A DNA stretch of 64,000 nt from Alteromonas sp. MMG017. GTDB taxonomy: Bacteria; Pseudomonadota; Gammaproteobacteria; Enterobacterales; Alteromonadaceae. The stretch lies in the NCBI RefSeq assembly GCF_018100795.1, contig NZ_JAGJDY010000007.1, positions 186,001-250,000 of the forward strand, written 5' to 3'. The position numbers and the translations under genes were made by a program. Each line of letters begins with the position of its first letter. The stretch's first letter is position 1. Below are positions 1 to 64,000 of the stretch, piece by piece. The notes under the pieces were generated by a model, which was not told where the DNA came from, did not search any database, and saw only the letters and a list, made by a program, of their open reading frames with translations.

Positions 1-729
1 TAGCTTCTTATCTTCGCTTTTCGTCAAATCACCAAACCGAAAAATTGATTTAGCGGCAAGTAGAAAGCCTATTGCTGCAAATTGATTAATCAGTACAAAA
101 GTTAAAATAAGCAAACGCTCTAAATAACCAATTCGCTGCCCAGCCATAGCAAGCGTATTTTGTATGGGAAGCTGTACTAACGTGCTGGCTGTTTTTGGTT
201 TAGCATGCTCATCAAGCTCTTTACTCCATGGCGACAGGAGTTGTTTTATAAAAATAGACGTTGGTTTTAGAATAATTAAGTACGCCAAGAGTATGGTCAG
301 ATGCTGATGGTTAATCAGTAAAATTTGCTTAAACAGTGCCTCGACCTGAGCAGTAAGCAGCGCCCATAAAATAACGATAACGCCAATGTGTGCCGCTTGA
401 TCGATTGCAAATGCTAAGGTTGTGCTTCCTGCGTAAGACTTTATTGCATCTATAATAAAATGGCTTATTAATATCCCGCCAGCCACCATTAAAAGTGCGG
501 TAAAGTCGATATCTGCCATACACGACTCTTTTGTAGTAAGTACCATTATGGCCGACATCGCGAGTAAGGCAATAAGAGCTAATAACCCATGCAATAAAGC
601 GTGAAGGTATAATGCAGGGGATTGAAGATGTTTAGTGTTTCGGCTTTCCACCCAGTGAGTTGGCTGAAAATAGAAGTCTCCGAGTAAATGGGCAACCAAT
701 AGCCCTATTACCATGCTAAGTTGCTCCAT
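1..729 (-). CDS. DUF3307 family membrane protein (partial, runs off left edge)
   Basis: Reading leftward from an ATG at 729, the frame stays open for 243 codons to the window edge, so the C-terminus is missing. The product is hydrophobic with about five to six membrane segments. It begins with a His-rich first helix carrying HLLGDFYFQP near residues 16-25, the signature I associate with DUF3307. A second conserved-looking block, SHFIIDAIKS, follows around residue 120. The start lies 2 bases after the stop of the SatD-like gene, so the two are almost certainly co-transcribed and probably translationally coupled. SatD/DUF3307 pairing is common in bacteria, but I know of no established molecular function. 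Family assignment is from motif memory. Confidence 0.8.
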   Translation of the reverse strand, partial: MEQLSMVIGLLVAHLLGDFYFQPTHWVESRNTKHLQSPALYLHALLHGLLALIALLAMSAIMVLTTKESCMADIDFTALLMVAGGILISHFIIDAIKSYAGSTTLAFAIDQAAHIGVIVILWALLTAQVEALFKQILLINHQHLTILLAYLIILKPTSIFIKQLLSPWSKELDEHAKPKTASTLVQLPIQNTLAMAGQRIGYLERLLILTFVLINQFAAIGFLLAAKSIFRFGDLTKSEDKKL

Positions 730-731
730 GC

Positions 732-1370
732 TTACTGCTCCGTTTCCACTTCTGTTGCCATATAATCTAAATAATCACTGACGAGATGATATTGACTGGC
801 GTTTAAAATACGAGTGATATTGCTGCGGTTTTTCCCCAGCGTATTCGCTATATTCTCATGACCTTTATCTTCTGCCTTAATATAGGCCAGTAAGGTTTCT
901 GACTGTGTTTGCGTTAAGGAAGTAATATGGCTATCAACAAAGGCAGTCATCAAGCTTGCGTGTTTATTGAAAGCTTCATTGTCGCTAGAAAAGGCAAGAT
1001 ATTGTGACTTCAAACTATCAAGCGTCCTACCCGAACGAACGAAGGCATCACCATTTCCGGTTTTCACTTTCCCATCAGTAAAACTCACTTTACCAACACC
1101 TACGCTAATACGTATATCTGTAGTGGGCGTGCAGGCTTTTAATGCTAACCGGATGCAAATGGCCACCAGCATGGCACTTTTAGACTCTGGAATAACAACC
1201 TGAAAAGCATCTCCACGAAAGACGTCGTATTGTCCGCTGTAAATTGCCGATTGTTCTTTCAGTTCATTGGTTAGCACCTCTAACACATGAGCTAAATCGG
1301 TATTAGTTAACTGCTGGGAGTTTGCGATATCACCGGTTATTACCGCCTGCCGCTTGTTCGTATTATCCAT
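732..1370 (-). CDS. SatD-like protein with cyclase-like fold and C-terminal HTH
   Basis: This 212-residue protein has an N-terminal ITGDI block (residues 11-15), an RGDAFQ motif (52-57) and an ISVGVG strand (88-93). That pattern recalls SatD-family proteins and, loosely, the nucleotide-cyclase palm. The C-terminus (about 165-195) looks like a helix-turn-helix ending in NRSNITRILN. The ATG at 1370 is preceded by GGGAAAG. It is the first gene of a two-gene unit with the DUF3307 membrane protein. A cytosolic regulator or nucleotide-binding sensor paired with a membrane partner is a reasonable inference. No enzymatic residues can be confirmed by eye, and the function is unknown. Confidence 0.75.
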   Translation of the reverse strand: MDNTNKRQAVITGDIANSQQLTNTDLAHVLEVLTNELKEQSAIYSGQYDVFRGDAFQVVIPESKSAMLVAICIRLALKACTPTTDIRISVGVGKVSFTDGKVKTGNGDAFVRSGRTLDSLKSQYLAFSSDNEAFNKHASLMTAFVDSHITSLTQTQSETLLAYIKAEDKGHENIANTLGKNRSNITRILNASQYHLVSDYLDYMATEVETEQ

Positions 1371-1539
1371 ACTTTCCCTTTATTTACTCTTTGGGGTAGC
1401 AGCTGATTTTGGTTAATAATCAAAAACTCATACCTAGCTTGCACCCACTTTTATGTTATCTGCATCATAGCCGCAATTTAGATTGCCTGTATTTTTATAC
1501 AGATGCAATATAACTTCGGCGGTTAATTTCAACGGTTTG

Positions 1540-1651
1540 GAAGTTACCGTAATGAAGCACTTTCATTAAAGTTACTATAAATAATCACATTTCGCAAAGT
1601 TACCATAAATAGTCACATTAAAAAATATAACTACAAACGCTCACAGGTCTG
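1540..1651. repeat. 28-bp-period array of four operator-like units
   Basis: Units begin at 1540, 1568, 1596 and 1624, exactly 28 bases apart. Units 2 and 3 match at 22 of 24 positions, unit 1 matches unit 3 at 15 of 21, and unit 4 is weaker. The core of unit 3 (1599-1616) reads GTTACCATAAATAGTCAC, an imperfect dyad with 7 of 9 half-site positions symmetric. The array lies in the 473-base divergent region between the SatD-like gene and the TetR gene, nearer to SatD. It looks like an array of binding sites for a dimeric DNA-binding protein. The binder is unknown. Confidence 0.65.
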
Positions 1652-1753
1652 GTTTAGTCAAAAGCGTTAGCAACAAAAATTAGCGTTACCCATGACATAA
1701 AAAAGTCTCAATATAAGTAGGTTACTCACAAATCTTATAACACAACTTGCAAA

Positions 1754-1807
1754 GGTAGAATGATTACTCTACCCTTCACCTCATCGAAGTAGAACAAGTA
1801 TTCTACC
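1754..1807. promoter_or_regulatory. Two 20-bp palindromic operators upstream of the TetR gene
   Basis: Site 1 (1754-1773) has arms GGTAGA and TCTACC. Site 2 (1788-1807) has arms GTAGAA and TTCTAC around six bases. The sites share 15 of 20 positions and their centres are 34 bases apart. They end 36 bases before the TetR ATG. Length, symmetry and position fit autoregulatory TetR-family operators controlling the TetR-dehydrogenase unit. The identity of the binding protein is inferred. Confidence 0.65.
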
Positions 1808-1843
1808 CACTTCCTAGACGTTGACCTGAAATTGGAGAGCAAG

Positions 1844-2380
1844 ATGACGCCCGATGAGCGAAGAAATGACATTGCTGCACGGTTAGAAAGCGCTTTTAGC
1901 GTTTATGGCTTCACCCAGCCTAATGTCGCCTCCCTAAAAGAACAAACAGGTACCACGCTAAAAACGTTATACAAATATTTTCCTTCTAAGGAAGATATGA
2001 TCATTGGGGCACTTACCCATCGCCACCAGCGGTATTTATCATTTCTAGCAGCAGACTGCCCAGACGATATGAAAGCAGCGGTAAAGCATGTTTTTTCACG
2101 TTTGGCCTTGTGGTTAGCGCAATACGCCCCTAACGGGTGTATGTCACTACAAGCCTTATCTAGCTACCCGAACTACGCGCAGGTAACCACAGCCGTAAAT
2201 ACGCATAAAGCTGACGTACGCCAATGGCTTTTTGACTTAACCCTAAGCGAACCACTGTCTAATTCACTTTTCATTATGCATGAAGGGATGTCAGCTGCGT
2301 GGCCAACCATGGGTGAACAAGCGCTAGTTACAACACAAGCTATGTTAGATCAAACACTAATTAAACACGGTTTGTCTTAA
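1844..2380 (+). CDS. TetR family transcriptional regulator
   Basis: The product is about 178 residues. It has an N-terminal TetR-type helix-turn-helix (about residues 25-50, with TTLKTLYKYFPSKEDMI as the recognition helix and following turn) and a helical C-terminal ligand domain. I chose the ATG at 1844 because GGAG sits 6 bases upstream; an in-frame TTG at 1832 is the alternative. The gene ends 12 bases before the dehydrogenase gene, so the two form an operon. Two palindromes at 1754-1807 are likely self-operators. By analogy with other TetR-oxidoreductase pairs it may sense an electrophile, aldehyde or quinone, but the ligand cannot be read from the sequence. Confidence 0.9.
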   Translation: MTPDERRNDIAARLESAFSVYGFTQPNVASLKEQTGTTLKTLYKYFPSKEDMIIGALTHRHQRYLSFLAADCPDDMKAAVKHVFSRLALWLAQYAPNGCMSLQALSSYPNYAQVTTAVNTHKADVRQWLFDLTLSEPLSNSLFIMHEGMSAAWPTMGEQALVTTQAMLDQTLIKHGLS

Positions 2381-2392
2381 AGGAGACGATTT

Positions 2393-3439
2393 ATGTCACA
2401 ACTTCCCTCACACATGAAAGGGGTAGTGCTTACCCATCATGGCGACCTTGATGCCCTAAGTATTCGTCACAATCTCCCTCTGCCTATTCCAGCTGCCACT
2501 GATGTTGTTATTAAGGTGGCCGCCGCAGGTGTCAATAATACAGACCTAAATACCCGCAAAGGCTGGTATTCAAAAGGCGATAACGACGCAGAAGATGCAT
2601 CTTGGTCTGGCACACCGCTAGCGCTTCCCCTAATTCAAGGCGCAGATGTATGCGGCTATATTGTAGCTGTAGGCAGTGAGGTCAGCACTTCACGCATTGG
2701 TGAGCGAGTCATTATTGAACCCTGTTTGACCGAAGCGAATGGTGTTAAATTAGCTGCACCTTGGTATTTTGGGTCAGAGTGTGATGGTGGGTTTGCTCAA
2801 TATACAAAAGTAGCTGCAAAACATGCCTACACCATCAACACAACCATGACCGATGCCGAACTTGCTTCATTTCCATGTTCATATTCTACCGCTGAAAACA
2901 TGCTGCACCGCGCTAATGTAGTGGCTGGAGACAGAGTACTCGTTACTGGCGCGTCTGGTGGCGTTGGTTCTGCTGCAGTGCAACTAGCAAAAGCAAGAGG
3001 CGCTTTTGTAGTCGCCATTACCAGTGAATCGAAACAAGAAGAGTTGAAAGCGGTAGGGGCCGACGATACGCTAACGCGCGACTGTAATTGGGTAGCGTAT
3101 GCGAAAGATAAGCCCTTTGATGTTGTTATCGATTTAGTGGCCGGCCCAAGATGGCCAGAACTGCTTGATATGATGCGCCCCTTTGGTCGCTACGCAGTAT
3201 CGGGCGCCATTGCTGGGCATAGCGTAACCTTAGATGTTAGAACCCTATACTTAAAAGATTTACAATTGCTGGGCTGTACTGTGATTTGTGAAGAAGTATT
3301 TGGCAACGTAGTGAAGCGTATTGAAGCAGGCGACATTGCCCCGCTTGTCTCTAAAACTTATCCCATTGAAGATATTAAACAAGCGCAAACAGACTTCGAG
3401 CAGAAAGCACATATTGGAAAATTGGTGCTTACGCTTTAA
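2393..3439 (+). CDS. Medium-chain dehydrogenase/reductase, zinc-free quinone-oxidoreductase type
   Basis: The 348-residue protein has the GroES-like fold followed by a Rossmann domain with VTGASGGVGSAAVQLAK near residues 184-200 for NADP(H). The position normally holding the catalytic zinc cysteine (GxCxTD in alcohol dehydrogenases) reads GVNNTD at residues 47-52, so a zinc-independent quinone- or enone-reductase activity is more likely than alcohol oxidation. A clear AGGAG precedes the ATG. It follows the TetR gene by 12 bases and is its probable target. Its stop overlaps the stop of the convergent GGDEF gene by two bases. The exact substrate is unknown. Confidence 0.88.
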   Translation: MSQLPSHMKGVVLTHHGDLDALSIRHNLPLPIPAATDVVIKVAAAGVNNTDLNTRKGWYSKGDNDAEDASWSGTPLALPLIQGADVCGYIVAVGSEVSTSRIGERVIIEPCLTEANGVKLAAPWYFGSECDGGFAQYTKVAAKHAYTINTTMTDAELASFPCSYSTAENMLHRANVVAGDRVLVTGASGGVGSAAVQLAKARGAFVVAITSESKQEELKAVGADDTLTRDCNWVAYAKDKPFDVVIDLVAGPRWPELLDMMRPFGRYAVSGAIAGHSVTLDVRTLYLKDLQLLGCTVICEEVFGNVVKRIEAGDIAPLVSKTYPIEDIKQAQTDFEQKAHIGKLVLTL

Positions 3440-4926
3440 CGCAGTGCAGCTTCATGGGTTTCCCATATATCAACGCGATTACGCCCTAACGATTTAGCCA
3501 AATAAAGTGCAGCATCTGCTCGCTGTATCAATTCGTTAGGGCTCACTGGGTGACTAAATGCCATAGTAGAAGCACCTAAACTTATGGTCAGTCTACTGTT
3601 GTAGCTAGATTGCTTGAATACAATGGATGCTTGCTCAATATTGCTGCGAATACGCTCGGCCACTTTTAACGCTGAGCTCATGTCAGTGAAGGGCATAATG
3701 ACCGCAAACTCTTCACCACCATATCTTGCCACCACGTCATCATTACCAATACAGGTTTTCTTTAATATTTCCGCCACCTGAATTAATACGTTATCGCCCG
3801 CTACGTGACCATAGCAGTCGTTGTAAATTTTGAAGTGGTCGACATCAATCAATAATAAACTTAGGGGTGTTTTACTTTGAACACTTCTTTGAATATCGCT
3901 TTGCAAGGTATCGTCAAACAGCCTTCTGTTTGCTATCCCTGTTAAGCCATCAATATTGGCAAGTTTTGCTAATTTAAGGTTGGCTTCTATAAGCTGCTGT
4001 TTTGCTTGGTGCAGTGCTCGTTCGTTATGGGCGTTTTGTAATGTATTAGCCAACATTTGGGCTATACGCTGTAAATACTTAATATCATAATCACGCCACG
4101 TGTAAGGGCTACCCGTGATATCACAGCCGATAAAGCCGAAAATGCCTTTATCTAATTCAATCGCGGCACAAAGAATCGAACAAATGCGCTCTCGCTCAAA
4201 TTCCTCTTTTTCTCCCGTCGCCTCTTTCGGTAAATAGGCCACATTATTCACCTTAAAAAGGCCATCTTGCTTAATCTTTCTATTAAGATAAGGCATGGAT
4301 TCCATCGGTAGCGCTTGCAGATCGTTTTTATAAGGCGTTACTCCTGCAGCAACCCATTCGTGGGTGTTACAGGCAAATTTTGTGTCATCATAAAATTCAA
4401 ATAAATAGCAACGATCAAGGTCGCAGAACTCACCGAATGCGCCCAAAATATTTTCTATAAGGCTATCAATTTTGTCACTGGTAGTATTAATCAGTTGCGA
4501 AGAAAGTGTTGAAAGTAAGCCATTAAAGGCAATGTGTTTACCCACAGGTGAAGACTCTTCAGGTGCGATGAACAAATTATTTTGAACCGCCTTCGCGTTA
4601 ATCACCACTAAGGTGACGCCGTCAACGGTAATAACAGCACTTTCTATAAAAAACTGAATTCCTCTTTCATAAGATTGTATGCGAACCCACTGGCAAAGGT
4701 GCAGTGTTTCCTCTGCAATGGCAAAAGGGTGATAGCTGCCTGACAACTCATCTTTTGTAATAGGATCGAAAAAACGTAGGCTGTCTAAGAACGCATCAGA
4801 TACACATGACTCACCGAATTGACGTGCAAATGCAGTGCTGACATCAAACTTTGTTTCTCCAAGGCGTTTGAATAATAAACACGTAGGAAGTTGACGCAAC
4901 AATGCTATGCCTTCATTTGGCTTCAC
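3436..4926 (-). CDS. GAF-GGDEF diguanylate cyclase
   Basis: This 496-residue cytosolic protein starts at a GTG preceded by AAGGGG. The N-terminal third is an unassigned sensory region. A GAF-like domain follows at about 135-300, then a GGDEF domain from about 325 with the intact active-site motif GGEEF near residue 401. It should make c-di-GMP from GTP. No transmembrane segment is visible, so it probably senses a soluble ligand through GAF. The gene is monocistronic and convergent with the TetR-dehydrogenase unit. Confidence 0.9.
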   Translation of the reverse strand: MKPNEGIALLRQLPTCLLFKRLGETKFDVSTAFARQFGESCVSDAFLDSLRFFDPITKDELSGSYHPFAIAEETLHLCQWVRIQSYERGIQFFIESAVITVDGVTLVVINAKAVQNNLFIAPEESSPVGKHIAFNGLLSTLSSQLINTTSDKIDSLIENILGAFGEFCDLDRCYLFEFYDDTKFACNTHEWVAAGVTPYKNDLQALPMESMPYLNRKIKQDGLFKVNNVAYLPKEATGEKEEFERERICSILCAAIELDKGIFGFIGCDITGSPYTWRDYDIKYLQRIAQMLANTLQNAHNERALHQAKQQLIEANLKLAKLANIDGLTGIANRRLFDDTLQSDIQRSVQSKTPLSLLLIDVDHFKIYNDCYGHVAGDNVLIQVAEILKKTCIGNDDVVARYGGEEFAVIMPFTDMSSALKVAERIRSNIEQASIVFKQSSYNSRLTISLGASTMAFSHPVSPNELIQRADAALYLAKSLGRNRVDIWETHEAALR

Positions 4927-5123
4927 ATATACCCCTTATAGAAGTTAAATAATTAGCTTTTACTTTAGTACATATTAATAAAACGCGCTTTTCAGCAAAT
5001 AGATTTAACGTTAAGAATTTTTGCAGTAATCCATTACATGGTACTTACGTAATAAGTTACAGCAGCTATGTTTCACCATAGTTTCTTTCATTAAGATGCG
5101 AGGTAACTTATGGATGGGTTGAT

Positions 5124-5702
5124 ATGAATGAGTCAATAAGTGGGCTTTTGGACAAGTTAATTGATGAAGACGGAGGCGAAAAGCAAAGCGCAGGAGATAT
5201 TATTGCTCGCTTTGAAGACAGAGGTTTTGGCCCACTGCTGCTCATACCTTCGTTAATTGCCCTACTGCCTACCGGTGCTATTCCCGGCGTGCCCTCACTA
5301 TGCGGTATAACCCTCTTTCTAATTTGCATACAAGTCGCATTGGGCAGAAGTGCACCTTGGCTACCAAATAAAATTACCAAACAGGAAATTAAACAAGACA
5401 AGCTAGAAAATGCTGTAGATAGAGCAAAACCTTACGTTAAAAAAACCGAAAAGCTGTTAAAACCACGCTTAGCAGTACTATCAAAAGCGCCATGGAAAAA
5501 TATAGTAGCGGGTTATTGTGCTATAGCATCGCTTTGTATGATCCCTCTTGAGGTTGTGCCTTTCGCAGTAGCACTCCCTGCATTTGCACTAACATTAACA
5601 GCTATAGGCATGACCAACCGAGATGGTGTTTTTATTGGCTTAGGAATGATAATTCAGCTAGGTACCGTGTACCTAACACTCAAAGTCTCTGGCATAGTCT
5701 AA
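5124..5702 (+). CDS. ExoD family membrane protein
   Basis: The 192-residue protein has a soluble N-terminus (SISGLLDKLI) followed by four or more hydrophobic segments. The characteristic RGFGPLLLIPSLIALLPTG stretch lies at about 33-51. This matches the ExoD family named after Rhizobium exoD, which affects exopolysaccharide production and alkali tolerance, although no biochemical role is established. Length is typical. The gene stands alone and is convergent with the desaturase end of the ynj-like operon. Confidence 0.85.
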   Translation: MNESISGLLDKLIDEDGGEKQSAGDIIARFEDRGFGPLLLIPSLIALLPTGAIPGVPSLCGITLFLICIQVALGRSAPWLPNKITKQEIKQDKLENAVDRAKPYVKKTEKLLKPRLAVLSKAPWKNIVAGYCAIASLCMIPLEVVPFAVALPAFALTLTAIGMTNRDGVFIGLGMIIQLGTVYLTLKVSGIV

Positions 5703-5757
5703 CGAGACTGGCATAGAGTGAGGATGGCATAGGCTAGTGAGCATTGCCACGTAGCGT

Positions 5758-6546
5758 TTAGCGATTAAATGGCATTTTCAATAAAGCTATTATGCCTGCA
5801 TTATCGTTGGTTGCTGGGTAATCTTTTTGGCCTATAGCAATATCTTCATCACGCATGGTTGCACGGCTTTTAAAACTACCAAATAGCTTGTCCCACCAAG
5901 ACACACTGAAGCCAAAGTTAGTATTAGATTCTTCTTTACGCTGGCTGTGGTGAATGCGATGCAACCGCTGGGTAATAATAAGCATCCCAATTCTGTCATC
6001 CCACTTCTGTGGCAGTCGAATATTTGCATGGTTAAACAGGGCAAACCCATTCAAACCCACTTCGAAAATAACTATCGCAACAGCAGGTACCCCAAAAGCG
6101 ACAACCACCACCGCTTTAATGAATAAGCTCAATATAATTTCGATAGGGTGAAAGCGAAGCCCTGTGGTGGTATCTACGTGGCTGTCAGCGTGATGCATTT
6201 TATGAATACGCCATAAAAGAGGAATTTTATGAAATAGCCGATGCTGCCAATAAATCACCATATCTAACAGCAATACACTAAAAGCGACCACAACCCAGTG
6301 GCTCATATTTAGGCTGTTGAATAACCCCACATTAGTATTATCAGCCCACAAGGCCACACCTACTAAGCTGGCAGGCAACACTACTCTTGAACACAGCGCA
6401 CCTAATACCACCATACTCAGATTGCCTTTCCACCGGCTGGCGCGCCCCAATACCGATTGCCTCGCTGGCAGCCATGCTTCCAGCAGAGCCATTATCGCGA
6501 ATATGCCTAAAAATAGACTAACTCGAATAAGTGCAGTGTTATCCAC
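5758..6546 (-). CDS. Sterol desaturase / fatty acid hydroxylase family protein
   Basis: This 262-residue integral membrane protein carries the di-iron histidine boxes of the family: HRLFH (102-106), HKMHH (115-119), FNHANIR (around 173) and HRIHH (196-200). It should use two irons and oxygen to hydroxylate or desaturate a lipid. The GTG start at 6546 overlaps the stop of the phosphatidyltransferase gene by one base, making it the last gene of the eight-gene unit. That position suggests it modifies a lipid related to the product of its neighbour. The substrate is unknown. Confidence 0.9.
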   Translation of the reverse strand: MDNTALIRVSLFLGIFAIMALLEAWLPARQSVLGRASRWKGNLSMVVLGALCSRVVLPASLVGVALWADNTNVGLFNSLNMSHWVVVAFSVLLLDMVIYWQHRLFHKIPLLWRIHKMHHADSHVDTTTGLRFHPIEIILSLFIKAVVVVAFGVPAVAIVIFEVGLNGFALFNHANIRLPQKWDDRIGMLIITQRLHRIHHSQRKEESNTNFGFSVSWWDKLFGSFKSRATMRDEDIAIGQKDYPATNDNAGIIALLKMPFNR

Positions 6547-7205
6547 TATGACTTCTCTTTTTCTTTGTTACTACAGTAGTCATCAATGCCTTCTACGGCT
6601 TTAAGGGTGGTAAAACCACTGTAAACTCGGGTTATGATGGTAATGCCACATGCTACTGCGAAAACATAAGCCAACACCGGAAAATATGCCGGCCATGTAC
6701 AAAATGCTAAAAACAAGAGTATGGTTTCGGTGCCTTCGGTGAGCCCCTGCATATAATAAAAACTCTTATTCTTGAACTGTGGTTTTTCTATATTAAATTT
6801 TTCTGCGGCGACGGCGAAGGCCAAAAAGCTACTGCCCGTTCCTACAAACGCGGCCATTAGCACTAACGCAGGTACGCCCCATTCACTAGGGTTTGCAATT
6901 CCAAAAGCTAACGGTACTGCCGCGTAAAATAGAAAGTCTAAACAAATATCTAAAAAGCCACCTGCACTACTGCTACTTTGCTGAAAGCGAGCAAGTTCGC
7001 CATCTATACCGTCGAATACTCGGTTCGCTACGATACAAATGAACGCCAATACCCACCACCCATTAATAATGGCAGGAACCGCCAACATACCAATAACAAA
7101 ACCAGCCAAGGTAACTTGATTCGGGGTAACGCAGGCTTTGCTAAGCGCCACTATCATGGGCCTTAACAGCGGCTTTATATAAGGCGTAACTTTAGCATCT
7201 AACAT
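6546..7205 (-). CDS. ynjF: CDP-alcohol phosphatidyltransferase, YnjF-like
   Basis: The 219-residue membrane protein contains the complete CDP-alcohol phosphatidyltransferase signature. DGELAR at about residues 74-79 is followed at the right spacing by G and two Asp residues (DGxxAR-x8-G-x3-D-x3-D). It should transfer a phosphatidyl or phospho-alcohol group from a CDP-linked donor. Its start overlaps the ATPase gene by 7 bases and its stop overlaps the hydroxylase start. E. coli ynjF, of the same family, ends the ydjXYZ-ynjABCDEF cluster, so the assignment is supported by context. The alcohol acceptor is unknown. Confidence 0.85.
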   Translation of the reverse strand: MLDAKVTPYIKPLLRPMIVALSKACVTPNQVTLAGFVIGMLAVPAIINGWWVLAFICIVANRVFDGIDGELARFQQSSSSAGGFLDICLDFLFYAAVPLAFGIANPSEWGVPALVLMAAFVGTGSSFLAFAVAAEKFNIEKPQFKNKSFYYMQGLTEGTETILLFLAFCTWPAYFPVLAYVFAVACGITIITRVYSGFTTLKAVEGIDDYCSNKEKEKS

Positions 7206-7834
7206 GTTTCTATCTCTATTAAGTGCCCTTGGGCAGCTTCTACGTCTTCATTGTCGTGCGTAACTAACAAAGTAGGTAGCCCACGAGCTTTAAGCTGCCC
7301 GAATACCCAGGTTCGCATTTGAGTTTTGGTGGTAGCATCTAATTTACTAAATGGTTCATCGAGTAACACCACACTTGGTGCCGCAGCCAAAGTTCGTAAC
7401 AACGCGATACGCGCCTGTTGCCCGCCTGATAAGGTCTGTACGGGTCTGTGTTGTAAATCGTTAAGCCCCACTTCGACTAACATTTCACTAACCCGTTGCT
7501 CGCGCTGCGTTTTATTAAGCGCACTAGAAGGCAATGCAAACGCAATATTTTGCCCAACAGTCATATGTTCAAAAAGCAAAGGATCTTGATATAGCACGCC
7601 TACCCCACGTTTATGAGCTGGCATGTCATTAATGCACTTATCATTAATGTATATACTTCCTGTCATGGAAAAAGGCGCAGTTAACTGCCCGGCAATCGCG
7701 TTCAATAAGGTCGATTTGCCAGAGCCGCTTGGCCCCATGATAGACAGCACTTCGCCAGGGTTGATTACTTCATCGAGTGAAAGCAAGGTATCTGTGTATC
7801 GAAACAAACTCACCTTATCTAACTTCAAGGTCAT
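7199..7834 (-). CDS. ynjD: ABC transporter ATP-binding protein, YnjD-like
   Basis: This 211-residue nucleotide-binding subunit has Walker A GPSGSGKST (near residue 34), signature LSGGQQARIALLR and Walker B VVLLDEPF, followed by the switch histidine in LVTHD. It is compact, as in YnjD and thiamine-type importers. It overlaps the permease gene by 4 bases and should power import through it. The cargo is unknown in E. coli as well. Confidence 0.92.
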   Translation of the reverse strand: MTLKLDKVSLFRYTDTLLSLDEVINPGEVLSIMGPSGSGKSTLLNAIAGQLTAPFSMTGSIYINDKCINDMPAHKRGVGVLYQDPLLFEHMTVGQNIAFALPSSALNKTQREQRVSEMLVEVGLNDLQHRPVQTLSGGQQARIALLRTLAAAPSVVLLDEPFSKLDATTKTQMRTWVFGQLKARGLPTLLVTHDNEDVEAAQGHLIEIETC

Positions 7835-9705
7835 AATTTCGATTTCCTTGTTTGCAGAAGCGTATAGCGCCCCATCGGGTTAAAACAAATTGTGGGTAGC
7901 CACCACGCCAATATAAAGCCTAGTAAGGGCATAAGCGTTTGTACTATCACGTACACCGCTGTTAACCTAGCACTGCTGCCCGATGCCGCTGCCACCGCTT
8001 CTGTAGTAACGGTAGCAATACGCCCACCAGTACTTAGTAAGGTAGGCAAATATTGGCTAAAACTAATGGCAAGCCCTAACGCAAAAGCCACCAGCATGGG
8101 GGCAAACAATAAGGGTAGTTTTATTTTTACAAACACCTGCCATGGCGTTTTCCCCATGCCGTAGGCAACTTGAATATATCTAGGGTCAAACTTACGATAA
8201 GCCACCGCTAACGAAATAAACACATAAGGCAAAACATACACAAGGTGGCTAATAAACAAATGAAACCACACCGCCTCGTTAAAATAAGCTAGTTGAAACC
8301 ACACTAAGCCATATAAAAACGCCACCCCTGGCACTAGCAGAGGTAAGAACAAAGTGAGTGACAGCAATGCCCCTGCCCACCCGTTAAAGTAAGACGAGGG
8401 TTTGCTTTTATCTCTGCTTTGCCCATTGCCCCCGTTTAAAGACTCTGCTTCTAATGCCAACGTAGCCACAATTACCGAAAAACCACTCACTATCACAGCA
8501 AGCAACACGGTATTGTTGAATGGGTCGGCCAGCGCAGCAAGCGTGGTTTTCCAATGCAGCAAAGTTAGCCCTTCTGGTAAAAAAGCAGGAAATTGCCAAA
8601 AGGTGGCAAAAGACCAGAGTAATGTACTGATAATAATCGAGAGTATTAGCAGCGTATAAATGGCCACTATGGCGTAGGCGACTATAGTGCTAAGAGTTTG
8701 CCCTGTATGCCGATGCCCATTTGTATAGAAGCGAACTTGTGCATGCTTCGCTACTTTTTCACCCACTATCCATACGCTAATAGCCACTAAAGTTACAGCG
8801 ACTTGAAGCAATGCAGCCGCCGATGCCTGAAAGCGCATCGACAAATCTACATGATTAAACCATTGCACTACCGCCACGGCTAACGTGGGCGGGTTATTGG
8901 GGCCTAACAATAAAGGAATTTCCACATTCGCCGTAGCATAAGCTAACACTGCCAATATAGGTAAACGTACTTGGGGATACACGATGGGGAAAATGGTTTT
9001 AAAGAACACGGTTACCGGCGAGTACCCTAGCGCCGTCGCACTATTAAAATAACCGTCTAACTTACGTTTAACGTGTGGCTGCGACATCACACTTACTGCC
9101 ATTAAAAACACAAAAGGCAGTTCTTTAAGTGCCAACGCAATAATAATAGATATACCGTAACTGTCGTACGGAAATGCCCACATCGGCGGCAATAGTGTGC
9201 TGGCGCCATCTACATTTGTTGCTTCACTTATCCCTATACTACTTAGTATGTTACTCACATTTGTAACAATGCTCGAAAAGAAGCCTGAAGGTGAAAGTAC
9301 AAACAACAGCGCAATGGCCGCAGCCGCATGGGGCAAGACTAATAGCGGACTTAACCAAGTTTGTAGCTTGTTTAAATAGGATGAACGATAAAACACCGCC
9401 AAGAGCAAAAAGGCACTCGCAACGGAAATCATGGTGGCTAATAAGCCGGAGGAAACCGATAACAATGCCATTTTACCCATGCCATCTATCGCAAATAGCT
9501 GAGCAAAAACACTGAAGGTAAAATGATGAGCATCCAGTGCCGGAAAATAACCAAAGGCAGGTAACACCACGCCAATTAGCCCCGCCAATACCGGCAGGCT
9601 TAACAGCAAAATAAGTAACACCCGTACAATCACCGTTATACGTTGAAAAAGCGTCATGCTGCGAAGCCATTGAGTTCGTGAAAGCACAGACATTAGAACC
9701 GACAT
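7831..9705 (-). CDS. ynjC: ABC transporter permease, double-length, YnjC-like
   Basis: The 624-residue inner-membrane protein contains two fused binding-protein-dependent permease halves, each with about six membrane segments. The EAA-like loops are near 225-245 (YFNSATALGYSP) and 525-545 (YIQVAYGMGKTPWQVF). A single polypeptide thus replaces the usual permease dimer, as in YnjC. It overlaps ynjB by one base upstream and ynjD by 4 bases downstream. Confidence 0.9.
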   Translation of the reverse strand: MSVLMSVLSRTQWLRSMTLFQRITVIVRVLLILLLSLPVLAGLIGVVLPAFGYFPALDAHHFTFSVFAQLFAIDGMGKMALLSVSSGLLATMISVASAFLLLAVFYRSSYLNKLQTWLSPLLVLPHAAAAIALLFVLSPSGFFSSIVTNVSNILSSIGISEATNVDGASTLLPPMWAFPYDSYGISIIIALALKELPFVFLMAVSVMSQPHVKRKLDGYFNSATALGYSPVTVFFKTIFPIVYPQVRLPILAVLAYATANVEIPLLLGPNNPPTLAVAVVQWFNHVDLSMRFQASAAALLQVAVTLVAISVWIVGEKVAKHAQVRFYTNGHRHTGQTLSTIVAYAIVAIYTLLILSIIISTLLWSFATFWQFPAFLPEGLTLLHWKTTLAALADPFNNTVLLAVIVSGFSVIVATLALEAESLNGGNGQSRDKSKPSSYFNGWAGALLSLTLFLPLLVPGVAFLYGLVWFQLAYFNEAVWFHLFISHLVYVLPYVFISLAVAYRKFDPRYIQVAYGMGKTPWQVFVKIKLPLLFAPMLVAFALGLAISFSQYLPTLLSTGGRIATVTTEAVAAASGSSARLTAVYVIVQTLMPLLGFILAWWLPTICFNPMGRYTLLQTRKSKL

Positions 9706-11129
9706 CAGAAACGCTCACCATAGCGTGCAAACCACGCTTGTCGTATCGCATCTGTCCAACTGCTATGAGGTTCAGCGAAAAGTGGTACTGTCTTTTCTTT
9801 GTTAAGTGCAGAAGCATGGTGTGATATGGGTTTAAACAACGCTTTGTCGTGGGCAGCTAGCATGGAAAAATCAAGTACTGAATCGTCACCCCATACCGCC
9901 AACTGCTGCTTTTTTGCTTGTGCTTGAGGAGATAATAAAAAATCCACCACTTGCTTAGCCGCTGCAACATTTTCGGTGTTATAGGTAATGCCGATAAAAT
10001 GCACGTTCGCTAAGCTGCCATCTTGCATCGCGTAAGTGCGAATGCTTTTAGGTAAGTCAAATCGGTTTACTGCACTGGGTATTTCGGCGGCGGTAAACGA
10101 AAATGCCAACAATAATTCGCTGGTTCCCATTAAACGCTGGAGTTGCGAAGCTTGGCGTACCATATAGTCCCCCTCTTTATACATCAGAGGGTGCAACGCA
10201 TCTAAATATTCAAAAAGCGCGGGGATGATTTTCGTTAATGCGTTGTCAGTTACCGGCTTATACAGCAAGTCTTGATGATCTTGATTTAACGCTATGGCCG
10301 CATACTTTAAAAAACTGATGCCTAAATAATCGTTGGGTAATGGGTAAGTAAATCGACCCGGGTATTGATTGGCAAAGGCAAGTAATTCATGAATATTGAG
10401 CGGAGGATTTTCTACAAACTGATTATTATAATAAAATACCATAGATGCCTTGCCCCACGGTGCTTCTTGCCCGTCGGTAGCAATACCAAAATCGGTGATC
10501 ATAGCAGGGTTACGAGCCGGGTTCGTGAGGGCAAAATTAGGAATGCTATTAGCCCAGTCTTTCAATAATAAATCGTGGCGTTTCATGGCAGCAAAATTTT
10601 CGCCATTAATCCAAATTAAGTTAACGCTACCTTGGTTGTTGTTACCCGCCGCTTTTTCAGCGAGTACCCGAGATACCGCATCGCTGGTATCGGCTAGTTT
10701 CACATGGTTCAAGGTAATATTATATTGGTCGCTTACTTGCTGGCCTACCCACTGAATATATCCATTCACTTGGGCACTGCCGCCCCACGCATGAAACTGC
10801 ACGGTAGGCGAATCGCCTAGCTTTTGATTAGAAGCTGGCGATTGATTTTGAAGCTGGCCTTTTAGTCGAGTGCTTGTTTGAACTTCAGGGTTTATTTGAC
10901 CTAGCGATTGTGCAGCCTCCGATCCATAAGCTAACGCCGTTGCAAGCATGGCGACGGCTATTGCGGTAAATACGGTTTTTAAGAGGCCTGTCACTTGAAC
11001 TGCTACATGAATAACTGATTGTACATTTACAGTCGATCTTGGTTTTACAGTTGGGGTAGTAAACAGGCACAGTGGCGTTAGACGAAACAAACTGCCTAAC
11101 GCCGCTAACATTAAATTACTCTTGGTCAT
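9705..11129 (-). CDS. ynjB: Periplasmic substrate-binding protein, YnjB-like
   Basis: The 474-residue reading frame encodes a type-II extracellular solute-binding protein. The segment after about residue 105 (FHAWGGSAQVNGYIQW) starts the mature fold and resembles YnjB. The only good signal-like helix is at about 48-68 (LLKTVFTAIAVAMLATALA), so the first 45 residues are odd. Either the ATG at 11129 is used with a long N-region, or translation begins at the GTG at 10994. The ATG overlaps the DUF547 gene end by 14 bases, which favours coupling. The ligand is unknown. Confidence 0.85.
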   Translation of the reverse strand: MTKSNLMLAALGSLFRLTPLCLFTTPTVKPRSTVNVQSVIHVAVQVTGLLKTVFTAIAVAMLATALAYGSEAAQSLGQINPEVQTSTRLKGQLQNQSPASNQKLGDSPTVQFHAWGGSAQVNGYIQWVGQQVSDQYNITLNHVKLADTSDAVSRVLAEKAAGNNNQGSVNLIWINGENFAAMKRHDLLLKDWANSIPNFALTNPARNPAMITDFGIATDGQEAPWGKASMVFYYNNQFVENPPLNIHELLAFANQYPGRFTYPLPNDYLGISFLKYAAIALNQDHQDLLYKPVTDNALTKIIPALFEYLDALHPLMYKEGDYMVRQASQLQRLMGTSELLLAFSFTAAEIPSAVNRFDLPKSIRTYAMQDGSLANVHFIGITYNTENVAAAKQVVDFLLSPQAQAKKQQLAVWGDDSVLDFSMLAAHDKALFKPISHHASALNKEKTVPLFAEPHSSWTDAIRQAWFARYGERF

Positions 11130-12045
11130 TCAATGCCCAGTTGTAATCCAAAAACTCAATTTCGCTATTACCAGACTTAATCGCTTTTATGTCATCGTTA
11201 TCAAGTGACTTACCATCGTTGGATGATAATGCACTGCCATAATGAGCAAGAAACCCATTGAGGCTTGATGAATCACGCCATTTCATTTCGAAGTCGTCTT
11301 TATACCAACTGAAAATTTTCGAAATGTGTAGCGTATTCCCATCGTAATAGTTGCGGCTATTGTCAGATAAGAAACGAACGGTTTGCTGTTCTAATTGTTC
11401 ATCTAACTTATCGCCCACATAGGCTTCTTCACGTAATGCAGGGCAACCAATACTCGCGCAGTTTACCGCAAAGTGAATACGAGGTTCGTTATACACACCC
11501 TTTTCACGAATGAGCCCGTGCTCTATATCATCAAGGCTGCGTTTTTTACCCAATAACACAGCAAACTCTTGTTTCCATGGTGACGAAAAGAAACCCCCAA
11601 TGTCACGAATAGAGGTTAAATCAGGGTAGCGAGTTAATATTAAATCGATGGTATACGCATTGTACGCATTAATTAAAAACGCTAACTGCGTGTTTTGATC
11701 CCACTGTTCAAACGTATCTTGTGACACTGCTGATAAGCTTTTTAGATAAGCAGTGAGTTCAGTTTGAGACGATTTAAAGCCCGCATAAACAACTTGTGTG
11801 CTCGTGCCTTTAGAGCTTATACCTTGCAAGTCCGCCTCTCCATCCCCCCTGCCTTTATCAACAGGGTTAATAGGCACAACGTATTTAGCTAGCATTGCTG
11901 AAAAGGGTTGGTGTAGAGAAGCTTCAGCGTGAGCTACCACTGGCATAACCAGTAGTAACGCACCCATTGCATATGAAGCTAACCTTGACGCTAAGGTTGA
12001 CTCTAGCGCTGTTTTTTTGAGCTTTATCGCATTAATAGGAAACAT
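11116..12045 (-). CDS. DUF547 domain protein, exported
   Basis: From the ATG at 12045 the protein is about 309 residues. It has a signal-peptide-like N-terminus (LASYAMGALLLVMPVVAHA) and a DUF547 domain recognisable by NCASIGCPALREEAY. An in-frame extension reaches 12096 but would overlap the upstream gene, so I prefer the internal ATG, with a GTG near 12066 as an alternative. DUF547 proteins are probably periplasmic and share papain-like features, without an assigned reaction. It lies 16 bases after the VTT-FAD fusion and overlaps ynjB. Confidence 0.85.
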   Translation of the reverse strand: MFPINAIKLKKTALESTLASRLASYAMGALLLVMPVVAHAEASLHQPFSAMLAKYVVPINPVDKGRGDGEADLQGISSKGTSTQVVYAGFKSSQTELTAYLKSLSAVSQDTFEQWDQNTQLAFLINAYNAYTIDLILTRYPDLTSIRDIGGFFSSPWKQEFAVLLGKKRSLDDIEHGLIREKGVYNEPRIHFAVNCASIGCPALREEAYVGDKLDEQLEQQTVRFLSDNSRNYYDGNTLHISKIFSWYKDDFEMKWRDSSSLNGFLAHYGSALSSNDGKSLDNDDIKAIKSGNSEIEFLDYNWALNDQE

Positions 12046-12061
12046 AATATTTACTCGCTTA

Positions 12062-14215
12062 TTAACCACGACGCCACGTGTGGAATTTTTCCACATAGCT
12101 TAGTAACTTTTCTGGTTTATTCGCACGCTTCCAAGTACCTGCGGTGTTTTTAGCCCCTTCAGCCCACGTTGGGTACGCGTGAATAGTGCCGAGTAACTTG
12201 TTTAAGCCCAAATCGTGCTTCATGGCTAATACAAATTCTGCTAATAAATCACCAGCGTGTTCAGAAACAATGGTTACCCCTAAAATTTTATCCTTGCCCG
12301 GCGGAGTAAGTACTTTAATGAAACCTTTAATTGCGCTCTCAGCAATGGCTCTATCAAGCTCTTCAAACTCGTAGCGAGTTACTTCAACGTCAATACCCTG
12401 CTCTGCTGCATCGTTTTCATTAAGGCCTACCCGTGCCACTTCGGGGTCGATAAAGGTCGTCCATGGGATAACACGGTAATCTACTTTGAATTTTTTGAAG
12501 GTACCAAACAAGGCATTTACCGCGGCATACCATGCATGGTGTGCAGCAACGTGAGTAAACTGATACGGCCCTACTACATCGCCCGCCGCAAAGATGTTCG
12601 GCATTAAGGTTTGTAGGTATTCATCGGTTTCGATAGTGCGATCAAACTGAATGCCTAACTCTTTTAAACCAAAGCCGTCAAGACGTGCTTTACGCCCTAC
12701 CGCCACGATGACTTCATCATATTCAATCGCGCTTTCATTGCCGTCTTTGGCGACTACAAGGGTTTTAACGCCACCTTTATTTTCAAAACGAAGGGCGTCA
12801 TGGCTAGTTAATACGTTCACGCCACTATCGCGAAGTACGGCTTCTGAAAATTCAGCGACTTCTTTATCTTCTCGGCCCATAAGGTGCGGTGCACGTTCAA
12901 CTTGGGTTACTTCACTGCCTAAGCGTGCGAAGGCTTGTGCTAGTTCACACCCAATTGGGCCGCCACCTAATACAATCATGCGTTTAGGGGTTTCATCTAA
13001 CTCAGCAAAACGGCTCCACAAAGTATCAGATGTTACATAGCCGCTCTCTTCAATACCCGGCAACGGTGGTACAAATGGGCTTGCACCTGTCGCCACAACA
13101 ATGCTTTTGGTGGTTAGGGTTTGCATGCCGCCGTCGTTTTGCTTAATTTCTACCGTCCAAGGGTCGATAATTTTTGCGTAGCCTTTTACCACATCTACCC
13201 CTAAACCTGTGTAACGCTCTACACTGTCTACCGGCGCAATAGTAGCAATAACATTATGTACACGCTGCATCACTGTTTTAAAAGACATAGTAGGTTCAAC
13301 ACCGTGCAAACCGTAATTTTCAGCGTTACGCATCTGGTTAGCTACTTTGGCAGTTTTGATGAGAGCTTTACTTGGTACGCAACCATAGTTCAAACAGTCA
13401 CCGCCCATTTCACCGGCTTCCACAAGCGTTACTTTTGCTTTTACCGCTGCAGCGATATAACTGGTGACTAAGCCACCCGCGCCAGCACCAATAACAATAA
13501 GGTTTCTGTCAAATTTAGCGGGTTTTTTATAGCCTTTGTAAACGCGGCGGCGTTCAACAAATGCCACAATGGCTTTGGCAATCCACGGGAATATACCGAG
13601 TAATACAAACGATAAAATAAGCCCCGGCGATACAATGCCCGACAAGCTGTCTATTTGCGCAAGCTGTGTACCCGCATTCACGTAAACCACGGTGCCAGCC
13701 AACATACCGACTTGGCTTACCCAGTAGAATGTCCATGTTTTAATTGATGTTAAACCCATTAATAGGTTTATTAGAAAAAACGGGAAGACGGGCACTAAGC
13801 GTAATGTGAACAAGTAGAACGCGCCTTGTTTTTCAACACCTTCATCAATCTTTTTAAGCTTTTCTCCAAAACGCTTTCTTACCGTATCGCGCAGAATAAA
13901 GCGTGCCACTAAAAAGGCTACGGTAGCCCCTACGCTTGAAGCAAAAGACACAATAATAAAGCCTTGCACCAGCCCAAATAAAGCACCTGCGGCTAAGGTA
14001 AGAATGGCCGCACCAGGCAACGACAAAGCCGTTACTGCCACATAAATCGCGAAGAACACACCAATACTCACAAGTGGGTTTTCTTCAATTTGTTGTGTGA
14101 AGGTATCTAATGACCCTTTCAACCCTTCAAGGGTAAGATAGGTATTTAGATCAAAGTAAAAAAAGCCAATAACGGCAGCCACCAATACGGCGACAAGTGC
14201 AATTTTCTTGAACAT
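12062..14215 (-). CDS. VTT (TVP38/TMEM64) membrane domain fused to FAD-dependent disulfide oxidoreductase
   Basis: Residues 1-225 form a TVP38/TMEM64-type membrane domain (VTT/DedA-like) with several hydrophobic helices and the GAAILTLAAGALFG and RLVPVFPFFLINLLMG regions. Residues 237-717 are a mercuric-reductase-like flavoprotein with an FAD-binding GAGAGG, the redox pair C274/C279 in GGDCLNYGCVPSK, an NAD(P) site GGGPIGCELA and a C-terminal dimerisation domain (FAAGDVVGPYQFTH). It should be a membrane-anchored NAD(P)H-dependent reductase. The Hg-binding N-terminal CxxC and C-terminal vicinal cysteines of MerA are not visible. It is the second gene of the operon, 20 bases after the TonB receptor. 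Confidence 0.92.
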   Translation of the reverse strand: MFKKIALVAVLVAAVIGFFYFDLNTYLTLEGLKGSLDTFTQQIEENPLVSIGVFFAIYVAVTALSLPGAAILTLAAGALFGLVQGFIIVSFASSVGATVAFLVARFILRDTVRKRFGEKLKKIDEGVEKQGAFYLFTLRLVPVFPFFLINLLMGLTSIKTWTFYWVSQVGMLAGTVVYVNAGTQLAQIDSLSGIVSPGLILSFVLLGIFPWIAKAIVAFVERRRVYKGYKKPAKFDRNLIVIGAGAGGLVTSYIAAAVKAKVTLVEAGEMGGDCLNYGCVPSKALIKTAKVANQMRNAENYGLHGVEPTMSFKTVMQRVHNVIATIAPVDSVERYTGLGVDVVKGYAKIIDPWTVEIKQNDGGMQTLTTKSIVVATGASPFVPPLPGIEESGYVTSDTLWSRFAELDETPKRMIVLGGGPIGCELAQAFARLGSEVTQVERAPHLMGREDKEVAEFSEAVLRDSGVNVLTSHDALRFENKGGVKTLVVAKDGNESAIEYDEVIVAVGRKARLDGFGLKELGIQFDRTIETDEYLQTLMPNIFAAGDVVGPYQFTHVAAHHAWYAAVNALFGTFKKFKVDYRVIPWTTFIDPEVARVGLNENDAAEQGIDVEVTRYEFEELDRAIAESAIKGFIKVLTPPGKDKILGVTIVSEHAGDLLAEFVLAMKHDLGLNKLLGTIHAYPTWAEGAKNTAGTWKRANKPEKLLSYVEKFHTWRRG

Positions 14216-14235
14216 GTTTTATTCCTTAATTGCGC

Positions 14236-16599
14236 TTAAAACGCGTATTGCATAGTGAATTGAACGTGGCGAGGCGTGTTCGGCATAGCCAAGGTAGCGC
14301 CAAAGTAGCCTCCCTCAAACACAGGCTGCCAATTCTCTTCATCGGTAATATTAATAACATCAATACGTAGGCGCATATCATCACTAACTTGATAATCGGC
14401 ATTTACATCAATGTTGATTTGGTCTCGAATAAATACGGTTTGTAGAAAGTCGAGTGGGAACGACTTAGTGTATAAGGCCGAGGCACCAACTTGTAAATCA
14501 TCGGTAAGTTGCCAGCCAGCATTAATTGACACTATTTGCGATGGAATACCCTGCACTAACGAGTCAGACGGAGCAAACGCTGCAAAAGACGGCGACCCTA
14601 CACCATTACCTTCAATAATATCTGGTCGGCTATCGTCAAAAGCATCGGCGATTTGCGCGGTATCTTGGAAAGAGGCCGAATCATCAAAACGTGCATCTAA
14701 ATAACTGTATGCCGCATTTACCCATACATCTTGCCCTTGGTAGAAAACTTGTAGCTCAGCGCCTTTGGTTTTCACGCCACTGTTACTACCATCACGGTTA
14801 CGAAGGCTACGTGTCTGATCAAACACCGATACCTCACCATACCAATGACTATCAGGAGAATACTTGAGCCCTACTTCATAAAGGGTATTTTCAGTGGCAA
14901 AGTTTAGCGGGTTGATTTCGTTTGCACTGGTAAGTGTGGTGCCACCAGCCATGCTATTTGACGTGGCATCATTTTCTGACCACGCCACATAAGCATTAAG
15001 TGATTTTGTCAGCTTGTACACCGCACTTAGTTGTACACTTTCAAGTATATCGTTATAAGTGTCAGAAGCCACAACGACACCTTCAGGAGCAAGCGGATCT
15101 CGCGCTTCTACATCGTAATAGTCAAATCTAACACCGGCAATGGTTGAAAACGATTCTGTCCATTGAGAGCGCTGCTGAAACGCTAAGCCAGTTTGTAGGG
15201 TGGTTGAATCGGTAGTGTCAGATAGATTGTAATCCCCTGCACCATCGCCATCTACATCGTACTGTCCACCAGGTGAAACAAAAATACCGGGGCGAAGCTC
15301 AACCAAGCGGGCTTTCTGTGCATCGGTTAACGGAATTACGCGATTACTTAACGGACCAGTTAAATCTACTGGACTGTCAGCTTCAGTCGTAAACTGGCTG
15401 TAACCTAAAACATCGTTGTAACGCAGCGCTAAACCGAATGTGGTAGTTTGCTTATCATTCCAAACCACATCTAATTCAGTGCGATTCTCGAACGCATCGG
15501 CACCATCTACAATCTCTACAAAACTATTTTGTGCAATCTCTTCACGGGTAAGGTGCTGATAGTACGTCATGTTTCGTAATACAAGGCTGTCTGAAAACTG
15601 ATGAGATAAGTTGCTTCGAAGAACGGTAGACTCAGCGCCATTAATATCATCAGGATGGGTATAAACTTGGCTGCGGGGAATAACCACTTCACCGGTAGGC
15701 GAAATAATAGCGCCAGCACCAGGTACGTTACTACCATTCGCTTGTACACCTTGGCCTGTTATATAAAGGTTGTTATCAATCAGGTTTTGCGTGGGGCGAT
15801 TAATACCTGCAATATCGGGGTACTCGGCATCATAATATTCTGCGCTTATATCCCAGGTTGTAGCATTACTCGGTGTGTATCTATATGCAATGAACAGGTT
15901 TTTGCTTTCACGCTCTGCAAAATCAAAGAAGCTATCGTGATCTAACCATTCAGCGCTTACTCGAATACCGCTTTTGCCTTCTTCAATGGCAGTACCATAA
16001 TCAAGCTGCGCTGAATATTGATCCCAGCGACCTGCTCTTAATGTGATATTGCCTTCGGTTCCTGCTGTTGGGGCGGTTTTGGTTTGCAGATTCACAAAGC
16101 CGCCATTTCGCTGTGTACTACCGAAAAGTACCGGCGATGGACCTTTCACCACATCTAATTGTTCAACACTGTTGAAAGAAACCGGTAAACCAAAACCGTT
16201 GTTACCCGACTGACGGCGAATTCCATCTTGAAATAGCTCCCCCAACTGGCCACGAATACTAGGCAAGCTAGGCGTACCAAAACCGCTAGATGCATAGGCG
16301 TTCGGCGCGGCTTTAACAATATCATGTAAGGTATTGATGTTTAGCGCATCCATAGCTTCAGCCGATAAAGACGTTACTGCTCGTGGCGTATCGGCTGCCG
16401 ACATCCCAGCGCCAAATAAACCACTTAGCGTATTGTCGCCAGGGTTTAACGGGTTTAGCGCTTGCTGATTTCCAGTAACCTCAACGACTTCTATGTCATT
16501 TGCATCGATGGTATCAAGCGTGTCAGCTTGCTGAGCTTGCAGCCCTTGGCTTACAGATAGAGCCAGTGCACTGATGGCAAGCCCAATATTATTTTTCAT
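14236..16599 (-). CDS. TonB-dependent receptor
   Basis: From the ATG at 16599 the protein is about 787 residues with the signal peptide MKNNIGLAISALALSVSQG. An in-frame upstream extension to 16644 lacks a signal peptide at its start. A TonB-box-like VEVVEVTG, a plug domain (about 60-200) and a 22-strand barrel ending in the typical terminal phenylalanine (MQYAF) follow. It takes up a TonB-dependent ligand across the outer membrane. It heads the eight-gene minus-strand unit, so it probably imports what YnjBCD carries. A perfect 22-bp tandem repeat lies 85 bases upstream. Confidence 0.92.
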   Translation of the reverse strand: MKNNIGLAISALALSVSQGLQAQQADTLDTIDANDIEVVEVTGNQQALNPLNPGDNTLSGLFGAGMSAADTPRAVTSLSAEAMDALNINTLHDIVKAAPNAYASSGFGTPSLPSIRGQLGELFQDGIRRQSGNNGFGLPVSFNSVEQLDVVKGPSPVLFGSTQRNGGFVNLQTKTAPTAGTEGNITLRAGRWDQYSAQLDYGTAIEEGKSGIRVSAEWLDHDSFFDFAERESKNLFIAYRYTPSNATTWDISAEYYDAEYPDIAGINRPTQNLIDNNLYITGQGVQANGSNVPGAGAIISPTGEVVIPRSQVYTHPDDINGAESTVLRSNLSHQFSDSLVLRNMTYYQHLTREEIAQNSFVEIVDGADAFENRTELDVVWNDKQTTTFGLALRYNDVLGYSQFTTEADSPVDLTGPLSNRVIPLTDAQKARLVELRPGIFVSPGGQYDVDGDGAGDYNLSDTTDSTTLQTGLAFQQRSQWTESFSTIAGVRFDYYDVEARDPLAPEGVVVASDTYNDILESVQLSAVYKLTKSLNAYVAWSENDATSNSMAGGTTLTSANEINPLNFATENTLYEVGLKYSPDSHWYGEVSVFDQTRSLRNRDGSNSGVKTKGAELQVFYQGQDVWVNAAYSYLDARFDDSASFQDTAQIADAFDDSRPDIIEGNGVGSPSFAAFAPSDSLVQGIPSQIVSINAGWQLTDDLQVGASALYTKSFPLDFLQTVFIRDQINIDVNADYQVSDDMRLRIDVINITDEENWQPVFEGGYFGATLAMPNTPRHVQFTMQYAF

Positions 16600-16683
16600 T
16601 CGTATTTTTACCTTACAAGATTGCTTACTCGACAAGACCGACACCCGGCTAAAAATATTTCATAAGCATATTTATTTTTTTTC

Positions 16684-16734
16684 TATGAAAGTTTTTGAAA
16701 TTTAATATGAAAGTTTTTGAAATTTAATATGAAA
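16684..16734. repeat. 22-bp perfect tandem repeat in divergent promoter region
   Basis: The unit starting TATGAAAGTTTTTG repeats exactly with a 22-bp period at 16684 and 16706, followed by a 7-base partial copy at 16728. The array sits between the TonB receptor start (16599, minus) and the DoxX-like gene start (16776, plus). A period of about two helical turns on one DNA face suggests direct-repeat regulator sites, but no known consensus is recognised. Confidence 0.75.
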
Positions 16735-16775
16735 ACGCCCGTTCTTTATCGCTACACAAATAAATAGGAGTTACA

Positions 16776-17192
16776 ATGCAATCTCAACAAACCACTGATA
16801 TTTCTAATCGCCTCAGTTGGTCTCTACTCGCCCTTCGTGTTTCTGTTTTCATTGTTATGTTCGTATGGACATTAGACAAATTCGTAAACCCAGCGCACAG
16901 CATGAAAATCTTTCAACATTTTTATTCAATTGGTGGCGTACCAGAGACGGCCGTGTACATTTTAGGTGCATTTCAGTTGGCATTGGTCCTTGCTTTCGTT
17001 GTCGGTATAGCAAAGCGTTACACCTACGGTTTAATTTTCTTGCTTCACGGCGGATCTACGTTGTCGGCTTTCGCACAATACTTTGATGCCTTCAATAACT
17101 TGTTATTTTTCGCTGCATGGCCAATGTGGGCGGCATGTTTTGCGCTTTATATACTTCGCGACGCAGATACACGTTTTGCTTTAGGTAAGTAA
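16776..17192 (+). CDS. DoxX-like small membrane protein
   Basis: The 138-residue protein has about four membrane segments. The first contains the acidic/aromatic VWTLDKFVNP, as in DoxX-type proteins. A good AGGAG precedes the ATG. It is transcribed divergently from the TonB/ynj-like operon and shares its repeat-bearing promoter region, so co-regulation is possible. The function is unknown; DoxX-family members are linked to redox or membrane-quinone processes. Confidence 0.7.
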   Translation: MQSQQTTDISNRLSWSLLALRVSVFIVMFVWTLDKFVNPAHSMKIFQHFYSIGGVPETAVYILGAFQLALVLAFVVGIAKRYTYGLIFLLHGGSTLSAFAQYFDAFNNLLFFAAWPMWAACFALYILRDADTRFALGK

Positions 17193-17270
17193 ACCCTATT
17201 AGCACAACTATTCGCATGGTTGTAAAGCAGCTGTACAAAGTAAATAAATATTTACTTATATATAGCAGGT

Positions 17271-17738
17271 TTAGTTCGTTTTGGCAGTAGCATAAAGTTG
17301 CTGCCATTCTGTTTCTTCCACTGGCATTATTGATAACCTACCGCCCTTTTTCACCAACCCTATTTCTGTAATAGTAGGCATTGCCTTAATGACTGATAAC
17401 GGCAATACGCTTTCAAACTTTTCTACAAACTTTACATCTACGCGAAACCATCGCGGGTTTTCTGGCGTCGATTTAGGATCATAGTAGTTAGACTCGGGAT
17501 TAAACTGGGTTTCATCTGGGTAACCTGCTTTTACCACTTCTGCAACGCCTGCAATACCAACTGTTTTGCAACTTGAATGATAGATAAACACGTTATCACC
17601 AATAGCGACCTTATCCCGCAAAAAGTTCCTTGCTTGATAGTTACGTACCCCATCCCAAGGCTCAGTTTGCTCAGGCCGTGTTTTTAAATCATCAATGCCG
17701 AATGCATCGGGTTCTGTCTTAAATAACCAGTAAGCCAT
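17271..17738 (-). CDS. EVE domain-containing protein
   Basis: The protein of about 155 residues starts at the ATG at 17738, preceded by AAGAGAAA. It begins MAYWLFKTEPDAFGIDDL and contains WDGVRNYQARNFLRD, the EVE (PUA-like) signature. EVE domains bind modified bases in RNA or DNA. The frame extends upstream to 17846, but that part lacks family resemblance. The length is normal for stand-alone EVE proteins, which are often called thymocyte-nuclear-protein-1-like. Confidence 0.93.
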   Translation of the reverse strand: MAYWLFKTEPDAFGIDDLKTRPEQTEPWDGVRNYQARNFLRDKVAIGDNVFIYHSSCKTVGIAGVAEVVKAGYPDETQFNPESNYYDPKSTPENPRWFRVDVKFVEKFESVLPLSVIKAMPTITEIGLVKKGGRLSIMPVEETEWQQLYATAKTN

Positions 17739-17970
17739 ACATTTTCTCTTTATTATCCTAATTGATATAGCAAAGCAGTATAACAAAGGCGGGGAATTTA
17801 ACGACAGCGCTATACCTAGGTTGCTGTGTACTGGTATAATACGCATTCGGTCTGCAATGTTTGTATTCGCTTTAAGCGATTTATGTGCGCTTTAGGCAGT
17901 TTTGTATTTGCCATAAGCAATATGAACTATGATGTACTGACCTACTTAATTCTTTTTTTCTCTGCTATAT

Positions 17971-20274
17971 GTGAACCTTATGCAAGCCACCATTAAGGCC
18001 GATCGCGGTCTATTTTCCTACCCTAAATATTGGCCGCACTGCCTTGGTACTGCGCCGTTTCTTCCCATGTCTAAAGAGGAAATGGATGCCCTAGGATGGG
18101 ACAGCTGTGACGTAATCTTAGTGACTGGTGATGCGTATGTTGATCATCCTAGCTTTGGTATGGCGGTGATTGGCCGTGTACTTGAAGCGCATGGTTTTCG
18201 GGTTGGTATTATTTCTCAACCTGATTGGACGAGCAAAGATGCATTCATGACCCTTGGTAAACCGAATCTTTATTTCGGTGTTACTGCGGGCAACATGGAT
18301 TCAATGATCAACCGCTACACAGCAGACAAAAAGCTTCGCCACGACGATGCTTATACACCAGGTAATGTGGGCGGTAAGCGCCCAGACCGTGCGGTTACCG
18401 TATACGCACAACGTTGCCGTGAAGCCTTTAAAGGCACGCCTGTTATTGCCGGCGGTATTGAAGCTAGCTTACGCCGTATTGCACATTACGATTATTGGAG
18501 CGAAAAGGTACGTCGTTCAGTATTGTTCGACTCAAAAGCCGATATGTTATTTTTCGGCAACGCCGAGCGCCCATTGGTTGAAGTCACCCACCGTTTAGCG
18601 GCCGGTGAAACTATTAGCGAAATGCGCGATATTCGCGGCACCGCTATCATTGTGAAAGAGGCGTTACCTGAGTGGCAAGGGGTTGACTCAACCTCGTTAG
18701 ATCGCCCTGGCAAAATCGAGCCTATCTCAAGCCCTTATCAAATGGAGCCTGAGTGTGACTCGCAAGATAAAGATAAAGCAAACAGCGAAGCGCCAGAAGC
18801 TGCGCCAATCGTGATACAACCCCCCACGCGCCGCAAGCCTTGGGAAAATGTATACGTGAAGCTGCCGGCTTACGAAACGGTAAAAGACAACAAAGTCTTG
18901 TATGCCCATACGTCACGTATTTTGCACCAAGAAACCAACCCTGGCTGTGCTCGTGCATTAATGCAGCGCCATGGCGACCGTCATATTTGGATAAACCCAC
19001 CCGCCATGCCTTTGGAAACAGAGGAAATGGATGCGGTATTCGACCTTCCGTATCAGCGTGTGCCTCACCCTGTGTATGGCGATGCCACTATACCCGCTTA
19101 CGATATGATTAAGTTCAGTATCAACATTATGCGCGGGTGTTACGGTGGTTGTACCTTCTGTTCTATTACAGAACACGAAGGCCGAATTATTCAAAGCCGC
19201 TCTGAAGACTCGATTATTCGTGAAATTGAAGAAATTCGCGATACCGTACCTGGATTTACCGGTGTTATTTCAGACTTGGGTGGCCCTACCGCAAACATGT
19301 ATCGTTTGCGCTGTAAGAGCCCGAAAGCCGAGGCTACCTGTCGTCGCCCGTCTTGTGTATATCCAAGTATTTGCGCGCACATGGACACCGATCATAAACC
19401 GACTATTGATTTGTATCGTCGTGCTCGTGAATTGCCCGGCGTGAAGAAAATTCTTATTGCTTCGGGTGTACGCTACGATTTGGCAGTTGAAGATCCTGAG
19501 TACGTAAAAGAATTAGCCTTGCACCACGTTGGCGGCTATTTGAAAATAGCACCTGAGCATACCGAAGACGGCCCACTATCGAAAATGATGAAGCCAGGTA
19601 TGGGCAGCTATTACCGTTTCAAAGAGTTATTCGACAAATATTCGCAAGAAGCAGGCAAAAAACAGTACCTTATTCCGTACTTTATTGCCTCGCACCCAGG
19701 CACCACAGACGACGATATGTTGAACTTAGCGATTTGGCTGAAAGAGAATAAGTTTAAGCTTGATCAAGTGCAGAACTTCTATCCTTCACCAATGGCAACA
19801 GCGACGACTATGTACCACACCGAAGTAAACTCACTTCGTAAGGTAACAAAAGACAGTGAAGACGTGCCTTCCGCTAAAGGTGAAATACACAGGCGTCTGC
19901 ACAAAGCTATGCTTCGATATCACGACCCCAAAAACTTCGCGCAAATTCGTGAAGCCCTTAAACGTATGGGTCGCGAAGACTTAATAGGCCGGGGTGCACA
20001 GCATTTAGTGCCACCAGAAACCGCGGATGAGAAACGTAAAAAAGCGGCGAAAGGTAGAAATGGGGAACGTGCGTTAACCAAACACACCGGTTTACCGCCA
20101 AGTTTCCAACGCAAAGGTCGTGGTAAAAATAATGCCGCTGGTGCTTCTACTGAGAATAGAGGCGGAAAAAATGCCGGTCGCGATAACGCCACTTCTAACA
20201 GAAGTGGCGGCAGAAACAGCGGACAAAACTCGCCTAGTTCACAGCGAAGAGGGAAACCAACAGCAAAACGCTAG
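17971..20274 (+). CDS. ygiQ: YgiQ family radical SAM protein
   Basis: The 767-residue protein has the N-terminal YgiQ domain ([21 protein letters not shown]), a radical SAM core with the [4Fe-4S] cluster cysteines C390, C394 and C397 in [11 protein letters not shown], and a basic, low-complexity Gly/Arg/Asn tail after about residue 690. GTG at 17971 and ATG at 17980 are both possible starts. YgiQ proteins are widely conserved and their substrate is still not settled. The tail may bind RNA, as an inference from composition. The gene is monocistronic. Confidence 0.95.
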
Positions 20275-20308
20275 TTTCCCCTATCGCTAAATACTAACGA
20301 TTTGTTAC

Positions 20309-20812
20309 TTATTTCTTGTAGGCACTTTTTGTAGGCACAGCAACACCTTTGCTGTGCCACTTAAATACCACAAAGATTAAGTCTACTTCTCCGGTATTTT
20401 TTACTCCGTGTTCATCCCAAGGGGCGGCGTACAACATATCCCCCGTGTTTGCCTTAAACACTTCACCTTCTACGCTCCATTCCCCACTGCCCTGTGTCAC
20501 TAATAGAAACTCTTCGTCACTATGTTCGTGAGGTGGGTGTATTTCTACGCCAGGTTTAATCACTGCCATCCCCGCCAATGATTGGCTTGTGCCAAAGGTT
20601 TCATCATTGTGGTAACTATAAAATATCCAGCCTTCGCCCTCATCAATGGCTGCATTAGCCTGTGGGATAACCTGTGTTTTGAAACTGTTTTCAGAGATTA
20701 CTTTGTCGGTGTCATTCTTCTTGACCACAAGAGTATCTGCCGCAAGCGCAGCAGAAACACTGCCTAAAATACATAAAATAACAGATAGCACTACAGGTAA
20801 ATTACGCTTCAT
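20309..20812 (-). CDS. Exported cupin-domain protein
   Basis: This 167-residue protein has a signal peptide (residues 1-24) and a single cupin fold. Metal-site histidines are visible in HPPHEHSDEEF (about residues 94-104) and a late His in DEHGVKN. Its start overlaps the end of the SMP-30-like gene by 4 bases, so the two are coupled. A periplasmic sensing or small-molecule role is possible; the substrate is unknown. Confidence 0.85.
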   Translation of the reverse strand: MKRNLPVVLSVILCILGSVSAALAADTLVVKKNDTDKVISENSFKTQVIPQANAAIDEGEGWIFYSYHNDETFGTSQSLAGMAVIKPGVEIHPPHEHSDEEFLLVTQGSGEWSVEGEVFKANTGDMLYAAPWDEHGVKNTGEVDLIFVVFKWHSKGVAVPTKSAYKK

Positions 20813-21906
20813 TCATCATCTCCCTTTGGTAAATTTGCTTTTTTAATTACCGCCACATGAGGGGCAGTCAAACTGCTAATGTATAGCATATCCGTCGTTT
20901 CTAACACCCCTGTTGTAAGCGGATAATGTCCCGTTGGGTCTTGTAAATCACTCGTCACATTACCTTGTTCGTTAACTTTTATTACATGGCCGTAGGCTTT
21001 TGCTTTAGGGCGCAGTGAAACAGGCAGTCGTTGTACCACTTTACGTAAAAAGGGAGCGTTGGATAAATCGTCTAACGAGGCGGAACGAGGTGAAGCAAAC
21101 CCTACCCAGTAACCGCCGTCTGGCGCTGTGGCAATATTATCGGGAAAGCCAGGTAAGTTATCGATGAACACATCCACCAAACCTGATTTAGGCCCAGAAA
21201 TGAAGTAACGTAACACGCGGTAGCTGCCTGTTTCGTTCACTAATACAGACTGCTGGTTTTGGCTGATGGCAACCCCATTAGCAAAAATTAACCCGTCCAT
21301 TAATACCCTAGTGACTCGGGTATCTGGATTGTACGCTAGCAATCGGCCATGACCCTTATGCTCTAAAATCTCTAAGAAGCTGCCGCTTAAGGTGCCGCCA
21401 TAGGCTTTAGCACTAAATTTAGTGGTGGCGTCAGAAAAATATATCATGCCATTTTCTGCCACATCTACGTCATCAGCATACACAATGGCCGTTCCATCAA
21501 CGCTGTCTGTTAACAAGGTGATATCGCCCGAGGGTGAAACTGAAAGTAAGCCTAGATAGGCATCTGCCACAATAAGGTTATCATTGGCATCGTACTCCAA
21601 GCCTAGTGGTCGGCCGCCAGTGTTTACCCAAGGTGTAAAGTGCGTAGCGTTAGGGGCTAACAGTAAAATGGCACCAGAATGCGTTGCAGTAGCAATAGTG
21701 CCATCACTTCGCAGTGCAAAATCCTCGGGCCCGAATTCGTTGCCAAGGGAAAGGCTATCAGAACGGGATAGTGAATCGTTAGTAAGGTGAACGCCGCTGT
21801 AACCGCTATCTTCTGGAGCTTCCCAAGCTACAGGTTCAACCGGCACGGGCCAAAGCAGTAAATATCCCATCACTGACAATAAAGCGATGATTAGTATAAT
21901 TCGCAT
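20809..21906 (-). CDS. SMP-30/strictosidine-synthase-like beta-propeller protein
   Basis: The 365-residue protein has an N-terminal hydrophobic helix (signal or anchor, residues 1-20) and a six-bladed propeller. It shows the repeated landmarks GPEDFALRSDG, RPLGLEYDANDNLIVADAYLGL and FPDNIATAPDGGYWVGF, typical of the SMP-30/gluconolactonase and strictosidine-synthase superfamily. Such proteins are calcium-dependent lactonases or hydrolases. It precedes and overlaps the cupin gene by 4 bases. Periplasmic location is inferred. Confidence 0.85.
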   Translation of the reverse strand: MRIILIIALLSVMGYLLLWPVPVEPVAWEAPEDSGYSGVHLTNDSLSRSDSLSLGNEFGPEDFALRSDGTIATATHSGAILLLAPNATHFTPWVNTGGRPLGLEYDANDNLIVADAYLGLLSVSPSGDITLLTDSVDGTAIVYADDVDVAENGMIYFSDATTKFSAKAYGGTLSGSFLEILEHKGHGRLLAYNPDTRVTRVLMDGLIFANGVAISQNQQSVLVNETGSYRVLRYFISGPKSGLVDVFIDNLPGFPDNIATAPDGGYWVGFASPRSASLDDLSNAPFLRKVVQRLPVSLRPKAKAYGHVIKVNEQGNVTSDLQDPTGHYPLTTGVLETTDMLYISSLTAPHVAVIKKANLPKGDDE

Positions 21907-22198
21907 GCGCTACCTTTTGTAATTCCATCTAAATGTAGAACCGTAGCAATAGCATGTTCTTACTCTAGGGTTAAATTCAGATTGGTGATTATTCAATATG
22001 TTTAAACGCTATAGGTAGATAAACCATGACAACACAATGCCCACTAAGTAGGTGAATAAACCTTTATCAAAAGGGTAAGTGATTAGGTTAAGAGGAAAGT
22101 AAAAATGAGGACGGAGATAACTTTGAAGGTTTAGATGAAGGCTGAGATGCTGATTAAGCTGAAGGTTTAGGTAAAAAACAAAAGTTAGACACAAAAAA
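21907..22198. other. Intergenic stretch with short degenerate tandem repeat
   Basis: No gene is supported here. Two short units (22105-22134 and 22135-22170) each start with ATG and end GAAGGTTTAG, so they look like a degenerate tandem duplication of about 30-36 bases. The first is preceded by GAGGAAAG, but the resulting 9- and 11-residue frames have no recognisable content. Confidence 0.35.
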
Positions 22199-22239
22199 CG
22201 CGTCTTTCACTTAGTTATATAAACTAAATAAAAGACGCG
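22192..22239 (-). terminator. Rho-independent terminator of the PepSY operon
   Basis: The arms CGCGTCTTT (22199-22207) and AAAGACGCG (22231-22239) enclose a second stem TTAGTT/AACTAA. On the minus strand a run of six T follows. It lies 50 bases after the PepSY gene. Confidence 0.85.
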
Positions 22240-22288
22240 CTGTATTCGTTCACACGACAAACCTATTAATGTTTATCGGATAGTGCTT

Positions 22289-23827
22289 TTAAGCCATAGG
22301 CGATTGAGGCGCATGAGATTTTGACGTGCTCTGGTGAGTATCTTCATCGCTATTAGTTTCGTTACCACTATGACCATTTGGGGTTGCTGCCTGATTTTCT
22401 TTTCGAAAATTCAACAATAGAGTTTCACGCTTAAGCAAAGTGTTACCTCGAAAAATACTCCACACCACATATATCAGCATGGGTATGTTTAATTGCAACG
22501 ATGCCACCGATAGTGCATGTTCCCCGTTCACAGCGCTATAAATAAATAAAAGCAATAACACACTGATACCTGAAATTATCAGCCACACTGGTTTGGTAAG
22601 TCTTTTGACGGCGACCGTAAGCGCTACGTTTAAAACCATTATTCCCCAGAATACTGCAATTAACGAACCCGCGAAGAACATGTCTGCTATTGCCGTGAAT
22701 GCTAATGCACTCACACTGCCCCACACCGTGCAATACCATAACCGTGTGGCCAGCACAGGATGGGCTTTTTTAGATAACCATACTTCCATTCCCGATACGC
22801 ACAACATGGTTAGCATAATACCCAAAACAAAATACAGCACTTTACTTGGTATCCCTGCAAAATCGCCAAAGTGAAGGCGGTAGACCGCCCACAACAATTG
22901 CTTACCCCATACGCCATCATCGTAACCGGCAGTACCTAAATAATTACCTGCAGTATCAAATCGGTATGCTTCACCGTAAATCAGTCGTCCCGGAACTTGC
23001 GCATAAATTTCGATGAATTGTTCTGGCTTGTTCACCTCGTGAACAGTCACAAATATAAGCGGGTTTTCTGGCGCTATGGTTTTCATTTGCGCGATGGCTT
23101 TGCCTATTTCAGGTTTGCCCTCTTGCGCTTCAATGACAGGATCGGGCGTAAATACTTGGTTTATTACCGCTTCCCTGTCGCCACCATAATTTAGTTGTGC
23201 CACAAGAACCAGTACAATTCCGGCTAACCCAAAGTACGTTCCCGTCACGCCAATAATCAAATGAAAGGGCGCTGCCCAAAGGCCAAAGCGATTATGTAAA
23301 TCAATTTGGCTTTGTTGATAATTCCCACCGCGGCGTAACTTAAACGCGTCTCGCGCCAAACGTTTATGCGCTATAATCCCCGTAACAATAAGCGTGCAAA
23401 TAACCGCACCTAAAGCACTCACAAGAATCATGCCCCAGCTTTTGGGAAGGTTGAGGTATAAATGCAAGTCCACCAACATTTCAGTGAAAAGTACGCTTTC
23501 TCTTTCTAGCAAATTCCCCTGTTCATCTGCGAAATATGCTGCATGGTCGTTTTCAACCACTAACCGAGGTATACCTGATGTAGGGAGTACCACAAATAGG
23601 TGATCGGTTTCCTCTGGATGTTGAGCTAAAAAGCTGTCCATCGCCTTTTCTACTGCCCCATCATCTAGGGTTTCAAATTCTGGAATATGCGGTTGTTCCC
23701 AGCGTTCAAATTCCAAATGGAACACGGCAATAGTGCCTGACAGGCACACTAAAAAAAGGAGTACACTTAAAAATACACCTATCCAACTGTGTGCATTCAG
23801 CGCTGATTGTTTTGTTGCTTTATTCAT
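22289..23827 (-). CDS. PepSY-associated TM helix protein (siderophore-reductase-like)
   Basis: This 512-residue inner-membrane protein has an N-terminal helix (NAHSWIGVFLSVLLFLVCLSGTIAVF), paired membrane helices around 185-215 and 335-355, and PepSY-like periplasmic regions. Four further C-terminal helices and a His-containing hydrophilic tail follow. Such proteins commonly sit next to siderophore receptors and are thought to help reduce ferric siderophores. It is the last gene after the siderophore receptor and the 179-residue membrane protein, with a 9-base gap. Confidence 0.88.
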   Translation of the reverse strand: MNKATKQSALNAHSWIGVFLSVLLFLVCLSGTIAVFHLEFERWEQPHIPEFETLDDGAVEKAMDSFLAQHPEETDHLFVVLPTSGIPRLVVENDHAAYFADEQGNLLERESVLFTEMLVDLHLYLNLPKSWGMILVSALGAVICTLIVTGIIAHKRLARDAFKLRRGGNYQQSQIDLHNRFGLWAAPFHLIIGVTGTYFGLAGIVLVLVAQLNYGGDREAVINQVFTPDPVIEAQEGKPEIGKAIAQMKTIAPENPLIFVTVHEVNKPEQFIEIYAQVPGRLIYGEAYRFDTAGNYLGTAGYDDGVWGKQLLWAVYRLHFGDFAGIPSKVLYFVLGIMLTMLCVSGMEVWLSKKAHPVLATRLWYCTVWGSVSALAFTAIADMFFAGSLIAVFWGIMVLNVALTVAVKRLTKPVWLIISGISVLLLLFIYSAVNGEHALSVASLQLNIPMLIYVVWSIFRGNTLLKRETLLLNFRKENQAATPNGHSGNETNSDEDTHQSTSKSHAPQSPMA

Positions 23828-23836
23828 TTTGCTCTC

Positions 23837-24376
23837 CTAAATCGGCACTGCGTAAAGAACGGCAGTACTGATTGCTGCAACGAGAATGTATGTAATTATT
23901 GCGATAACTTTACGCTTAGTGGCTAAATAATGATAAGCGGCAAGCCCCCAGAGAATAGGAAGCAACACAATACTTGATGCTAATTTTCCAGCGGTATCAA
24001 AAGGCAGCAACGTGCATATCCCTAGCGCTAGCGTCACATTTATCACTAACAGCAAAACCAACACCACACATGCATGACCTAAATTTCGCATGCTTGATTG
24101 CAGTGAAAAGTGCAGTATTTTCGGTTGCGGTATATTTCTAGGCACAGGCAATGTCGATTGGTTTTTACCAATAAAAGGCCACACAAGAATACCGGGTAAA
24201 CACAATGCATATAAAACCCCAAACTCCCATCCACTGGCATAAGACCATATCAGTGCAGATAGAAGCCAGATAACTACGCCTATATAAAGCACCAAAGACT
24301 TTTGGCGACGCCAACTTTCATAAACGGCCGCCATAGAGGCAATCGATAGGCTACCTGCTGTCAATAACATCAACAT
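23837..24376 (-). CDS. Small multi-helix membrane protein of the iron-uptake operon
   Basis: The 179-residue protein is very hydrophobic, with about six membrane segments in two blocks (1-70 and 100-179) joined by a Pro/Gln-rich linker. The first block resembles DUF3325 and the second DUF3649, two small proteins often found separately between a siderophore receptor and a PepSY protein. I therefore suspect a fusion, by eye only. It lies 12 bases after the receptor and 9 before the PepSY gene. Confidence 0.65.
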   Translation of the reverse strand: MLMLLTAGSLSIASMAAVYESWRRQKSLVLYIGVVIWLLSALIWSYASGWEFGVLYALCLPGILVWPFIGKNQSTLPVPRNIPQPKILHFSLQSSMRNLGHACVVLVLLLVINVTLALGICTLLPFDTAGKLASSIVLLPILWGLAAYHYLATKRKVIAIITYILVAAISTAVLYAVPI

Positions 24377-24388
24377 ATTTCAAACCTT

Positions 24389-26521
24389 TTAAAATGAGTA
24401 AGTAACACTAGCATTCACCGTTCTGCGCAAGCCTGGGAAACAGTCACCTCTGAATAAACAAGATGTAAGGTATTCTTTGTCTGTTAGATTACGTACGTTA
24501 AGCTGAACGTTGAGGTTGTCTGAAAACTGATAGGCCGCCATTAGGTCTGCCAGAGCATAACTAGGTGTTTCATAACGTAGGGCTGCATTTTCTGATACAG
24601 ATTTCCCTACATAACGAACTCCGCCACCAAGCGTGACATCGGCAAGAATTTCAGGCGTCCAACTTAACCATAGTGAGGCATTACTGTCTGGCTGTGCAGA
24701 GAGGTCGAAGCCATTTGGATCCTCAGCATCCATGATAGAAGCTGCAAATTGTGCTGATACTTGCCCCCATTGCACACGTCCCTCCAATTCTACGCCATCT
24801 ATCTTAGTTATACCTTGTTGCTGACTTGCATCAGTTGGCAGACTATTCGGGTTAGGAAGATTAGAAATTTCGATATTGTAATATGACAACGTCATATAGC
24901 CTGGCAATTCGGAAAATGCATATTTCACCCCAGCTTCGAACTGACGCCCTTCTTCTGGCTTAAGCTGATTATCGTTATCATCTAGCCCAACGACAGTTTC
25001 AAACGACTCAGCGTAGCTCAAGTAAGGTGAAATGCCATTATCGAAACGATACAAGACGCCCGCAGAGTATGAAGTTTGAGAGTCATTTTGCTCGGAAGCA
25101 CCATTATCGTTATCCACCCTGTCGTGGCGAAGGCCTAGCGTAACGCGCCACTGGTTGTAACTGATGTGGTCTGAAAGATAAAAGCCCGTATCTGTAACAT
25201 TTTGCTCTGGGCTATCGTTATAAATGGCATCGAAAATAGCTTGTTCGGGTGCCCCAGTGTAGATGGGGTTAGCTAAATCTAATATATAACGGAAGTCGCC
25301 CTGAAGTACGCCACCGCCTGCGTAGTATGCGGAGTTCGCATCAGTATCAACATTCTGATATTGAATACCACCCAATATTTCATGTTCAAACATTCCGGTT
25401 TCAACGAGTTTATTTAGGCGAATATCGACCGCATGTTGATTAAAAGTATTATCAGCTTGATAAAAGGTGCGGGCAACATAAGTATCAGTGGGTGCTACCG
25501 GTGCCCCAATAAACGCATTTAGATAGCGTGAGCCGCCAGTAAATGTTGGCCAGGCTTGGTGGTAATCTGCCTCACCATCGCGCCATAATGCCGTAAAAGA
25601 CATAGACGTGGTATCGTTGAAGATATGCTCCCCTAATAATGTTACCTGATTAGACTCAGTTTCAAATTTGTTGAAACCTGGCTCACCCGCATAGACGTCT
25701 TGGTCAGGTAGATAACTGCCATCAGCCAAGGGCAAGAGTGTTCCTTCAACCGGAATAAACTGCGCCGCCGTGTCACTGTCTGTGTTTTGGAACAAGCCAA
25801 TCAAGGTCAATGTCGTATTGTCAGAAGGGAGAAAAGACACTGAAGGCATGAATACTTGGGTGTCGTCATTAACATGGTCGACTTGGGTGTTCGCGTCTCG
25901 ATATACACCAACGAATCTGCCCAACCATTTTTCGTCTTCGCTAAGAGTAGCGTTTAAGTCAACGCTCACTTGTGCTCTATCAAACGAGCCATAACTACCC
26001 ACTATTTCGCTTCCCTTTCCGAGTGTAGGTGTTTTAGATACATAATTTACAATGCCGCCTGGTGAACCTTGCCCATAAAGTACAGACGCTGGACCTTTGA
26101 GTAGTTCAACCTGCTCCATGGTGTATATCTCGGCGCGGGTCGAGTTATAGTTGCCAAAGAGTTCTTGAATAGAGTCCCTATAACGAGGAATACTTAATCC
26201 ACGCGATGATATAGAATCTACCCGAGTGGCAAATCCGTAGGATTCCCCTGTGACGCCCGCCATGTAGGTCGCTGACTGAGAAAGGTTTAGCACACCTTTG
26301 AGTTTGAGATCCATCTCAGATTCAATAGAAATAGTTCTCGCTAAATCTACAATTGGCGTATTTGTTTTTGTTGCACCAAATGGGCTACGTTTACTGACAA
26401 TTTCAACTTTTTCTATATCACTTTCAGCGATATCTGAACTTTGTTGTGCAAATACAAATTGAGGGAAAACAGTATGTGAAAGCGCCACTAGTGTGGCTAA
26501 GGTAATGGGTGAGTGCTTCAT
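24389..26521 (-). CDS. TonB-dependent siderophore receptor
   Basis: The 710-residue outer-membrane receptor has a signal peptide (ending VFA-QQ near residue 26) and the TonB-box-like IEKVEIVSK. The plug contains SSRGLSIPRYRDSIQELFG and MEQVELLKGPASVLYGQGSPGG, the latter characteristic of the FhuA/FoxA-type ferric-siderophore class. The barrel ends VTYSF. It is the first gene of a three-gene iron operon. A Fur site would be expected upstream, but I could not identify one with confidence. Confidence 0.93.
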   Translation of the reverse strand: MKHSPITLATLVALSHTVFPQFVFAQQSSDIAESDIEKVEIVSKRSPFGATKTNTPIVDLARTISIESEMDLKLKGVLNLSQSATYMAGVTGESYGFATRVDSISSRGLSIPRYRDSIQELFGNYNSTRAEIYTMEQVELLKGPASVLYGQGSPGGIVNYVSKTPTLGKGSEIVGSYGSFDRAQVSVDLNATLSEDEKWLGRFVGVYRDANTQVDHVNDDTQVFMPSVSFLPSDNTTLTLIGLFQNTDSDTAAQFIPVEGTLLPLADGSYLPDQDVYAGEPGFNKFETESNQVTLLGEHIFNDTTSMSFTALWRDGEADYHQAWPTFTGGSRYLNAFIGAPVAPTDTYVARTFYQADNTFNQHAVDIRLNKLVETGMFEHEILGGIQYQNVDTDANSAYYAGGGVLQGDFRYILDLANPIYTGAPEQAIFDAIYNDSPEQNVTDTGFYLSDHISYNQWRVTLGLRHDRVDNDNGASEQNDSQTSYSAGVLYRFDNGISPYLSYAESFETVVGLDDNDNQLKPEEGRQFEAGVKYAFSELPGYMTLSYYNIEISNLPNPNSLPTDASQQQGITKIDGVELEGRVQWGQVSAQFAASIMDAEDPNGFDLSAQPDSNASLWLSWTPEILADVTLGGGVRYVGKSVSENAALRYETPSYALADLMAAYQFSDNLNVQLNVRNLTDKEYLTSCLFRGDCFPGLRRTVNASVTYSF

Positions 26522-26635
26522 TAATTATTATGCTTATTAGTAGAGTCGCGTTTATATTTGCCGATAATTTACCAAAATAACAACAATAATGAAAATAAAA
26601 ACTATTCCTATTTGCATGATTTTAACGCTACGATC

Positions 26636-26666
26636 AAAAAAGCTGACGATTTACGTCAGCTTTTTT
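26636..26666 (-). terminator. Terminator after ahpF
   Basis: A 13-bp perfect stem (AAAAAAGCTGACG and its complement) with a 5-base loop. A and T runs on both sides make it work in either direction. It lies 22 bases after ahpF. Confidence 0.93.
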
Positions 26667-26687
26667 ATTTGTGGCGTTTTAAAAGCG

Positions 26688-28277
26688 CTAAGCCGCTTGT
26701 GTTTCTTCTTCCATTTCAATAACTTCATGGCTTAGCAAGTATTCAAATGCTGCTAGTGATGCTTTTGCGCCCTCACCCATTGAAATAACAATCTGCTTAT
26801 ATGGCACCGTTGTTACGTCGCCCGCCGCGAAGATGCCTGGCGCTGATGTATTGCATTTCGTATCAATCACAATTTCGCCGTACTTACTCATGTCTACTAC
26901 ACCTTCCATGAATTGGCTATTTGGTACTAAACCAATTTGTACGAACACGCCCGATAGTGGAAGCGAGTGTAATTCGTTAGTATTGCGATCTTGATACTCA
27001 ATAGCATTAACTTTACCGTTTTCGGCGGTAATCTGATGAGTAGCAGCATTTCGAATAATCGTGATATTTTCACGCTTTTCAGCTTGGTCAATCAGTACTT
27101 GGTCAGCTTTAAGTTGTGGCATGAATTCAAATACCGTTACCGATTTCACAATACCCGCCAAATCAAGCGCCGCTTCTATACCCGAGTTACCACCACCAAT
27201 AACTGCAACGTCTTTACCTTTAAAGAAAGGACCATCACAGTGTGGGCAGTACGCCACGCCATTACCTACGTTTTCTTTCTCACCTGGGACACCAAGTTCT
27301 CTCCAACGTGCGCCAGTGGCTACAACGATTGAACGAGTGCGAATTTGTTCGCCAGACGATAATGTAATGGTTTTAACATTACCCTGTTCTACAGAATCTA
27401 CACGAACATGCTCTTTAAGCGTGATATCGTAATCGTTCATGTGCTCCATTAAATTACCTACAAGCTCAGGGCCGGTAGTTTTAGATACTGAGATAAGGTT
27501 CTCAATACCCATAGTATCTTTCACCTGACCACCGAAACGATCGGCAACCACAGTCACTTTTAAGCCTTTACGTGCGCTGTATATCGCTGATGCCACACCC
27601 GCTGGACCACCACCAATTACGGTAACGTCTTGTAACGGTAACGACTCACCCTTGTTCGCCTCTTTTAGCGAAGGGTCACGTTCGATAAGTTTGTCGATAA
27701 GCACCGATGCATCTACCTTACCGTTAGCAAACAGCTCGCCATTAAGGTAAACACTTGGAACACCTTGAATGTCACGCTCTGCTACTACATTTTGATACAA
27801 ACCACCGTCAATCATTTCAGACGTAATGTTTGGATTAAGTAGCGCAAATTGGTTAAGCGCCTGAACTACTTCTGGGCAGTTGTGGCAGCTTAAGCTAATA
27901 AATACTTCGAAGTTAAGTTCTTCTTTAACGCCTTTAACAATCGCTTTTACGCTGTCATCAATTTTAAGCTCGGTACCTGATGCGTGAAGCATACCTAAGA
28001 TAAGCGAGTTAAATTCATGACCGCCAGGGATACCAGAAAAGCGAATGCCTGTGTCTTCACCATCAGCTTCTAATAAAAAGCTGATAGAGCTGCGTAGTAC
28101 ACCATTGGTGTCACGCTCTTCAAGGCTTAATTTGTCACTTACACCAGCAATGTCGGACAGAAACGACACAAGCTCTTCACGCTTGCTGTGTTCACCGGTC
28201 TGTACGACGAAGGTTACGTTTTTCTGCATTGACTCAGCATAGCCTTTCAACGCTTGTAAAATTTCTTTAGTTAACAC
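26688..28277 (-). CDS. ahpF: Alkyl hydroperoxide reductase subunit F
   Basis: I place the start at the GTG at 28277 (AAGG upstream), giving about 529 residues, the usual AhpF length. The frame itself stays open to 28316. The N-terminal double-thioredoxin region holds the CHNC dithiol (SCHNCPEV). The flavoprotein part has the FAD site [17 protein letters not shown] and the redox pair CPHC near residue 345. It passes electrons from NADH through FAD and the dithiols to AhpC. It lies 149 bases downstream of ahpC on the same strand. Confidence 0.96.
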
Positions 28278-28426
28278 GGTAGTCTGCCTTATTTTCGACA
28301 CGCCGATCCCCGCCAACCATTTTTCAGGCTAACAACATAAGCAGGAATTGGAAATTAATTAGATAGGGAGCGGAGACCCACTCCCATTACTTACTTATAA
28401 ATTACTTATAAGTGCTAAGCAGTTGC

Positions 28427-28990
28427 TTAGATTTTGCCTACTAGGTCAAGAGAAGGTGCTAGTGTAGCTTCGCCTTCTTTCCATTTAGCTGGGCAAACTT
28501 CACCTGGGTGAGAAGCAACGTACTGAGCAGCTTTGATTTTACGAACTAGGTCGTCTGCATCACGGCCGATACCTTCAGAAGTAATTTCCATCGCTTGAAC
28601 GATGCCTTCTGGGTCAACAACAAATGTTGCACGGTCAGCAAGACCCATAGTTTCACGCATACAATCGAAGTTGCGAGTGATTTCACCAGTAGGGTCGCCA
28701 ATCATTGCAAACTTGATTTTGTTGATAGTGTCAGACGAATCATGCCACGCTTTGTGAGTGAAGTGAGTGTCAGTAGATACTGAGAATACTTCTACGCCAC
28801 GAGACTGAAGCTCTTCGTACTTATCAGCAATGTCGCCAAGTTCAGTTGGGCATACAAATGTGAAATCTGCTGGATAGAAAACAAATACTGCCCACTTACC
28901 GCTGATATCTTCGCTGCTTACTTCGATGAACTCGCCGTCTTTAAATGCATTTGCTTTGAACGGTTTGATAGCAGTGTTAATTAATGCCAT
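28427..28990 (-). CDS. ahpC: Alkyl hydroperoxide reductase subunit C (2-Cys peroxiredoxin)
   Basis: The ATG at 28990, with GGAGAAAG upstream, gives 187 residues, identical in length to E. coli AhpC. The peroxidatic cysteine is in FVCPTELGD (near 47) and the resolving cysteine in EVCPAKW (near 166). It reduces peroxides in the cytosol and is recycled by AhpF, encoded next. A large palindrome at 29163-29199 next to a weak -35 suggests activator control, OxyR being the obvious candidate. Confidence 0.97.
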
Positions 28991-29133
28991 GTTTACTTTC
29001 TCCATTTAGTGAGTGTTGTTTTATACTTACGACTCTTAGTCTGTAAATACAAACAGTACGAAAATTTACAAAGCCCATTTTGTTACCAGCACATTGCTGT
29101 TGTGCAAAATCGACTTCGTTGAAACTGGTGATA

Positions 29134-29199
29134 AGAATAGCGCGCTTTTTTTAAAAAAACTAATTGGTATTTTTGAATGTTTCAATCAAATTTACCAAT
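29134..29199 (-). promoter_or_regulatory. Putative ahpC promoter with 37-bp palindromic activator site
   Basis: The palindrome at 29163-29199 has outer arms ATTGGTA/TACCAAT and matches at 14 of 18 symmetric positions. On the minus strand it abuts a weak -35 (TTAGTT, 29158-29163), an 18-base spacer and a -10 TATTCT (29134-29139). A weak -35 touching a long dyad fits activator-dependent control. The remaining part of the 28991-29323 gap shows nothing else. Confidence 0.5.
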
Positions 29200-29323
29200 C
29201 AATAATATAAATTAATCGCAAAAATCCCGAACAAGCGAAATTTCTCACATTCCACCTCCCCACGCAAGCCTCGCATTCAAAAACCAATAAAGGTAATGTT
29301 AACGCCATCATTGTTACAACGGC

Positions 29324-30649
29324 ATGGCAGTTATGGATCGCGCGAAATTTCTTAATCAAGAAATTGCTAGAATTGATGGCATCCCACCTTCTCCCCACTT
29401 AGCTAAACATTTGAAAATGGCTCAAAGCCCCTTCGTGTTTTACCGCGGTAGCGCACAACTATTTTATGCCGATTTAGCCAATCACCATCTAGTAGTGCCA
29501 GAGGCATGCTTTTCGATGTCACTAACCAGTGTAATGGGTGATTGCCACACGTCTAATTTTGGGTTTCTTACTGAGGAAGGCTCTCACGGTGACACCGTTA
29601 TTTTTACGCCAAACGATTTTGATGATGCCTGTGTAGGTTATGCACATTGGGATATTCTTCGTTACCTTACTTCTCTGTCTCTTGTAGAAGCCCATTGCAA
29701 AGGTATTTCTGAAGGCCGCTTTTTAATAGATGTGCCAGACCCGTTAAAATCTGTGGTAGACACCCACCAGGTTAACCATGCTCAATCTCTGTTTATTCAA
29801 GAGTACGTGGCTACGTGCCAGCGGGTTACTGAAAATTCGATGGTTATTAATGAAGCTATGGAACAAGAGCCTGATGGCAAATTGAAAAAATGCTATAACA
29901 AAGCATTAGAGCGCTCTTCTTGCGGAGAAAAGTTTGAATCTAAAAGTGCGCTAGCTAAAGCGGTTCATTTAACCCAAGACGGCCTTAAATTTAAACACAT
30001 CACCGATAAGTACACGCCATTGAGCCCAGTGGAACATCAAGAGGTGTTAAAGGCATTCGCACCTTATATGGATGATGATATCGTCGATATCACCAGCAGA
30101 GAAAATGCCGGCACAGGTTCGGTAAATATGCGCCGCTTTTACTTTTTAGTTGGCCCAAAAAAACCGCATAACGCTGAAAGCTTTCGTTACTGCCACATTG
30201 TTGAGGTCAAGCAACAACGCAAAGCCGCTCCCTTATTCTATTTCGACAATGTGTGCCCAGTGAATCAATTAAACCCTGCTCACTTAACCGCCCGCAGTCA
30301 ACGACGAATGCAGCGCCGTCCAGACTTATTGTTAGATGAGGTTATTTGGGACAACGCTCACTGGTTAATTCGCTCACGCCACCACGCAAAAGTAGGATTA
30401 GACCCTCATGATATTGGTATGGGAAATAAAGCGCGAAATGGCGACTTTGGTTACTTCGCTAAACTGTGCGGGTACACCCTCGCCTTAGCGCATTGCCGTG
30501 GTGACAGACGAAGTACGCGTTTTGCAAAAAGCGCTGTAAAAGCGTTAAACCACCACACTAATAGTGCACTAATCACGAGTGCTAACCATTATGCAAAGCA
30601 AGTTATCGATGATCACAGTTGGTTTTGCGATACGCTAAAAAATACTTAA
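29324..30649 (+). CDS. DUF2252 family protein
   Basis: The 441-residue cytosolic protein resembles DUF2252: FYRGSAQLFYADL near 35-47, GDCHTSNFGF (about 69-78), NDFDDACVGYAHWDILRYLTSL and an ENAGTGSVNMRRFYFLV block. These recall a kinase-like (APH-type) fold with a metal-binding GDxHxxNFG motif. No function is established. ATG 29324 and ATG 29333 are both possible starts. It is transcribed away from ahpC and stands alone. Confidence 0.85.
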   Translation: MAVMDRAKFLNQEIARIDGIPPSPHLAKHLKMAQSPFVFYRGSAQLFYADLANHHLVVPEACFSMSLTSVMGDCHTSNFGFLTEEGSHGDTVIFTPNDFDDACVGYAHWDILRYLTSLSLVEAHCKGISEGRFLIDVPDPLKSVVDTHQVNHAQSLFIQEYVATCQRVTENSMVINEAMEQEPDGKLKKCYNKALERSSCGEKFESKSALAKAVHLTQDGLKFKHITDKYTPLSPVEHQEVLKAFAPYMDDDIVDITSRENAGTGSVNMRRFYFLVGPKKPHNAESFRYCHIVEVKQQRKAAPLFYFDNVCPVNQLNPAHLTARSQRRMQRRPDLLLDEVIWDNAHWLIRSRHHAKVGLDPHDIGMGNKARNGDFGYFAKLCGYTLALAHCRGDRRSTRFAKSAVKALNHHTNSALITSANHYAKQVIDDHSWFCDTLKNT

Positions 30650-30709
30650 TACGGAAGTTTATTGTCTTGTGACAACGCGAGCGCATTGAAAACTTTTTAG
30701 TCGTTGTAG

Positions 30710-30764
30710 GGTTATTTATAGATGCCGAAATGCCTTTTATGACGAGCTAATGTCATAAATAACC
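30710..30764 (+). other. Two mutually exclusive hairpins upstream of the nuclease gene
   Basis: Arms GGTTATTTAT (30710-30719) and ATAAATAACC (30755-30764) form an outer stem. TTATGAC (30737-30743) and GTCATAA (30752-30758) form an inner stem that uses part of the same right arm. The two cannot form fully together. Whether this region is transcribed is not known. Confidence 0.4.
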
Positions 30765-30933
30765 TTATTTAAATGATTTAACCCATTGATTATAATTACT
30801 TAATTAAAAATAAACTTGAATAACGTTAAGTCATTCCTGCGTTGACATTATAGTTATAGGCTAGGTCTAGCAATAACAAAGAGGGTCTGCTTTGACAGAC
30901 CTAATAATAAAAGACCTAAGAGGGAAACAACCA

Positions 30934-33501
30934 GTGAAAACTTCATTGTCACTAATAACAGCAGGTATTCTTACTGCATTTTCGGCCAATGCCAGCGACT
31001 TAGTTATCAGCGGTGTTGTTGATGCGTCACTTACCGGTGGCCTTCCAAAAGCTGTTGAGCTTTACGTTGTAAACGATATTGCCGACTTATCAGTATACGG
31101 GCTTGGCTCAGCCAACAATGGCGGCGGTACTGATGGCGTAGAATTTACTTTCCCAGCAGATAGCGCCTCAGCGGGTAGCTATATTTATGTCGCATCTGAA
31201 ATTGATGGTTTTACTGAATTTTTCGGTTATGCACCAGATTACGATACTTCGGCCATGGGTATTAATGGCGATGATGCGGTAGAGCTTTTCGAAAACGAAG
31301 CCGTTGTTGATACTTTCGGTGACATTGATGTTGATGGTAATGGCACAGCGTGGGAATACCTAGACGGCTGGGCTTACCGAAAAGATGGTTCAGTCGCCAA
31401 TGGCGGTACTTTCTCGTCTGACAACTGGACTTACAGTGGCGTTGACGCATTAGACGATGCTGCGACCAATGCTGCCGCAACTACGCCCTTCCCTGAAGGT
31501 ACTTTTAGTACTGAAGGCGGCGGTGATGATGAAGTTCCACCAGAAGAGCCAGTAATCGAGCTAGGCGTTTGTGCTGATGCAGCAACGCTTATTAGCACCA
31601 TTCAAGGTAGTGGCGATGCGTCAGAAGAAGTAGGCAACGGGCATATCGTTGAAGCCATTGTTACTGGCATGGGTGCGGGCGGTTTCTTCCTACAAGAAGA
31701 AACGGCTGATAGCGATGGTGATGATGCTACTTCTGAAGGTATTTTCGTTAGCGGTAGTACTACCATTGCGGTAGGTAACGTTGCTCGCCTATACGGTGAA
31801 GTAGTTGAAAATTACGGCATGACTACGCTAAACCTGGACAGCGATGTAACTGCCCTAGATTGTGGCGCAAGCGATGACGTTCTGATGACGACTATCGATA
31901 TGCCTTTCGATTATTCTCTTGAGCCGTTTGAAGGCATGTTAGCTTCTGTTGTTGACGCTACGGTAACGAGCACAAACGATTTATGGCGTTACGGTGAAAT
32001 TCAAGTAAGTGACGGCGTCAAACGCCAGCCTAGCGACGTTGCAGCACCACTTTCAGATGCATACGTTGAAGCAGTTGCCGCTTCAGAAGCTAGCTTACTT
32101 AAAATTGAAGATAACAGCAGCTCTAGTTACCCAGACGCTATTAACTACTTCCCTACCTTTAGCTACGCAAATGCTATTCGTATTGGTGATACTGTGTCTG
32201 CCAGCGGCCCGCTAAACTATAGCTTCGGTGCGTTTAGAATTAATCCTACCGATGTGATCACAGTAACCTCTACTCGCGAAGCGAACCCAGTAGTAACTGA
32301 AGGTAATTTATCAATTGCTACCTTCAACGTTTTGAACTACTTCAATGGCGAAGTAGATGCAAACGGCGATGTAACCTACGATTTCGATTTAAACCGTGGC
32401 GCAGAAGACGAAACTGAATTCGCTTTACAAGAAGCGCGTATCGTTGAAGCCATTGTAGGCTTAAACGCTGACGTGGTTGGCCTAATGGAAATTGAAAACG
32501 ACGGCTTTGGCGATGACAGTGCTATTGTTAGCTTAGTTGCTGCGGTAAACGCTGAGCTTGCTGATACTGAACAGTACTCGTTTATCAGCACTGCTGATAG
32601 CACAGCAATTGGTACTGATGCTATTACTGTTGGTTTGTTATACCGCGCTGCTATTGTAACGCCTGAAGGTGATGCACAAGTAGTAGACATGCCAATTCAG
32701 CAAATTGATGAAGATAGCGTGGCACAAATGCGTCCTTCTTTAATTCAATCTTTTGCCCATGTTGAAAGTGGAAAAACATTTGCAGTTGCTGTTAACCACT
32801 TTAAATCGAAAGGTTCACAGTGTGGTGAAGATATTGCTGAAGACGTAAGCGAAACTGATGCTATTCAAGGTAGCTGTAACGCGCTTCGTGTTTCTGCTGC
32901 TATTACCCTTGGTGAAGCACTAAGCGATGATAGCTTACCAGAGCGTATTCTAGTATTAGGTGATTTGAACTCATACAGTGCTGAAGATCCTGTTGCTGTT
33001 CTTACCGACTACACAGCAGAAACTCAAGGCTACACGGTAATGACCGCAGCTAACACAGGTATGGATGACGGTGCCTCTGTAGAAGTAACGGCCAACTATG
33101 GTTACGTTAACCTTGCAGAAGAGTTTGATGCTGAAGGTTACTCTTACTGGTTTTATGGTACAGAGCAAGTAGGTAGCTTAGACCATGTACTTGCAAGTGA
33201 AACCATGCTTGCTGATGCGGTAGACGGTGCACATTGGAGCATTAACTCTCCTGAAGTTTACCAATTCCAGTACGACCAAGCGCTTTCTTACTACCCTGAT
33301 GAAGACGGCTATGCATTTACTGATGTAGGTCCATTCCGCAGCTCAGATCACGACCCGTTCATTGCAACCTTCAACTTAGAAGCAGAATTACCTGATGAAG
33401 CTGATCCTATTGAAGATGACAACGATTCAGGCGGCTCTATGGGTTTCATCTTAGCATTAATGGCTGGTGTTCTAACCTTTCGCCGCCGTTCAGCTAAGTA
33501 A
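30934..33501 (+). CDS. ExeM/NucH-type extracellular nuclease with GlyGly-CTERM
   Basis: I choose the GTG at 30934 (GAGGGAAAC upstream), which puts the signal peptide (TSLSLITAGILTAFSANA) at the N-terminus. The frame also opens at a TTG at 30892. The domains, in order, are a lamin-tail-like domain (mature start to about 165), an acidic linker, an OB-fold-like segment (GHIVEAIVTGMGAGGFFLQEE) and an endonuclease/exonuclease/phosphatase domain from about 475 (SIATFNVLNYF, GLMEIENDG, NHFKSKG, LGDLNSY, SSDHDPF). The C-terminus GGSMGFILALMAGVLTFRRR is a GlyGly-CTERM rhombosortase signal. It should degrade extracellular DNA or RNA for nutrients or biofilm turnover. Confidence 0.92.
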   Translation: MKTSLSLITAGILTAFSANASDLVISGVVDASLTGGLPKAVELYVVNDIADLSVYGLGSANNGGGTDGVEFTFPADSASAGSYIYVASEIDGFTEFFGYAPDYDTSAMGINGDDAVELFENEAVVDTFGDIDVDGNGTAWEYLDGWAYRKDGSVANGGTFSSDNWTYSGVDALDDAATNAAATTPFPEGTFSTEGGGDDEVPPEEPVIELGVCADAATLISTIQGSGDASEEVGNGHIVEAIVTGMGAGGFFLQEETADSDGDDATSEGIFVSGSTTIAVGNVARLYGEVVENYGMTTLNLDSDVTALDCGASDDVLMTTIDMPFDYSLEPFEGMLASVVDATVTSTNDLWRYGEIQVSDGVKRQPSDVAAPLSDAYVEAVAASEASLLKIEDNSSSSYPDAINYFPTFSYANAIRIGDTVSASGPLNYSFGAFRINPTDVITVTSTREANPVVTEGNLSIATFNVLNYFNGEVDANGDVTYDFDLNRGAEDETEFALQEARIVEAIVGLNADVVGLMEIENDGFGDDSAIVSLVAAVNAELADTEQYSFISTADSTAIGTDAITVGLLYRAAIVTPEGDAQVVDMPIQQIDEDSVAQMRPSLIQSFAHVESGKTFAVAVNHFKSKGSQCGEDIAEDVSETDAIQGSCNALRVSAAITLGEALSDDSLPERILVLGDLNSYSAEDPVAVLTDYTAETQGYTVMTAANTGMDDGASVEVTANYGYVNLAEEFDAEGYSYWFYGTEQVGSLDHVLASETMLADAVDGAHWSINSPEVYQFQYDQALSYYPDEDGYAFTDVGPFRSSDHDPFIATFNLEAELPDEADPIEDDNDSGGSMGFILALMAGVLTFRRRSAK

Positions 33502-33550
33502 ATTCATCAAACGTAACCACCACAAATAAACGCTGGCGGTTTATAAATTA

Positions 33551-33584
33551 AAAAAGGGGATGGTTTAAAAACCATCCCCTTTTT
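33551..33584 (+). terminator. Terminator after the nuclease gene
   Basis: A near-perfect stem formed by AAAAAGGGGATGGTTT and its complement, with a T run on the plus strand and an A run before it. It can act in both directions and separates the nuclease gene from the convergent receiver-TPR gene. Confidence 0.95.
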
Positions 33585-33676
33585 ATATGTACTTTGTATC
33601 TGCTCTGTATCCGTGTATTGCCCTATTGACGCATGGCTTAATTTACGCAGGCAGATTTATTGCCCGCTTTATTCAT

Positions 33677-35365
33677 TTATGGTGTAGGGTGACCAAGAAC
33701 GCCTAAGGCTTCTTTGTCCTGTGGTGCTTCTACCTCGAGCCCCAACTTATCGATATACTGATCGCGCTTTTCCGCTTGTGAAGATGATAACTTTTCATTG
33801 GTTAACATACGTGCTGCCAGTGTGACCACTTCCAACTGCTCATCATTTAATGGCTGAGTACTGTGCAGTTGAAGCAACACCTTCATTAAACTCAATGCAA
33901 TTTGTTTGTCTTTAGGCGAAATAGTAAGTGCTTGTCGCAAGTTATTGTAAGCAGGCTGCAACCGGTTCTCTTTATAGTGCACCGTAGCCATGTTCTTCAA
34001 TTCTTTAGTCGTGAACTGTATCTCAGTGCGTTCAATAGACTCTTGTTTGAGATATTCATCGACGACTTGGGAAGAAAAGGTATCACCCTCAATTTGCGTT
34101 TTAAGCTTTTCTAAAATACTGATGCACTGCTCACGCATGCCTAGCTCATGAAAGGCTTTCATTTTGTCTAGGTTATCTTCCATCGATTGCCCAGTAGTAT
34201 GCACTGAACTGGCGTTCATGATTTCTTCAGCCGACTTCTTTTGATTTCGAAGGCACAACATACGCGCTTTAATAACATCAATTTGATCGCCAAGTTGGGT
34301 TTGCACCCCTTTTTGCTGACTGATCTCTTCTAAATCACTTTGCGCCCGTTGTATGTATCTATCGCCTTCCCCAGCACCAAGGCTAGTGGCTAAATCGATG
34401 GTAGATCGAATTACATTTAAAGAAAGCTCAGGTGAGTCATGAATAGAATTTTTGGCAAACTTCGCCATATTTTGAACTGCAGACAACTGACCTACTTTGT
34501 CGTGGTTAAGCCTAGCCAAATCCCACAATCGTTTATTACGTTCAATATTACGAGGTGCTAACTTACTCGCTTGTTTCATTTGCTCGTAAGCCAACTCGAA
34601 CTGCTCTTTTTCAATAAAGTACTGTGCTAGCAAGTCGTAGGTTAAAAACCGAGTGTCTGGACGTAGTAATAAATCTTCAACCAAGAGTTGAGCTTCTTCT
34701 AGCTCATCCTGACGCAATAACGAACGGGCTAAACCAATATGCACCCACGCATGATCCATGGTTTGCAGTAGTTCACGGTAATAATTTTCAGACGTTTCAT
34801 AGTCACGCAGTTGCAGCAAACATTCGCCAATAAGGCGCCTAATTCTGGGGTGATAGTCGGATAGTGATACGTCTTTTAATTGGCGCTCTGCATAGTACAT
34901 CGCAGTAGAATAGTCGCCAACCTTCATGCAATGCAGCATTTTATGAAGCTTATAGCGTATCTGGAGTAAGTAATTTAAACGAGACTCAATACTGCTAGGC
35001 TTTAATGGTTTCACCCAGAAATCGTCAGGCTGCAACTCAACAATACAATTAACCAATTCTGGCGACGTTTCAGCACTTAGAAAGATAACCGTGGTGGTGT
35101 CATTGATATGATTTAAGTGCTTAAGCTCTTCGAATAAATGAAAACCGTCTTTATCGTGACTCACATTGAATGCAAGCAGCACAAAGTCAAAACGCTTTTC
35201 TTCACACAAACGAATAGCGTGAAAGGCATTAAATGCACTCACTACATGTTTGATACCAATAGCATGCAACGCAGAGGCTACTACATCGTGCACTAAACCC
35301 TGGTTGTCGATAACCAGAACGCGCAAATCCTCTTTTGAGGTGGGGGCAGGAATTTTTTCCAACAT
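33677..35365 (-). CDS. Degenerate receiver domain plus TPR protein
   Basis: The 562-residue protein has a receiver-like domain (about 12-135) followed by TPR-like helices to the end. The receiver lacks its phospho-acceptor: where VLLD is expected, residues 62-65 read VLLA, and the acidic pair is reduced to D20-N21. The conserved Lys (K119 in VKP) and Ser remain. It is therefore a pseudo-receiver, unlikely to be phosphorylated in the usual way. The TPR part (about 145-530) should bind proteins. There is no operon partner and the role is unknown. Confidence 0.85.
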   Translation of the reverse strand: MLEKIPAPTSKEDLRVLVIDNQGLVHDVVASALHAIGIKHVVSAFNAFHAIRLCEEKRFDFVLLAFNVSHDKDGFHLFEELKHLNHINDTTTVIFLSAETSPELVNCIVELQPDDFWVKPLKPSSIESRLNYLLQIRYKLHKMLHCMKVGDYSTAMYYAERQLKDVSLSDYHPRIRRLIGECLLQLRDYETSENYYRELLQTMDHAWVHIGLARSLLRQDELEEAQLLVEDLLLRPDTRFLTYDLLAQYFIEKEQFELAYEQMKQASKLAPRNIERNKRLWDLARLNHDKVGQLSAVQNMAKFAKNSIHDSPELSLNVIRSTIDLATSLGAGEGDRYIQRAQSDLEEISQQKGVQTQLGDQIDVIKARMLCLRNQKKSAEEIMNASSVHTTGQSMEDNLDKMKAFHELGMREQCISILEKLKTQIEGDTFSSQVVDEYLKQESIERTEIQFTTKELKNMATVHYKENRLQPAYNNLRQALTISPKDKQIALSLMKVLLQLHSTQPLNDEQLEVVTLAARMLTNEKLSSSQAEKRDQYIDKLGLEVEAPQDKEALGVLGHPTP

Positions 35366-35564
35366 TCAACCAATCACTTTTCTTCTTATCCCTAAGACTT
35401 ACCGTAGTTACCACATCTGTTAAATGGAGGGTTTAACTATCTACGATATTATAAGCCAATAACCTACTGTTGGGGTTTAACAGTAACTGCATCACTTGGG
35501 AATTATACTTTTGACTTATAGTCTTGATACTAGCATTAGAAGCAAGGGTTTAGCCATAGGTGAA

Positions 35565-36236
35565 TTACTTTGGTGGATCAATATTTTCATTAATACTGGT
35601 ATTCAACCTAAACCACCCCGCAACTGAATGTCGTTCACGTTTTGCGGTGAGTACCTCATGTGGAAACACCTCACTCAGAAAAATGGCGATAGTGCCCTTT
35701 TCAGGTAATACCTTCACACCAATGTTATCTTGTTCATTAGCATATAATACTAACTCGCCACCATCGGTCGCTTGCCAATCATCATTCAAATAGGTCACCA
35801 CCGACAACATTCGATTACTTTGGCCTTTGAAAGCATCGTAGTGACGTTTGTAAAAATTACCCGGCGCGTAACAGGCAAAGTGGCTCTCGAACGAAAATAA
35901 CCCCATGAACAAATGGCGATTAATATAGAGCCTTAACGCTTCACACCATTCTAGCCACAACTGCCCTTCTGACGACGAGCCGTCTATCCAACATATCTCA
36001 TCGCTTCTCACTTTTTCATGGTGTTGAAATTGTTGAGCCCGACCAATGCCCGCGCGCCGATATGCTTGCTTAGACAATGTATCTTGGCAGGCGACCAATG
36101 CATCTATAACAAACTCTGGTACGCCTAATGGCCTAATACTAAAGCCCTTTTCGTGTAAATCGCTGACGATATTAGTGAAATAATTTTCATCAAAAACATA
36201 AAGGGGTGAAGGTAAATCTAACGAGAAACGTTCCAT
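35565..36236 (-). CDS. 2OG-Fe(II) oxygenase
   Basis: The 223-residue protein has the iron ligands H132 and D134 in KRHYDAF and H193 in FPHEVL, with R202/S204 (RHS) to bind 2-oxoglutarate. The overall pattern is that of prolyl-4-hydroxylase/SM-20-type dioxygenases. It should hydroxylate a protein or small-molecule substrate that is not identifiable here. It stands alone and is divergent from the GNAT-nitrilase gene. Confidence 0.9.
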   Translation of the reverse strand: MERFSLDLPSPLYVFDENYFTNIVSDLHEKGFSIRPLGVPEFVIDALVACQDTLSKQAYRRAGIGRAQQFQHHEKVRSDEICWIDGSSSEGQLWLEWCEALRLYINRHLFMGLFSFESHFACYAPGNFYKRHYDAFKGQSNRMLSVVTYLNDDWQATDGGELVLYANEQDNIGVKVLPEKGTIAIFLSEVFPHEVLTAKRERHSVAGWFRLNTSINENIDPPK

Positions 36237-36452
36237 GCTTGATTCTGGCTCTGCGCAGCAGTAGCGCGAGTAAACGGATGCGGGTTTATACGCTTAAGTG
36301 ACTAGTGCAGCAAGCAATAAATGAACAGTTTACGAACAATATTAAAAGACCTAATCACCCTAGTTGTAACACATTGGTTTTAATAGGAATAAAACTTGCT
36401 TTAAAAACGTGTTCACACAAAAATTAATACCGTTAGCCCCACGGAAATAATT

Positions 36453-36494
36453 ATGCTCAAATATGAAAAACAACCACCGGTGGTAAAGGCATGA
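36453..36494 (+). other. 13-codon leader reading frame overlapping the next start
   Basis: An ATG at 36453, preceded by GGAAA, opens a 13-residue frame (MLKYEKQPPVVKA). Its TGA overlaps the ATG of the GNAT-nitrilase gene as ATGA. The arrangement allows translational coupling or leader control. No independent evidence of expression is available. Confidence 0.35.
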
Positions 36495-38047
36495 GTCAGG
36501 ATCAAACAGTCATTGAAGAAACCGAACATCATTTAGCGCTGCGTAATTTGCGCCTAGATGATTACAACGACGTAAAAGCGTTAATGGATAACGTGTATGC
36601 AAACGTTGGAGGTGCTTGGCCTTATAACAACTTTAAGGCACAAGTCACCACATTCCCAGAAGGTCAAATTTGTATTGAAGACAAAGGCAAGGTGGTGGCC
36701 TTTGCTATCTCGGTTATAGTGGATTACGACCAATTCGGTGACAAACACAGTTACGATGAAATTACTGGCGATGCTTATCTTACTACTCACGATCCAAACG
36801 GGGATGTGTTGTACGGCGTTGAAGTTATTGTCTGCCCCGACTATCGAGGGCTGAGACTAGGCCGGCGTTTGTACGAGGCACGTAAAGAGCTTTGCAGGAA
36901 CTTGAACCTGAAGTCAATTATGGCTGGCGGGCGTATTCCTACTTATAAAAATTACGCAAAAGAACTGTCGCCCTATGAATACATTGAACAGGTTAAATCT
37001 AAAGACATTTACGATCCTATTCTTACTTTTCAGCTATCGAATGGTTTTGAAGTAAAACAGGTACTCAGTGCCTATTTGCCTGAGGACGAAGCTTCGAAAG
37101 GCTATGCCACGCTACTGCAATGGCACAATATTTATTATGAGCCTAATAATCCATCGCTTATCACTGGCCGTAAGTCGAGCGCCCGTATCGGTTGCATTCA
37201 ATGGCAAATGCGTTACTTCAATAATGTGGAAGAACTTCTTCAGCAAGTTGAATATTTTGTGGACGCGTTGTCGGATTATTCCTGCGATGTGGCATTGTTT
37301 CCTGAATTTTTTAACGCACCGTTAATGGGGCTAAGCCCGTCTGATACTTCAATTGATGCAATATGGCACTTAGCCACCTATACCGATGAAATTCTAACTT
37401 CTATTTCGCATCTTGCCGTGTCGTACAATATCACTATTATCGCCGGCTCCATGCCTGTGGTAGAAGAAGATGAGCTATACAATGTTAGCTATATTTGTAA
37501 GCGCGATGGCACCATAGAAAGTCAATACAAACTACACCTTACTCCTCACGAAAAGAAAGATTGGATAATGAAAGGCGGTAATAGCCTTAAAGTATTTGAT
37601 ACAGATTTCGGCAAAATTGGGGTACTGATATGTTACGACGTAGAATTCCCTGAACTTGCAAGGTTGCTGTCTGAGCAAGAAATGCAGATTCTATTTGTTC
37701 CTTTTTGGACAGATACCAAGAACGGCTATTTACGGGTTAGACGTTGTGCCCAAGCTCGCGCTATTGAAAATGAATGTTATGTGGCTATAGCAGGCAGTGT
37801 AGGTAACTTACCTAAAGTAGACAATGTTGATATTCAATACGGTCAAACTGCAGTGTTTTCACCTAGCGACTTTGCATTCCCCCACGATGCCATTGTGTCA
37901 GAAACCACGCCAAATACGGAAATGACGCTGATCGTAGACCTAGACTTAGATAAGCTGACTAAACTTCAAAATGAAGGTTCTGTTAGGAATTATCTAGATC
38001 GTCGTCGCGATTTGTATCGTGTAGAATGGTTTGACAGCGATACGTAA
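36491..38047 (+). CDS. GNAT acetyltransferase-nitrilase (carbon-nitrogen hydrolase) fusion
   Basis: This 518-residue cytosolic enzyme has an N-terminal GNAT domain (about 12-190; acetyl-CoA loop in CPDYRGLRLGRRLYEARK) and a C-terminal nitrilase-superfamily domain (about 228-510). The catalytic triad E272 (FPEFF), K347 (YKLHLTP) and C381 (LICYDVEFPE) is complete. The combined architecture is a recognised bifunctional family, with amidase activity likely on a C-N bond. The reaction order and substrate are not known. An upstream 13-codon frame overlaps its start. Confidence 0.93.
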   Translation: MSQDQTVIEETEHHLALRNLRLDDYNDVKALMDNVYANVGGAWPYNNFKAQVTTFPEGQICIEDKGKVVAFAISVIVDYDQFGDKHSYDEITGDAYLTTHDPNGDVLYGVEVIVCPDYRGLRLGRRLYEARKELCRNLNLKSIMAGGRIPTYKNYAKELSPYEYIEQVKSKDIYDPILTFQLSNGFEVKQVLSAYLPEDEASKGYATLLQWHNIYYEPNNPSLITGRKSSARIGCIQWQMRYFNNVEELLQQVEYFVDALSDYSCDVALFPEFFNAPLMGLSPSDTSIDAIWHLATYTDEILTSISHLAVSYNITIIAGSMPVVEEDELYNVSYICKRDGTIESQYKLHLTPHEKKDWIMKGGNSLKVFDTDFGKIGVLICYDVEFPELARLLSEQEMQILFVPFWTDTKNGYLRVRRCAQARAIENECYVAIAGSVGNLPKVDNVDIQYGQTAVFSPSDFAFPHDAIVSETTPNTEMTLIVDLDLDKLTKLQNEGSVRNYLDRRRDLYRVEWFDSDT

Positions 38048-38183
38048 TCGCCATTGGTATTTATAATTAATTCAATATAATATCGATGTTATTATGCGCT
38101 AACAATGATATTTCGGTTACTGCGCCTACATCTAAGTAGGTAGCAGTTAACCCAATGCTTTAACAAGAGAAAATAGAGAACTT

Positions 38184-39008
38184 ATGGCAAATAATTCGAA
38201 TAATGATGATTTTCCAACTATTCGTTTAGATGATGAAGATCGTCGCGATTATCAAAAAAAGCGTCAGCCTACGCCAACCAAAGCGCCTTCGAATTCCTCA
38301 TCGCCTACCAGCCCCTCTCCCAAAACCCCAGAAAAAAGCAGTGGTGGCGGTAATGGCCTCTGGGTATTCCTTATCGCACTTATTGCTCTTGGTGCCTGTG
38401 GCGGATGTTACTACCTGTACACATTGGTAGAACAACAAAAAGTAGTCGCTTCTCAAGCTGAAAAACGCATTCTTGAATTAGAGAAAAAGCTTTCTGCTAC
38501 TGGTGAAGAAATGGGTGAGTCTACCGTTGCTTTGCAGGTTAAAGTAAATGAACTGGCCAGTAAGACCAATGATTTGTGGGAACAGATGGACAAACTCTGG
38601 GCTTCAGCGTGGCGCCGCAATCAAAAAGAAATTGCTGACTTAGGTGATAGAGTGGGTAACGTTCAAACTGCGCTTCAGGGCAACATTAAGAAGGTTGCCG
38701 ATGATATGACTAGCCAGCAGAGCCAAGTTGGCTCAGTGAAAAATCAATTGGCTTCTTTGGCTGATGAAATTCTAGCCTTGAATGTTCAACTAGAACAAGT
38801 TTCTGGTGATAAACGCAGCAGCGAGCAACAAGTACGCAACTTGTCTGACAAATTATCGGTGTTAGAGCAGCGTAACAGCTCCCTTTCTGGGCGTATTACC
38901 AGCCTTGAAAATGAGTTAAGAGAGATAGCCACTAAAGTAGTTTCGCGAAGCACAACGAGTTCTACAAACTCTGCACCATCGTCTGCAGTGAGCGTATCTG
39001 AAGGCTAA
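38184..39008 (+). CDS. Single-span membrane protein with long coiled coil
   Basis: I do not recognise a family. The 274-residue protein has a polar, Pro/Ser-rich N-terminus (1-55) and one membrane helix (about 57-78, LWVFLIALIALGACGGCYYLY). A long heptad-like coiled coil (about 85-250) and a Ser/Thr tail follow. By the positive-inside rule it is probably type II with the coiled coil in the periplasm. GAGAA precedes the ATG. A clear terminator follows at 39037. An envelope scaffold role is only a guess. Confidence 0.8.
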   Translation: MANNSNNDDFPTIRLDDEDRRDYQKKRQPTPTKAPSNSSSPTSPSPKTPEKSSGGGNGLWVFLIALIALGACGGCYYLYTLVEQQKVVASQAEKRILELEKKLSATGEEMGESTVALQVKVNELASKTNDLWEQMDKLWASAWRRNQKEIADLGDRVGNVQTALQGNIKKVADDMTSQQSQVGSVKNQLASLADEILALNVQLEQVSGDKRSSEQQVRNLSDKLSVLEQRNSSLSGRITSLENELREIATKVVSRSTTSSTNSAPSSAVSVSEG

Positions 39009-39036
39009 TCTTAGCCTCAAATTTGAATGTATTTTT

Positions 39037-39062
39037 AAAGGAGCCTATCGGCTCCTTTTTTT
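39037..39062 (+). terminator. Terminator after the coiled-coil membrane protein
   Basis: The stem AAAGGAGCC/GGCTCCTTT with a 4-base loop is followed by four more T on the plus strand. It separates this gene from the RsbQ-like gene. Confidence 0.93.
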
Positions 39063-39194
39063 GCGCTGATGTTATTAACCATAAGTAGCATATATTCTGT
39101 ACCCCTTCGATGCTATAAACATTAAATAAGTGGAAAGCCTTGTGTGTTGCTATTTTGAGGCTATTTTTTACTCAAGTAAGAACAGGCTACAACT

Positions 39195-40010
39195 ATGATT
39201 TTTCAATCCAGTGCTAATCATATTATCGACAACAATAACGTAAACATTATTGGTTCAGGCACAAAAACTCTTATGCTTGCACATGGATTTGGTTGTGACC
39301 AAAACATGTGGAAGTACCTTACCCCCTATCTTGAGCAGAAATACAAAATCGTGCTGTTTGACTATGTGGGCTGCGGAAAATCTAATGTTAGTGCTTTTGA
39401 TAAATCTCGGTATGAAGAATTAGAAGGGTATGCACAAGATGTTATCGATATTTGTGAAGCGCTTGAGTTAACTGAGGTCACGTTTATTGGCCATTCAGTA
39501 AGCGGTATTATTGGTTATCTCGCTTCAGTTATCGCCCCGCAATATTTTTCAAATTTTGTGTTGGTATGCCCCTCTCCTTGTTTCCTGAATTTACCACCAG
39601 ACTATTTTGGCGGTTTCGAAAAAGAAGACTTGGAAGAGCTTATTAACTTAATGGACAAAAACTATATCGGCTGGGCGAGTTACCTTGCGCCATTAGTGAT
39701 GGGCGGAGAAAACGACCCCACTTTAGTAAAAGAACTGGAAAGCAGCTTTTGTTCTACCGACCCTAAGTATGCGAAACCTTTTGCAAAGGCCACCTTCTTT
39801 TCCGATTATAGAAATATCCTTCCTACAATTTCTTTTCCCTCTCTTATTCTGCAAAGTCGCAGCGACTCATTAGCAGCAGTCGAAGTGGGGAAATATATGC
39901 ATAAAAAAACACCTTTGTCATCGCTTGAAGTGATTGACGCTCACGGCCATTGTTTGCATATGACAAACCCCGTCACTATTGCAGAAAAAATAGCGCAGTT
40001 TGTCTCTTGA
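39195..40010 (+). CDS. rsbQ: RsbQ-type alpha/beta hydrolase
   Basis: The 271-residue protein matches Bacillus RsbQ along its length, with shared blocks HGFGCDQNMW (30-39), LFDYVGCGKS, GYAQDV, CPSPC, KNYIGWA and FCSTDP. The catalytic triad is intact: S101 in GHSVSG, D224 and H252 in HGHC, each offset by 5 from RsbQ S96/D219/H247. The plant receptors KAI2 and D14 belong to the same family. In Bacillus, RsbQ is needed to activate the PAS phosphatase RsbP. Here the next gene, overlapping its stop, encodes PAS-GGDEF instead. It probably hydrolyses or senses an unidentified small hydrophobic molecule. Confidence 0.94.
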   Translation: MIFQSSANHIIDNNNVNIIGSGTKTLMLAHGFGCDQNMWKYLTPYLEQKYKIVLFDYVGCGKSNVSAFDKSRYEELEGYAQDVIDICEALELTEVTFIGHSVSGIIGYLASVIAPQYFSNFVLVCPSPCFLNLPPDYFGGFEKEDLEELINLMDKNYIGWASYLAPLVMGGENDPTLVKELESSFCSTDPKYAKPFAKATFFSDYRNILPTISFPSLILQSRSDSLAAVEVGKYMHKKTPLSSLEVIDAHGHCLHMTNPVTIAEKIAQFVS

Positions 40011-40921
40011 ATGAGGAACTGCTCGACCTCTTTCCAAGTTTACTTTTAGTGTCGAATTTACGATCCGGAAGCATCGATTACTGCAATAAAGATGCCTTGG
40101 AATTTCTCGGCTCTTCACGAGAAGAGGTGGCGGGAAGCAACGTTTCCAGTATTATTTCGCGGGCGAGTTTAATTTTTTTTGAAAGCTATGTAAGACCGTC
40201 ATTACTCGCGACGGGTAGATTTTCAGAACTTCAAATGACGTTAGTCACTGCGCAGCAAGAACGGTTACCTGTACTGGCAAATGTTACACTGCATGGCGAA
40301 CAACTCTACTGGTCTATGCATTCAGCTAAAAGCCGCGATAAGCTTTATCAAGAGCTCATAGAAGTAAGAGACAGCTTGGAATTAAAAACCGACGAGCTCA
40401 CACTACTTTCCCGACTCGACCCGCTTACAAACTTACTTAATCGTCGTGCTGCCTCGGCGGATATTCGTAAGCTACTCGATCAGGTAAATCGAAAATTCGT
40501 TCCTGTGTCTTTCTTACTCATTGATATTGATTTCTTTAAAAACATTAACGATAACCACGGTCATGATGTAGGCGACGAGGTTATTGGATTACTATCAAAA
40601 ACATTAAAATCTGCCACGCGAAAAACTGATGTTGTTGCCCGCTGGGGCGGCGAAGAATTTCTGATAGTGCTATATAACTCAACCCAAGACAATGCCCGAC
40701 TCTATTGTAAGTATTTGCATGAAAGGATTGCAGAGTTACGTTATTCGCGAGCAGATAGAATTACGGTGAGTATTGGCGTGACGCAAATACCCATGCCGCA
40801 ACATGACACAGTTTTGCAAGTTGAAACATTAATTAAAGAAGCCGATGACGCGCTTTACCAGGCGAAAGACGACGGCCGAAATCGCACTATCTTCCACACA
40901 GACAAACACGCCAAAATCTAG
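40007..40921 (+). CDS. PAS-GGDEF diguanylate cyclase, partner of RsbQ
   Basis: The protein of about 304 residues is read from the TTG at 40007, which overlaps the RsbQ stop (TTGA). A TTG at 39950 in the same frame is an alternative with a longer overlap. An N-terminal PAS domain (about 1-105) is followed by a coiled linker (about 110-135) and a GGDEF domain with intact GGEEF in RWGGEEFLIVLY near residue 215. There is no membrane segment. It should synthesise c-di-GMP under control of the PAS domain, and the overlap with the RsbQ gene implies that RsbQ signals through that PAS, as with RsbP. Confidence 0.9.
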   Translation: MNEELLDLFPSLLLVSNLRSGSIDYCNKDALEFLGSSREEVAGSNVSSIISRASLIFFESYVRPSLLATGRFSELQMTLVTAQQERLPVLANVTLHGEQLYWSMHSAKSRDKLYQELIEVRDSLELKTDELTLLSRLDPLTNLLNRRAASADIRKLLDQVNRKFVPVSFLLIDIDFFKNINDNHGHDVGDEVIGLLSKTLKSATRKTDVVARWGGEEFLIVLYNSTQDNARLYCKYLHERIAELRYSRADRITVSIGVTQIPMPQHDTVLQVETLIKEADDALYQAKDDGRNRTIFHTDKHAKI

Positions 40922-40950
40922 GCGATAACACTCGCTAGCCCCTTATAACT

Positions 40951-41018
40951 GTAGGCATTAACACTAGGCATTCTACTAGGTATAAACACTAAGTATTCCA
41001 CTCGGCATTACCACTAGA
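40951..41018. repeat. Degenerate ~25-bp tandem repeat in the intergenic region
   Basis: Three imperfect units containing GGCATTAACACTAGGCATT-like sequence occur between the PAS-GGDEF stop and the M48 gene stop. They are AT-rich and diverged. No open frame or clear terminator accompanies them. Confidence 0.45.
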
Positions 41019-41032
41019 ACGACCAATACCAA

Positions 41033-42139
41033 TCAATCATTATAGGCTGCGCTTTCAGCATTCTCTATACGTGCTTTTGTTGATGGATGAGATTGAAACC
41101 AACTATTTTCAGCGCCCTGCTGGTCAGTTTCCAGCGATAATTTACGCATTACTTCTGCAAAGTCAGCGGGATCTCGATGCATTAATTTTAATTTTGAAAT
41201 AGCAAAGTTGTCAGCCTGCCATTCATGCTTTTGCGAGTATTGATTTTGTACAACACTAGAACCTATACCCATAAAAGACTCAATTGCGCCGCTTAAATCA
41301 CCGAAAAAGTAACTTATCGCCAAGGTGGCAAATAAAGACTCGGCCACCATTTGCATGGAATGGTTTTGCGCCACATGGCCTATTTCGTGTAACAATATGG
41401 CATCAAGTAATGCTTGGTTACCATCTACCAGTGTAACCAAATCATCGGTAAACACTATGGTACCGTCGGGTAACGCAAAAGCATTGGGACCAATGAGCTC
41501 GGAATCTCTGAAATGTACCCGTATATTATTCTCAAAACCGGGTTCGCTAACTTGCTCTACAACGGCGTTAAACCCCATCATTAACTGCTCACGTTGCAAA
41601 TTGGGTAGCGTACTAGGCTCCAGCATAGAATAATCTAGTGCACTTAACGTATGCTGTGAAGCTAGGGTTTTAATGGAGTCAGGTATTTGGTCAGCAAATT
41701 TAACGGCCGCCCACGGCATACCTTGTACAAAAATAACGTAGAGTAAAAGTGGTACTAATAAAACACTCGCAACTAACCAAGGCTTTTTCGTTTCCATTTG
41801 AGAGATACGACTACCTGCCCCACCATCTAACCACTGATTTAACAGTGGTGATGGCGCACAAACCAGTAAACGGTCGTTAGGTAGGGTAATTTCTCGTGGC
41901 AAGTTGCCCAGTTTTGACTTCGCATTAACTTCAGATTGCTGAAACCTTAACGGTTCAGCGCTTTCACCACTGACCAAACTCGTATTAACGACAGTATAAC
42001 TTTCGTCTATTCCTAGGCCGCTGTCAGAAACACACTGATCCTCGTTTTTGAAACGAATGACCAGTATATTATCTTCAATACTCGCGGTAATAGGTGTAAC
42101 CGATGAACCTTCTGATTGATATAACTGCCCATCTATCAT
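41033..42139 (-). CDS. M48 family zinc metalloprotease, membrane-anchored
   Basis: The 368-residue protein has a cytosolic-looking N-terminal region (1-120), one membrane helix (about 125-147, PWLVASVLLVPLLLYVIFV) and a peptidase M48 domain. The zinc motif is HEIGH (about 252-256) and a third ligand probably lies in KHEWQAD. It lies 4 bases after the YjgN/DUF898 gene on the same strand; the two families commonly occur as a pair. It probably degrades envelope proteins, with unknown targets. Confidence 0.9.
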   Translation of the reverse strand: MIDGQLYQSEGSSVTPITASIEDNILVIRFKNEDQCVSDSGLGIDESYTVVNTSLVSGESAEPLRFQQSEVNAKSKLGNLPREITLPNDRLLVCAPSPLLNQWLDGGAGSRISQMETKKPWLVASVLLVPLLLYVIFVQGMPWAAVKFADQIPDSIKTLASQHTLSALDYSMLEPSTLPNLQREQLMMGFNAVVEQVSEPGFENNIRVHFRDSELIGPNAFALPDGTIVFTDDLVTLVDGNQALLDAILLHEIGHVAQNHSMQMVAESLFATLAISYFFGDLSGAIESFMGIGSSVVQNQYSQKHEWQADNFAISKLKLMHRDPADFAEVMRKLSLETDQQGAENSWFQSHPSTKARIENAESAAYND

Positions 42140-42143
42140 TAAG

Positions 42144-43349
42144 CTAGCCTAACGCGACATCAACATCGAACAACGTAGCCGCTTCTTCAGCTGTCGCGCC
42201 CACAGAACCGGTATTAATGGACGTAACGCTATCAATACCTGATAACACAGTGACCTCAGTGGCATTAGCAAAGAAATGAGCACTGCGAATTTTCGCCCAG
42301 GGAATAGCAAACCCTAAGGAAAGAACAATAGCAATAACGTTGGTGGTTCTAAGCCATATCAGCGGCATTACACCCACATTAGAACTAAACTGCGCCACGT
42401 TTGGTATTTCACTATTTTCATAAATATGATTGCGAATTAGGGCGGTATAAAAGCTGGATGAAATAGCAAAAGCAATAAGATACATGCCGATCAGAGCGAG
42501 CATCAATAAAGGTGCGCCGTTTTCTAATGTTTCAATAAGGCTACTAAAGCCAAAACCCATTAGACTAGCACCAACGATAAACACTGCCGCGACTATACCC
42601 ACAGCGCCAAGTGACGCAAGATAGTAAGATCCCGTGCTCAGTTTCGTAGTAAAACTACTGTCACCGAAAGCAGATTCGTCAACTAGGTATTCGTCTACCT
42701 TCTTTAGCGCCCATGGCAACATTAAGTACAAAGTAAATAGGCTAACAATAGGCAAAACTACAAAAACCACGAACGCGCCACCAAAGCCGCCGTTAAATTT
42801 AAATCGAACATTTCGATAGCCTGTCATGCGCATACTGAAACGTTGACCTAGCACTATCATAAAGGGCGTGAGTAGCATTAAAGCCAACACCATAACTGCG
42901 CCTGCAATAGGATTTACTGCACTTAAAATAAAATAACTAGCAAATAAAAACACCGCAATAATACGGCCTTTTAAAATTTGTAATGGATTTGCTAGATAGG
43001 AAAATCGATGACCATCAATTTCAGTATTCCCATAAAAATATCGATTGGTTCTTACTTTTGCCCACGCAGAATAGATACCCAGTGTCACAATGGTGAGCAA
43101 TAGGTTCACCATCCAAATAGAAAAGAATTCTGACGCTGTACCATGAAAGGAAACCTTACCTTTTCTTAAAACACTTGGGGTAGATACTGTGGAGGACGTT
43201 TCTGTGGAAGGGTTTCCTGATGATTCAAACTGAACAATTCGCTCTTCTAACTCTTGCGCCCGTTCTGGGTGCTCGATTTCGTCAATTGTAGCGCGAGCTT
43301 GCTTTAATTCTTCTAATGAATACGTTGAGTAATCAATCTGTGATGACAT
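42144..43349 (-). CDS. YjgN/DUF898 family membrane protein
   Basis: The 401-residue protein has a hydrophilic N-terminus (1-75) followed by roughly eight membrane segments. DUF898 landmarks include FHGTASEFFSIWMVNLLLTIVT and YSAWAKVRTNRYFYG (about 110-124), repeated later as IPWAKIRSAHFF. No function is established. It is co-transcribed with the M48 protease gene. Confidence 0.9.
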   Translation of the reverse strand: MSSQIDYSTYSLEELKQARATIDEIEHPERAQELEERIVQFESSGNPSTETSSTVSTPSVLRKGKVSFHGTASEFFSIWMVNLLLTIVTLGIYSAWAKVRTNRYFYGNTEIDGHRFSYLANPLQILKGRIIAVFLFASYFILSAVNPIAGAVMVLALMLLTPFMIVLGQRFSMRMTGYRNVRFKFNGGFGGAFVVFVVLPIVSLFTLYLMLPWALKKVDEYLVDESAFGDSSFTTKLSTGSYYLASLGAVGIVAAVFIVGASLMGFGFSSLIETLENGAPLLMLALIGMYLIAFAISSSFYTALIRNHIYENSEIPNVAQFSSNVGVMPLIWLRTTNVIAIVLSLGFAIPWAKIRSAHFFANATEVTVLSGIDSVTSINTGSVGATAEEAATLFDVDVALG

Positions 43350-43445
43350 AAATCCCTCTTAATTTTAGTAATTTCCATATGCTTAAAGCATTACCAATGC
43401 TAAACATACGCAACATTTACTATGGGGGCAATGTTTTACAGACAT

Positions 43446-43472
43446 AAAAAAAGCACCCTAGGGTGCTTTTTT
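43446..43472 (-). terminator. Terminator after rpsO
   Basis: The palindrome GCACCCTAGGGTGC is flanked by A and T runs on either side, 17 bases after rpsO. It can serve both directions. Confidence 0.93.
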
Positions 43473-43488
43473 CATTAAAAACTTAAGC

Positions 43489-43758
43489 TTATCGACGTAG
43501 GCCAAGACGCTTAATTAGGTCAAGATAACGCTCAGCGTTCTTGCCTTTAAGGTAGTCTAGAAGCTTACGACGCTGGCTAACCATACGTAGAAGACCGCGA
43601 CGTGAGTGGTGGTCTTTCTTATGATCAGCAAAATGGCCTTGAAGCTTGTTGATGTTGTGAGTTAACAACGCAACTTGAACTTCAGGTGAACCAGTATCAC
43701 CTTCTTTTACGCCATAATCAGCAATGATTGTTGCAGTTTCGTCTTTAGTTAGTGACAT
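43489..43758 (-). CDS. rpsO: 30S ribosomal protein S15
   Basis: The 89-residue protein has the full S15 length and sequence ([36 protein letters not shown]), which binds 16S rRNA early in 30S assembly. It ends the translation operon. A terminator follows directly and, unlike E. coli, pnp is not next; the next genes are YjgN/DUF898 and M48. Confidence 0.98.
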
Positions 43759-43861
43759 AACATTCTCCTAAATTATGTCCGGCCGATCACTAATTCAGCC
43801 AGACGGAATGAAGCGCGTATTATAATGACAGCGCGCGAGTTAGCAAGGGAAAGTGTAAACT

Positions 43862-44836
43862 TTATTGGTTGTACACAACCCGTCTTTTGGGATTCACAAA
43901 AATATCGCCATTAGAGCCAGCTTGGTCCTTGGGATCCTGAACGCCTTCGCCTACGCCTAAAAACAAACCTTGTTCGTTTTCACCAAAGTAAACTCGGTAA
44001 GGCTGGCCAACTACTAATGCTTCGCTACAGGTACCTTTGACACTTTGACCGTTATCGAAACGATGTTTTTCAGCATCATTAATGCAGACTAAAGGAAGTC
44101 TACTGACCGCGGTATCCATAGGTATCATAAAGGCATCAAGTGCAGCAAAGTCGCCCTCAGCAAGCGCTTCTTGAGTAGCAATTAGCGTATCAAGAGAGAC
44201 CATTTTATCCGTTGGGTAATCGGCCACTTCAGTACGATGCAAGCGTGTGACGTAAGCGCCGCACTCAAGGATTTGACCAATATCGTCTACTAACGAGCGA
44301 ATATAAGTGCCTTTGCTGCATTTAACGCGCATATCCACTTCAGGAAGCGCAATACGCGTGACTTCAAGTTCAAATATTTCTATATCTCTGGCTTCACGCT
44401 CAACCGTTATACCCTGACGAGCATAGTGATAAAGAGGCTTGCCTTGGTGTTTTAGTGCCGAAAACATGGAAGGTACCTGCTTGCTCTTCCCTAGGAATTG
44501 CAAACACGTGTTTCGTACCGTATCTTCGTCTACTGTCACCGGCTTTTCTTCAACCACTTCACCATCTGCATCAGAGGTAGTAGTACGAATACCTAAGGTT
44601 GCGGTAACTTCATAAGTTTTCTCAGCATCTAGCAAAAACTGAGAAAATTTAGTCGCTTCTCCTAAACATAGAGGTAACATTCCGCTGGCGAGAGGGTCTA
44701 ACGCGCCTGTGTGGCCACCTTTTGAAGCCTTGAACAACCAGCGTACTTTCTGGAGTAGTTGGTTTGAAGAACCGCCTAATGGCTTATCTAGCAATACTAT
44801 GCCGTTAATATCACGGCCTTTACGACGCCTTGCCAT
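43862..44836 (-). CDS. truB: tRNA pseudouridine(55) synthase
   Basis: The 324-residue enzyme has the TruB core, with catalytic Asp in [16 protein letters not shown] (about 40-55) and a C-terminal PUA-like domain. It converts U55 of the tRNA T-loop to pseudouridine. Its ATG begins at the base next to the rbfA stop, typical of this operon. Confidence 0.97.
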
Positions 44837-45238
44837 TTATTCCTTCTCATCTGACTCGTCGGTATCTCGTTTTGCGTCATCTGCCGCAACGGTTTGCGAT
44901 ACCAAGTTAGAAATGCGCATACCTTCGATAATTGATTTATCTTCAAAGAAGTGAAGGTGCGGCACAGAGCGCATGCGTAAACGCTTAGCCAAAATACTAC
45001 GAATAAACGGCTGAAACTCGGCCAGCTGTTTTATTTGTCTTTTGCCTTCTTCTTCTGTGCTGTTATAGATAGTTACGAAAATTTTAGCGTGGGCTAAATC
45101 TCGTGTTACATCAACATCAGACACAGTAATCAGCGGCATATCGCCTACGCGGTGTTTGTATTCATTTTGCAGAATGCTAGCCACTTCTTTATGAACTTGC
45201 TGTGACACTCTGTCGGTACGTGAAAATTCACGAGCCAT
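44837..45238 (-). CDS. rbfA: Ribosome-binding factor A
   Basis: The 133-residue protein has the RbfA fold (QQVHKEVASILQNE, SDVDVTRDLAHAKIFV) with an acidic tail. It helps 30S maturation, particularly at low temperature. It lies downstream of infB, but a strong hairpin with a U tract lies in the 164-base gap between them. Confidence 0.97.
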   Translation of the reverse strand: MAREFSRTDRVSQQVHKEVASILQNEYKHRVGDMPLITVSDVDVTRDLAHAKIFVTIYNSTEEEGKRQIKQLAEFQPFIRSILAKRLRMRSVPHLHFFEDKSIIEGMRISNLVSQTVAADDAKRDTDESDEKE

Positions 45239-45351
45239 AACTTTCTCCTGTCTTTAAATCAGCGATTGTTGCCAGTCACTCTGGTTATTAAACTTCGCCT
45301 TGTAAAGCGTAGCTTATAAACAACCTCTTCTCTTTTAGAAAAGTGACAGAC

Positions 45352-45374
45352 AAAAACGGGGGCTTGTGCCCCCG
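45352..45374 (-). terminator. Terminator between infB and rbfA
   Basis: The stem CGGGGGC/GCCCCCG with a 4-base loop is followed on the minus strand by five T. It lies 29 bases after infB inside the operon, so it may tune expression of rbfA-truB-rpsO. No strong promoter was seen between it and rbfA. Confidence 0.88.
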
Positions 45375-45402
45375 CTTTATTTATACTGATTTAGTTAGGC
45401 AA

Positions 45403-48009
45403 TTAGATTTCGCGTTTAACTTCAACGATTTCGAAGACTTCGATTTGGTCTCCAACTTTTACGTCGTTGTAGTTCTTAACGCCGATACCACATTCCATAC
45501 CGTTACGTACATCTTGTACGTCATCTTTGAAGCGACGTAGAGATTCTAGTTCACCTTCATAGATTACTACGTTTTCACGAAGTACACGGATTGGATTGCT
45601 ACGCTTAACCACACCTTCTGTAACCATACAACCAGCGATAGCACCAAGCTTAGGCGATTTAAATACATCACGCACTTCAGCCAGACCAATAATTTCTTGT
45701 CTGAATTCTGGCGCAAGCATACCGCTCATTGCTGCTTTCACTTCGTCGATTAGGCTATAGATAACGCTGTAGTAACGTAAATCAATTTCTTCAGCTTCTA
45801 GTACGCGGCGTGCAGTTGCATCGGCACGAACGTTAAAGCCAAGTACGATAGCGCCAGAAGCCGCTGCCAATGTTGCGTCAGTTTCAGTGATTCCACCTAC
45901 GCCGCTACCCACAATGTTAACTTTAACTTCTGCCGTTGATAGTTTAATCAACGACTCAGCAATCGCTTCTACAGAACCTTGTACATCAGCTTTAAGTACA
46001 ATGTTAAGTTCGCTAACGTCGCCTGCTTCCATGTTTGCAAACATGTTTTCAAGCTTCGCTTTTTGCTGACGAGCAAGTTTAAGCTCACGCTTCTTCTGAT
46101 GACGCTTAGCCGCTACTTCACGTGCTTTACGCTCATCTTTAACCACTGCTGCATCTTCACCGGCTACTGGAACACCAGATAGACCTAGTACTTCAACAGG
46201 TGTAGATGGGCCCGCTAACTTAAGCTCTTGACCATGCTCATCGCGCATTGCACGAACACGTCCGTACTCTTCGCCACATAGTAGGATATCACCGGCTTTC
46301 AGCTCACCTTCTTGTATAAGTACTGAAGCTACTGGACCACGACCTTTATCAAGACGTGATTCAATAACGATACCGCGACCTGGACCTTTAGCTACCGCTT
46401 GTAGATCTAATAACTCAGCTTGAAGGTTAATGGCTTCTAGAAGACCATCCACACCCATACCGGTTTTAGCAGAAACGTTACAGAACTGGTGCTCACCGCC
46501 CCACTCTTCTGAAATAACTTCCAGTTGAGAAAGCTCAGTTTTAACACGATCTGGATCGGCTGACTCTTTATCCATCTTGTTCACGGCAATGATTAACGGT
46601 ACGCCTGCTGCACGAGCATGCTGAACCGCTTCTTTTGTTTGTGGCATTACGCCATCGTCTGCCGCAACAACCAAGATAACGATATCTGTAGCCGTTGCTC
46701 CACGAGCACGCATTGCAGTAAACGCGGCGTGTCCAGGAGTATCTAAAAAGGTAATTTCGCCATTATCAGTTTGTACTTTATAAGCACCGATATGCTGAGT
46801 AATACCACCCGCTTCACCGTCTGCCACTTTCGCGCGACGAATGTAATCAAGTAGTGATGTCTTACCGTGGTCAACGTGACCCATGATAGTAACAACAGGT
46901 GCACGTGATGTTTTATCACCGCCTGTACCATCATCAGCTAACAATTCTTCTTCAAGCGCGTTGTCGTTAACCAGTTCAAATTTATGACCCATTTCTTCAA
47001 CAACAAGCACTGCTGTGTCTTGGTCAAGAACCTGGTTAATTGTCGCCATCTCACCCATTTTCATCATGGTTTTGATAACTTCGTTCGACTTAATCGCTAA
47101 CTTGCTAGCAAGTTCGCCAACAGTGATAGTTTCACCTAACTTAACGATACGCTCTACTGGTTGAGCTGGCTTGTTGAAGCCTTGCTTCAAGTGCTCACCC
47201 GCATTACGCTTAGATTTTCTGCGACGACGTGAAGAACGCTCAACTTGGGCGTCTTGTTCGTCTTCAGCTTCTTGAGCATAACGGTTTGAATGTAAGTGAA
47301 CTTCTTCAGCTTCTGCTTTCTTACGTGCTTCAGCTTCTTCTTTCCAACGTCGCTCGTTTTCTTCTGCTAATTTACGTGCTTCATCAGCCGCTTTCTTAGC
47401 ATCTTCTTCAAGCTTCTTCTGCGCTTCTTCTTCTTGCGCTTTACGAAGACGTTCTTCTTCCTGACGAGCAGCTTCTTGAGCAGCTTTTTCTTCAGCCGAC
47501 ATTTCAGGCTCGTCTTTTTTGCGTGCTTCAGCGTCTTTCTTAGCTTGCTCAACGCGACGTGCACGTTCTTCTTCAGCAGCTTTTCTTGACTCTTCCGCTT
47601 TACGCGCTTTTTCTTCAGCAGCTTGTTTTGCTTCAGCAGCAGCTTTTTCTTCTGCTTCACGCTTCAAACGTGCTTCTTCAGCTAACTTCGCTTCTTCTTC
47701 CGCTAGGCGTTGTTGCTCTTCAGCATCAGTACGCTTAACGTATGTACGCTTCTTACGTACTTCAACTTTTACTTCTTTAGACTTGCCTACGCTAATAGTA
47801 CTGGTTGTCTTGCGTTTAAGTGTCATGCGCTGTGGTTCGGACGCGCTGCCGTGTTGCTTACTTAAATGATCCAACAGTTTCTTTTTCTCTTCTTCAGTAA
47901 CCTGAGCGCCGGCATTCTTTGTAATACCCGCGTCTTTAAACTGGCCAACCAATCGGTCAACGGTCGTACCAATGTCGCTGGCGAGCTTTTCAATAGATAC
48001 ATCTGCCAT
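45403..48009 (-). CDS. infB: Translation initiation factor IF-2
   Basis: The 868-residue protein has an N-terminal IF2N domain, a long Glu/Ala/Lys-rich charged region (about 90-245) and a second IF2N region. A GTPase domain follows with G1 [10 protein letters not shown]3 DTPGHAAF and G4 NKMD, then domains II-IV. It recruits initiator tRNA to the 30S subunit and promotes subunit joining. It is 25 bases after nusA. Confidence 0.98.
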
Positions 48010-48034
48010 TACGTATTATTCCCCCTGTTGACCT

Positions 48035-49528
48035 TTACTCTTCATTGAACCAAACGATATTACGTGCTGCCATAATCAGCGCACCCGCAGTTGCTTCGTC
48101 TAGTTCATCAATATCACTAATTTCATCTGTGCCCTGCTCGGCCAGTTCTTCAAGGTCGGTAATGCCGCGGCTGGCCAACACATAGGCCACGTGCTTACTC
48201 ATTCCTTCAAGGCCTAGTAAGGCTTCGGTAGGCTCTGCGCCTTCAAGCGATTCTTCGTTTGCTAATGCACGGGTCGTAAGGAATGCACGTGCACGATTAC
48301 GCAATTCTTCAACGGTATCTTCATCAAGTCCGTCAATGGCAAGAAGCTCGCTTGCTGGCACGTATGCCACTTCTTCCAATGTGGTGAAACCTTCATCAAC
48401 CAACATAGCAGCAAACTCTTCGTCTACATCTAAGCCAGCGGTAAAGATGTTCAACACTTTCGCGTTTTCTTCTTCATGTTTCTTGTTCAGATCTTCTACT
48501 GTCATCACGTTCAATTCCCAACCAGTTAACTGGCTAGCAAGGCGAACGTTTTGACCGCTACGACCGATTGCCTGAGCAAGGTTGTCAGCTTCTACGGCTA
48601 CATCCATCATGTGACTGTCTTCGTCCACAACAATAGAGGCAACTTCTGCAGGGGCCATGGCGTTAATAACAAACTGTGCAGAGTTTTCATCCCACAATAC
48701 GATATCAACACGCTCACCACCCAATTCGCCCGATACTGCTTGTACGCGTGAACCACGCATACCAACACACGCACCAACTGGATCTAAGCGTTTGTCGTTA
48801 GTTTTAACGGCAATTTTTGCACGGGAACCCGGATCACGGGCCGCCGCTTTAATTTCTAGTGTTTCTTCAGCAATTTCTGGTACTTCAAGTCTGAATAGCT
48901 CTACAAGCATGTCAGGGTGAGTACGGCTGATAAACAATTGAGCGCCACGTGCTTCAGGGCGAATTACATAAAGTAAGCCGCGAACACGGTCGCCTGGTCT
49001 GAACGTTTCACGAGGAAGCATATCGTCACGGTAGATAACACCCTCGGCGTTATTACCTAAATCGATGATAATGTTGTCGCGGTTTACTTTCTTAACCGTA
49101 CCGGTTACCAACTCGCCGACTTTATCTTCGTATTCTGCAATCATTTGCGCGCGTTCAGCTTCACGTACTTTTTGTACGATAACTTGTTTCGCGGTCTGCG
49201 TAGTTATGCGGTCAAATTTGATAGATTCAATCTGATCTTCCACATAATCGCCTAATTGAAGCTCAGGCTCTTCTACTTGTGCAGCAGAAAGGGTGATTTC
49301 TGCAAACGGGTTCTCTTGTTCCTGATCATCAGGAATAATTAACCAACGACGGAATGTGTCGAAGTCGCCAGAGGTTCTGTCGATACTTACTCGTACTTCA
49401 ATATCGCCTTCATTTTTCTTTTTGGTGGCACTGGCTATTGCAAATTCCAGCGCTTCAAAAATCTTCTCTCTAGGCACTTGTTTTTCATTTGAAACGGCTT
49501 CCGCCACTAACAAAATTTCTTTATTCAT
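48035..49528 (-). CDS. nusA: Transcription termination/antitermination protein NusA
   Basis: From the ATG at 49528 (GAGG upstream) the protein is about 497 residues, the normal gammaproteobacterial length. It has the N-terminal RNA-polymerase-binding domain, S1, two KH domains ([25 protein letters not shown]) and two C-terminal acidic repeats. It affects pausing, termination and antitermination and may regulate its own operon. Confidence 0.98.
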
Positions 49529-49573
49529 TTTAGCCTCACTCAAGCTTTCGTCGATGAAAGCATTGCTGTTCCG

Positions 49574-50032
49574 TTATTCGAATGTGGGAACAACGTTACC
49601 TTTTTCGATATTCGCCACAGCTAACTGGAACTGCTGGCCATCCACTTCAATACTGACTACGCCATTGTCGCAAGCCAATACTTTGCCTTTAAAGTTACGT
49701 CTGTCGTCCATCGGCATAGATAAACGAACCTGAACTACTTCACCTACTGAATCAACATAATGCTTCTCTTTGAAAAGCGGTCTATCCATACCTGGTGAAG
49801 ATACTTCTAGGTTGTACTCTGTGCTAATTGGATCTTCAACATCCAATATCGCACTCACTTGATGACTTACATCTGCACAATTATCTACGGAGATACCGTT
49901 TTCATGATCAATAAAAACGCGAAGAATTGAATGTTTCCCCGCTCGTACAAATTCGATCCCAACCAATTCAAACCCCAAAGCTTCTACGCCTGGGTTAAGC
50001 ATTTCGGTTAGTTTCTCTTCAAGTTTTGCCAA
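49574..50032 (-). CDS. rimP: Ribosome maturation factor RimP
   Basis: I place the start at the TTG at 50032 because a strong GGAGG lies 6 bases upstream (50039-50043) and the product then begins MAKLEEKLTEML, matching E. coli RimP. The frame runs open to 50071. The 152-residue protein contains GFELVGIEFVRAGKH and ISVDNCADVSHQVSAILD. It is needed for 30S maturation and is the first gene of the operon. Its mRNA leader is structured. Confidence 0.95.
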   Translation of the reverse strand: MAKLEEKLTEMLNPGVEALGFELVGIEFVRAGKHSILRVFIDHENGISVDNCADVSHQVSAILDVEDPISTEYNLEVSSPGMDRPLFKEKHYVDSVGEVVQVRLSMPMDDRRNFKGKVLACDNGVVSIEVDGQQFQLAVANIEKGNVVPTFE

Positions 50033-50043
50033 TGCAAACCTCC

Positions 50044-50282
50044 AAAAACGAAAAAAGGGCCTTAAGCCCACCTGTCATCACCTAGCTCAGCTAGGCTGAC
50101 TCCAGGGTCTAATACAACAAAAAGCCCCGGACTAGCGGGGCTTTTATTAAAATTCTGAACCCATATCTGTCGAAAAGACAAATGCAAACACATGGGTAAA
50201 AAACACCGGTAGGTGATAGTTTGCTGAGAATGGAAGCGTTACTTTCCTGAACACTGAGGGAGCCCGCTACCATCACTTAATG
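50044..50282 (-). ncRNA. Structured rimP leader with attenuator-like hairpins
   Basis: Between the promoter and the rimP Shine-Dalgarno the minus strand carries several structures. These are a hairpin CACC/GGTG (50204-50215) with six T, a closed stem CCCAT/ATGGG (50160-50196) with an inner TGTC/GACA, a strong terminator stem AGCCCCG/CGGGGCT (50123-50142) with a U tract, a stem CCTAGC/GCTAGG, and a hairpin GGGC/GCCC (50057-50069) with six T just before rimP. A rimP leader attenuator is known in enterobacteria (Rfam rimP-leader); homology is not tested. No tRNA gene is present here, unlike metY in E. coli. Confidence 0.6.
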
Positions 50283-50287
50283 AGCGC

Positions 50288-50316
50288 ATTATACTGATTG
50301 GCGCCACATTAAGCAA
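50288..50316 (-). promoter_or_regulatory. Promoter of the rimP-nusA-infB operon
   Basis: On the minus strand TATAAT (50288-50293) is a perfect -10. It is separated by 17 bases from TTGCTT (50311-50316) as -35. The transcript would start near 50281 and run through the structured leader. Confidence 0.72.
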
Positions 50317-50376
50317 CAGCACTCGACTATTAGTTGTTAGCCCATGCTTTATAGCACAGGCTCTATTAGTCTTTGA

Positions 50377-51372
50377 CTAGTCTTCGTCTTTCCACTTTTC
50401 TTTTATTTCTAATATCTGAGGTAATTTTGCCATCAACAAATCAATTAGCGCCGGATCGAAATGCTTGCCCTTCTGACTTTCCATAAAGGCTAATGTTTTG
50501 TCTACGCTCCACGGCTCTTTGTAAGGCCGTTTGCTGGTAAGCGCATCGAATACATCTGCTACAGCACAAATTCTCCCCTCAATAGGAATATCTTCTCCCG
50601 CTAGCCCGTTGGGGTATCCAGTGCCATCCCATTTTTCATGGTGGGTAAGTGACACCGACTTTGCAATCACTAACAGCGCAGAATCGCATTCACCTAAAAT
50701 TTCTGCACCAATTTCAGGGTGAGTTTTCATAATTGCAAACTCTTCGTCTGTCAGTTTACCTGGCTTCAACATGATGCTATCAGAAATGCCGATTTTACCA
50801 ATATCGTGCATAGGCGCTGCGTGGAGCAATATTTCAGCTTGTTCATCGCTAAACCCGTATGCTAGCGCCAACTCTTTTGAGTAATGACTCATACGCAATA
50901 CGTGCATGCCAGTTTCGTTATCTTTGTACTCGGCTGCGCGCCCTAAGCGCTGAACCACTTGCAATCGAGTACGCATTAGTTCATCAGACTGCACTAACGA
51001 CAAGTGGGTTTTTACTCTGGCTTTTACCACCGGTGGTGAGATGGGTTTAGTAATATAATCTACTGCACCAGCCTCGAAACCTTCTGCTTCATCATGCTCA
51101 TCATTTAATGCGGTAACGAATATAACAGGAATGTGGCGTGTATCTTCTCGGCCTTTTAATATTCTGCAGACTTCGAAGCCGGTCAGCCCAGGCATCATGA
51201 TATCTAGCAAAATAAGCTGGGGTTGACGTTCCGTCGTTATTCTTATGGCCTCTTCACCATTTTTAGCAAAAATGAGTTGGTAGTCCACAGCTAACAACTG
51301 CTTCAAGACTCTTAAATTTACTGGCTCGTCGTCAACGAGTAATAAAGTAGGCTTCTCAATTTGTCTTAACAT
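50377..51372 (-). CDS. HD-GYP response regulator (c-di-GMP phosphodiesterase)
   Basis: The 331-residue protein has an intact receiver domain (LLVDDE; phospho-acceptor in LLDIMMPG, about residue 57) and an HD-GYP domain with HDIGKIG (about 190-196) and HHEKWDGTGYPNGL (about 245-258). It is RpfG-like and should degrade c-di-GMP when phosphorylated. Its start overlaps the stop of the hybrid kinase gene by one base, so the kinase is its likely partner. Confidence 0.93.
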   Translation of the reverse strand: MLRQIEKPTLLLVDDEPVNLRVLKQLLAVDYQLIFAKNGEEAIRITTERQPQLILLDIMMPGLTGFEVCRILKGREDTRHIPVIFVTALNDEHDEAEGFEAGAVDYITKPISPPVVKARVKTHLSLVQSDELMRTRLQVVQRLGRAAEYKDNETGMHVLRMSHYSKELALAYGFSDEQAEILLHAAPMHDIGKIGISDSIMLKPGKLTDEEFAIMKTHPEIGAEILGECDSALLVIAKSVSLTHHEKWDGTGYPNGLAGEDIPIEGRICAVADVFDALTSKRPYKEPWSVDKTLAFMESQKGKHFDPALIDLLMAKLPQILEIKEKWKDED

Positions 51373-54300
51373 TATTGCGTTTCAATCTCTCTGGCCAAAG
51401 TATCAATAAGCTCAACGAGCTGCGCTTCGGCACGATCGAACTCAAAATCATCAACATCCATGATAATGGAGGCTATGACTTCTTTGTATTCGCCGCTAGC
51501 AAGCGTCTTTACTTCTTGTAATTCATTTTCATCAAGCATGTTCTGCTCAACACTGCGTTTCAATTTAGTGAGGTGTGCTAACAACACAGCATAGTCGACG
51601 TTTTGCTTAACCTGCACCGCTTCTGCCTCAGTGGTGCCTTGCAACCACGTAATCACTTCATTAAATGACTTTTTAAGTAGCTGTACTGAGGAAATATCTA
51701 ATTCGCCAGCATGTGCATTTTTCTCAATATCTCGGCAAACTGACATCAGAGGGTTTAAACATAGGTTTCCAGCAACGCCTTTAATCCCGTGAGCCAGTGA
51801 TGCTGTTTTTGCTGCGTCGTTATCTAGAATTGCTGTGGTTATCTGCGCTATTTTACTTTCGTTTTCACGGGTAAATCGCGCCACTTCATTGTGGTGAGTT
51901 TGCGCATCGCCCCAAAGCATAATTGCCCGATTAACGTCTACCACTTTACTTGATTTTAGTTGCTCTGCTTTGTCATCATTAACGATGAGTGTTGCTGACT
52001 CATCAATTTCCTTGCCCAGCACTCGCGCCATTTCTCGGGTAAGCACCGGGTAATCAATAGGCTTATTGGCAAATCCGTCCATACCCGCATCAGTTGCGGC
52101 ATGTCTATCCTGAACTAGTACACTGGCGGTTAATGCAATAATTGGCAGTGGCGGTAAATTATTAAGCGCTTCGTATTTTCGTCTTTGCACAGATGCTTCA
52201 AGGCCATCTAACACCGGCATTTGTAAATCCATCAATACCAACTCAATACCAGGCAACTTCATTTTTTCTAGCGCTTCTTTTCCATCTCGCGCCACTTCAA
52301 CGGTATGCCCTGAACGCACCAGTAATAAAGATAGCAAATCTATATTTTGAGCTATATCGTCAACAATAAGAATATGCATTGAAGGCAACTGAACCGGCTT
52401 ACCTTCTTCCACTGCCCTAGGCGCTATAGCTGGCACCAATGGCAGCCGGAAGGTAAACGTACTGCCTTTACCAAGTTCACTTTGCGCACATATGTTTCCG
52501 CCCATTAACTCAACAAGCTGTTTCGATATGGTTGTACCTAACCCTGTTCCGCCATACTTTCTGCTCATTGATGCATCAGCTTGAGCGAAAGCATCGAATA
52601 CTCGATTAACCTGTTCGCTATTCATGCCAATACCCGAATCCTTTACTTTAAAATAAACAAATGAGCCATCGCTGGAGACTTGTAACACGACACTTCCATC
52701 GCCGGTGAACTTGACCGCATTACCAATTAAGTTATTAAGTACTTGCCTGATACGTTCTGGAACCCCATTGTAAGCCTCGCGGACTTCGCTGCCCACTTGT
52801 ACTTCTAAGGTAATTTTTTTGCGTTTAGCCTCTAACCAAAATGTTGAGACAACCGTATCAACTTCATCACGAATGATGAAGTCGCGATAATCTAAATCGA
52901 GTTTGCCTTTATCTAACTTAGCGCTATCAAGAATATCGTTTAATAGATGCAGCAGTGAACGTGCTGAACGATTCACCGTGGTAAGGTGCCCATGCTGTTC
53001 TGGCGGCATTTTTTCCGCAAGCATTAAATCACTGAACCCAATAATGGCATTCATTGGTGTTCTTATTTCATGGCTCATATTGGCAAGGAAGTTGGTGCGA
53101 GCTGCTGCAGCTTGCTCGGCTATATTTTTTGCCGTCTTAAGCTCCTCTTCCATTTCCCGGCGCGCCGTTATATCTGAAATAAAGCCGTCTAAATAGGCAA
53201 TATCACCATTTTCATCGAAAATATGAACACCATGTTCTGTAACCCATCGGACATCACCAGACTTGGTAATAATCCGATACTCAATACTGAACATTTTATT
53301 ATCAGCTACTTCATCTGTTATTCGCTGTACATCATCGGGGTGGCATAGCGAACCAAAAGTAACTTTAGGGTTTGGCAGAATAAAGTCATCTGCGGGATAC
53401 CCGGTAATTTCGCAGACTGCGTCACTAATAAATACCATGGGCCAATCTGGTTCATTCAAACATCGGTAGGCCATACCTGGGATATTAGAAATAAAGCTTC
53501 TAAACTTGGCCTCGCTTTCGCGAAGCGCATCTTCTATAGCCTTGCGTTTTCTTAAATCTGAGAAAAAACCAACAAAGAGTGCTTTTCCATCTAACTTGGT
53601 ATACCCAATGCCTAGTTGAACTGGAATAAACTCACCGCCCTTGGCAACGATGGTTACCTCACGGCTGGTACCAATTATTTGTTCCGTTGGCACTACCCGT
53701 TGTTGTAAAAAATCTTGGCCGTACATGGATTTTTTATCGGCCGGTGCCAGTATTGTACCTGGTTGACCAATAAGCTCTTCTGGTAAATACCCTGTTACGG
53801 CAGTGACAGCGGGATTAGCGGTTCGGATAATGCCTGTACTATCAACTGTTATAATGGCATCTACTGCTGTATCGGTAATGGCGCGCTGAACCTTCTCACT
53901 TTCTATAGCCCGGGAACTCACGTCTTTGTATTTGAACAACAGACTAATACCCAACACGATAGCTATAAGCGTGACCGTTACCATTGCAATAGATAACGCA
54001 AGGTAAACAGATATTTCAGATGGTTGGGAGGTAAACTCCATGCCAGGCGGCATAACAAATCTAGCCGCAAACATTCCTGTGTAATGCATACCGGCAATGG
54101 CAAGCCCCATAACTAAACTTGCTACAAAGGCGTCCCTACCCATTTTCGACTGTTTGCCACTCACAGCGCTAAGACCAAACTTTATCCAAAGGGCCAGCAT
54201 CGCTAAGCACACAGCGACAATAATGGAGAGTATAAATAATGCGGGGTTATAACGAAGTAATGGCGACATTTCCATAGCCGCCATGCCACTGTAATGCATG

Positions 54301-54701
54301 GTTCCAATGCCTGATCCCACTAACACGCCGCCAACTAATATTTCGGTAAATGAAATTGTAGGCTTTGTCATAAGGTAGAGCGCAACCCATGCCGCCGCTA
54401 TCCCAGGTACCGATGACGCCAACGTTATGCCGACATCGTATGAAACAGCAGTACAAAGCTCAAACGCAAGCATTCCTAAAAAATGCATGGCCCAAATTCC
54501 ACCGCCCATGGCAACACTACCGGCAGTGAGCAACGAATACTTTCTAAGTTTATTGGTGGAAACAGACGCCTGACTGGCTACGTTAAATGCCATAAATGAC
54601 GCAAAAATGGCAATCGTTAATGACAGTGCTACCAAGCCAAAATCATAACTTCCGTCAAGCAAGGTGACCTCTTGCCCTATCGTAAAATATTCTTGAATCA
54701 T
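51372..54701 (-). CDS. MHYT-PAS hybrid histidine kinase with receiver and Hpt domains
   Basis: About 1109 residues. I prefer the ATG at 54701 over a TTG three codons earlier. The domains in order are an integral membrane MHYT sensor (MHFLGM, MHYSGM, MHYTGM; about 1-260), two PAS domains (270-395, 410-530), a HisKA region (SHEIRTPMNAIIGFSD, near 560) and an ATPase with GIGMNSEQV and KYGGTGLGT. A receiver (LIVDD; VLMDLQMPVLDG near 850) and an Hpt domain (LAHGIKGVAGNL near 985) follow. MHYT domains are thought to bind metal and sense a diatomic gas. It feeds the HD-GYP gene that overlaps it. Confidence 0.94.
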   Translation of the reverse strand: MIQEYFTIGQEVTLLDGSYDFGLVALSLTIAIFASFMAFNVASQASVSTNKLRKYSLLTAGSVAMGGGIWAMHFLGMLAFELCTAVSYDVGITLASSVPGIAAAWVALYLMTKPTISFTEILVGGVLVGSGIGTMHYSGMAAMEMSPLLRYNPALFILSIIVAVCLAMLALWIKFGLSAVSGKQSKMGRDAFVASLVMGLAIAGMHYTGMFAARFVMPPGMEFTSQPSEISVYLALSIAMVTVTLIAIVLGISLLFKYKDVSSRAIESEKVQRAITDTAVDAIITVDSTGIIRTANPAVTAVTGYLPEELIGQPGTILAPADKKSMYGQDFLQQRVVPTEQIIGTSREVTIVAKGGEFIPVQLGIGYTKLDGKALFVGFFSDLRKRKAIEDALRESEAKFRSFISNIPGMAYRCLNEPDWPMVFISDAVCEITGYPADDFILPNPKVTFGSLCHPDDVQRITDEVADNKMFSIEYRIITKSGDVRWVTEHGVHIFDENGDIAYLDGFISDITARREMEEELKTAKNIAEQAAAARTNFLANMSHEIRTPMNAIIGFSDLMLAEKMPPEQHGHLTTVNRSARSLLHLLNDILDSAKLDKGKLDLDYRDFIIRDEVDTVVSTFWLEAKRKKITLEVQVGSEVREAYNGVPERIRQVLNNLIGNAVKFTGDGSVVLQVSSDGSFVYFKVKDSGIGMNSEQVNRVFDAFAQADASMSRKYGGTGLGTTISKQLVELMGGNICAQSELGKGSTFTFRLPLVPAIAPRAVEEGKPVQLPSMHILIVDDIAQNIDLLSLLLVRSGHTVEVARDGKEALEKMKLPGIELVLMDLQMPVLDGLEASVQRRKYEALNNLPPLPIIALTASVLVQDRHAATDAGMDGFANKPIDYPVLTREMARVLGKEIDESATLIVNDDKAEQLKSSKVVDVNRAIMLWGDAQTHHNEVARFTRENESKIAQITTAILDNDAAKTASLAHGIKGVAGNLCLNPLMSVCRDIEKNAHAGELDISSVQLLKKSFNEVITWLQGTTEAEAVQVKQNVDYAVLLAHLTKLKRSVEQNMLDENELQEVKTLASGEYKEVIASIIMDVDDFEFDRAEAQLVELIDTLAREIETQ

Positions 54702-54710
54702 ACTACCCAA

Positions 54711-55040
54711 CAGCGCGCATTTCGAAGCGAAGGAAATTTAAGAGTTATTAAATATGCCAACGGTATATTTATTCTTTTTCTAATATTAAGATTACTTTTA
54801 CCATTTTACGATCGTTTATTAAACACGTTCTGTGAATTAATTTGCCCGCGCGTATGGCCTCAATCTTTTTCTGATGTCGCGTTTTAGCTTATCAGCGTGA
54901 ATTGTCACTATCGACATCGCAGAGGTTTAATTGAAACATGGAGGATGTACTTAATGATTAAAAATAGAAGAGCAACAGAAAATGCGTTTAAAAGGGTGTA
55001 GCGTTTAATAAATAACGACATGCACTTATATTTCAGACAC
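54711..55040. other. Intergenic gap before the initiator tRNA genes
   Basis: This AT-rich stretch between the kinase start and the tRNA terminator holds no credible gene, RNA or repeat. It presumably carries the kinase promoter, but no convincing -35/-10 pair was seen. Confidence 0.4.
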
Positions 55041-55066
55041 AAAAAACCCCGGCAAAAGCCAGGGTT
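55041..55066 (-). terminator. Terminator after the tRNA-fMet pair
   Basis: On the minus strand CCCTGGC-TTTT-GCCGGGG is followed by six T, directly after the second tRNA. Confidence 0.93.
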
Positions 55067-55072
55067 ATAATG

Positions 55073-55149
<77 letters not shown>

Positions 55150-55214
55150 TCTGTACATTTTACTGCTTGCCTCTAAACTTAGACAACTCAGTATTTAAAT
55201 CGTTTAATTTTCTG

Positions 55215-55291
<77 letters not shown>

Positions 55292-55348
55292 CCAGAAAAT
55301 AACGTTGTTGGCTTGAGGTGTTTGATGTCTCCCTTCAACGTGGGGCGT

Positions 55349-55376
55349 ATTATACATACGCACTTTTGTAACACAA
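55349..55376 (-). promoter_or_regulatory. Promoter of the tRNA-fMet pair
   Basis: On the minus strand -10 TATAAT (55349-55354) and -35 TTGTGT (55371-55376) are separated by 16 bases. A GC-rich discriminator ACGCCCC follows, typical of stringently controlled stable-RNA promoters. Confidence 0.75.
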
Positions 55377-55473
55377 GGACTTATTACTTAATTATTTCAC
55401 TTTTCTGACTGCATGCTTCTTTTTTAATCGCAACGTACAATCATCAAACAATTTACGTTTAAAACTTATACTT

Positions 55474-55779
55474 TTACGGTTTAAAGCTTTCCATTTTTGT
55501 TGCCAATTTAAAATCTAATTCACTCAAACCACCCACATCATGGGTTGTTAATTTTACTTCTACACGGTTATAAACATTAAACCATTCCGGATGATGCTTT
55601 AATTTTTCTGCCCAAATCGCAATTTGCGACATCCAACCAAATGCACGAATAAAACTTTTAAAGGTAAATGTCTTTTCAATAGCATTATCGCCTAACGCCC
55701 AGCGGTCGTTGTCTTCTAAACCTGCATTTAGGGTATCGAGATTTTCTAGAATTTCTTCATTAGTTAGTCGCGTACTCAT
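55474..55779 (-). CDS. phhB: 4a-hydroxytetrahydrobiopterin dehydratase
   Basis: The 101-residue protein has the pterin-4a-carbinolamine dehydratase fold with HHPEW (about 62-66) and [13 protein letters not shown]. It regenerates the tetrahydropterin cofactor of phenylalanine hydroxylase. No phhA lies next to it. A good GGAGG precedes the ATG. Confidence 0.95.
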
Positions 55780-55893
55780 ATAAGCCTCCTTCGCATGAAG
55801 TAAGCAATGTAAACAATACGCATCATGATTTCAGCTTTTTAGGTAAGAAAGCCTAGGAGAAGGCATATAAATGTTGGCGAGAAATCTTTACAT

Positions 55894-55947
55894 AAAAAAG
55901 CGGCCTATGGGAATGCACATTATTATGAGCATGCAACATAGGCCGCT
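55894..55947 (-). terminator. Terminator after the third TonB-dependent receptor
   Basis: The arms AGCGGCCTATG and CATAGGCCGCT (55899-55909, 55937-55947) enclose a 27-base loop with its own weak pairing. On the minus strand a run of six T follows. Confidence 0.85.
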
Positions 55948-55976
55948 AGTGTTTTTTAGGTTAAGAAGATTGAGTT

Positions 55977-58688
55977 TTAAAACTCTACCGCTAACCGTGC
56001 ATAAATTTGACGCCCACGGGGGTCATGCACTTTTGAATCGAAACCACTGTTAGTAAACAACTGAGGAGGATCTTCATCAAACAAGTTCAATCCACCTACA
56101 GTGACAACATAACTTTGTTCCGTCTCAAATAGCGAGCCTAAGTCGATATTGTACTGAGCGTCTACAGTGACATGGCTGTCTACTTCGTATAAGCCATTTG
56201 TACATGCACCTAAGTTCGTGGTGCCATCTGCGCAGTTTTGGTCATCATCATACGACGAGATGTAACGAACAAATAAGTTAGCGGCATGAACGTCGTTTTT
56301 CCATGCCAGCCCAAAGTTCATTCTTAGCTCTGGTGAAGAAACCCCGATATTATTGAAGTTTCTGCGCCCTGCCCCATCAATATTACCCGCTTGTGGATCC
56401 ATCAGGTCATATTTCATGGTGTAGGTACCGTTCAACGACGGCGTGAAACTACCAAACTCAGTGTCAATCTTGTAACTAGTCACAAAATCGATACCCGAGG
56501 TTTCCATCTCACTTGCATTCACGTAAGTATTGTTAACTTGTAACACAGGACCATTTAACGGGTCGCCAGCACGAATAATGCGGTCTGTATCGGTAGGGTC
56601 AAGATTTAATACTGCTTGCGCATTTTCCTGAATGATTAAATCTTTAAACTCAAAGTTCCAGTAATCAAGCTCTATAGAGAAATCTCTGAAGGGCTCGTAT
56701 GAAAAACCAATATTATATGCGGTAGATTCTTCTGGTTTTAGATCTTCGTTACCTGATGTTCTCACCGCAACAAACGCTGTAGCACCTTGTACAGGGTCGA
56801 TGAGTTGCTGTAATGACGTTGCCCCACCTTGTGCTAAGAACACAGTAGGTGCTCTAAACGATGTAGACACCGAACCCCGTAGTGAAAACTCATCGGTAGC
56901 GCGATAGGACACAGCGAGTTTAGGGTCAACAGTGCTACCTATGCTACCGCCGTAATCTTCATAACGTACCGCTAGTTGCACATCTAAATCGTCACTCAAT
57001 GGTAGAGCTAGCTCACCAAACGCGGCCCAAACATCTTGGCTACCATCAATATCGGGGTTACCAATAACAAATGTAAAGCTATCTTGGTTAGCCAAATCAT
57101 CATAGTCTTGGCTCAACTGCTCTTCACGATATTGCACACCTACTGCTAATGCAGCAAAACCACTGCTCATTTCAAAGATATCGAATGAAGTAAAGGCTTC
57201 GAACACTTCAAGATCAGCTTTTGAATCTATAATTTCAGTGCCGGTGAATGAATCAACCACGTAATCTGAGTTAGGTGCTGACGTATAGGAAGTAGCAAAA
57301 GGATTAAAGAATTCACAATTTCCTTCGCCCGGTGTTCCCGCAATAGGATCACATGCCGAGCCTCCTAAACCATACAAGGCAAGCTGGAACTCTGTGTTTA
57401 GTACATCAGGTACTTTGAACAAGAAATCATTCACTGCACGGGTATAACTTACTTCCCAGAAACCGCTATCAGTCACACCTTGTAAATTAGTGCTAAATCT
57501 AAAAGTGTCTGATTCTGTGTTTGCCGGATCGCCGTCGAAGCCATTCCCTTCAGCACGGCCAAAGAAGGCAACAGACTGACCGAATGGATTTTGGGGGTGG
57601 TAATCAGGAACAATTGGTGATGTTAGAATAGGGAAACTTGGCGCCCCGCCACGTTCAGCGCGGTTACGCGCCATACTAAGCTCAGCTGTCCATGTAATAT
57701 CATTAGCAAACTCATAGTCTGCTCTTACATAGGAATTAATTCGACTTTCATCGGCAACATAAGAATAGAACTTACCAAAATCGAAGCCGCAGAAACCAAC
57801 TTCTAATCCTGGAATTGTGCCACTAGGGGCAAGTAAGTTAGGTGCACCACCAAACTCCTCACACCCGTAAGGGTCGATAATAGGTAATGGTCCAGCGCCA
57901 GGAATAGTCACAAAGTATGATGCAGGGTTACCTAACGCACTGGTGTCATCTTGAGGGCGACTTAGACGTCGGTCACTGAGAAATAACGGTGAACGGTTTG
58001 TGTAGCTTATAGCTGCTAGTACGCTACCATTGTCGCCTGTTGCTCCCCATAAACCTTGGAATATATATTCTTTGTTATCACCATGGGCGCCGTCTTGATA
58101 ATCAACACTGACCATCGCACCATCGTAATTACGTTTGGTAATGAAGTTAACCACCCCTGCAACCGCATCAGAACCGTATAAGGCTGATGCACCATCTTTT
58201 ACGACTTCCATTCTATCAATGGCAATCATAGGCACGAGTGAACTTGTATCTACGAAGTTTAAGCCTTCGTTAGTAGGTTGCGCAGTCACAACTTGGCGTT
58301 TGTTGTTTAACAATACTAAGGTAGATGCAACACCTAACCCACGTAAGTTAATGTTTGAGGTGCCGGCTGTGGCGTTTTGTGTAAAGGCATCAGGGTTGTT
58401 CTCTGCGCCAGTATTAATCGTTAATGTTTGAGTAATATCCGCTATATTTTTTGCACCAATTGAATCGATAGCAACGCTGTCTACTACCGCTAACGGTGAA
58501 GGTGACTCAAAGTTCTCACTGCGACGAACAAAGCTTCCTGTAACAAGAATTAACTCTACATCTTTTTTACTTTTAGATTCAGCTTCAACTTCTTCGTTAG
58601 CATCTTGCGCATAGGCTAAAAAAGGAGAACAAAATAAGGCAGAACTGACTAAGGCAGCTACTGCAGTCTTACGCGTTTTAAATTTCAT
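55977..58688 (-). CDS. TonB-dependent receptor (large, non-siderophore class)
   Basis: The 903-residue outer-membrane receptor has a signal peptide (residues 1-27), a TonB-box-like ELILVTGSFV and a plug with INLRGLG and MEVVKDGASALYGSDAVAGVVNFITK. The long barrel ends in LAVEF. The plug pattern is that of receptors in marine and plant-associated bacteria that import carbohydrates or peptides rather than ferric siderophores. No transporter or enzyme gene is adjacent, so the ligand is open. The gene is monocistronic with its own terminator. Confidence 0.92.
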   Translation of the reverse strand: MKFKTRKTAVAALVSSALFCSPFLAYAQDANEEVEAESKSKKDVELILVTGSFVRRSENFESPSPLAVVDSVAIDSIGAKNIADITQTLTINTGAENNPDAFTQNATAGTSNINLRGLGVASTLVLLNNKRQVVTAQPTNEGLNFVDTSSLVPMIAIDRMEVVKDGASALYGSDAVAGVVNFITKRNYDGAMVSVDYQDGAHGDNKEYIFQGLWGATGDNGSVLAAISYTNRSPLFLSDRRLSRPQDDTSALGNPASYFVTIPGAGPLPIIDPYGCEEFGGAPNLLAPSGTIPGLEVGFCGFDFGKFYSYVADESRINSYVRADYEFANDITWTAELSMARNRAERGGAPSFPILTSPIVPDYHPQNPFGQSVAFFGRAEGNGFDGDPANTESDTFRFSTNLQGVTDSGFWEVSYTRAVNDFLFKVPDVLNTEFQLALYGLGGSACDPIAGTPGEGNCEFFNPFATSYTSAPNSDYVVDSFTGTEIIDSKADLEVFEAFTSFDIFEMSSGFAALAVGVQYREEQLSQDYDDLANQDSFTFVIGNPDIDGSQDVWAAFGELALPLSDDLDVQLAVRYEDYGGSIGSTVDPKLAVSYRATDEFSLRGSVSTSFRAPTVFLAQGGATSLQQLIDPVQGATAFVAVRTSGNEDLKPEESTAYNIGFSYEPFRDFSIELDYWNFEFKDLIIQENAQAVLNLDPTDTDRIIRAGDPLNGPVLQVNNTYVNASEMETSGIDFVTSYKIDTEFGSFTPSLNGTYTMKYDLMDPQAGNIDGAGRRNFNNIGVSSPELRMNFGLAWKNDVHAANLFVRYISSYDDDQNCADGTTNLGACTNGLYEVDSHVTVDAQYNIDLGSLFETEQSYVVTVGGLNLFDEDPPQLFTNSGFDSKVHDPRGRQIYARLAVEF

Positions 58689-59092
58689 AGTGTGATTCCA
58701 AATCTGGGCGCATCACTACCGGCAAAACCCACACTCTCCGCTAGCAACAGGCTGGACGATTTCTCATTGTTATTGTGAAAGGTCAATGAACAATCTTTGA
58801 CCTGCAATATTGATGTTAAGCGCCATCACATACTTTGTAAATTTATTGTGAATAATATATTTACATTAATTTTACACATGGTCAGACCACATAAACTTTT
58901 GTCTAACATCTATAAAATTCATTTAGTTATTGCGTAGTTATTTCCCACTCTTGTATTTTTTTCTTATCAATCATTCACTCCCAAAAACGTTTAATTTAGT
59001 TTTCACCCATTAAAACAGTGCCTTACAGAAAAAATGTTACGGAATAGATCTTGAATAGTCACTGCATATTGTTTGATAAATGAAAGAGTTCT
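58689..59092. other. Intergenic gap between divergent TonB receptor and MscS genes
   Basis: Promoters for both neighbours must lie here. The AT-rich DNA shows no recognisable operator, RNA or gene beyond short T tracts. Confidence 0.4.
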
Positions 59093-60067
59093 ATGGATTT
59101 TCCGAATATTGATGACGTTTACCAACTGATAAACCAGAAGCTTGAGGGTTGGATCGAGAGCGGAATTAAGCACTTACCCAACTTTGTAGTAGCGATATTA
59201 ATTGCTATTGTTTTCGGCATATTGGCAAAAGTAGTCGGAAATATTGTCGGAAAGGTCATGCGAAGGGCATTTGAATCTCGTCAAATTGCTAAATTACTGA
59301 CTTCTATTATCAAGTCTCTCATTATTGTTTTCGGTATTTTCATCGCTTTGGATTTTGTTGGCCTTAAGGGTACGGTGACATCTTTACTGGCCGGTGCGGG
59401 TATTGTGGGTTTGGCCATCGGCTTTGCATTTCAAGATATGACGGAAAACCTTATTGCGGGAATTGCGATGGGTATTCGTAAGCCCTTCGAAATTGGCGAT
59501 GTGGTAGAAGCTGAGGGTGTTTTTGGAACAGTAGAAGAAATCAATTTACGAAACACCTTGGTAGCAACCTTTTATGGTCAACGTGAAATCATTCCCAACA
59601 AAATCCTATTTAGAAATATTTTAACTAACTATTCAGTTGAAGGGATTAGGCGTATAGAAGTTCCCGTGGGTATTTCTTACGCCGATGACGTGGAAAAAGC
59701 GGCCGAAGTCATCACTGATGCAATGAATGAAAAAGATTACGTTATTAAGAAAGAAGAAACTGCGGTTTACGCAGCGTCATTTGGTGACTCAAGTATCAAT
59801 CTATTGCTTTGGTTTTGGATACGTTACCCAGGCGATCCCGGCTTTATGGTAGTGCGCCACGAAGCGATATGTACTGTTAAACGTGTATTGGAAGAAAACG
59901 ATATCTTAATTCCCTTCCCTATTCGTACTTTGGATTTTAATTCCAAGGGAAGCGATAACCTTAACAATATGCTTGAAAAGCAAGAGACCACATCAAAAAC
60001 CGAATCTAACCCTACTCGCAGCTCTGGCGATCAACCAGGTGCGGATAGCGAAGCAAGTGATGAGTGA
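59093..60067 (+). CDS. MscS-type small-conductance mechanosensitive channel
   Basis: The 324-residue protein has three membrane segments, with the pore-lining third helix around 95-125 (TVTSLLAGAGIVGLAIGFAFQD). The beta domain contains IRKPFEIGDVVE and QREIIPNKI. A long hydrophilic tail ends the protein. Length and order are those of E. coli MscS-like channels that release solutes on osmotic downshock. An entericidin-like gene follows by 41 bases and may share its transcript. Confidence 0.93.
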   Translation: MDFPNIDDVYQLINQKLEGWIESGIKHLPNFVVAILIAIVFGILAKVVGNIVGKVMRRAFESRQIAKLLTSIIKSLIIVFGIFIALDFVGLKGTVTSLLAGAGIVGLAIGFAFQDMTENLIAGIAMGIRKPFEIGDVVEAEGVFGTVEEINLRNTLVATFYGQREIIPNKILFRNILTNYSVEGIRRIEVPVGISYADDVEKAAEVITDAMNEKDYVIKKEETAVYAASFGDSSINLLLWFWIRYPGDPGFMVVRHEAICTVKRVLEENDILIPFPIRTLDFNSKGSDNLNNMLEKQETTSKTESNPTRSSGDQPGADSEASDE

Positions 60068-60108
60068 AGCAACCAAAAAACATTGATTATTAAACCAGGA
60101 GATATGCC

Positions 60109-60291
60109 ATGAAAAAGTCAGTTTTGTCGTCATTTTTAACATCGAAATTACTTAGAGGTAGTTTCACAGCTCTGTTGTTTTCATCTGTTGTGGTAGGTAT
60201 GAATGGCTGTGCAACGGTAGAAGGTGCTGGAGAAGATATTCAAAGCGCTGGTGAAGCGATTGAAGAAGGTGCTGAAGACGCATCTAATTAA
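60109..60291 (+). CDS. Entericidin-like small lipoprotein
   Basis: The 60-residue precursor has a hydrophobic signal with lipobox-like MNGC (cysteine at about residue 34) and a short mature peptide (CATVEGAGEDIQSAGEAIEE). GEDIQ..G.AI matches the entericidin EcnA/EcnB family. AGGAG precedes the ATG. It is probably a membrane lipoprotein induced under osmotic or stationary stress, as inferred from the family and the MscS neighbour. Confidence 0.85.
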   Translation: MKKSVLSSFLTSKLLRGSFTALLFSSVVVGMNGCATVEGAGEDIQSAGEAIEEGAEDASN

Positions 60292-60314
60292 TTTCACAGG
60301 AATATTGTATTTAG

Positions 60315-60343
60315 GCCACGCTGTAGACGCCTATAGTCGTGGC
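60315..60343. other. Stem-loop downstream of the entericidin gene
   Basis: GCCACG (60315-60320) and CGTGGC (60338-60343) with an inner CTGTAG/CTATAG make a good hairpin. It has no T tract, so it may be a 3' processing or stability element. Confidence 0.4.
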
Positions 60344-60368
60344 TTACAATACAGATGCTTAATGCCAG

Positions 60369-60479
60369 TTAACGTCTTTCTATCGCTGGAATTTCAATAT
60401 AGGCATCTGGATCTGACGCCTTTAACGCTTCCAGTTTACTCTTTCTTTTTGCTCTTTCGTCAATAGTTTCTCCAAAAAC
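60369..60479 (-). pseudogene. In-frame continuation of the 65-residue gene past an amber codon
   Basis: Immediately after the TAG of the 65-codon gene, the same frame continues for 36 sense codons to a TAA at 60369-60371. The translation (VFGETIDERAK... ending IEIPAIERR) is charged and helical and looks like real protein. There is no ATG, GTG or TTG start for it alone. The simplest reading is that an original gene of about 102 codons was cut by one TAG. Confidence 0.6.
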
Positions 60480-60677
60480 CTATAAGTGTAACTCAGCGAT
60501 AAGCGCCTGCCCTTCGCCTTTGCTTATTACCCCAAGAAGCTCGCCTGCATGCATAAACCCTTGAACTCGGTGTTTATCTGCATCTACGTTTTTTCCCTCT
60601 TTACTTGCGTTGTATAAACTAACAAGCTGAGTAGTACAAGCCTCTATAAACTTAGTCGTTTCTTCTTCGTTGTTCAT
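60480..60677 (-). CDS. Hypothetical small protein, 65 residues, ended by TAG
   Basis: A strong AAGGAG lies 8 bases before the ATG at 60677. The product is acidic and helical (NNEEETTKFIEACTTQLVSL) and belongs to no family I recognise. It ends at a TAG (60480-60482), after which the same frame continues. It is therefore either a truncated gene or one whose C-terminal part is made by readthrough. It lies convergent to the entericidin gene. Confidence 0.7.
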   Translation of the reverse strand: MNNEEETTKFIEACTTQLVSLYNASKEGKNVDADKHRVQGFMHAGELLGVISKGEGQALIAELHL

Positions 60678-60925
60678 CGCAGCGCTCCTTACTATTAATT
60701 CGTTATTGCCTCTAGATTAGCTTTCAGTTGCCTGTCTAGTTAGCGTCCCTTGCCTAGAGTTTACCTATTTAAGTCATCAAAGTGGAATGACTAATTTATC
60801 TGTTGTATGCGCATTGCAACTAAAGTTCATTTGTAAGGTTTCAATATCTTACCTACGATTTAAGGCGTGTTAGAAGCGTTTTTCTATTCATACACCATCA
60901 ATTTATAAAGAGTAGTGAGCACACC

Positions 60926-61393
60926 ATGCGAGTACAAATAGCTATAGGATTGATTACAGCCTTGGCATTTGCCCCCACTGTTGCTGCAAAAGGAAATGCT
61001 CATCATTGGCAAACGTCACCTCATCATCTTTCCGCCCTTGTAGGCACAACATATACAGAAGAGTGCGGTAACGCGTTTACCCTAGGTATTGATTATGAAT
61101 ATCGTATCAGCGACTTCTTGGGGCTTGGCTTCGTGGCCGAATATGCATTTGAAGATTTAGACGCCTACACCTATTTACTGGTTGCGGACCTTCACATTAC
61201 TAACCACTTTATCGCCCAGATTGGCCCTGGGGTAGAATTTCACGGTAGCCATAAAATGGAAGTTGCACGGTTAGGTTTATTATATGAGTTTGAGATATCT
61301 GGCATTACGGTCTCGCCGCAACTGCACTACGACTATCATAGAAATCACGAAAGCGCGGTGGTTGCCGGTCTTGCAATTGGTATGTCTTTTTAA
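60926..61393 (+). CDS. Small exported beta-barrel-like protein
   Basis: The 155-residue protein has a signal peptide (residues 1-21, ending TVAAKG). Alternating strands with aromatic residues (FTLGIDYEYRISDFLGLGFVAEYAFEDLD and others) follow, ending GLAIGMSF with C-terminal Phe. This fits a small outer-membrane barrel of about eight strands. The family is not recognised precisely. It stands alone. Confidence 0.75.
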   Translation: MRVQIAIGLITALAFAPTVAAKGNAHHWQTSPHHLSALVGTTYTEECGNAFTLGIDYEYRISDFLGLGFVAEYAFEDLDAYTYLLVADLHITNHFIAQIGPGVEFHGSHKMEVARLGLLYEFEISGITVSPQLHYDYHRNHESAVVAGLAIGMSF

Positions 61394-61760
61394 CGATTTG
61401 AAGATGAAAACACAAAAAGAAAGATAAAAGATTTGCACTAATTTAATGCATTTGTTTAGCATTGAATCAAACGATCTCCCTGCTTACTTCTTCGCAGCCT
61501 TGCACTGACACGCCTTTTAAGAAAACCACAAACATGCCGCGACAGCCCGTGCTGAAAGGTCTATGGCAATAACAACCCACGACTGTGCAGATAATAGTTA
61601 ACCCCGATACTCTTAATTACTTTCTAGGTTCAATTAAGTAAATTTGGCTGGAACGTTATTTGCTGCATATATAAGTGTATATATTCACGCATTGCTTTTA
61701 GACAGTTGAAGTGTGAATGACTTCGTTGCGTATTTGTATGTTATTGGTCAAGGGAAAGCC
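61394..61760. other. Intergenic gap before the second MscS gene
   Basis: No gene is supported. The AT-rich dyad TATATA-AGTG-TATATA (about 61667-61682) may be part of the promoter for the downstream channel. Confidence 0.3.
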
Positions 61761-62879
61761 ATGCCAGAAGTTAACTTTGCAGGCTTACTGTTAGTGCCTG
61801 AATTAGTTATCACCGTTACTGTGATACTTGCGAACCTTTTCATGTTCTTAACTAAGCGAATCTTTCTACGAAAGTTTTTGTCGCTTACCGATCGCACTTC
61901 ACATTTCTACGATTCGTTACTGGCGCACTCTTTAAACCTGCCCCTCACTATCCTTATTTTCGTCATCGATATTTGGATTTTAAACTGGCTGTTCGATAAG
62001 TACGATATTGTAAACGCGTCCTATGCGACCTCTATTTCCCTTGCGTCGAAAATATTACTGATCACTGCCGCGATTTTTTTCTTAAATCGTTTTGCTGTTG
62101 GATTACTTGCCAATCAAACACAGCGCTCAGATTCACTTCGAAGTAGCACGGGCATTATTAAAGGTATAGTGAAAGGCCTTATCGTAGGCATTGGTATATT
62201 AATTATGTTGGGTACGTTAGGCATTTCAATTACCCCCATTATCGCGTCGTTAGGTATCACATCGCTGGCCGTTGCGCTTGCCCTTCAACCCACTTTGGAA
62301 AACTTCTTTTCAGGGGTACAACTGGTTATGGACAAGCCTATTAGAGTAGGCGACTTCATTGAACTAGAGAGCAAAGAACAAGGTTTTGTAGAGCGTATTG
62401 GTTGGCGCTCCACATGGATAAAAATGTTACCCAATAACACTATTATTGTGCCAAATAGTGTATTAGCGGAATCAAAAATAATTAATTATTTCTACCCGAG
62501 TAAAGAGTTATCAGTACCGGTCGATGTAGGTGTACATTATAACTCTGATCTTGAGCACGTAGAAAAGGTCACCCTTGAGGTCGCCAAAGAAATATTGGTT
62601 TCTCACGAATGGGGAATAGACGATTACGATACCTTCGTGGTGTACCACACCTTTGATAATTCCAGCATCAATTTCACGGTGATGTTAAGAGCAAAAGAGT
62701 ACTTCCACCGCTTCTTCATAAAATCAGCGTTTATAAAGGCATTACATAAGCGATATGCCGCAGAAGGGATTATTATTCCCTATCCGATACGCGCCATTAA
62801 TACCGACCAAGAGAGCCCGCGTATTGATGTTCAAACTACCAACATCCCCAACAACGCTAACGAGCCTCCTAGCCGGTAG
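61761..62879 (+). CDS. MscS family mechanosensitive channel (second type)
   Basis: From the ATG at 61761 (AAGGGA 6 bases upstream) the protein is about 372 residues. A GTG at 61713 in the same frame is possible but less well supported. There are about four membrane segments before the pore helix (ISITPIIASLGITSLAVALALQPTLENFFSG), then the MscS beta domain (DKPIRVGDFIEL; PNSVLAESKI). It is only distantly related to the channel at 59093, so this is not a tandem duplicate. Confidence 0.92.
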   Translation: MPEVNFAGLLLVPELVITVTVILANLFMFLTKRIFLRKFLSLTDRTSHFYDSLLAHSLNLPLTILIFVIDIWILNWLFDKYDIVNASYATSISLASKILLITAAIFFLNRFAVGLLANQTQRSDSLRSSTGIIKGIVKGLIVGIGILIMLGTLGISITPIIASLGITSLAVALALQPTLENFFSGVQLVMDKPIRVGDFIELESKEQGFVERIGWRSTWIKMLPNNTIIVPNSVLAESKIINYFYPSKELSVPVDVGVHYNSDLEHVEKVTLEVAKEILVSHEWGIDDYDTFVVYHTFDNSSINFTVMLRAKEYFHRFFIKSAFIKALHKRYAAEGIIIPYPIRAINTDQESPRIDVQTTNIPNNANEPPSR

Positions 62880-62911
62880 AGTACAAATATAGAGTACTCA
62901 CAGCTACTTTC

Positions 62912-63367
62912 TTACTCGCTAGGTTGCATTACTGCCAACATGAGAAAAGTCCCCACCAGTGCTGGTTTGCCTGACGAGGCCAGCACGCAACTTGATTCCA
63001 TTTTAAATAGCTTTCCAGCGGGTTTATTGACAACTTCTACCAATTTGAAGTGATATTTTATTGCATCACCTGATTTCACCGGCTCTAAAAAACGTAATGA
63101 ATCGATACCATAGTTTATGGTTGATGCAATTTTGTCAGATGCTGCAAGTACACCTTCAAAGGCCTTAGGCATAACCGACGCGGTTAGAAAGCCATGCGCA
63201 ATAGTAGTTCTAAATGGGCTTTCTTTTTTACACCGTTCAGTATCAAGGTGTATCCACTGATAGTCACCCGTAGCTTCAGCGAATTGATTAATCATGTCTT
63301 GCGAAATGGTGAGCCATTCAGCTTGTTCAAGGGTTTCCCCAACTTCTAAGTCGATGAGAGTTTTCAT
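62912..63367 (-). CDS. MaoC family dehydratase
   Basis: The 151-residue hot-dog-fold protein has the (R)-specific enoyl-CoA hydratase motif with the catalytic Asp and His in ATGDYQWIHLD (about 32-42) and FRTTIAHGFLTASVMP. It should hydrate 2-enoyl-CoA. It lies divergent from a LysR-type regulator, which may control it. Confidence 0.92.
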   Translation of the reverse strand: MKTLIDLEVGETLEQAEWLTISQDMINQFAEATGDYQWIHLDTERCKKESPFRTTIAHGFLTASVMPKAFEGVLAASDKIASTINYGIDSLRFLEPVKSGDAIKYHFKLVEVVNKPAGKLFKMESSCVLASSGKPALVGTFLMLAVMQPSE

Positions 63368-63558
63368 AATTTTTGACCAATGGTAGTTAATTTAAGACGA
63401 ACAGTACTATTGATGTATTGAATGTTTCAATTAACTTTTAATAATAGGTATTTATAAATAACCTTGTTACAATAAGGTAAAAATAATATTAACCCAAAGA
63501 ATTCGCCGGTAACTTTTTGGTATTTTCATACTGGCACTCGCCAGACAAGGATTGCGCA

Positions 63559-64000
63559 ATGAATCTTAATAGAATTGATTTAAACCTTTTCGCCGTATTC
63601 GACGCCATATATACAGCGGGAAGCCTAACAAAAGCAGCTGATGTATTGTGTATTACACAGCCTGCGGTGAGTAATTCACTGGCTCGCTTGCGGGAAATGT
63701 TGAATGACCCTTTGTTCGTAAGAACTGGTCATAGCATGACACCCACCCCTGTTGCACAGAATATTATTGTACCTGCGAGACAAGCCTTAGCCTTGCTAAG
63801 AAAAAGCGTGCAAGAGAGTCATACGTTTGACCCTTTAACGGCAGAAAAGGCATTTAATTTTGCTAGCAGAGACTTACTAGAAGTTAGCATTATGCCAAGA
63901 CTGGTGTCGCGGTTACAAAACCTAGCGCCCAATATTAGCCTAACTAATTACGAGATCCCTCGTAGTCAGATAGTATCTGCGATGGCCAGCGGCACCTTGG
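63559..64000 (+). CDS. LysR family transcriptional regulator (partial, runs off right edge)
   Basis: From the ATG at 63559 (AAGG upstream) 147 codons are open to the window end. The N-terminal winged HTH is clear (LNLFAVFDAIYTAGSLTKAADVLCITQPAVSNSLARLR) and the start of the effector domain follows. It is divergent from the MaoC gene, with 191 bases between the two starts. Confidence 0.92.
   Translation, partial: MNLNRIDLNLFAVFDAIYTAGSLTKAADVLCITQPAVSNSLARLREMLNDPLFVRTGHSMTPTPVAQNIIVPARQALALLRKSVQESHTFDPLTAEKAFNFASRDLLEVSIMPRLVSRLQNLAPNISLTNYEIPRSQIVSAMASGTL

Follow-up and report, generated by a model that had tools for sequence, protein, structure and literature searches.

An RsbQ-type hydrolase and an RsbP-class PAS-GGDEF protein encoded as an overlapping gene pair in Alteromonas sp. 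MMG017

The window, that is, the whole stretch of 64,000 nucleotides analysed here (bases 186001-250000 of its contig, C66, in a 4.73 Mb genome of 84 contigs), carries a gene for an RsbQ-type alpha/beta hydrolase that overlaps a gene for a PAS-GGDEF protein. The two products very probably work together as a two-part cytoplasmic sensor of the RsbQ/RsbP-PAS class whose output is a diguanylate cyclase; the hydrolase probably switches this putative c-di-GMP-synthesizing enzyme. This reading draws on the observed pairing of the two genes, the class of the PAS domain, intact catalytic motifs, the way RsbQ and PAS diverge together, and a rule of whole heptads in the linker. The locus adds a good member to a kind of gene pair already published in 2011 and does not represent a new type of system.

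The gene pair and its domains

The hydrolase gene occupies 39195..40010 of the forward strand as an intact open reading frame (271 aa, ATG start), and the PAS-GGDEF gene follows on the same strand at 40007..40921 (304 aa, with a possible TTG start at 40007). The TTG of the cyclase gene lies over the TGA stop of rsbQ in a four-base TTGA overlap (40007..40010, forward strand), and the overlapping pair reported in an earlier note on this DNA is confirmed by both frames. Taking the first possible start codon, a -4 overlap is found in 41 and any overlap in 87 of the 120 loci with an adjacent PAS among L009-L137. Upstream of the pair, a GGAGCC-TATC-GGCTCC hairpin followed by a T-run (39040..39062, forward strand), recognized by eye and unlisted by the terminator scanner, is the likely terminator of the preceding gene; therefore, the two genes are probably transcribed as a separate unit. 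Promoter and terminator scans gave scores within the range of shuffled sequences, and the next long gene 3' of the pair is carried by the other strand. The genome holds 59 GGDEF matches, so the PAS-GGDEF protein is one cyclase among many.

Compared with solved structures, the hydrolase was nearest to 3qvm (Olei00960, E 4e-104) and 1wom (Bacillus RsbQ, E 6e-92), followed by plant KAI2/D14 structures from E 1e-63, and an NCBIfam search gave no equivalog near its cut-off. Among hydrolases the protein stands closest to RsbQ/Olei00960, with an intact Ser-Asp-His triad. All three residues named in the earlier note were verified, namely Ser101 in GHSVS (codon 39495..39497), Asp224 (39864..39866) and His252 in HGHCLH (39948..39950), all on the forward strand. 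Across the 209 RsbQs that were scored (the window and 208 loci, L136 being not scorable), the Ser and Asp are present in every protein and the His in 206. The His is replaced by Asn in L016, whose DNA is identical to that of L141 (Glaciecola sp. KUL10), and by Gln in L125; the partners of these proteins still read as PAS-GGEEF. Each is a single-codon case that decay or sequencing error might explain, and it weighs lightly as evidence.

The PAS domain spans residues 1-110 (40007..40336, forward strand). Since the Pfam models PAS_9 (E 6.8e-6) and PAS (E 9e-4) both fell below Pfam's cut-offs, we utilized a class-specific profile to settle its identity. This independent profile was built from 18 RsbQ-linked PAS domains of named genomes outside the window's family, as judged by record title, and in a search of the whole genome its best hit was the window PAS (E 1.1e-18), with the runner-up at 3e-6. 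RsbP numbering was transferred via L169, an Oceanobacillus relative, rather than via B. subtilis RsbP itself; on this numbering F57, Y61 and P64 correspond to F55, Y59 and P62, and the equivalents of L13, F55, Y59, P62, E72 and P86 are identical. PMC3183031 lists nine class residues (C10, L13, L48, Q53, F55, C56, Y59, E72 and P86), five of which (L13, F55, Y59, E72 and P86) are identical in the window PAS, while C10 is replaced by Ser, L48 by Ile, Q53 by Leu and C56 by Phe. In Bacillus, changing RsbP by F55A or Y59A gives a null mutant whose interaction with RsbQ is disrupted (PMC3183031). Judged by profile and residue alignment, this N-terminal domain, encoded directly beside rsbQ, belongs to the RsbP-PAS class; the class profile and the kept F55/Y59 equivalents bear out the likeness to the RsbP PAS implied by the shared sensor logic of the earlier note. 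Among solved structures, phmmer with the PAS region gave chance-level matches (best E 0.06), and the class profile weakly recovered general PAS proteins (best E 3e-5) and no RsbP-PAS structure. A simple motif search found no DIT motif after the PAS in any of 189 aligned proteins, the window included.

The C-terminal part of the partner, which together with the stop codon covers 40418..40921 of the forward strand, matches Pfam GGDEF at E 4e-42. Its sequence motifs include the GG(D/E)EF signature, here GGEEF at residue 214, the metal-site aspartate, and an I-site RxxD (RKTD, residue 205) that ends five residues earlier. The PAS-GGDEF protein would be an active cyclase, and c-di-GMP would be its regulated output.

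Recurrence and outputs of the RsbQ-PAS pairing

RsbQ matches at E 1e-20 or better occur in 100 of 395 genomes of the window's family (107 matches, two with an internal stop), and matches at E 1e-30 in 3 of 369 genomes of the class sample and 20 of 398 of the phylum sample, the window's own genome being counted in each. The distribution in the genus is patchy, with RsbQ in 12 genomes, a count that takes in the window's own and another of its species, and 20 genomes listed without it. In Alteromonas sp. LOR and IB21 the RsbQ is 63-64% identical to that of the window, and there are further same-genus loci whose partner proteins begin like the window's partner. A scan of named genomes found at least 578 relatives, from which the best 80 were taken; the phyla among the matches listed were Proteobacteria, Bacillota, Actinomycetota, Bacteroidota, Cyanobacteria, Acidobacteria, Chloroflexi and others.

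We pooled 209 RsbQ loci (L009-L217), including the own locus, duplicates and these best 80 of at least 578; counting the window, 201 of 210 loci are distinct. An RsbP-like PAS lies directly downstream of RsbQ in 194 of the 209 (187 distinct RsbQ sequences), indicating that the pairing is not a matter of chance, and the recurrence across genomes of several phyla agrees with what the earlier note anticipated. This search covered all frames with a seed profile of 12 sequences whose members are among the 194; the independent test of PAS class is the 18-sequence profile run against the window's genome. The remaining loci comprise one fusion, six with the PAS elsewhere in the locus, six without it in the stretch examined (in three of these the flank is short, about 1.5 kb) and two that end too soon.

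The output domains of the 195 adjacent or fused partners were called by profiles made here, with which Pfam agreed in all three cases checked. Overall, most partners carry a GGDEF, histidine kinase or PPM phosphatase output, again with the best 80 of at least 578 included. The family sample (102 partners) gave 71 GGDEF, two GGDEF+EAL, 23 kinase and six without a match, and the class and phylum samples together (19) gave 14 kinase, three GGDEF, one GGDEF+EAL and one without a match (L058, in which a kinase domain of another kind can be recognized by eye). The named genomes (74 partners, from the best 80 of at least 578) gave 28 GGDEF, three GGDEF+EAL, 21 PPM, 17 kinase and five without a match.

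Several arrangements differ in detail. Among the loci with the PAS elsewhere, L129, L131 and L136 have the order RsbQ, transporter, PAS-kinase, with a transporter-like gene standing between RsbQ and the PAS-histidine kinase; a similar gene lies beside RsbQ in L135, these transporters being identified by eye. Such a neighbour is a possible clue to uptake or export of a ligand. The other three, L152, L159 and L166 (Marinobacter or Vreelandella), carry a PAS-GGDEF-EAL gene upstream of RsbQ (EAL by eye), a gene order reversed relative to the RsbQ-first pairs. At L132, L133, L179 and L183 and at L093, L095, L097 and L100, RsbQ is followed by a PAS-only protein of about 116-163 aa or by a protein of 256-281 aa, and no output domain in these partners matched the profiles made here; the effector may be encoded elsewhere. 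Within the window's own genus, RsbQs at 63% identity and up (L010, L011, L015, L018 and L022) pair with GGDEF partners and those at 42-49% (L108 and L112-L116) with kinase partners, as if the two types had been acquired separately.

A natural fusion was found in G002, a single-contig genome, where RsbQ, PAS and GGDEF share one open frame of 585 residues (frame length, the start codon not being fixed) at L061:586-2340, in the region G002:C1:3924095-3924877. The PAS of this protein also falls below Pfam's cut-off. The corresponding alignment crosses a single stop in the same-genus genomes G179 and G211 and in a paralogue within G002; the fused frame lacks that stop, and among the 13 genomes of the genus searched, only G002 has the unbroken frame. 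A term search of the main text of PMC3183031 found no mention of an RsbQ-PAS-GGDEF fusion.

Linked divergence and heptad linkers

For 89 non-redundant RsbQ/PAS-GGDEF pairs we compared protein distances as correlation coefficients, quoted without significance figures. RsbQ and PAS distances correlate at r 0.81, or 0.69 given GGDEF, and RsbQ and GGDEF distances at 0.58, or -0.03 given PAS. The divergence of RsbQ follows the PAS, not the cyclase domain. At the level of single positions, the RsbQ residues that covary with PAS include 125, 130, 146, 167, 221, 226, 254 and 257, which by sequence placement only lie near D224/H252 or in the cap segment. Within the PAS protein, the strongest positions are W102, Y114 and F9, followed by L113 and D111, with the F-alpha residues E59, Y61 and R63 lower; the linker start, residues 111-114, is thus among the covarying positions. 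The mean of the top 25 values is 0.346, compared with 0.268 for the RsbQ-GGDEF control and 0.280 for within-clade shuffles (sd 0.007, 20 shuffles), and the highest single value is 0.435 versus 0.424 in the RsbQ-GGDEF control. Since the excess is modest and the top value close to that of the control, phylogeny still contributes; of the 89 pairs, 69 belong to one clade. The covariation signal between RsbQ and PAS is therefore modest to weak and partly phylogenetic.

PAS and GGDEF are joined by a predicted helical linker of 28 residues, or four heptads (residues 110-137; 40334..40417, forward strand), in which six of eight a/d positions are hydrophobic in the best of seven frames, a heptad pattern read from the sequence alone. 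Measured between R110 and the DxLT motif, the linker was 21, 28, 49 or 56 residues long in every one of 98 direct PAS-GGDEF proteins; 'direct' means 56 residues or fewer, a split from longer linkers made after the lengths had been seen. The set includes related and duplicate rows, amounts to 81 distinct linker sequences and skips three proteins (L020, L024 and L173), of which L020 has a linker of 28 residues when counted by eye. Among longer PAS-GGDEF stretches, four of seven proteins have multiples of seven, and the Bacillota cyclase members (alignment A3) have a linker 28 residues longer than the 28 of the window. Whole-heptad lengths fit a coiled-coil lever. Because the linkers of most phytochrome cyclases also differ by whole heptads, according to PMC9587094, the rule is expected of coiled-coil levers and is not peculiar to the RsbQ-PAS module.

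Known relatives, rival readings and significance

An RsbQ-PAS module with diguanylate cyclase output was described by Nadezhdin, Brody and Price in 2011 (PMC3183031), for example in Psychromonas ingrahamii (A1SVT3), and their set includes an RsbQ-PAS pair of Alteromonas macleodii (B4RX87), added by hand because its PAS lay outside the cut-off. The window shares with this published cyclase module the adjacent genes, the upstream RsbQ, the N-terminal RsbP-like PAS and the GGDEF output, and may also share its predicted coiled-coil. The earlier note was right in its architecture, but the idea was not new, having been published in that paper. As that note proposes, the ligand may be butenolide-like and the pair may influence biofilm or motility. 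In the literature naming RsbQ with diguanylate cyclase or GGDEF, we found no description of this exact locus and no experiment on a cyclase-type member. With the pairing published in 2011, the locus adds little as a discovery; the fusion, the heptad rule and the two His-less paired RsbQs are small additions to that work.

Like B. subtilis RsbQ-RsbP, the window has a 1wom-like hydrolase, the same PAS class and the same gene order; unlike that system, its output is GGDEF instead of a PPM phosphatase, and no SigB pathway is implied. With plant KAI2/D14 it shares the alpha/beta hydrolase family and the Ser-Asp-His triad, so that RsbQ has a sequence kinship to butenolide receptors. The plant proteins are not known to have a PAS partner and signal through other proteins. 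A 2024 study in Current Biology reported that Bacillus RsbQ perceives butenolides; it is also said to describe how RsbQ hydrolyses synthetic strigolactone analogues and how biofilm is affected. RsbQ has a buried hydrophobic pocket and matches KAI2 closely (KAI2 structure, PMC3548789; D14 model, PMC3436726). The cue answered by RsbQ-PAS is called mysterious in PMC3183031. A comparable case is the Moorella RsbT with an RsbU N-terminal domain on GGDEF, likewise a stress-pathway partner-protein module placed on a cyclase, although the partner proteins differ (PMC12143880); the same paper restates the RsbQ-PAS module and gives an AlphaFold2 model of RsbP-RsbQ.

As we picture the sensor, a small, probably hydrophobic ligand or substrate would enter the buried pocket of RsbQ, which would touch the PAS on its F-alpha side and also the beginning of the helical linker. 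From there the signal would travel along a dimeric coiled-coil of whole heptads and align the paired GGDEF domains productively or take them out of that register, setting the c-di-GMP output, on which the I-site would give feedback. Contact through F-alpha and a need for the triad would hold by analogy with the Bacillus work. Against this picture weigh the modest covariation, in which F-alpha positions rank low, the four substituted class residues, and the six of 209 loci that lack an RsbP-like PAS in the stretch examined.

It would be very surprising if RsbQ were simply a metabolic esterase with a neighbouring cyclase that answers another cue. The six of 209 loci without an RsbP-like PAS in the stretch examined, three of them with about 1.5 kb of flank, speak for this, but the pairing recurs across phyla, a natural fusion exists, RsbQ co-diverges with PAS rather than GGDEF, and the contact residues are conserved. 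We rejected this reading because of the recurrence.

Two sub-models of the preferred bipartite sensor concern what RsbQ does. It may be a true hydrolase that passes its product to the PAS pocket, the PAS being the sensor (Model 1 of PMC3183031). The near-universal triad and the null phenotype of triad mutants in Bacillus (PMC3183031) favour this, and the paired RsbQs of L016/L141 and L125, which retain PAS-GGEEF partners without the catalytic His, tell weakly against it; we hold it a serious candidate, at somewhat under even odds. Alternatively, RsbQ may sense by ligand occupancy like D14/KAI2 and contact the PAS, hydrolysis only resetting it (Model 2 of PMC3183031). The kinship to KAI2/D14 and the covariation of RsbQ positions near D224/H252 or in the cap with PAS and linker positions point this way, and the His-less paired RsbQs keep such a receptor in play, if thinly; on the other side, the covariation is weak and partly phylogenetic, and conservation of the triad almost everywhere suggests that the chemistry matters. 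We give receptor action nearly an even chance. The narrower proposal that RsbQ docks on F-alpha and the first linker heptad, moves the coiled-coil into another register and controls c-di-GMP independently of turnover seems to us rather unlikely.

The fusion and the His-less members are cases in which the occupancy-receptor reading is directly testable, and the fusion offers one polypeptide for structure and assay. An RsbQ wired to a cyclase provides a simple c-di-GMP readout for finding the ligand of a protein whose plant relatives are hormone receptors. If RsbQ were indeed an occupancy receptor acting without turnover, the molecule that it binds physiologically would represent a new cytoplasmic signal acting on c-di-GMP.
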